NCBI GenBank assembly: GCA_025774865.1
Contig: JALGZO010000526.1
Span: 1 to 25,268, forward strand
DNA: 25,268 nt
DNA from: a bacterium
Lineage (GTDB): Bacteria > ARS69
Direction: 5' to 3'
The translations under genes were made by a program, and so were the position numbers. The first letter of the stretch is position 1. Every line of letters begins with the position of its first letter. Positions 1 to 25,268 of this stretch are shown one piece after another. The notes beneath the pieces were generated by a model. That model saw only the letters and a list, made by a program, of their open reading frames with translations. It had not been told where the DNA came from and did not search any database.

Positions 1-292
1 AGTTGATCCGCTCTCGGTGAAACGGGATGTTCCATTTCTCTGCCTGGTGTTCGGCGAAATCGGCGCAAGCCGACGAGTCGTCCCGGAGGTCGTGGTCGAG
101 ATGGGCGGCTTCGACGCGAATCCCCAGCTCGTCGGCGAGCTCGAGCAGCACCGCGCAGAGCGCCATGGAGTCGGGACCGCCGGACAGACCCACGACGACG
201 TTCGAACCGGGAGGAAAGAGCTCTTCGCGGCGAATGGTCTCGTGAACGGCGGTTCGAAAGTCGCTCGTCGGCGCCTCCTGGTCGCTACACAC
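1..292 (-). CDS. tilS: tRNA(Ile)-lysidine synthase, N-terminal part (cut by window edge)
   Basis: This is the amino-terminal 97 codons of a TilS-type ATPase. TilS joins lysine to C34 of the CAU-anticodon tRNA-Ile2 so that it reads AUA codons. The translated minus strand shows the PP-loop motif SGGPDSM at about residues 37-43, followed by the family's HLDHDLRDDS stretch (normally HvDHgLR-S). The only start upstream of the PP-loop is GTG at 290-292, because an in-frame TAG lies a few codons before it. A promoter-like TTGCTT/TAGGAT pair lies directly upstream and predicts transcription starting about 3 nt before the GTG, so the mRNA may be nearly leaderless. The C-terminal tRNA-binding part lies outside the window. 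The family call is secure; the exact start is moderately sure. Confidence 0.9.
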   Translation of the reverse strand, partial: MCSDQEAPTSDFRTAVHETIRREELFPPGSNVVVGLSGGPDSMALCAVLLELADELGIRVEAAHLDHDLRDDSSACADFAEHQAEKWNIPFHRERIN

Positions 293-301
293 TCCGCCTC
301 G

Positions 302-330
302 ATCCTAGGCCCCAGCCGGGGCGGAAGCAA
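302..330 (-). promoter_or_regulatory. Probable sigma70-type promoter of tilS
   Basis: On the minus strand a -35 TTGCTT (325-330) is followed by a 17-bp spacer and a -10 TAGGAT (302-307). The predicted start of transcription is near 295, only about 3 nt before the GTG start at 292. It is a sequence match only. Confidence 0.5.
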
Positions 331-390
331 GATTCCCGGGCGCACGGCCGGGCGACGTCGCCGGACCCCGACGGGCAGGGTCCCCCCGGC

Positions 391-420
391 TTGCGCCCGC
401 CTTCCGCCGGCGGGTACCCT
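391..420 (+). promoter_or_regulatory. Possible promoter of the VCBS/ASPIC gene
   Basis: TTGCGC (391-396), an 18-bp spacer and TACCCT (415-420) precede the gene starting at 456. This gives a leader of about 29 nt that includes an AGAGG ribosome-binding site. The -10 keeps only the TA...T positions, the pattern seen at other promoters in this window. Confidence 0.35.
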
Positions 421-455
421 GGATCCCCTGAGCTGATCCTCCGAGAGGCACCAGA

Positions 456-2651
456 ATGGTATGGCGTTCGGCCGCCCTACGGAATCTCTGCATCGTGCTC
501 GGCATTTGGGGAGCGGTCGACGGTCGCGAGGAAGCCCTCGCCGCGTTCGAGGATCGGACCTCCGCCGCCGGCCTTCTCTGGTCCCGCTCGAGCTGGGGAG
601 CCGCCCTCGTCGATCTGGATCGCGACGGCGATCTCGATCTGTATACCGGTCGACATCTTTACAGGGCTCGACTCTTCTGGAACGACGGGCAGGGCGTCTT
701 CGACCCGGAACCGTTGATCGGGTCCAGTGATCGCCACGGGGTCGTGACCGTGCCGCTCGGCTCCGACGAGTTTCCCGACCTGCTCATCGTGCACGGAGCG
801 GGGGAGCCGAACGAGCTCTATCGCAACGACGGACCCGGCGCGTTCTCCATCCTCGAGGGGGCCGGGGGAATCGACGATCCCTCGGGTCGTCCGCGAGCCG
901 TCTCGGCCGCCGACTACGACGGCGACTTGCTCGTGGACGTCTGGATCGGGAAGGCACCCAGCGCGCCGAGTCCGAACTCCCTGTTCCGAGGCGACGGGTT
1001 CTATTCGTTCATCGACGTTGCGCCCTCGGTCGGGTTGGACGAGCCCGACGGCACGGTCGGCGGCATCTGGGGAGACTACGACGGCGACGGCGACCCCGAT
1101 CTCTTCGTCGGTGGAGAAGAGTTTCCCCGCCCGTCCAAGCTCTATCGCAACAACGGAGGCTCGTTCGTGGACGTGACGTCGGTCTTCAGTCCGATCCCGC
1201 CCGTCGTGTCGGGCGCCGACTGGGGCGATTTCGACGACGACGGCGATCTCGACCTCGCCGTCTGCGCCGGCGAAGTCGGCATCTTCGACACGTTTACGGA
1301 GGGGGACACCCTCCGTTACTTCTTCAGCACGAACTACTCCGAAGACGGGGTCGACGGCCTCACGATCCCGTCGAGCGCCGATACGCTCTTCGCGCGAATG
1401 CGGATACGAGGAGTGTACGACTTCTCCAAGACCTTCCTCGGTCCGGATTCCGCATCGCCCATCGGCGCGTTTCCTTTGGCGCTCACCGACGAATACGTCG
1501 GCGCTCCGATCTTCGAACCCGGGGTCGACCAGGGCACGTGGATCTGGAGGCAGTTTCCGGGAGGCCCGTGGGAGCTGAGGTGCTCGACCCCCTTCGTCAA
1601 CTTCGACAACTTCGACGGCAATTTCACGGAGTCCGCACCGATCGTAGGAGTGACGGCCCACGGACTCGAGGCGTCGGGCTTTCAGTCCGGTGGCCCACGG
1701 GTCTGGCGCAACGACGGCGAGTCCTTTGCGGAGGTCACGGGCGACCTCGGACTGCCGCCGGCCATGGTCAACCCCCGCCATGTTTCCTGGGTCGACTACG
1801 ACAATGACGGCGATCTGGACCTTCACGTCGTCGACAAGGGGACGAGTGCGACGCCGAACGCTCCCGACGCGTTGTTTCGCAACGACGGTGCGGTGTTCGT
1901 CGATGTGACCGCGTCGGAGAACGTCGCCGGCGGCACCCTGGGAATGGGGGACGGCGCCGTGTGGGGGGACATCGACCGCGACGGGGACCTGGACGTGTTC
2001 ATCGCGCAGGGAGGCGGACCGAGGGCCTTCGGAGGCGCGGCGCTCCTCTACCGTAACGACGGGACGTGGGGGGCGTCTCTCGGGCTCGATCTCGTCGGCC
2101 ACGAATCGGGGCCGGCGGCGCTCGGGGCCAAGGTCACCGCTCATGTCGCGGGGCAGTCGCGGGTGCGGCGCAAGTCGGCGAACTCCTGGCGCGGGTTCGC
2201 CCAGTCCGGCGAGATCCATATCGGTCTCGGCGCGGCGACCAGCGCGGACTCGCTGGTCGTCGAGTGGCCGTCGGGGCTGGTCGACGTGCACCGTTCCGTC
2301 TCCGCCGGCTTCTACCGACTGGACGAGGGCCAAGGGGTACTCGACGCGGGAGTGGCCGTGCCCCGGGAATCGGTGGGTTGGCACATCGCGGCGATCCATC
2401 CTCAACCCGCTCGTCACCACCAGTCCATCGAGCTCTTCGTGGAGCAGCCGGTAGCGCTCGAAATCGCGGTTTACGATTTGGCCGGACGACTCGTGAGGAA
2501 ATTGCACCGGGGTCCGGTCGTGTCGGGGCCGGTCGCGGTCGACTGGGACGGTCTCGACGCTCGGGGTCGGCGGGTCGCGCCGGGAGTCTACTTTCTCCGC
2601 GCCACGGACGGCCGCTCACTCGGCTCCGCCAAGAGCGTCTGGCTCCGCTGA
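456..2651 (+). CDS. Secreted FG-GAP/VCBS repeat protein with ASPIC/UnbV and FlgD-like C-terminal domains
   Basis: This 731-residue exported protein starts with a hydrophobic leader (residues 1-29, possible cleavage after ALA). It carries repeated calcium-binding-type propeller motifs of the form DxDxDGDxD: LDRDGDLDL near 54, DYDGDL near 153, DYDGDGDPD near 208, DFDDDGDLD near 258, DYDNDGDLD near 448 and DIDRDGDLD near 506. An ASPIC/UnbV module follows (about 545-615, with the signature VVEWPSG). The C-terminus (about 655-729) is a FlgD-like Ig domain with VYDLAGRLVR and PGVYFLR, the type used as a sorting tail in several FCB-group lineages. Residues about 275-415 contain no repeat motif and look like a domain inserted in the propeller. 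Such proteins are usually surface or extracellular; the ligand is unknown. AGAGG lies 8 nt before the ATG. Confidence 0.88.
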   Translation: MVWRSAALRNLCIVLGIWGAVDGREEALAAFEDRTSAAGLLWSRSSWGAALVDLDRDGDLDLYTGRHLYRARLFWNDGQGVFDPEPLIGSSDRHGVVTVPLGSDEFPDLLIVHGAGEPNELYRNDGPGAFSILEGAGGIDDPSGRPRAVSAADYDGDLLVDVWIGKAPSAPSPNSLFRGDGFYSFIDVAPSVGLDEPDGTVGGIWGDYDGDGDPDLFVGGEEFPRPSKLYRNNGGSFVDVTSVFSPIPPVVSGADWGDFDDDGDLDLAVCAGEVGIFDTFTEGDTLRYFFSTNYSEDGVDGLTIPSSADTLFARMRIRGVYDFSKTFLGPDSASPIGAFPLALTDEYVGAPIFEPGVDQGTWIWRQFPGGPWELRCSTPFVNFDNFDGNFTESAPIVGVTAHGLEASGFQSGGPRVWRNDGESFAEVTGDLGLPPAMVNPRHVSWVDYDNDGDLDLHVVDKGTSATPNAPDALFRNDGAVFVDVTASENVAGGTLGMGDGAVWGDIDRDGDLDVFIAQGGGPRAFGGAALLYRNDGTWGASLGLDLVGHESGPAALGAKVTAHVAGQSRVRRKSANSWRGFAQSGEIHIGLGAATSADSLVVEWPSGLVDVHRSVSAGFYRLDEGQGVLDAGVAVPRESVGWHIAAIHPQPARHHQSIELFVEQPVALEIAVYDLAGRLVRKLHRGPVVSGPVAVDWDGLDARGRRVAPGVYFLRATDGRSLGSAKSVWLR

Positions 2652-2687
2652 GGTCGAAGCGGGGTTTCCGAATCCGGCCCGAGGGGG

Positions 2688-2764
2688 TGGTAGCGGTGCA
2701 GGGACTCGAACCCCGGACACGCGGATTATGATTCCGCTGCTCTAACCAACTGAGCTACACCGCC
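2688..2764 (-). tRNA. tRNA with CAU anticodon, probably elongator tRNA-Met
   Basis: The minus strand folds into a full 77-nt cloverleaf. The acceptor stem GGCGGTG pairs with CACCGCT (one G-T pair), the D stem is GCTC/GAGC, the anticodon stem GCGGA/TCCGC carries loop ATCATAA, the variable loop has 5 nt, and the T arm is CGGGG-TTCGAGT-CCCTG. Discriminator A and an encoded CCA complete it. The anticodon is CAT. It lacks initiator hallmarks: positions 1 and 72 pair, and the anticodon stem has no GGG/CCC run. The anticodon-stem sequence resembles many bacterial elongator Met tRNAs. tRNA-Ile2(CAU), the TilS substrate, is the alternative and cannot be excluded by eye. Confidence 0.95.
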
Positions 2765-2785
2765 CCACGAAAATCGCGCGGGAGG

Positions 2786-2814
2786 AAGCTACGGAAGCGG
2801 CTCTCGGGTGTCAA
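2786..2814 (-). promoter_or_regulatory. Promoter of the CAU tRNA
   Basis: A perfect -35 TTGACA (2809-2814), a 17-bp spacer and a -10 TAGCTT (2786-2791) lie on the minus strand. The predicted start is near 2779, 15 nt ahead of the mature tRNA 5' end. It lies just after the minus-strand terminator at 2844-2883, so the tRNA appears to be transcribed independently of whatever lies upstream. Confidence 0.6.
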
Positions 2815-2843
2815 GGAACCCGGGCCCCCGGTCGGGAGTATGC

Positions 2844-2883
2844 AACAAACGAAGGAGGAGCCACCATGTCAGGTGACTCCTCC
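2844..2883 (-). terminator. Rho-independent terminator on the minus strand
   Basis: Read on the minus strand, arms 2872-2883 and 2854-2865 form a continuous 12-bp stem (7 bp, one U-G wobble, 4 bp) with a 6-nt loop. The U-rich tail TTCGTTTGTT (2853-2844) follows. On the plus strand the wobble becomes a C-A mismatch and no T-run follows, so the minus strand is favoured. It must end a minus-strand transcript starting somewhere above 2883, but no convincing gene was found there. Confidence 0.6.
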
Positions 2884-2943
2884 TCGAGAAGGGTTCGCAG
2901 GGCTTGCAGTGCCGGATCGTGCTGGTGAACCCCTCGAAGGAGG
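2844..2943 (-). ncRNA. Candidate structured RNA or attenuator (unidentified)
   Basis: Besides the terminator, a longer hairpin can form on the minus strand between 2927-2943 and 2879-2896, with a 30-nt loop. It has about 16 pairs, including G-U pairs and one small internal loop. The same arms on the plus strand give A-C mismatches, so a minus-strand RNA is favoured. The two hairpins share bases 2879-2883 and so compete, as in terminator/antiterminator switches. I do not recognise an Rfam family: no SRP, 6S, tmRNA, RNase P or T-box signature was found. The 5' end and promoter are unclear; TTGACG at 3123-3128 lacks a matching -10. The transcript may simply be the tail of a longer RNA. Confidence 0.3.
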
Positions 2944-3231
2944 GTGACCGCGCCACGGAGCCGTCTTTCCCGACCCGACTCTCCCGGGCCGTCCCAGTAC
3001 CGGGGTCGGGGCTGCGGGGCGTCCGGACCGGACGCGGTCTCCTCCGAAGAAACGCGTTGCAATGTCGGGGATGGAAGGCAATTGCGTTTCGTGGGATCCA
3101 CTTTCCTTACAGTTTTCGGGAACGTCAACTCGCCCCGCCGCCGGGCCGGACGAACTGACGACAGGCGCGCACGAGCGGCCTTTCGGTCACGTTTTCGCTC
3201 GGCTTCCCCGGTAGCCGGGTCCGATCCTGGC

Positions 3232-3240
3232 TGCTAGACT
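3232..3240 (+). promoter_or_regulatory. Possible extended -10 promoter of the lipoprotein/barrel pair
   Basis: TGCTAGACT matches the TGnTAnnnT extended -10 form. The predicted start is near 3247, giving a 30-nt leader that includes the ribosome-binding site GGAGAGG before the GTG at 3277. There is no good -35 hexamer. Confidence 0.3.
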
Positions 3241-3276
3241 GTCCGGTCACTCTGGCCCACGGAGAGGAAAGTCGCG

Positions 3277-4482
3277 GTGCCAAGTTTCGTGCGAACGCGA
3301 AGAGGCATCGCCCGGTTCGGTCCCGCGATCGTGCCGGCTCTCCTCCTGGCGGCCTGCGACACGAATCAAGACAATCGGGTCGGCGTCGGCCTCATCCAGG
3401 ACCTCGGTGACGAGAAGGCCGTGCGCGACACCACCTTCGCGCCGCCGGACACGACGACTGATTTCCATCTCACGAAACCGCCTCCGGGCACCGGCCTGTC
3501 GGCATCTTTGCTGATCGGGGCCCGGCCGGGCTATCTCTCCCGCAGCTTCCTGCAGTTCGACCCCGCTGGCCTGCCGGACTCCGGGACCGTGATCGACAGC
3601 GCGGCGGTGCATCTCGTCGCCCTGGAGGACAAACCGGACACTGATCCGGTGTTCACCATGACCGTGCATCGGGTGACGTCCGAATGGAGCGAACTGGATG
3701 TCGACCCCGACTCGATCCCCTCGTTCCTCGCCACCGCGAGCGACACGATCAGCTTCGACTCGTTCGCGAAGGACGACACGGCTTCGTTCGCCGTCTCCCT
3801 CGCCCAGTTCTGGGTCGATCGCCCGGACTCGAACTTCGGCCTGGTGTTGATTCCGGCGGACGGGATGGCCTCCTTTCTCGAGTTCAGCTCACAGGAGACG
3901 GTGACGCCGCCTCGGCTCTCCGTAGCCTGGGGCGCCGAGCCCCCGGTCGATGTCTTCGCGACGCAGGACACGTTCGTGCTCGAGGCGATCGAGGGGGAAT
4001 TCGTGCCCCTCACGGGCCTGCCGGGACGAATGACGGTCGCCCGTGGTGTCCCGGCGCGCTCGCTTCTCCTCTTCGACCTGCCCGATTCGGGAGAGACGCC
4101 CGGGTTCTCCGACCTCACGACCGTGAACCGCGCCGAGCTGGTCCTTCACGTCGACCAGACGGCCTCGCTCATGAACGAGTTCTCGGTCGGGGTGCAGCGG
4201 GTGCTGGACGAACCCTGGGCCGGCGACTCGACCGCAGTCACATCGCTCCTTCTCGGCACGACGCCGGTGAACGCCGAAACTGACTCGGTCGTGCTCACCA
4301 TCACCGGACACGTGCAGGACCTGCTGCGCGACGAGAACTACGGCTTCCAGTTGCGCGCACTAGACGAGAGGCCCGACGTCGATTACGTGCGCTTTTACGC
4401 ACATGATTCAGAGGATGCCGCCAAGGTCCCGGCCCTTCGGCTGTGGTACACGCCCGGAGTTGGTGAGGGGGGAGGGCCGTGA
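3277..4482 (+). CDS. Lipoprotein with two DNRLRE-like beta-sandwich domains
   Basis: A 401-residue lipoprotein: basic N-terminus, hydrophobic stretch and lipobox LLAAC with the lipidated cysteine at residue 27. The mature part looks like two copies of one domain (about 72-220 and 228-392). Each has an R-S-[FL]-L-x-F-D strand near its start (residues 89-95 and 261-267), then a stretch like VIDSAAVHLV or VNRAELVLHV, a V-x-x-x-W element, and an N-[FY]-G-[FL] strand before a closing R-L-x-x-x-W/Y. This is the layout of DNRLRE-type extracellular beta domains; function is unknown. GTG is chosen as start because GGAGAGGAAA lies just upstream. It overlaps the next gene by GTGA, so the two are probably co-translated and may act together at the outer membrane. 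Confidence 0.72.
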   Translation: MPSFVRTRRGIARFGPAIVPALLLAACDTNQDNRVGVGLIQDLGDEKAVRDTTFAPPDTTTDFHLTKPPPGTGLSASLLIGARPGYLSRSFLQFDPAGLPDSGTVIDSAAVHLVALEDKPDTDPVFTMTVHRVTSEWSELDVDPDSIPSFLATASDTISFDSFAKDDTASFAVSLAQFWVDRPDSNFGLVLIPADGMASFLEFSSQETVTPPRLSVAWGAEPPVDVFATQDTFVLEAIEGEFVPLTGLPGRMTVARGVPARSLLLFDLPDSGETPGFSDLTTVNRAELVLHVDQTASLMNEFSVGVQRVLDEPWAGDSTAVTSLLLGTTPVNAETDSVVLTITGHVQDLLRDENYGFQLRALDERPDVDYVRFYAHDSEDAAKVPALRLWYTPGVGEGGGP

Positions 4483-5696
4483 CGCGAGCGATCATCGTCG
4501 GGGTGGCGGCTGCACTCTCGGTTGTGTCGCCCGCCGGGGCCCAATCGCTCTATTCGCTCCGCGGCAGCGGCGAGGCGACGCTCCCGACCCGCGCGGCGAC
4601 CCGGGCGGTCGGGGCCGCCGAGGCCGCCTCCGCGACCGCCACCCTGACCGGGAATCCGTCGAACATCTCGGGGGCTGACAAGTTGTTGTTCTACGGAACT
4701 TACGTCACCGAGTGGGTGAAGACCGAGGAGAAGACCGACGCCGGGGTTCGCGTCCGCAAGGACTACACCGGTTTGATCTCGAACGTGGCCCTCATCTTTC
4801 CGATCGGGCCGATCGCGCTCGGAACCGGCTTCCTCGTCGATCGTCGCCACGGTGGCACGATCGAGCAGCCGGCCGTAACGGATACCACGGAGGCGGGTCA
4901 ATCATACATCCAGACCTTCGATGCTAGCGGCAACCTCCTTCGCGTGCCGGCGCTCTTCGCGGCGCGGCTGAAGAGGATCGAGTTCGGCGCGGGGCTCGAT
5001 GTCCTCCTTCGGAACTCGAAGCGACGTTGGATCAACGATCTCAGCAGCACCAGCGACTTCGTTTCGAGCAACGACATCGCCCGGTCGAGCCAGTGGGGCG
5101 TCGCATGGCGCGGCGGTCTTCGCCTCCCGGTGGGTCGGCGCCTCAAGATCGGGGCCTGGTTCCATCTCCCGTCGGATCTTTCCGGAACGCTGACGTTCGA
5201 GAACCACGATCCGAATGGGGGCAAAGTGGAGAACGACATCGACAGCGAGGTCGCGCCGAGTGGGGCGGTCGGACTGGAAGTGCAACCGTACTACAGCCTG
5301 CGCATCCTCGCCGATTGGGTGCACGAACGGTGGGAGGACGTCACTCCCTTGTCGGACAACACCGAGTTCGTGAACGTCGACCGGATCGGCGGGGGCATCG
5401 AGTGGGCGGCTACCCGCGGTGGGCGCCGGTGGCCGGTGCGTCTCGGCTATCGGACGGAGACGCTGCACACGTTGGATGCGGGAGGGCGCGAAGTTCGCGA
5501 GCACTTCGTGACGGGGGGTTCGGGCTTCGGCGTCGGCGACGGGCGGGGAGAGATCGATTGGTTTCTCGAGTACGGACGTCGTGGCGACGCGCAGGAGTCG
5601 GAGTTCTTCGAGGAGATCTTTCGATTCGGCGTCACGTTGACGGGAGCCGAGACCTGGACACGTCGGCGACGGCCCGATGATGGCGACGACTGGTAG
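4479..5696 (+). CDS. Outer-membrane beta-barrel protein (FadL/OmpP1-like size and style)
   Basis: 405 residues. A signal peptide ends near AGA-QS (residue 21). Alternating hydrophobic/aromatic strands typical of a barrel follow, for example LLFYGTYVTEWV, ALGTGFLVDRR, FGAGLDVLLR, LRLPVGRRLKIGAWF, SLRILADWVHERW and WPVRLGYRTETLH. The motif TGNPSNISGADKLLFYG early in the mature protein recalls the N-terminal region of FadL-like transport and autotransporter-independent barrel families, but I cannot assign a substrate. The GTG start overlaps the stop of the preceding lipoprotein (GTGA), so partnership with it is likely. The C-terminus is polar (DDGDDW) and lacks the classical terminal Phe of proteobacterial porins. 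Confidence 0.7.
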   Translation: MTRAIIVGVAAALSVVSPAGAQSLYSLRGSGEATLPTRAATRAVGAAEAASATATLTGNPSNISGADKLLFYGTYVTEWVKTEEKTDAGVRVRKDYTGLISNVALIFPIGPIALGTGFLVDRRHGGTIEQPAVTDTTEAGQSYIQTFDASGNLLRVPALFAARLKRIEFGAGLDVLLRNSKRRWINDLSSTSDFVSSNDIARSSQWGVAWRGGLRLPVGRRLKIGAWFHLPSDLSGTLTFENHDPNGGKVENDIDSEVAPSGAVGLEVQPYYSLRILADWVHERWEDVTPLSDNTEFVNVDRIGGGIEWAATRGGRRWPVRLGYRTETLHTLDAGGREVREHFVTGGSGFGVGDGRGEIDWFLEYGRRGDAQESEFFEEIFRFGVTLTGAETWTRRRRPDDGDDW

Positions 5697-5754
5697 GGAG
5701 CCGGCGCGCCCCGGCCACACCGGCTCCCTGACCACGGCTTCTACGAGCCGGTGT
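5696..5754. terminator. Bidirectional stem-loops between convergent genes
   Basis: GGGAGCCGG (5696-5704) pairs with CCGGCTCCC (5720-5728). Alternatively ACACCGGCTC (5717-5726) pairs perfectly with GAGCCGGTGT (5745-5754). The structures are mutually exclusive and lie between the convergent 3' ends of the barrel gene and the minus-strand lipoprotein. There is no clear T-run on either strand. Confidence 0.5.
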
Positions 5755-5759
5755 CGTCG

Positions 5760-6656
5760 TTACTGCCCGTCGCCGCCGGCAATGTCGATCTCGTTCCCGA
5801 CGACGAACGGATAGCCCCACGCAACGCTGTCATACTCGCCCTCAGGATCGTTGAGCGAGCCGTCCGAGAGAACGTCGATCACGATGTGGCGCGGACCGGC
5901 TCGCTCCCCCGTGGAGAACTGACCCGAGAACGTTCCATCAGCGTTCTGCACGAGCTGCTCGCGAGCACGCAGATGGCGACGGTGCAGGAAGACGAGGTCG
6001 GTCTCGTTACGAGTGGCGACCGTGACCGTGACCTGGGTGTTCAACGGAAGGCGCAGGAGATCCTCGAGGTACATGAGCTCGCTGACGCCGGTAACCTCGT
6101 GCACGTCGTCGCCCCACTGGATGGTCATCCATTCGATCTGGCTGCTCGCGCCCTCCGAGGCGACGTCCACGCCGGAGATGGCGAGGAGTTGCCATCCACG
6201 ATGGACGCTCACGAGATCGCTCGGCCGATGGACACGCTTCAAGAGCATCGAGCGGCTCGCCATGTCCTCGAAGTCCTTCATGTAGTGCGTGACGAGGTCG
6301 CTCTCGCCCATCCACAGGTGCAGGATGCCGGTCGCGGCGGCGGTCATCGACACGTGGGCCGTGGGCGCCTCGGTGCCGGGCCGGTCGATCTCGATGGTGA
6401 TGTTCCGGTCGATGCTCAGAATCTCGCGTTGCCAGCGGACGGCATCGGGTGGATCGGAAAGGTCGCCGGAGCCGTCGCCGTACCAGCGGACGTCGGGGTC
6501 CGCGTACTCTGACATGTCACCCGAAAGGATGTTCTGGATGGCTTCTTCGTCGGTCGTGGCGGCGGTGTCGGTCGACGAATCGTTCAACATGCAGCCGGAG
6601 ACCAAGATGGCCACCGCGGCGACCAGCGTCGGGCCGAGCGAGCGATGCAGGAACAT
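5760..6656 (-). CDS. Hypothetical lipoprotein
   Basis: A 298-residue lipoprotein of unknown function. The start at 6656 is chosen over an upstream in-frame one at 6743 because GGAGGT lies 6 nt before it and it begins a proper signal peptide with lipobox LVSGC (Cys22). The mature protein has a short polar Thr/Ser/Asp spacer and then a mixed alpha/beta region. Notable stretches are DPDVRWYGDGSGD near 50, RHIVIDVLSDG near 266 and a Gly/Asp-rich end GGDGQ. I recognise no catalytic motif. It stands between a convergent barrel gene and the Yip1-fusion gene on the same strand, 207 bp away, and probably has its own promoter, though none is convincing by sequence. Confidence 0.7.
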   Translation of the reverse strand: MFLHRSLGPTLVAAVAILVSGCMLNDSSTDTAATTDEEAIQNILSGDMSEYADPDVRWYGDGSGDLSDPPDAVRWQREILSIDRNITIEIDRPGTEAPTAHVSMTAAATGILHLWMGESDLVTHYMKDFEDMASRSMLLKRVHRPSDLVSVHRGWQLLAISGVDVASEGASSQIEWMTIQWGDDVHEVTGVSELMYLEDLLRLPLNTQVTVTVATRNETDLVFLHRRHLRAREQLVQNADGTFSGQFSTGERAGPRHIVIDVLSDGSLNDPEGEYDSVAWGYPFVVGNEIDIAGGDGQ

Positions 6657-6821
6657 CGGATTACCTCCATCCGAAAGGTGGTTGGTTGATCCCCTCCACC
6701 GCACCTCTCGTGCCAGAACGGGCTGGGAACGCCAATTGCCCATCTCCCAACGAGATGCCGAAACGTCGCGCAGGAGTGGCGACCGCTGGCCGGGACGAAC
6801 TGTACGGCGGCGTGCACTCGC

Positions 6822-6837
6822 TGTCCCGGGAGGGACA
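6822..6837 (-). terminator. Weak stem-loop after the Yip1-fusion gene
   Basis: TGTCCC and GGGACA form a perfect 6-bp stem with a 4-nt loop, 27 nt past the stop of the minus-strand gene. No T-run follows, so an intrinsic terminator role is uncertain. A second small dyad, CATCTC-N5-GAGATG, is at 6741-6757. Confidence 0.25.
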
Positions 6838-6863
6838 CCGGGGGCGGCTCGATCGCGGCGGAC

Positions 6864-8309
6864 TCAGTGGCGGGGGCGGAAGGGCGCGACGTCTTCGGCC
6901 TGAGCGGAATCGGGCGGGGCACCCGCCCCGGGAGGCTCGGCATGCTCGAGCGTCGCCCGGATGTGGTCTTGCCAGCCGGACTCGAGGCCGGTCGTCGTGA
7001 ATCGGGTCCGCTCGAAGAGAGCGTCACGAAACGAGCCCCCTCCACTGACGTCGCGTAGGATCGCAGCGGGAGTGTCTCGCCCGTGCCGGTACGCGATGAA
7101 GTCCACGAGCGATCTCGCGAGCACGGGTCCGTCGGGCGTGCGGAAGAGCTGCTCATCGAAGAGCAGGTCGATCGACGGTACACCCGTCTTCTTCACGACT
7201 TCCACGTACTGCCGCTCCAAGGCCGGCGAGTAGGGAATGGCGGCCGCATGAGCGACACCCTCCACGAACCAGCGCGGGGCGCCCGCCCCGATCGGTGCGA
7301 GCTGCATGATGGCGGCATAACGGATCGCGTCGCGCAACCCCGCCTCCCGCGTCATCGCCGCGCTTCGGCCGGGCATCTCCAAGAAGAGCAGATCACGCCC
7401 GCGCACCGACCCGGTCACCCGTACGTGGAGAAACTCGCCCGTCGCCCGCTCGAGCGTCTCGTGATCGGGGTAGGCGTGGATCCGGACCGGGCGGGGCTCG
7501 AACTCGAACTGATCGGCGAGCCGGAGGGTGAAGCCGTCGAGGATCGTCGCGAGCTCCCCGGCGTCGCCGGCGAGGTCCGGCGGGTGACGCAAGGTCACCG
7601 CCTTCTTCTCGATCGTCTCCCAGCCCTCGTACGAGACGGGGGCCGACGGCGCGAAGCGGGTACCCGTCCCGCCGCCCGCGGCGGCCAAGAACGCGATCCA
7701 CGCGGCCCACGGCAGAGCGCCCCCGATGATTGCGGCCGACGGACGGGCTCCCCAGGCCCGCAGGCCCTTCGCCGTCCACAGGAGCGCGAGAAGGAGAAAC
7801 GGATTCGTGAACGCCAGGAGGATGCGACCCGTGTCACCCACGTTCTTCACGAAGAAAGCGAGATTGACGGGCGGCTCCGGATGCCCGGTCAACTTCACGA
7901 GAAGCGCCTTGGTCAGGAACCCCAATCCCGCCCAGAGAGAGACATGGGCGAGCAACGACAACACGTGCATGAATGGTTGGCGCTCTCGTGTGACGGCGAG
8001 GAGAAGCCAGCTGATGGTGGAGGCGATCAGCAGAAACAGGATGGGGAGGGCGAAGGAAAGGACCAGAAAGAACGTGCGTAGAGCACGCTCGAGCTCCGAT
8101 TCGGTCCACTGCGACTTCGCAAGGAGCGCGGGAACCAAGCGCGGCAGCGCCGGTCCGAGCGCGGTCCAGGTGTAAACGACGACGCAGAGAACGAAGAGAA
8201 GCGTCGCAGCGACGAACGAGGGGTAAACGGCGAGCCCTGCGAAGAGGCGTTGCGGTCGAACGAGGTCGATGGTTCGAGCCCGGGAGGGAAGCTCGAATTC
8301 CTCCGTCAA
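6864..8309 (-). CDS. Yip1-like membrane domain fused to a degenerate gluzincin (peptidase MA-like) domain
   Basis: 481 residues. The first half has five hydrophobic segments (about 31-50, 79-106, 115-139, 163-180, 191-211) in the arrangement of Yip1-family proteins. The second half (about 225-455) resembles the MA-type metallopeptidase fold seen next to membrane segments in many bacteria. There the zinc motif HExxH should fall around residues 326-335, but the sequence reads RDAIRYAAIM. The downstream P-x-W-x-x-E-G element (PRWFVEG, 345-351) with its usual third-ligand Glu350 is kept. So it is probably inactive or works differently. The start is TTG at 8309, overlapping the stop of the M24 peptidase gene (TTGA), which implies translational coupling; a GAGG lies 7 nt upstream. 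Domain names come from pattern memory, not a search. Confidence 0.62.
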   Translation of the reverse strand: MTEEFELPSRARTIDLVRPQRLFAGLAVYPSFVAATLLFVLCVVVYTWTALGPALPRLVPALLAKSQWTESELERALRTFFLVLSFALPILFLLIASTISWLLLAVTRERQPFMHVLSLLAHVSLWAGLGFLTKALLVKLTGHPEPPVNLAFFVKNVGDTGRILLAFTNPFLLLALLWTAKGLRAWGARPSAAIIGGALPWAAWIAFLAAAGGGTGTRFAPSAPVSYEGWETIEKKAVTLRHPPDLAGDAGELATILDGFTLRLADQFEFEPRPVRIHAYPDHETLERATGEFLHVRVTGSVRGRDLLFLEMPGRSAAMTREAGLRDAIRYAAIMQLAPIGAGAPRWFVEGVAHAAAIPYSPALERQYVEVVKKTGVPSIDLLFDEQLFRTPDGPVLARSLVDFIAYRHGRDTPAAILRDVSGGGSFRDALFERTRFTTTGLESGWQDHIRATLEHAEPPGAGAPPDSAQAEDVAPFRPRH

Positions 8310-9400
8310 GCTTCGACCTCGACGAGGTCTTTCGTCACGGGGGTGAGAATCTCCGCGCCGTTCTCCGCCACGAGTACCGTGTCCTCGATGCGAACTCCCC
8401 CCACGCCCGGAACGTACACGCCCGGCTCCACCGTCATGATCATGCCGGGCGCGAACGTGAGCTCCGACGCGGCGTTGATGCCGCCGCCGTCGTGGACGTC
8501 GAGTCCGATCGAGTGTCCGGTGCCGTGAATGAATCGACCCGCGAACTCCGTGGCGTCTATCAGCTCGACGACTTTACGGTGCACTTCCTTGGCGGGTTTT
8601 CCCGCCGTCGTGATTTCGAGCGCCGCACTCTGCGCGCGATGCACGACGTCGAACATGGCGCGCTGCTCCGGCGTCGCCCGACCGAAGACGAACATCCGCG
8701 TGATGTCCGAACAGTAATCGTGAAGTTGGGCACCGAAGTCGACGAGGATCATGTCGCCGCGCCGGAGCGGGACGTCGCCCGGAGAGTAGTGGGGCTCCGA
8801 ACCGTTGCGGCCGAAGCAGACGATCGTGTCGAACGCGGCTCGTCCGCCCCGGTTCTGGACCTCCCGGTCGATCTGGGTCGCGAGCTCCAACTCCGTCATC
8901 CCTTCGCGAAGCATCGACGGAATTTCGGCCGTGACGTCGCTGGTGACGCGACACGCCCTCCGCACGAGGTCTACTTCGATGTCGTCTTTCACGAGACGCG
9001 CCTGTGATACGGCGCCGGCCGCGTCGACGATCTTCACGTCGGGGAAGAGCTCTTCGAGGAGCTTCACCTTCGAGTGCACGATTGCGGTGCTGTTGACCCC
9101 GATTCGTTTCGGGGTACCGAGGATTGTCTTCAGAATCTCCTGCTGGATCGCGAGCGTCTTGAACGCGGTGACGTCGCAGTCCGGGGCGGTGGCGGCGCTT
9201 TCCTCCTCGAGCATGGAGACGACGAGCATCGGTCGCGTTCCCGGGCGGAGCACGGCGGAGCAGCCTTCGTAGCCCCCTCGCGTGACGCCCGACACGTACT
9301 TGAACGTGCTGTCCGCGAAGTTCGCGCCACCGTTCATGATGAGGATGGCGTCCACGGGATCGGTCAGAGCCGAGAAGATTCGCTCGGAACGTGATTGCAT
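8306..9400 (-). CDS. M24-family Xaa-Pro peptidase (creatinase/prolidase-like)
   Basis: 364 residues from the preferred start. An N-terminal creatinase/prolidase domain (about 1-135) precedes the pita-bread M24 catalytic domain. All five expected metal ligands are visible: Asp in LVDFGA (about 221), Asp in YCSDITR (about 232), His in GTGHSIG (about 296), Glu in TVEPGVY (about 325) and Glu in RIEDTV (about 339). The substrate histidine in EPHYSPG is also present. It likely cleaves Xaa-Pro bonds or acts as a dipeptidase in the cytoplasm. ATG at 9400 is preferred because GGAG lies 6 nt before it; the ATG at 9406 would abut that site. It overlaps the Yip1-fusion gene downstream by 4 nt. An extended -10 promoter lies upstream. 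Confidence 0.92.
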   Translation of the reverse strand: MQSRSERIFSALTDPVDAILIMNGGANFADSTFKYVSGVTRGGYEGCSAVLRPGTRPMLVVSMLEEESAATAPDCDVTAFKTLAIQQEILKTILGTPKRIGVNSTAIVHSKVKLLEELFPDVKIVDAAGAVSQARLVKDDIEVDLVRRACRVTSDVTAEIPSMLREGMTELELATQIDREVQNRGGRAAFDTIVCFGRNGSEPHYSPGDVPLRRGDMILVDFGAQLHDYCSDITRMFVFGRATPEQRAMFDVVHRAQSAALEITTAGKPAKEVHRKVVELIDATEFAGRFIHGTGHSIGLDVHDGGGINAASELTFAPGMIMTVEPGVYVPGVGGVRIEDTVLVAENGAEILTPVTKDLVEVEA

Positions 9401-9431
9401 CGCCATCTCCTACCGGGGTCTGAGGACCGGC

Positions 9432-9461
9432 AGCGTATCAGCCGAAGGGCGAGAGCGGCAA
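9432..9461 (-). promoter_or_regulatory. Probable promoter of the M24 peptidase operon
   Basis: On the minus strand TTGCCG (9456-9461), an 18-bp spacer and TACGCT (9432-9437) carry an extended TGn directly before the -10 (9438-9440). The predicted start near 9425 gives a 25-nt leader containing AGGAG. Confidence 0.45.
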
Positions 9462-9542
9462 GCGGGGTGGGCGGCCGGCTTGACACCCGCGTCCTCGCAC
9501 CCGCGAATCCGCCTTCCCCGGCAGGCGGCTGGTGAGACTAGC

Positions 9543-9670
9543 GTTCACGTCAACGGGAGTGCGCCCGCCGCGGGCGTAGCCGAGTTCACGTCAACCGAAG
9601 TACATCCGCTGCGGCGGTAACCCGAGTAGCCGCGTGTCAACCGGAGTGCGTTCGCAGCGGCGACGAGCCT
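9543..9670. repeat. Three degenerate tandem repeats of about 41-46 bp
   Basis: Units begin GTTCACGTCAAC at 9543 and again at 9584 (period 41). A third diverged copy has GTCAAC at 9636. Each continues with a [CG]GGAGTG/CGAAGTA-like step and a GC-rich CCGC-GCGG stretch. They fill the gap between the aroC 3' end and the peptidase promoter. With only three imperfect units and no equal spacers, this is not a CRISPR array. Function is unknown; each copy contains TTGAC on the minus strand. Confidence 0.55.
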
Positions 9671-9676
9671 CTCCGC

Positions 9677-10813
9677 CTACCGTCCCGCCTCATACCGGGC
9701 GCGAGTCTCGTCCAAGGTGTCGCCACCGTACTTCTCGAGAAACGCGTTCGCGACCTCGAAGCAGACGACGGCCTCGGCGATGATGCTCGCCGCCGGCAGC
9801 GCGCAGATGTCGCTTCGTTCGTAAGACGAGTCCTCGGCCTGCTTCGTGGTGAGGTCGATGGAGCGGAGGCGTTTGCGCAGCGTCGAGATCGGCTTCTTCG
9901 CGCCGCGCACGACCAACGGCTGGCCGTTCGTCATCCCGCCCTCGAGGCCCCCGGCATTGTTCGACGAGCGTTGGATACCGCGGTTCGGAGTGTCACGATC
10001 CGCCTCATCGTAGAGGATCTCGTCGTGCACCTCGGAGCCGCGACGGGCCGCCGCCCCGAAGCCCATTCCGATTTCGACCCCCTTCACCGCCTGGATACCC
10101 ATGACCGCGGCCGCCAGCCGGGTGTCCAGGCGGTCCTGGCGGCGAAAGCACGAGCCGAGTCCGATCGGGAGCCCCGTGACCCGCACCTCGAAGATGCCGC
10201 CGACGGTGTCGCCGGCCCGCTTGGCGCCGTCGATCTCCGATTTCATCTTCTTCTCCACGGCTTCGTCGGGGCAGTAGACCGCGCTGGCGTCGCGCCTCTT
10301 CACGAGCTCGTCCAGAGGCAGGTCGGCGGGGATGTCGGCGTTCACGCCTCCGAGTTGCACGACGAAGCCCGCGGCTTCGATACCGAACTCGCGCAGCAAC
10401 CCCTTCGCGATGGCTCCGGCCGCGGTTCTCGCGGCCGTTTCCCGTGCGCTCGCGCGCTCGAGTACGGGACGACAGTCGTCCGTCTGCCATTTGTACGCGC
10501 CGGCGAGGTCGGCGTGCCCCGGCCGTGGACGGTGCACCGGTGGAGCTTCATCGATCCGACTGTCGCGATTCGCGATACGGATCGCCAGAGGAGACCCGAT
10601 GGTCCGCCCCCTCAGCACGCCGGTCAGTATGTCGAGAGTGTCCTTTTCGATCTTCTGGCGCCCGCCCCGCCCGTACCCGCCTTGGCGCAGTCGGAGCATG
10701 TCATTCGCCGTTTCGATCGGGATCTCGAAACCCGACGGGAGCCCCTCGACCTGCGCGATCAGGCACGCCCCGTGGCTCTCGCCCGCGGTCGTGTAGGTCA
10801 ACCTTCCGCTCAT
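9677..10813 (-). CDS. aroC: Chorismate synthase
   Basis: 378 residues, the usual length. It converts 5-enolpyruvylshikimate-3-phosphate to chorismate with reduced FMN, the last step of the shikimate pathway. Family signatures are clear: N-terminal TTAGESHG, RPGHADLAGAYK near 96, ERASARETAARTAAGAIAKG near 119, AVKGVEIG near 239, the SSNNAGGLEGGMTNG glycine-rich motif near 284, and ERSDICALPAASIIAEA near 332. The ATG overlaps the stop of trpF (ATGA), so the two are a translationally coupled aromatic-biosynthesis pair. Expression is probably driven from the promoter ahead of trpF. It is complete and shows no anomaly. Confidence 0.97.
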   Translation of the reverse strand: MSGRLTYTTAGESHGACLIAQVEGLPSGFEIPIETANDMLRLRQGGYGRGGRQKIEKDTLDILTGVLRGRTIGSPLAIRIANRDSRIDEAPPVHRPRPGHADLAGAYKWQTDDCRPVLERASARETAARTAAGAIAKGLLREFGIEAAGFVVQLGGVNADIPADLPLDELVKRRDASAVYCPDEAVEKKMKSEIDGAKRAGDTVGGIFEVRVTGLPIGLGSCFRRQDRLDTRLAAAVMGIQAVKGVEIGMGFGAAARRGSEVHDEILYDEADRDTPNRGIQRSSNNAGGLEGGMTNGQPLVVRGAKKPISTLRKRLRSIDLTTKQAEDSSYERSDICALPAASIIAEAVVCFEVANAFLEKYGGDTLDETRARYEAGR

Positions 10814-11463
10814 CCCGCGGCCCGCTCCTCGAAGGAGAGCGCTCGATCCGCCTCGCGCACCGCATCCACGAACGCGCGGATCTTCGCGGGATCCTTCCTT
10901 CCCGGCGACTCCTCGATGCCGCTGGACACGTCGACGCCGAACGGACGTACCTCGCGAATCGCGGCGCCGACGTTGTCCGCGTGGAGACCCCCGGCCAGCA
11001 CGATCCGGCCGAGTTCACGCGCTTGCTTCGCGATCGACCAGTCGAAAGTCCGCCCCGTGCCGCCGAGGGCGTGCGGCGAAAACGTGTCGAGGAAGAAGAG
11101 GTCGGGATTCCACGAGCGGATCTCGTTCAGGATGGACTCGTCCGCGACGCGGAACGATTTCACGACCCGGGATCCGACGACCTCACGCACCATCGGTTCC
11201 TCGAAGCCGTGCAGCTGGGCGCGGTCGAGCTCGGCCTCCTCGAGGATCCGCGCGATCGTGGCCGGGGCCTCGTCGGCGAAGATGCCGAAGCGAAGGACGC
11301 TGGCGGGAAGGGCGCGTGCCGCCAGCCGGGCCGTCGCCGGCGTGACCCGGCGGGGGCTGTCCGCGAAGACGAATCCGACGGCGTCGACTCCGGCCTCCGC
11401 GGCCGCCGCCGAGTCCTCGGAGCGCATCATGCCGCACATCTTGATCCAGGTCCGACCGGTCAT
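10810..11463 (-). CDS. trpF: Phosphoribosylanthranilate isomerase
   Basis: 217 residues, a complete (beta/alpha)8 enzyme of tryptophan biosynthesis that converts phosphoribosylanthranilate to CdRP. Visible features: IKMCGMMRSED with the general base Cys10, GVDAVGFVFADSPR near 25-38, AQLHGFE near 82-88, FLDT with the general acid Asp126, GGTGRTFDW near 134-142, LAGGL near 156-160, and the phosphate-binding VDVSSGIEESPGRKD near 177-191. It is the only trp gene in the window and is coupled to aroC instead of trpB. A strong promoter lies 28 bp upstream; GGGCGGA gives a modest ribosome-binding site. Confidence 0.97.
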   Translation of the reverse strand: MTGRTWIKMCGMMRSEDSAAAAEAGVDAVGFVFADSPRRVTPATARLAARALPASVLRFGIFADEAPATIARILEEAELDRAQLHGFEEPMVREVVGSRVVKSFRVADESILNEIRSWNPDLFFLDTFSPHALGGTGRTFDWSIAKQARELGRIVLAGGLHADNVGAAIREVRPFGVDVSSGIEESPGRKDPAKIRAFVDAVREADRALSFEERAAG

Positions 11464-11490
11464 TGTCCGCCCTCGGCAGGAGGGGGACCC

Positions 11491-11519
11491 AGCCTAGGAC
11501 GGTGGCCTATCCGTGTCAA
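11491..11519 (-). promoter_or_regulatory. Promoter of trpF-aroC
   Basis: A perfect -35 TTGACA (11514-11519), a 17-bp spacer and -10 TAGGCT (11491-11496) lie on the minus strand. The predicted start is near 11484, giving a 21-nt leader. Its presence argues against starting the divergent signalling gene at the GTG at 11513. Confidence 0.6.
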
Positions 11520-11531
11520 ACTGCGACAGTT
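11519..11531. promoter_or_regulatory. Small perfect dyad abutting the trpF -35
   Basis: AACTG-CGA-CAGTT is a perfect 5-bp inverted repeat whose edge touches the TTGACA of the trpF promoter. It could be an operator for the divergent region, but short dyads also arise by chance. It is not a TrpR box by sequence. Confidence 0.25.
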
Positions 11532-11596
11532 GCGGCGCTGCGTCTCAATCGGGCCGGGCTCGCTGCCGATGCCCCGTCGAGGGGGGACATCGCCCG

Positions 11597-13543
11597 ATGA
11601 TGAGGACGGGTCGGATACTGCTGGTCGAACCGGAGGACGACTTCCGGCGAGATCTGGACCGCCAGCTGGACCAAGCGGGTCACGACGTCGCCGCCGTGCC
11701 CGACCCGGTCGAGGCCGCCCAGCTCCTCGAGGAAGGCCTCGATCCCGACGTCGTCGTCCTGGACGCGGAAGACGTCGCGGGCAGCGGAACGCTGCACGAG
11801 CTGGCCCCCCGGGCCGTCGTCCTTCGCATCGACCGCGCTCTCGATCGAACCAAGGAGTTCGACTCCCAGATCGGCGAGTTCGCGCGGTGTGCGCCCCATG
11901 CGGGAGATGTCCTCCGCTGCGTGGAGGAACTGCTGCTCCGTCACCACCCGTCGAGCGGCGCCGACGACGGGTCCCGCTGCCTAGATCTGACCCGGCGGCT
12001 CGCGAACGCCTTGCCGCGCGCGCGAACCACGGAGGAGAGAATCGATCTGGTCACCGAGACGTTCGACACGTTCTTCGGCGTGCGAGGGACGCTGGTGGTC
12101 CGCCGCGGTCCGGGTCCGGACGAGTGGATCGAGGCGACGCAGGGTCTATCGGGCGCGGTGGCCGAGCGAATCTCCGAAGAGATCACCGTGCGATCGAGAG
12201 CACGAGACATCCGACCGTTTCTGACTCGATTCGAGGTGGACGGCCGCCCTCACGAAGTCGCGTGTCTCGCGGTCACCATCGGCGACCAGAAGGAGACCGA
12301 CCTCGCGCTGGAGCTCGAGCGGGCGCCCGCCATGCCCGGTCACCGGGAAGCTCTCATGAATCTGGTCGGAAGCGCCGTACGAGCGTCGGCTACTGCGGAG
12401 GAGCTCTCACGCGCGAGATCGTTGCTCGAGATCCAGGACTCCAGCTTCGCGGCGCTTCTCGAGACCTCACGCGAGCTCGCGAAGACCACGAGCTATCCGA
12501 AATGCTGCCGTCGGGTTCTGGCGATTCTACGGAGTGAGCTCGACTTGACGCCCTCCGCCCTGCTCCTCGTCCGTGAGGAAGGCCACGGGGGGATGGAGCT
12601 GGCGGCGACGAATGGTGTCGCCGAAGAGCGGCTCGAGCGGATCGGCCTCACCGCCCTTCAGGGCGTCGGTCGCGCTTGCCTCGCATCGCGCGAACTCCAG
12701 GCGCTCGACGATCTGGGCTTCGACGCGGTCGTGGATCGCGAGCGCGAACTGCTGATCGAGATCGGGCTTCGGTGGGTCGTCCCGCTCGAGTCCGACGACG
12801 ATCGGCCCGGTCTGCTGTTCTTCGGACGCAACGATCAGCTCGCCGATCCGCCGGCCTGGGAGCGGAAACTCCTGCTCTCGATCCTCGGAGCCGCGGCGGT
12901 CTCGCTGCGGAGTCTCCGGAAGATCGACGACCTCGCGACGCTCTCTGCCGGCACGCTGCGTGGAATGGTTTCGGCGACCGAGCTCCAGCATCCGTGGGAT
13001 CGTGGTCACGCGGAGCGGGTGGCCCGGATGGCGATGCGCATGGGACGTGCGCTCGAAATGTCCGACCGGGCCCTGCGCGACCTCTCCCTCGCCGGGCTGA
13101 TGCACGACGTCGGTAAGGTCGGGGCGGGTCACACGAGCAGCGAATCCGGCGGCGCCGCGGATCCGGCGACCATGCATCCCGTCGTCGGCTCGACGATCCT
13201 GTCCCGGGGCCGGCATTCTGCCGCCGTGATCCACGGCGTGGAGCAGCATCACGAGCGCTTCGATGGCGAAGGTCTTCCCTTCGGTCTCCACGGAGAGGCG
13301 ATCCACCTCTTCGCGCGCATCCTGGCGATCGCGAACGCGTACGACCGTATGACACGATCCTCCGAGAAGCCTCTGTCGACCGAGGACGCAATCGCGAGAC
13401 TGGAGCGTGGCGCCGGTCTGCTGTACGACCCCGGTCTCGTCGCGGTGTTCGTCGAGCAGGTCCGACGGGAGACGGGCGATGACCACGGTCCTTCGAGCGC
13501 GATCTGGCTTCGGCGCATCGTGGGTGTGGACGACTCGGACTGA
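11597..13543 (+). CDS. Receiver - GAF-like - HD-GYP-like signalling protein
   Basis: 648 residues from ATG 11597, preferred over GTG 11513 because the receiver begins right here (RTGRILLVEPEDD) and the earlier start overlaps a divergent promoter. Residues 5-115 form a receiver domain: acidic residues Glu11/Asp14/Asp15 and likely phospho-acceptor Asp56 (VVVLD). Two GAF-like regions follow (about 135-265 and 290-440). The C-terminus (about 455-630) is an HD-GYP-like domain: RGHAERVARMA, LMHDVGKVG with His503-Asp504, MHPVVGS, HHERFDGEGLP, and ILAIANAYDRM. Real HD-GYP enzymes hydrolyse cyclic di-GMP. Here GYP is GLP and the Asp of the usual aDxyDA motif is Asn580, so activity may be altered. It is followed 12 bp later by the REC-STAS gene, almost surely one operon. 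Confidence 0.85.
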   Translation: MMRTGRILLVEPEDDFRRDLDRQLDQAGHDVAAVPDPVEAAQLLEEGLDPDVVVLDAEDVAGSGTLHELAPRAVVLRIDRALDRTKEFDSQIGEFARCAPHAGDVLRCVEELLLRHHPSSGADDGSRCLDLTRRLANALPRARTTEERIDLVTETFDTFFGVRGTLVVRRGPGPDEWIEATQGLSGAVAERISEEITVRSRARDIRPFLTRFEVDGRPHEVACLAVTIGDQKETDLALELERAPAMPGHREALMNLVGSAVRASATAEELSRARSLLEIQDSSFAALLETSRELAKTTSYPKCCRRVLAILRSELDLTPSALLLVREEGHGGMELAATNGVAEERLERIGLTALQGVGRACLASRELQALDDLGFDAVVDRERELLIEIGLRWVVPLESDDDRPGLLFFGRNDQLADPPAWERKLLLSILGAAAVSLRSLRKIDDLATLSAGTLRGMVSATELQHPWDRGHAERVARMAMRMGRALEMSDRALRDLSLAGLMHDVGKVGAGHTSSESGGAADPATMHPVVGSTILSRGRHSAAVIHGVEQHHERFDGEGLPFGLHGEAIHLFARILAIANAYDRMTRSSEKPLSTEDAIARLERGAGLLYDPGLVAVFVEQVRRETGDDHGPSSAIWLRRIVGVDDSD

Positions 13544-13555
13544 GGGAGTGATCCC

Positions 13556-14620
13556 ATGGCACGTATTCTCGTCGTGGACGACGTCAAGTTCATCTGCCAG
13601 ATGATGGCCGAAGTCTTGCGGCGTCGAGGTCATCAGGTGGTCACTGCGGAAGAGGGTGACCAGGCCGCGAAGATCGCGCGTCGCGAGCGGCCGGATCTGA
13701 TCTTTCTCGACATCGCGATTCCCGGCCCGGACGGGCTGGAAGTGGCCCGCCGGCTCAAGAGCGACGACGAAACGCGACACATTCCAATCATGATCGTCAC
13801 TTCGCACAACGACCGCTCCGACCTCGAGGCAGCTTACGCCGTCGGCGTCGATGACTACCTCATCAAGCCCTTCGAGACCGACGCCTTGCTCGAGAAGACG
13901 GAGAAGCTCCTGGGCGGTTTCCGCACGAACTTCTCGATCGACATCGTCGAGGGCGTGCCCATCGTCACCGTGCTGCGCGCGGAAATCGAAGGCGAGCTCG
14001 TGGACCAGCTCGCGCAGGCACTCCTGGCGGCGAGTCGGGGACCTTCCCGACTCGTCCTGGTCGACCTCTCGAGAATGCCCGACGCTCACCCGAGCCTCGT
14101 GGATGCGGTCGCGACGTTCGCCAAGGCCTTCGCCGAAGAAGGAGGGGTGCTCGGCCTCGTGATCCCGGACGAATGCGAGCTAATGCGACGTCTGGTTCTC
14201 CAGGTGGCGCGGCACGCTCGCGTCCACGGTTCGCGCGAGGCGGCGCTGCAAGCGGCGGGGCGCAACACCCACCACCGTCCCTCCTCGGTGCTGCGCGATC
14301 CTTACCTGGGCGTCCTGGTCGAGACCGTGGATCGCACGACGACGTTCCGCATTCGTCGAGTCGACTTCTCACCCGGCGTCTTCGAGTTTCTCACCGAGGA
14401 GATCGGGAAGGCCTCGACAGACGTCCTCGTCGAGCTGGAGGGCGTGACCACCGTGACGTCGCAGGACGTCTGGAAGCTCGCCTCGCTCGCCGAGCAGGCG
14501 AGACGGGGAGATCGGTCGTTCCGGATCGTCAACCCGGAGGATTCGATCACGCAGCTCTTGCGCGCCGGCGGGCTGGAGAGTCTGGTCATCCGCAGGACGG
14601 ACGCGCTGCGCGGCGATTGA
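13556..14620 (+). CDS. Response regulator with two STAS-like domains
   Basis: 354 residues. The N-terminal receiver (about 3-118) is canonical: ILVVDDV, phospho-acceptor Asp52 in IFLDIAIPGPDG, switch Thr82 (MIVTSHND) and Lys104 (YLIKPFE). The rest seems to hold two STAS-like alpha/beta domains: about 126-205 with VLVDLSRMPDAHPSLVDAV, and about 252-347 with VLVELEGVTTVTSQDVWKL and a C-terminal IVNPEDSITQLLRAGG. STAS domains usually bind partner kinases or phosphatases or sense nucleotides. There is no DNA-binding or enzymatic output domain, so output is probably by protein contact, perhaps with the preceding HD-GYP-like protein. ATG has GAGGGAG 8 nt upstream. Confidence 0.82.
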   Translation: MARILVVDDVKFICQMMAEVLRRRGHQVVTAEEGDQAAKIARRERPDLIFLDIAIPGPDGLEVARRLKSDDETRHIPIMIVTSHNDRSDLEAAYAVGVDDYLIKPFETDALLEKTEKLLGGFRTNFSIDIVEGVPIVTVLRAEIEGELVDQLAQALLAASRGPSRLVLVDLSRMPDAHPSLVDAVATFAKAFAEEGGVLGLVIPDECELMRRLVLQVARHARVHGSREAALQAAGRNTHHRPSSVLRDPYLGVLVETVDRTTTFRIRRVDFSPGVFEFLTEEIGKASTDVLVELEGVTTVTSQDVWKLASLAEQARRGDRSFRIVNPEDSITQLLRAGGLESLVIRRTDALRGD

Positions 14621-14631
14621 GTTTCCCGCAG

Positions 14632-14647
14632 CCGGGGCCGCCCCCGG
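14632..14647. terminator. Stem-loop between convergent REC-STAS and HEAT-cyclophilin genes
   Basis: CCGGGG (14632-14637) pairs with CCCCGG (14642-14647) around a 4-nt loop and is followed on the plus strand by the pyrimidine-rich TTCGCTTCT. It lies 12 nt past the plus-strand stop and 8 nt beyond the minus-strand stop. Confidence 0.45.
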
Positions 14648-14654
14648 TTCGCTT

Positions 14655-16706
14655 CTACCAGAGTTTCTTCTTGATCTCGACCCGCTCGATGTCGTCTTCG
14701 ACCTGAATCGCGTCGACCACGTCCATTCCCTCGACGACGCGTCCGAAGATCGTGTAGCGCCCGTTCAGGTGAGGCTGCGGGGAGTGCGTGATGAAGAACT
14801 GGCTGCCGCCCGTGTCCTTGCCGGCGTGCGCCATTCCGACCGTGCCCCGCTCGTAGCGGAGCGGGCTGTACTCACACCGGAGGTCGTACCCGGGATCGCC
14901 CCAGCCGTTGCCGATCGGGCATCCGCCCTGGATCACGAAGTTCGGCACGACCCGGTGGAAGCTGAGCCCGTCGTAGAAGCCGTCCTCCGCCAGGTTCACG
15001 AAGCTCTGCACCGTGCGTGGGGCTTCGCGATGCAGCAACTCGATCACGATGTCGCCGCGATTCGTGGTGATCGTCGCGGTGAAGCGCCCCGGCTTCGACT
15101 TGAGGTACGTATCGTCGAGGGGCTCGGGCTCGCCCGGCAGCTGACCCGCCGCCTCGACGTCCGGTTTGGGCTCACCGAGCTTCTCGAGAGAAGTAGCCGC
15201 TTCCGCCCGTACGCGGTGATCGAAGTCCTCGGTCAACCCCCGCAGAATTCCTCTCGAGGCGTCGGTATCGAAGTTGCCGAGAGCCTCGGCCGCCGCCAGG
15301 CGGATGTCGACGTGCTCGTTCGCCTCCGGATCCTGCTCGAGGAGCTCCCCGATGATGCGAGGGACCGTTTCCAGGGTGTTCTGCCGAGCCGTGGAGTCCT
15401 TCGGTGTCATCGTGCCGAGACCGTGCAGTGCGGCCGCCGTCACCGCCCAGTGCTTCTGCGAGAGCACCGAGGTCAGCTCACCAAGCGACCAGTCCGTGTC
15501 GAAGCTCCCCGCCCAGTAGGCGGCGGAGATCTGCTCACGCAACGGGCACTCCTCGTTGACGAGCCTGCCCTTCATGTAGAACACCGACGCCGACCGCCAC
15601 GCGAACATGGGGCCGGTCTCGGGAACTCGATTCGAAGCCTCCGCGAACGTCCGGTACGCGGCGTCGATCACGTACAGGCTCGAGTCGTCCGCCGCCAGCC
15701 ACAATTCCTCGACCATGTAGTTCGCATCCTCCAGGCCGACCGAGAGTGGCCGCAGCGTGGCGGCGCGCACCTGAGCCTCCGGAGCCTTCCGCAGCGGGAT
15801 GAGGATGTCGTCCTTCTTGAAGTGAAACGGGATGTCGTAGAGGGCAGCGGCGGCCGCGGTCCGGACGTGGACGTTCTCGTCCTTGCCCAAGACCCCGAGC
15901 CCGGCGAGCGCTTCGAGCTTCTTCGTCCGGCCGAGCGCGTCGGCGGCGCTGACCCGAACGCGCCAGTCGGGGTCCCGCGCGAGGAGGGACAGAGGGTCGA
16001 CCGCCGCGGCGTCCTCGATCTGCCCCGTCGCCTTCGTCGCCGCGAGCTTCACCGCCGGGTCGGAGTCGTTGAGGAGCGGACGCAGGTCGTCGGCGAGCTC
16101 GCGGCCCTTCAACCTTCCGGCCGCCCAGGCTGCGGAGGCGCGCACGGATGGGTCCGGGTCCGACAGCAACGGGCGAAGGTCGGCCGCGGCGACGCTGTCG
16201 CCAGTCGTCGCGAGCGCGGTCGCGGCTTCCGCCCGGATCGTCGCGGCCGGATCTGACAAGAAGGGGAGCAGCGCTTCCGCCGATCCTTCCCCGGAGAGCT
16301 TGCCGAGCGCGAGGACCGCCTCTTCACGCTCCTCCTGCAACGCGTTGGAGCTGGCCACCCGACTCAGAGCGTCACGGGCGTCTGCGCTGCGGATTTGCCC
16401 GAGCGCGAAGATCACCTCCAGCCGGGCGTTCGCGTCCGAGTCGTGGAGGGCGGCGATGAGCGGTTCTACGCTCTCTTCCCGGCCGATGCGGCCGAGGGCC
16501 CGAGCCGCCGCGGCGCGCGTCTCGGGCTGATCGTCCTTCAGCAGCTCGTTCAGTCGACCATTTCCGAGCGAGCGCCGGTCCTCCAGATTGGTGATCTCGT
16601 GCAGCACCGAGATGTCCCGCTTGGCTATCGCCGGTCCCGACCACAAGCAAGCCGCGGCGAGGACCGCGATCCCAACCAGTTCGAATCTCGTTCGGGGCGG
16701 AAACAT
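14655..16706 (-). CDS. Exported HEAT-repeat protein with C-terminal cyclophilin-type prolyl isomerase
   Basis: 683 residues from ATG 16706, chosen over GTG 16739 because AGAGGT lies 3-4 nt before it and it opens the hydrophobic leader. The leader ends near AIA-KRD (about residue 28); Cys20 after LAAA could alternatively be a lipoprotein cysteine. Residues about 30-500 are HEAT-like helical repeats with recurrent A-A-x-A-L-G-x-[IL] helices (for example AAARALGRIG, LEVIFALGQI, AEAATALA, AAEALGNFD). The last ~160 residues form a cyclophilin: LSFHRVVPNFVIQGG with the catalytic Arg, GSQFFITHSPQPHLNG and YTIFGRVVEGMDVVD. It should isomerise Xaa-Pro bonds outside the cytoplasm, with the HEAT part likely binding clients. 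It lies 53 bp after the TlpA-like gene, in the same direction. Confidence 0.88.
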   Translation of the reverse strand: MFPPRTRFELVGIAVLAAACLWSGPAIAKRDISVLHEITNLEDRRSLGNGRLNELLKDDQPETRAAAARALGRIGREESVEPLIAALHDSDANARLEVIFALGQIRSADARDALSRVASSNALQEEREEAVLALGKLSGEGSAEALLPFLSDPAATIRAEAATALATTGDSVAAADLRPLLSDPDPSVRASAAWAAGRLKGRELADDLRPLLNDSDPAVKLAATKATGQIEDAAAVDPLSLLARDPDWRVRVSAADALGRTKKLEALAGLGVLGKDENVHVRTAAAAALYDIPFHFKKDDILIPLRKAPEAQVRAATLRPLSVGLEDANYMVEELWLAADDSSLYVIDAAYRTFAEASNRVPETGPMFAWRSASVFYMKGRLVNEECPLREQISAAYWAGSFDTDWSLGELTSVLSQKHWAVTAAALHGLGTMTPKDSTARQNTLETVPRIIGELLEQDPEANEHVDIRLAAAEALGNFDTDASRGILRGLTEDFDHRVRAEAATSLEKLGEPKPDVEAAGQLPGEPEPLDDTYLKSKPGRFTATITTNRGDIVIELLHREAPRTVQSFVNLAEDGFYDGLSFHRVVPNFVIQGGCPIGNGWGDPGYDLRCEYSPLRYERGTVGMAHAGKDTGGSQFFITHSPQPHLNGRYTIFGRVVEGMDVVDAIQVEDDIERVEIKKKLW

Positions 16707-16759
16707 CGCACCTCTCTCCGTTCTGAGTGAAACGGTCACCCGTCGGAAGAGCGAAGCGG

Positions 16760-17413
16760 TCAGATCGGTCCGTCGCTTTCGGGTGTCGGCTCATCGAGCA
16801 GGGATTGGACGGCCTTCTGCATGACGTTCGCCGGCTGCATCCCGACGTAACGATTCCGAATCCGTCCCTCACGATCGATCAGGAAGGCGGTAGGGATGGC
16901 GCGGACCCCGCCAAAGGCGGCGGCCGTGGCCTGACTACCCATCGCGATCGAATAGTCCATTCGGGTCGTCTTGGCGAACGCCTCGACTTGCTCGAGTGCG
17001 GTCATTTCACCACGCTGACGGTCGAGCGAGACGCCGACGATCTCCAGTCCGTCCTTCTTGTGGGTGGCTTGCAGCGAGTTCAGGTGAGGGATGACCGCGC
17101 GGCAGGGCCCACACCAGGTCGCCCAGAAGTCCACGAGCACCACCTTGCCCCGGAGCGAGGACAGCTGGACGGTCCCGCCGCCGAGCTTCTCGAGCGTGAA
17201 GTCGGGCGCCGCCTTGTAGTCGGTCCCGGCACCGGCCTTCGTGGGAGCGCCGTCCGACGGACTCGCGGACTTCGGCGTCGCCGGGGCGACGTCCTGGGTC
17301 GCCGCCGCCTGACTCCCCGCCTGCGCGTCTTGATCGCCGCACCCGCCCACGATGACGAGGGGCGCCGCCGTGAGGAGCGAGAGGGCCAATGACCAGGGCT
17401 TTCGTGAGCTCAT
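16760..17413 (-). CDS. TlpA/ResA-like thiol-disulfide redoxin lipoprotein
   Basis: 217 residues. The signal peptide carries a lipobox-like VGGC (Cys25), then a low-complexity Ala/Pro/Ser/Lys linker (about 30-68) and a thioredoxin fold. The active site is WCGPC (Cys101, Cys104), with VVLVDFWATWCGPC, VGVSLDRQ and the cis-proline element RAIPTAFLIDREGRI. It probably reduces or exchanges disulfides in envelope proteins, for example in cytochrome maturation or general folding. The ATG at 17413 overlaps the cysteine desulfurase stop (ATGA). An open frame continues upstream on the same strand but only shadows the desulfurase gene. Confidence 0.92.
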   Translation of the reverse strand: MSSRKPWSLALSLLTAAPLVIVGGCGDQDAQAGSQAAATQDVAPATPKSASPSDGAPTKAGAGTDYKAAPDFTLEKLGGGTVQLSSLRGKVVLVDFWATWCGPCRAVIPHLNSLQATHKKDGLEIVGVSLDRQRGEMTALEQVEAFAKTTRMDYSIAMGSQATAAAFGGVRAIPTAFLIDREGRIRNRYVGMQPANVMQKAVQSLLDEPTPESDGPI

Positions 17414-18579
17414 TTGATGTCTCCGGTGGAGAGGGAAGCGCTGGTCCCGGCGTTCGCGAGCCGGGCGGCGACGGCCGGGAGAATGCGAATCACTTCTTCG
17501 ATGTCGGAGTCGGTGGTTCCCGAGCCCAGCGAAAACCGGATCGACCCGGCGGCCTCGCCCCGGCTCCGCCCCATGGCCCGCAAGACATGGGAAGGTTCCG
17601 CCGCCCCCGCGTTGCACGCCGCTCCCGTCGAGATTGCGATTCCCTCCAGATCCAGAGCGACCAGGAGAGCTTCGCCGTCGATTCCCCCGAAGGTCACGTT
17701 CGACGTGTTGGGCAGGCGACTGCCCTCCCCTCCATTGATGCGGTGAGCGGGGAAGACGGTGCGGATCCCTGCCTCCAGTCGGTCCCGAAGGGCGCCCAGG
17801 CGGGCGGCGCTCGCCTCGAGATCCGCCACTGCGGACTCGGCTGCTTTTCCGAACCCCACGATTCCAGGAAGGTTCTCCGTACCGGGCCGGAGCGCCCGCT
17901 CCTGGCCTCCTCCGGTCAGCTGGGGGCGCAGATCGACGCCGTCGCGGATCAGGAGAGCGCCCACCCCCTTCGGCCCGCCGATCTTGTGGCTCGAGATCGA
18001 TGCGAGATCGATGGGAAGATCCGTGAAGGAGAACGGGCTCTTGCCGAAGCACTGAACGGCATCCGAGTGGAACAGGACGCCCTTCGCGCGACAGATCTCT
18101 CCGACCCGGGCGATCGGCTGAAGGACGCCGGTCTCGTTGTTCGCGGTCATGACGGAGACCAGGGCCGTGTCGGGGTCGATGCTCGCCGCCAGCCGGTCGC
18201 AGTCGAGGACTCCGCTCTCCTCCACCGGCAGCACGGTCACGCGGACACCGTCTTGCTCGAGGTCCTCGAGCGTCTCGAGCACGGCCTCGTGCTCGGTGGC
18301 GACGCTGACGATGTGCCGCCCCCCTCGCGACGCGACGCCCCGCAGGGCGAGATTGTTGGCCTCGGTCCCGCCGGAGGTGAAGACGACCGAATGCGCTCCG
18401 CACCTCGCGGCCGCCGCGACGCGATCACGCGCGTTCTCGCGCAGACTTCGCGCTTCTCGTCCGAAACGGTGAAGGCTCGACGGATTGCCCGGCCCGCCCG
18501 CGAGACAAGCGATCATCTCTTCGACGACTTCGCGTCGCACGGGGGTGGTGGCGTTGTAGTCCAAGTAGATCGCGCGCAA
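17410..18579 (-). CDS. iscS: Cysteine desulfurase (IscS/NifS-type)
   Basis: 389 residues from TTG at 18579. It is a PLP enzyme that takes sulfur from cysteine for Fe-S clusters or tRNA thiolation. Numbering from this start, visible features are YLDYNATTP (near 5), GNPSSLHRFG (near 31), TEHEAV with catalytic His97, PLP lysine in SSHKIGGPKG (Lys199), GGGQERALRPGTEN (near 223) and the active-site Cys322 in STGAACNAG. The short catalytic-cysteine loop fits the IscS/NifS group. TTG is preferred because GGAG lies 7 nt before it; an in-frame start at 18624 would add an unusual 15-residue head. It is coupled by ATGA to a TlpA-like gene; no iscU, sufBC or mnmA is in view. Symbol is by family similarity; nifS is equally possible. 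Confidence 0.93.
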   Translation of the reverse strand: MRAIYLDYNATTPVRREVVEEMIACLAGGPGNPSSLHRFGREARSLRENARDRVAAAARCGAHSVVFTSGGTEANNLALRGVASRGGRHIVSVATEHEAVLETLEDLEQDGVRVTVLPVEESGVLDCDRLAASIDPDTALVSVMTANNETGVLQPIARVGEICRAKGVLFHSDAVQCFGKSPFSFTDLPIDLASISSHKIGGPKGVGALLIRDGVDLRPQLTGGGQERALRPGTENLPGIVGFGKAAESAVADLEASAARLGALRDRLEAGIRTVFPAHRINGGEGSRLPNTSNVTFGGIDGEALLVALDLEGIAISTGAACNAGAAEPSHVLRAMGRSRGEAAGSIRFSLGSGTTDSDIEEVIRILPAVAARLANAGTSASLSTGDIK

Positions 18580-18672
18580 TTTCGTTCTCCGGAGCCCGGA
18601 CGAAGAGTGTCGGTAGGGTGCCACGTAAGACCCATCGAGGTAAAGACGCCCCGAATGCGGGTCGGTCGGCGA

Positions 18673-18717
18673 GCGACTTCGAGAGTCGCGGCGGCGACGA
18701 GGAGTGACTTCGAAGTC
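18673..18717. promoter_or_regulatory. Pair of dyad sequences between divergent genes
   Basis: GCGACT-TCGAG-AGTCGC (18673-18689) and the perfect 12-bp palindrome GACTTCGAAGTC (18706-18717) share the half-site GACTTCGA. They lie between the divergent cysteine desulfurase and cyclase-like genes. The first has the GACT-N5-AGTC spacing of the IscR type-1 site, though flanks do not match. They may be operators. An 8-T run (18734-18741) follows on the plus strand; a terminator role is the alternative. Confidence 0.35.
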
Positions 18718-18843
18718 GCAGTCTCGTTTTCGATTTTTTTTGTGACTCCGGCGTTCATTCGCGCCTTTTCTTCTCCACCTGAGATGGTGTAAGATTTCTC
18801 TTGGAAGGATTCTGCTCTTCTTGCATCTGGGACGCCCCTGCTC

Positions 18844-19959
18844 ATGAGTTTCTCCGCCCTCGCCAGCGCCACCGAATTCCTGGCCCGGTGCGACGGTGCC
18901 GCGATTCGCCTACACGCGGCGAGATCCCTCGGAAGCCCGCGCAAGTTCGGCACGATCAGCGCGCTTCGCGAAGGGGCCGAGCGCGACATGTTCGCGCGCG
19001 ACGTTCGTGAGCTCTTTCTCCTCCCGTATGCGCAGGCGCTGCGAAACGGTCGCCTCCGCGGTGAAGCGTCCGGCATTCTGGGCCCGGTGCTCTCCTCGAA
19101 CGCGTCCGTGGCCCTCGATGCGCTGATCGCGCGCGGTTGCTTGCGGCCGTCGGAAGCGGTCAACGTCGTGCTCGACGACATGCTGACCCGGGCTCATCCG
19201 CGGGGTTTCTTCTACGAGCCGTACCAGGCGGAGGAAGCCTATTCGGCGCGGTCTCGGGAGGAAGAGATCTGTTTCGTCGTCATCACGGCGTTTTGCGTGC
19301 GGTATCTGATCGCGTTCGGTCGCGGGCGGGATTCGCGCATCGCGAAGGCGGTCGCGTGGCTCTGCAAGATGCAGGACCAGGACGGGGCCTGGCGGCCGAG
19401 CCGCACTCGCCTCTGCAGGAATGAGACGGAAGGCTATCAGCTCACGCGAGCGGTGGCGCAGGCCTTCGCGGAACTGCCGGCGCCGGCCCTGAAGCGCTAC
19501 GTGCCCCCGCGGCGGCGCCTGGCCGCGGCGTGGGCCGACCGGGTGCTCGTCCGGTGCGAAGACCCCGACGCCGTGCTGACCGATCTCAACATCGCGGAAG
19601 ATCCGCAGGGACCGTCACACGCCGGTCGCGGTCCCGACATCCCGACCGCCCTCCACGATCGCATCCTGTACTTCCCGCTCGAGGACCTCTGGCTGGCGCT
19701 CGCGGTCGGAGCGTCCCCGAAGCACCCCCACCTGGCTCCGTGGATTCAGTGGCTCGAGGAGAGCCAGCTGGCCGATGGCTCCTGGCGGCTGGGGGATCCG
19801 AGTCTCCGGGAGCGCTTGCTCCTTTCCGACCCGAACGGCCGGCTCCGCGCGGAGGCCCTCTTCCTCACCGACGAGTGGATCACGCTCCGCGGCGCCCAGA
19901 TCCTCCGTATCGCGCGGAAACGCACCCGCGTGCCGTCGGCCGAGCCCGTCGCAGCCTAG
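18844..19959 (+). CDS. Terpenoid-cyclase/prenyltransferase-fold protein of unknown function
   Basis: 371 residues, no signal peptide, helical throughout. Two QW-like repeats are visible: WLCKMQDQDGAW (172-183) and WLEESQLADGSW (303-314), the signature of the alpha/alpha barrel shared by squalene cyclases, prenyltransferase beta subunits and related proteins. I find no DxDD protonation motif of class II cyclases and no obvious zinc-binding prenyltransferase set, so it is probably not a standard cyclase. The N-terminal 130 residues match nothing I know. The ribosome-binding site is weak. It is divergent from the desulfurase and 66 bp upstream of cheW; a promoter-like TAAGAT lies at 18790-18795 with a poor -35. 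Confidence 0.62.
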   Translation: MSFSALASATEFLARCDGAAIRLHAARSLGSPRKFGTISALREGAERDMFARDVRELFLLPYAQALRNGRLRGEASGILGPVLSSNASVALDALIARGCLRPSEAVNVVLDDMLTRAHPRGFFYEPYQAEEAYSARSREEEICFVVITAFCVRYLIAFGRGRDSRIAKAVAWLCKMQDQDGAWRPSRTRLCRNETEGYQLTRAVAQAFAELPAPALKRYVPPRRRLAAAWADRVLVRCEDPDAVLTDLNIAEDPQGPSHAGRGPDIPTALHDRILYFPLEDLWLALAVGASPKHPHLAPWIQWLEESQLADGSWRLGDPSLRERLLLSDPNGRLRAEALFLTDEWITLRGAQILRIARKRTRVPSAEPVAA

Positions 19960-19988
19960 GCTCGCCTCTGGCCGAGGTCCGCCCCCGT

Positions 19989-19997
19989 TGGTACGAT
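19989..19997 (+). promoter_or_regulatory. Possible extended -10 promoter of cheW
   Basis: TGGTACGAT matches TGnTAnnnT, with a predicted start near 20004 and a 22-nt leader containing GAGGG before the GTG at 20026. The -35 region (TGGCCG at 17 bp) is poor. Confidence 0.35.
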
Positions 19998-20025
19998 CTC
20001 CGATCTCACCGACCGAGGGTCGAAC

Positions 20026-20529
20026 GTGACGCCGACCACTTTACATCTCGTGACGTTTCGACGCGGCTCGCTCGTTCTGGGCGTCGACGTGCGGAACGTG
20101 CGAAGAGTCCTCCGGGCCCCGCGGATTCGTCCGTTGCCGGCCTCGCCGGCCTTCGTGTCGGGCGGCATCACGGTGGGCGAGCGGCTCGAAGTGCTCGTCG
20201 ACCTCGGCGTGCTCCTGGCAAAGCATGGCGAGCCGCCCGAATCCCCCGGTGTTCTCCTCGTCCGCTCGCAATCGCGTGACTTCGGGCTGTTGGCCGACGA
20301 CCTCGGCGAGGTCATCGAGGTGCCGGCCGAAGCCATGCAGGCGGCGCCGCCATTTCTCGGGGGCGAGCACGCCCGGTTGCTCCGGGGCATCGTTCCACGG
20401 AAAGAGGACGAGGTTCTCGTACTCGATCTCGACACCCTGGCGGCGACGGAGGTGCTTCGTTCCGCGGAAACCGCCGTGCCGTCCGCCGCCGAGTCCGTTC
20501 CCGAGGCGGAAGACCGGCCCCGATCCTGA
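20026..20529 (+). CDS. cheW: CheW-like adaptor protein
   Basis: 167 residues. A single CheW-like domain spans about 5-145: HLVTFRRGSLVLGVDVRNVRRVLRAP opens it, with the family's hydrophobic-V-x-x-V-R-R-V-L element, then LEVLVDLGVLL, FGLLADDLGEVIEVP and LVLDLDTLAA. CheW couples chemoreceptors to the CheA kinase; as a lone gene it may instead serve another receptor or a kinase adaptor role. No mcp, cheA or cheY-type partner is adjacent. The GTG start has GAGGG 7 nt upstream. The C-terminal ~25 residues are acidic and disordered-looking. The next gene starts 1 bp after its stop. Confidence 0.82.
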   Translation: MTPTTLHLVTFRRGSLVLGVDVRNVRRVLRAPRIRPLPASPAFVSGGITVGERLEVLVDLGVLLAKHGEPPESPGVLLVRSQSRDFGLLADDLGEVIEVPAEAMQAAPPFLGGEHARLLRGIVPRKEDEVLVLDLDTLAATEVLRSAETAVPSAAESVPEAEDRPRS

Positions 20530-20530
20530 T

Positions 20531-21859
20531 TTGAGATCCTCGCGGAGGCTGCCTCTCGCGGCCGCGCTCGTTCTCCTGGCTTCCGGCGGCGTCGCGGCCC
20601 TGCCGAATCCCGTCGCAGCGTATCCCGGGTGGCTCGCGTTCACGGCCGTGGGAACCTTGGGCTGGCTCGTCGCCGCGCGAGCGGCCGAGACCGGTCCGGA
20701 CACCCGGACCGCGGTCGCCCTGGTGCTCGGGGTGGGGTTGGTCGCGCGCGCGCTGCTGCTCGTTCCGGACGTGCCGCTCTCGGATGATCTGTATCGCTAT
20801 CTGTGGGACGGACGAGTCGCGAACGCCGGACACAACCCGTTCCGGTGGGCGCCCTCGGATCCCGCGCTGGACGAGCTTCGCGACGACGAGATCTGGCCTC
20901 GTATCAACCACCCGACCGTGCCCACGATCTACCCGCCGGTCGCCCAGTTCGTATTCCGCGGGATCGATCGAGTGGCGCCGACGCCGCTCGGAACGCGCGC
21001 GACGTTCGCGTTTCTCGATCTCATGGCGGCCGCGCTGCTCGTTCCGGTTCTCCGCGCGCGCCGGCGGTCCGCGTCACTGGCGGTCCTCTACGCGTGGTGC
21101 CCGCTCGCGATCCAGGAAAGCGCGGGCGGCGGGCACACCGACGGGCTCGGGGTGGCGCTCCTCGTCGCCGCGCTCGGGCTCCGGGAGCGAGCCGGTCCCG
21201 GGAGGCTCCGGGAAGCGGGCGTCGGATTTTTCGTGGCGCTCTCGGCGTGCGTCAAGCCCGTCGGAGTAGTGCTCTTGCCCGCACTTCTCCGCGCGACACG
21301 CTCGCGACGATGGGTGGTCCTCGCGGCCGGCGCCGGGACCACGCTCTTCCTTTTCGTTCCTTATCTCGACGCCGGAGCAATGGTCGCTCGTGGCTTCTTC
21401 ACCTACGCCGAACACTGGCGCTTCAACGATCTCGGGTATTCGATGGTCGTGGCCGTCGGCCTCGGCCCGACCGCGGCCCGCTGGGTGCTCGCGGCGACCC
21501 TCGCCGCCGTCGCGATCGCGGCTCCGTTCCGTTGGCCGGACCCGCTCGCGGCCGGGGGCGTCGCCGTCGGCGCGCTGCTCGCGCTCTCGCCGACCGTCCA
21601 TCCGTGGTACATCGTGTGGATCGTCCCGTTCTTGCCGTTTCTCCCACGGTTCGCCCGGCCGGCGGGATTTGCCCTCGTAGCGCTCGCGCCCGTCTCCTAC
21701 GCCGCGGCGTGGACGCTCGCGCGCACCGGCGAGTGGGCCGAGCCCGCGTGGAGCCGGCCGGTCCTGTGGGCCCCGGTCATGGCGTTGCTCGTGATCGGTC
21801 TGGTCCGCGTCACGGGATCGCCGTCGACTCCCGGCGACCCCGGATCCTCCGAACGCTGA
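20531..21859 (+). CDS. GT-C fold membrane glycosyltransferase (GT87/mannosyltransferase-like)
   Basis: 442 residues from the proposed TTG at 20531, which follows the cheW stop by 1 bp; the ribosome-binding site is weak, so the start is the least sure part. The protein has many transmembrane segments (about 8-24, 34-48, 62-80, 160-175, 185-218, 231-253, 260-278, 303-330, 342-372, 378-396 and 411-427). The first loop carries the GT-C acidic motif PLSDDLYRYLWDGRV (Asp85/Asp86), typical of polyprenyl-phosphate-sugar-dependent mannosyl/arabinosyl-type enzymes, and the C-terminal part has the family-like SPTVHPWYIVW. It likely transfers sugars to a lipid- or envelope-linked acceptor. Its last 50 bp overlap the convergent DUF4126 gene. 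Confidence 0.8.
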   Translation: MRSSRRLPLAAALVLLASGGVAALPNPVAAYPGWLAFTAVGTLGWLVAARAAETGPDTRTAVALVLGVGLVARALLLVPDVPLSDDLYRYLWDGRVANAGHNPFRWAPSDPALDELRDDEIWPRINHPTVPTIYPPVAQFVFRGIDRVAPTPLGTRATFAFLDLMAAALLVPVLRARRRSASLAVLYAWCPLAIQESAGGGHTDGLGVALLVAALGLRERAGPGRLREAGVGFFVALSACVKPVGVVLLPALLRATRSRRWVVLAAGAGTTLFLFVPYLDAGAMVARGFFTYAEHWRFNDLGYSMVVAVGLGPTAARWVLAATLAAVAIAAPFRWPDPLAAGGVAVGALLALSPTVHPWYIVWIVPFLPFLPRFARPAGFALVALAPVSYAAAWTLARTGEWAEPAWSRPVLWAPVMALLVIGLVRVTGSPSTPGDPGSSER

Positions 21860-22376
21860 CGAAGACGAACAGCGCCAGGATCGGCAGGACGAGAACGGGC
21901 CACCCGATCGCGAGGACGCTCATCAGGAGGGATCCGAGCAGCTCGAACGTCGCCACGACGAAGTTGCCGAGTCCGCCCGTGGTCGCCGTCGACACGCTCC
22001 GCAGGAGGAGACCTCCTCCCTGAAAGCCGCCGGCGATCCCGCCGCCGGCCACGACGGCGACCGACCACCGCACGAACGGCGGAACGTCGGTGACGACCGA
22101 TGCCGTGGCGACGATTCCCGCGACGATCGTCGCCGGTCCTGCGAGCACGTCGAGGGCGTTGTCGAGCCACGGGACGTAGAACGCGAGCACCTCGAGGAGG
22201 GTCGCCACTCCGAACGCGATCAGGGCCGGCCGCGTTCCGATCCACTCGAAGCCCTCCGCGAGCGGTAGGTGACCGGTCGTCGCCGCCGCGCTCATGACGA
22301 GGAAGGGCACGAAGATCCGGAAGCCGCACGCGGCCGCGAGCCCCAGACCGACGAGGATGCTGAACATGGTCTCCAT
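21810..22376 (-). CDS. DUF4126 family membrane protein
   Basis: 188 residues with about five hydrophobic segments (5-30, 48-69, 82-96, 102-126, 136-174). CGFRIFVPFLVM near 17-28 and PWLDNALDVLAGP near 69-81 are the recurring patterns of DUF4126 proteins; no function is established for the family. An extended -10 TGCTAGCCT sits so that the predicted transcription start coincides with the A of the ATG at 22376, so translation may be leaderless; another ATG 9 nt inside has a GGAG just before it. It is divergent from the aminotransferase and overlaps the glycosyltransferase by 50 bp at the 3' ends. Confidence 0.85.
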   Translation of the reverse strand: METMFSILVGLGLAAACGFRIFVPFLVMSAAATTGHLPLAEGFEWIGTRPALIAFGVATLLEVLAFYVPWLDNALDVLAGPATIVAGIVATASVVTDVPPFVRWSVAVVAGGGIAGGFQGGGLLLRSVSTATTGGLGNFVVATFELLGSLLMSVLAIGWPVLVLPILALFVFVSVRRIRGRRESTAIP

Positions 22377-22382
22377 GGGGGG

Positions 22383-22391
22383 AGGCTAGCA
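22383..22391 (-). promoter_or_regulatory. Extended -10 of the DUF4126 gene
   Basis: On the minus strand TGCTAGCCT (-10 TAGCCT at 22383-22388) lies 7 nt before the ATG, which puts the predicted +1 at the start codon itself. A TTCCCC at 17 bp is a weak -35. Confidence 0.4.
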
Positions 22392-22454
22392 GCGAGGCCG
22401 AGGCAGGGGAAGACTCGAGGGACGCGCAGAGGTAGGATGGGGGCGGGAGGGACC

Positions 22455-23765
22455 ATGCTCTCGGAACACTTTCGGAGTCGCGAGCCGTCGGCCATCCGGA
22501 TCGCCGGCATCCGTTTCGCCGAGCGTCGCGACGGGACCGAGGCGATCAACGTCGCCATCGGCAACGTCTCGCTCCCCATGCATCCGGCGATGATCGATCG
22601 CATGTCGAGGCTCGCCGCACCCGATAGCCCGTTCCGCGACGGGATCGTGCGCTACACGCCCACCGTCGGCCTCGGGGAGACGCGCGAGGCGTTTCTGCAC
22701 GTCATCGCCGCCTCCGGTTTGTCGACCGACGGTCTGCACTGCCAGATTACGGAGGGTGGGAGTCAGGCGATGGAGCTCGTAGTCGTGGGGCTCTGTGGAC
22801 CCCCCGGCCGTGACGAGCGCCCGCTCATGCTGATCGACGCGGCGTACACGAACTACCAGGCGCTGGCGGAGCGCACGGGTCGGGCGACCGTGTCGATCAC
22901 GCGCCGGCTCGGCGAGGACGGCAAGTTCGCGCTGCCCGATCTGGACGAGATCGAGCGGAGGATCGTCGAAGCGAAGCCCGCCGCGCTCGTCGTCATCCCC
23001 TACGACAATCCCACCGGCCAGTTTCTCGAGCCCGAGACGATGGTGTCCCTGGCGCGGCTCTGCGTCCGGCACGGCCTGTGGATGGTGAGTGACGAAGCGT
23101 ATCGAGAGCTGTTCTACACGGGCGACGAGCCGAGCAGCATCTGGCGGATCGACGACGACGAGGTTCCGGGTATCGGCGGCCGCCGGATCAGTATCGAGAC
23201 GGCGTCGAAGGTCTGGAACGCATGTGGCCTGCGGATCGGGGCGCTGGTCACCGACCACGCCGAGTTCCACACCCGCGCCGTGGCCGAAGCCACCGCGAAC
23301 CTCTGTCCGAACGCGATCGGACAGTGGATCTTCGGATCGCTCGCGCACGAGAGCGTCGAGAGCCTCCGGGGTTGGTTCGAGAATCAGCGCGACTACTATG
23401 GCGGCATGCTGAGCACCTTCACGGCGCGCACTCGCGAGCTGATTCCGGAGATCATCGTGAGCAGCCCCGACGCATCGATCTATTCCGTGGTCGACGTGCG
23501 TCGCTTCGCGGGCGCGGACTTCGACGCGCTCGATTTCGTGCTCCACTGCGCCTCGGAAGGGAAGGTGGAGCGGGACGGTCGGTCACTGACGCTGCTCACC
23601 GCGCCGATGGCGGAGTTCTACGCTTCCGAGTCGCCGGAGTCGAACCCGGGGCGTACCCAGATGAGGATCGCCTACGTCGAGCCGCCGGAGCGTATGGCGC
23701 TCGTCCCCGATCTCCTCGCTTCCCTGCTCGAGAGCTACGTGAAGCGCGCGGCCGCCCGGGCGTAG
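22455..23765 (+). CDS. Class I/II PLP-dependent aminotransferase
   Basis: 436 residues. Fold-type I features: substrate/PLP region GGSQAMELVV (near 101), PYDNPTGQF with Asn185, VSDEAYRELFY with Asp213 and Tyr216, PLP lysine Lys252 in IETASKVWNACGLRIG, and the C-terminal arginine in TQMRIAY. It may be an aspartate/aromatic aminotransferase; the amino donor cannot be told from sequence. The ATG at 22455 is preferred over upstream in-frame starts because GGAGG lies 4-5 nt before it and the N-terminus MLSEHFRSREPSA matches aminotransferase leaders. It is convergent with the exported-protein gene that follows. Confidence 0.9.
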   Translation: MLSEHFRSREPSAIRIAGIRFAERRDGTEAINVAIGNVSLPMHPAMIDRMSRLAAPDSPFRDGIVRYTPTVGLGETREAFLHVIAASGLSTDGLHCQITEGGSQAMELVVVGLCGPPGRDERPLMLIDAAYTNYQALAERTGRATVSITRRLGEDGKFALPDLDEIERRIVEAKPAALVVIPYDNPTGQFLEPETMVSLARLCVRHGLWMVSDEAYRELFYTGDEPSSIWRIDDDEVPGIGGRRISIETASKVWNACGLRIGALVTDHAEFHTRAVAEATANLCPNAIGQWIFGSLAHESVESLRGWFENQRDYYGGMLSTFTARTRELIPEIIVSSPDASIYSVVDVRRFAGADFDALDFVLHCASEGKVERDGRSLTLLTAPMAEFYASESPESNPGRTQMRIAYVEPPERMALVPDLLASLLESYVKRAAARA

Positions 23766-23778
23766 GTTCAGGCCCACC

Positions 23779-23803
23779 GTCAGCGGCGCGGGTCCCCGCT
23801 GAC
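23779..23803. terminator. Stem-loop between convergent aminotransferase and exported-protein genes
   Basis: GTCAGCGG (23779-23786) pairs with CCGCTGAC (23796-23803), an 8-bp perfect stem with a 9-nt loop. It begins 14 nt after the plus-strand stop and covers the last codons of the minus-strand gene. There is no T-run. Confidence 0.35.
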
Positions 23804-24310
23804 CACCTCTTCCGACGCCGCGAGATCCACCTGCACCACCTCGAGGAAATCGCCGAGGACCTCCCGGTTTCGCGCGAGTGCGGTCGGGTCCCACTGCACG
23901 AGCCCGGGTATCAGGTCCTGCGCGTCCCGCGCGAGATCGCTCAACCACAGGTGCCGTCCGCTGGCCGTCGAGGAATCCCGCCGATCTTCGGGGGTGGGGC
24001 GCCGGTAGCCGCGTTGGGCGTCGGGCTGGCGGCGGGCCCACTCGGCCTTCGTCTTGGCCTGCTCGACCTCGCGGATCATGGCTTCGTGCAGCTCGACGTT
24101 GAGCTTCAGGTATTCCTTTCGCTCTTGCATCCGGGAACTCACGTCCAGGACGGTCATGAACTCCTCGAACGTCTCGATCTCCTGGCGGTCGCGTCGAATC
24201 TCCTCGCGGCTGCCGATCGGAGCCGCGTGGTGACTTCGCTCGGCGGTGGCGCGGGGGGCTCCCACGGCCGCGGTGAGCCCCAGAAGCGCGAAGAAATGAA
24301 TGGTCTTCAT
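23780..24310 (-). CDS. Small exported protein, unknown function
   Basis: 176 residues from ATG 24310, which has AAGGA 7 nt upstream and starts a signal peptide cleaved near ATA-ERS (residue 23). The in-frame extension to 24457 only shadows the kinase gene. The mature part is charged and helical, with a coiled-coil-like stretch from about 40 to 100 (for example MQERKEYLKLNVELHEAMIR). It has no recognised domain and is probably periplasmic. It overlaps the stop of the hybrid histidine kinase (ATGA), so the two are co-translated and it may be a partner or regulator of that kinase. Confidence 0.65.
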   Translation of the reverse strand: MKTIHFFALLGLTAAVGAPRATAERSHHAAPIGSREEIRRDRQEIETFEEFMTVLDVSSRMQERKEYLKLNVELHEAMIREVEQAKTKAEWARRQPDAQRGYRRPTPEDRRDSSTASGRHLWLSDLARDAQDLIPGLVQWDPTALARNREVLGDFLEVVQVDLAASEEVVSGDPRR

Positions 24311-25268
24311 TCGGGGTTCCTTTCGGCGGTGGGGCTGGCCGATTCGCACGGCGGCGCGTTCGGTCGCGGCGCCTCGAGCCGTGTACGGAGAACGTCGAAC
24401 AGCTGATCTCTTCGGATCGGTTTCGAAACGAAGTCGTCGAAGCCGGCGTCGAGGCACTGACGCCGGTCGGACGCCATCGCGTTGCCGGAGAGCGCGACGA
24501 TGGAACCGCCGAAACCGGCCTCTCGGAGCTGACGCGTCGCTCCGACGCCGTCGAGGTCCGGCATCTGAACGTCCATCAGCACCAGGTCGACGGGCCGGCG
24601 ATGGTGAGCGGCCTCGCGCACGAGTCTGACGACGTCGTGGCCGTTGGTCGCCGACGTGACAGTCGCGCCAAAGCTTTCCACGATCCCGGAGATCAGCTTC
24701 CGGTTCATGGGGTTGTCCTCACCGAGGAGGATGTGGCACGACCGAAGCCTCCGGTGACGCATCGGTAGCGGGGCGAGGACGTCGCATCGCGAGTCCCAGT
24801 TTCTCGCCCCCGAGGGAGTGCGGGATGGCCGGCCGGTCTCGACGACGGGTCCATTGATCCGTCGCACGCCTTCGAGCGGCCCGCAGGCGACCGAGACGCG
24901 GAACACACTGCCTTCCCCCGGCGTGCTCTCGACGCGGATGCGTCCGCCGAGCCGGCGCGCGAGCCGTTCGGAGATCGTGAGTCCCAGACCCGTCCCGCCG
25001 CGCTCGCGGGTGGTCGACCTGTCACCCTGCGAGAAGTCTTCGAAGATGCGTGCGATCTGCTCCTCCGTCATTCCGACGCCCGTGTCGGCCACTTCGATTT
25101 CGAGTCGACGCTCGTCTTCGGCGAATCCCGGGGCGCCGCCCGGTCCGAGCGGTGGCCCGGCACCGACGCCGCGCGACAGGAGTCGCGCACGGACCGATAC
25201 GGTGCCCGAGTCCGTGAACTTCACCGCGTTGCCGATGAGATTGACGAGGATCTGGCGCGTGCGAGTCG
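24307..25268 (-). CDS. Hybrid sensor histidine kinase, C-terminal part (cut by window edge)
   Basis: The window holds the end of a hybrid kinase; its sensor, HAMP/PAS and phospho-His regions lie upstream (beyond 25268). Reading in from the edge, the ATP-binding domain starts with the N box (RQILVNLIGNAVKFT, about 25255-25211), then VADTGVGM (G1), FEDFSQGD (F box) and GGTGLGLTI (G2). A C-terminal receiver domain follows, with ILLGEDNPMNRKL, phospho-acceptor Asp in LVLMDVQMPDLDG (about 24571-24573), the switch in IVALSGNAM and FVSKPIRRDQL. An unusual Gly/Pro-rich insertion (about 25166-25114) sits inside the ATPase domain before the G1 box. Its stop overlaps the exported-protein start (ATGA). 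Confidence 0.93.
   Translation of the reverse strand, partial: TRTRQILVNLIGNAVKFTDSGTVSVRARLLSRGVGAGPPLGPGGAPGFAEDERRLEIEVADTGVGMTEEQIARIFEDFSQGDRSTTRERGGTGLGLTISERLARRLGGRIRVESTPGEGSVFRVSVACGPLEGVRRINGPVVETGRPSRTPSGARNWDSRCDVLAPLPMRHRRLRSCHILLGEDNPMNRKLISGIVESFGATVTSATNGHDVVRLVREAAHHRRPVDLVLMDVQMPDLDGVGATRQLREAGFGGSIVALSGNAMASDRRQCLDAGFDDFVSKPIRRDQLFDVLRTRLEAPRPNAPPCESASPTAERNPE

What the first reader, a model, noticed from the sequence alone, without database searches (positions are those of the whole stretch)
2844..2943. Competing hairpins on the minus strand upstream of the CAU tRNA: a candidate regulatory or structured RNA
Seen directly: a 12-bp U-G-tolerant terminator stem with U-rich tail (2844-2883), and a longer 16-pair hairpin (2879-2896 with 2927-2943) sharing bases 2879-2883 with it. 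Both are G-U compatible only when read on the minus strand; the plus strand gives A-C mismatches. The strand asymmetry suggests a minus-strand RNA whose ending is switchable. I could not match it to a known family.
Basis: partly seen in the sequence, partly recalled or inferred. Interest (0 to 1): 0.6.

Follow-up and report, generated by a model that had tools for sequence, protein, structure and literature searches.

The report
Conserved small RNA upstream of tRNA-Met

Summary
Both inverted repeats exist and both read on the minus strand. They are not a self-standing switch. Its core, a rod-shaped hairpin at 2939-3045 with an almost invariant cap (2979-3005), is conserved in two further genera, upstream of the same tRNA-Met and divergent from the same lipoprotein gene. 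The rod carries compensatory changes. A promoter-like TTGACG-N17-GAAAGT lies upstream in all three. A fourth genus (complete assembly) has the tRNA and lipoprotein gene almost touching and lacks the RNA. No Rfam family matches, and 6S and SRP RNA lie elsewhere.

The "competing hairpins" fail: in the full-length ensemble the terminator forms with P about 1, and the shared pairing 2879-2883 with 2939-2943 with P about 0. Bases 2939-2943 belong to the rod's closing stem. The tRNA has its own promoter downstream of the terminator, kept also where the RNA is absent.

Most likely this is an independently transcribed, lineage-specific small RNA ending in an intrinsic terminator and acting in trans through its cap. 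The gene and its structure are well supported; function and transcription are inferred.

The parts
2844..3093 (-). inferred RNA gene, about 250 nt (5' end about 3093, 3' end about 2844)
   Evidence: promoter-like site, conserved core and terminator in order; full-length fold z -3.4 to -3.5; transcription itself not shown
3123..3128 (-). -35-like TTGACG, identical in three genera
   Evidence: same -35 hexamer as upstream of the 6S RNA of these genomes
3100..3105 (-). position of the -10 box: GAAAGT (in GGAAAGTGG), 17 nt after the -35, identical in three genera but not a sigma-70 consensus
3049..3090 (-). 5' hairpin GAAACGC/GCGTTTC; this 5' segment is variable in length and sequence in relatives
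2939..3045 (-). conserved rod-shaped hairpin (core of the RNA)
   Evidence: BLASTN E 5.7e-11 and 1.4e-7 to two genera; compensatory changes in 6 of 33 pairs
2979..3005 (-). nearly invariant cap CCCCGGTNCTGGGACGGCCCGGGAGAG: 5-bp stem, 12-nt loop, AGA bulge
   Evidence: identical in three genera except one loop base
2888..2935 (-). second hairpin (2888-2896 with 2927-2935), recognisable in G002, not in G001
2842..2885 (-). intrinsic terminator (stem 2852-2885, U-rich tail 2842-2851)
2786..2814 (-). the tRNA's own promoter-like site: TTGACA (2809-2814), 17 nt, TAGCTT (2786-2791)
   Evidence: kept in G001, G002 and in G003, which lacks the RNA
2688..2764 (-). tRNA-Met (CAT)
   Evidence: Rfam RF00005 65.8 bits

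Best explanation
The minus strand carries an independently transcribed small RNA gene of about 250 nt (about 3093 to 2844). The neighbouring tRNA-Met is a separate transcription unit with its own promoter. The conserved cap (12-nt loop plus AGA bulge) is most likely the working surface, offered to a protein or an mRNA, so the RNA would act in trans as a lineage-specific regulator. Shown: conservation, synteny, structure with compensatory changes, terminator sequence, absence in a complete relative. Inferred: transcription, trans action and the partner.
For: Two other genera hold the core, E 5.7e-11 and 1.4e-7, both upstream of the same tRNA-Met and divergent from the same lipoprotein-like gene pair, 42-48% aa identity. 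Covariance-model scores are 121-133 bits, one copy per genome. For the rod: 97.9% of cells paired, 6 pairs changed on both sides, 0 of 500 shuffles as high; sliding the partners drops pairing to 38-56%. Six G-U cells on the minus strand would be A-C on the plus strand. TTGACG-N17-GAAAGT is identical in all three. Terminator fold z -5.5. Complete relative G003 has only about 126 nt between tRNA and the divergent gene, no RNA there, and no convincing match elsewhere. 6S and SRP RNAs are found at other loci.
Against: Only three sequences, so covariation statistics are thin, and the structure was derived from the same alignment. The -10 box is not a sigma-70 consensus. The relatives have a 3' hairpin but no U-rich tail, so the terminator as such is not conserved. 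No RNA-seq. No Hfq gene was found in any of these genomes, so the usual Hfq-dependent base-pairing route is not supported. G001 as a full-length RNA does not fold better than shuffles (z 0.17).
Confidence: 0.7

Rival explanations
1. A terminator/antiterminator switch on the minus strand that decides whether transcription reads on into the tRNA.
For: The two repeats share 2879-2883; a terminator sits upstream of a tRNA.
Against: In the full-length ensemble the terminator has P about 1 and the competing pairing P about 0; 2939-2943 pairs inside the conserved rod; no base sharing between the two 3' hairpins in G002; the tRNA has its own promoter-like site, kept even where the RNA is absent.
Confidence: 0.06
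2. A CsrA-sequestering RNA: the conserved loop CUGGGACG presents a GGA to CsrA.
For: The invariant loop holds a largely unpaired GGA in all three. CsrA genes occur in G001 and G002, and both CsrA and the RNA are missing in complete G003.
Against: CsrB carries 22 GGA and about 18 repeated elements (PMC7652899); here only 1-2 unpaired GGA, not clearly above shuffles. The conserved A of ANGGAN is a U here. No CsrA gene found in the window's own genome (93% complete).
Confidence: 0.08
3. A plus-strand element: a leader or regulatory region of the divergent lipoprotein gene at 3277.
For: The element lies in the same intergenic stretch and the gene is kept next to it in all three genera.
Against: G-U cells favour the minus strand 6 to 1; U-tail and promoter order fit the minus strand; G003 keeps the gene without the element.
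Confidence: 0.07
4. An ordinary terminator plus chance GC-rich hairpins, no RNA gene.
For: The region is GC-rich; single-sequence fold scores of the core are weak (z -0.9 to -1.6).
Against: Core conserved at 76-80% with an almost invariant 27-nt cap between genera whose neighbouring proteins are 42-48% identical; compensatory changes.
Confidence: 0.05

Closest known systems
6S RNA (RF00013)
   Same: Rod-shaped, similar size class, -35 box TTGACG also used by the 6S gene of these genomes
   Different: A separate true 6S RNA is present elsewhere in G000-G003 (G001 below the cut-off); no Rfam match here
CsrB/RsmZ-type CsrA-sequestering RNAs
   Same: Free-standing sRNA with a GGA in an invariant loop
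   Different: Far too few GGA sites; loop lacks the conserved A; CsrA not found in the window's genome
Orphan structured RNA candidates found in intergenic regions by comparative genomics (e.g. PMC2864571, PMC8632094, listed)
   Same: Conserved secondary structure in a GC-rich intergenic region with no known ligand or partner
   Different: Known here only from three genera of one small phylum; not compared motif by motif with those lists beyond Rfam 15

Membership tests
6S RNA (RF00013) | Scores above the family's covariance-model threshold | tested here: not met
   no 6S match in 2640-3300 even at E 5
6S RNA (RF00013) | Would be the genome's only 6S candidate | tested here: not met
   6S at G000:C194, G002:C270, G003:C4 above the cut-off
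Bacterial SRP RNA (RF00169) | Covariance-model match; only copy in the genome | tested here: not met
   SRP RNA elsewhere in G000, G002, G003, G004; no match here
CsrB/RsmZ-type RNA | Many GGA motifs in hairpin loops | tested here: not met
   1-2 unpaired GGA per RNA
CsrB/RsmZ-type RNA | CsrA encoded in the same genome | tested here: inconclusive
   in G001 and G002, not found in G000 (93% complete)
Hfq-dependent base-pairing sRNA | Hfq encoded in the genome | tested here: not met
   no Hfq match in G000-G004
Riboswitch / attenuator of the downstream gene | Mutually exclusive terminator and antiterminator pairings | tested here: not met
   competing pairing P about 0 at thermodynamic equilibrium, no ligand modelled
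Riboswitch / attenuator of the downstream gene | Downstream gene depends on read-through | tested here: inconclusive
   the tRNA has its own promoter-like site; no expression data
Intrinsic terminator | GC-rich stem followed by a U-rich tail | tested here: met
   not met in relatives
Bacterial small RNA gene | Detected transcript | not testable with these tools
   no RNA-seq available

The most novel reading that the evidence does not exclude
A new, lineage-specific structured RNA class whose nearly invariant cap binds a dedicated protein or metabolite, expressed from a non-consensus promoter and so under dedicated control.
Probability: 0.35. Interest if true: 0.55.

Novelty: new member of a known kind. 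Interest (0 to 1): 0.38.

Why it matters
It adds a well-delimited, apparently undescribed small RNA family to an uncultured bacterial lineage in which the search found no Hfq, so its mode of action would be informative. The near-invariant cap gives a concrete probe for finding the binding partner. As it stands it is an orphan RNA known from three genera, and its function is open.

Tried and rejected
Rfam at gathering and at loose thresholds: only the tRNA; weak eukaryotic or viral matches (MEG3, mascRNA and others) are chance. Stem pattern across genome contigs: two unrelated actinobacterial matches, not followed up. Cap pattern in viral contigs: none. Model R2 over 386 genomes: one further match (G371, 27 bits, E 0.009 in one genome, so expected by chance over 386), inside a 253-aa open frame whose sequence reads like a PyrK-type subunit (my reading, not searched); rejected. 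Model R1 was built with a mis-registered structure by my own error and never used. G004 cannot be judged: its tRNA-Met locus was not found in the assembly. A plus-strand 20-codon ORF with a good Shine-Dalgarno (ATG at 2866) is built from the terminator arms and was seen by eye only; not pursued. RNase P and tmRNA were not searched for separately: absence of the element from complete G003 argues against a universal housekeeping RNA.

Full report
Observation. Both repeats are real. The minus-strand stem 2885-2852 (14 pairs, loop 6, U-rich tail) is the only terminator-like site found in 2640-3320 and folds far better than shuffles (z -5.5). The longer hairpin 2879-2896/2927-2943 also folds (z -2.8), and the two share 2879-2883. 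The strand preference is as described: on the plus strand the terminator stem is broken by mismatches.

A larger element. The intergenic sequence 2765-3276 was searched against related whole genomes. In both, the match lies upstream of a tRNA-Met (CAT) and divergent from homologues of the window genes 3277-4482 and 4479-5696 (42-48% identity). The core aligns with an almost invariant cap CCCCGGTNCTGGGACGGCCCGGGAGAG and folds alike in all three as a rod.

Structure. On the three-sequence alignment with the named rod, 97.9% of cells pair, six pairs change on both sides, and none of 500 shuffles reaches this; sliding the partners by 1-3 columns leaves 38-56% paired. Six cells are G-U on the minus strand and one cell is A-C, which fits the minus strand. 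With three sequences, and the structure derived from them, this is good but not conclusive support. A covariance model scores 121-133 bits at the three loci and finds one copy per genome; nothing convincing in G003, G004 or 381 further genomes. The single extra match (G371) is in a coding frame and expected by chance.

Transcription unit. Upstream of the core all three genera carry TTGACG-N17-GAAAGT (window 3128-3100). The -35 hexamer is the one upstream of the 6S genes of G000 and its relatives, where the -10 is TATCAT; the -10 position here is conserved but not a consensus. A start about seven bases on gives an RNA of 250 nt in the window, ending in the terminator. The distance from promoter to core varies (RNA about 250-390 nt). 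In relatives a hairpin stands at the 3' end but without a U-rich tail. The tRNA has its own site, TTGACA-N17-TAGCTT (2814-2786), kept in all three and in G003. In G003, complete, the tRNA and the divergent gene are about 126 nt apart and the element is absent. This is a natural empty state and argues against an obligate leader of the tRNA and against a universal housekeeping RNA.

The switch. In the ensemble of the full RNA, 2879-2883 pairs within the terminator with P about 1 and with 2939-2943 with P about 0. Bases 2939-2943 pair with 3041-3045 of the rod. The only real competition is between the outer end of the rod and the second hairpin (about 54 to 46%), which does not touch the terminator. 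The longer hairpin was thus an artefact of looking at 2844-2943 alone. This is an equilibrium calculation without ligand; a ligand-driven switch is not formally excluded.

What it is not. Rfam 15 gives only the tRNA. 6S RNA and SRP RNA are elsewhere in these genomes. CsrA is encoded in G001, G002 and G004 but was not found in G000 or G003; the RNA has only one or two unpaired GGA, unlike CsrB. No Hfq was found.

Mechanism. Best supported is an independent small RNA with a conserved cap as its contact surface, acting in trans on a protein or mRNA. Conservation, synteny, structure and the terminator sequence are shown. Transcription, trans action and the partner are inferred. It is a new family of a known kind (bacterial small structured RNA); interest is moderate because function is open and only three members are at hand.

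Noticed in passing
window 3277-4482 and 4479-5696, +: A lipoprotein-like gene (lipobox-like LAACDT by eye) and the next gene are kept as a pair in four genera at 40-48% identity but match no Pfam family.
   Followed up: partly
window 3100-3128, minus strand: Promoter-like site with a TTGACG -35 but conserved non-consensus GGAAAGTGG at the -10 position and a conserved CGAAA in the spacer; may mark an alternative sigma factor or an activator site.
   Followed up: no
G000-G004, whole genomes: No Hfq found in any; CsrA in three of five genera and missing in the complete G003, parallel to the RNA except in the window's own genome.
   Followed up: partly
window 2853-2928, +: On the plus strand the terminator arm makes a strong Shine-Dalgarno (AAGGAGGAGCCACC) before ATG 2866 and a 20-codon ORF; probably a by-product of the stem.
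   Followed up: no
window 456-2651, +: FG-GAP / UnbV_ASPIC protein with a C-terminal FlgD_ig domain, on the strand opposite to the tRNA and ending just beyond its 3' end.
   Followed up: no
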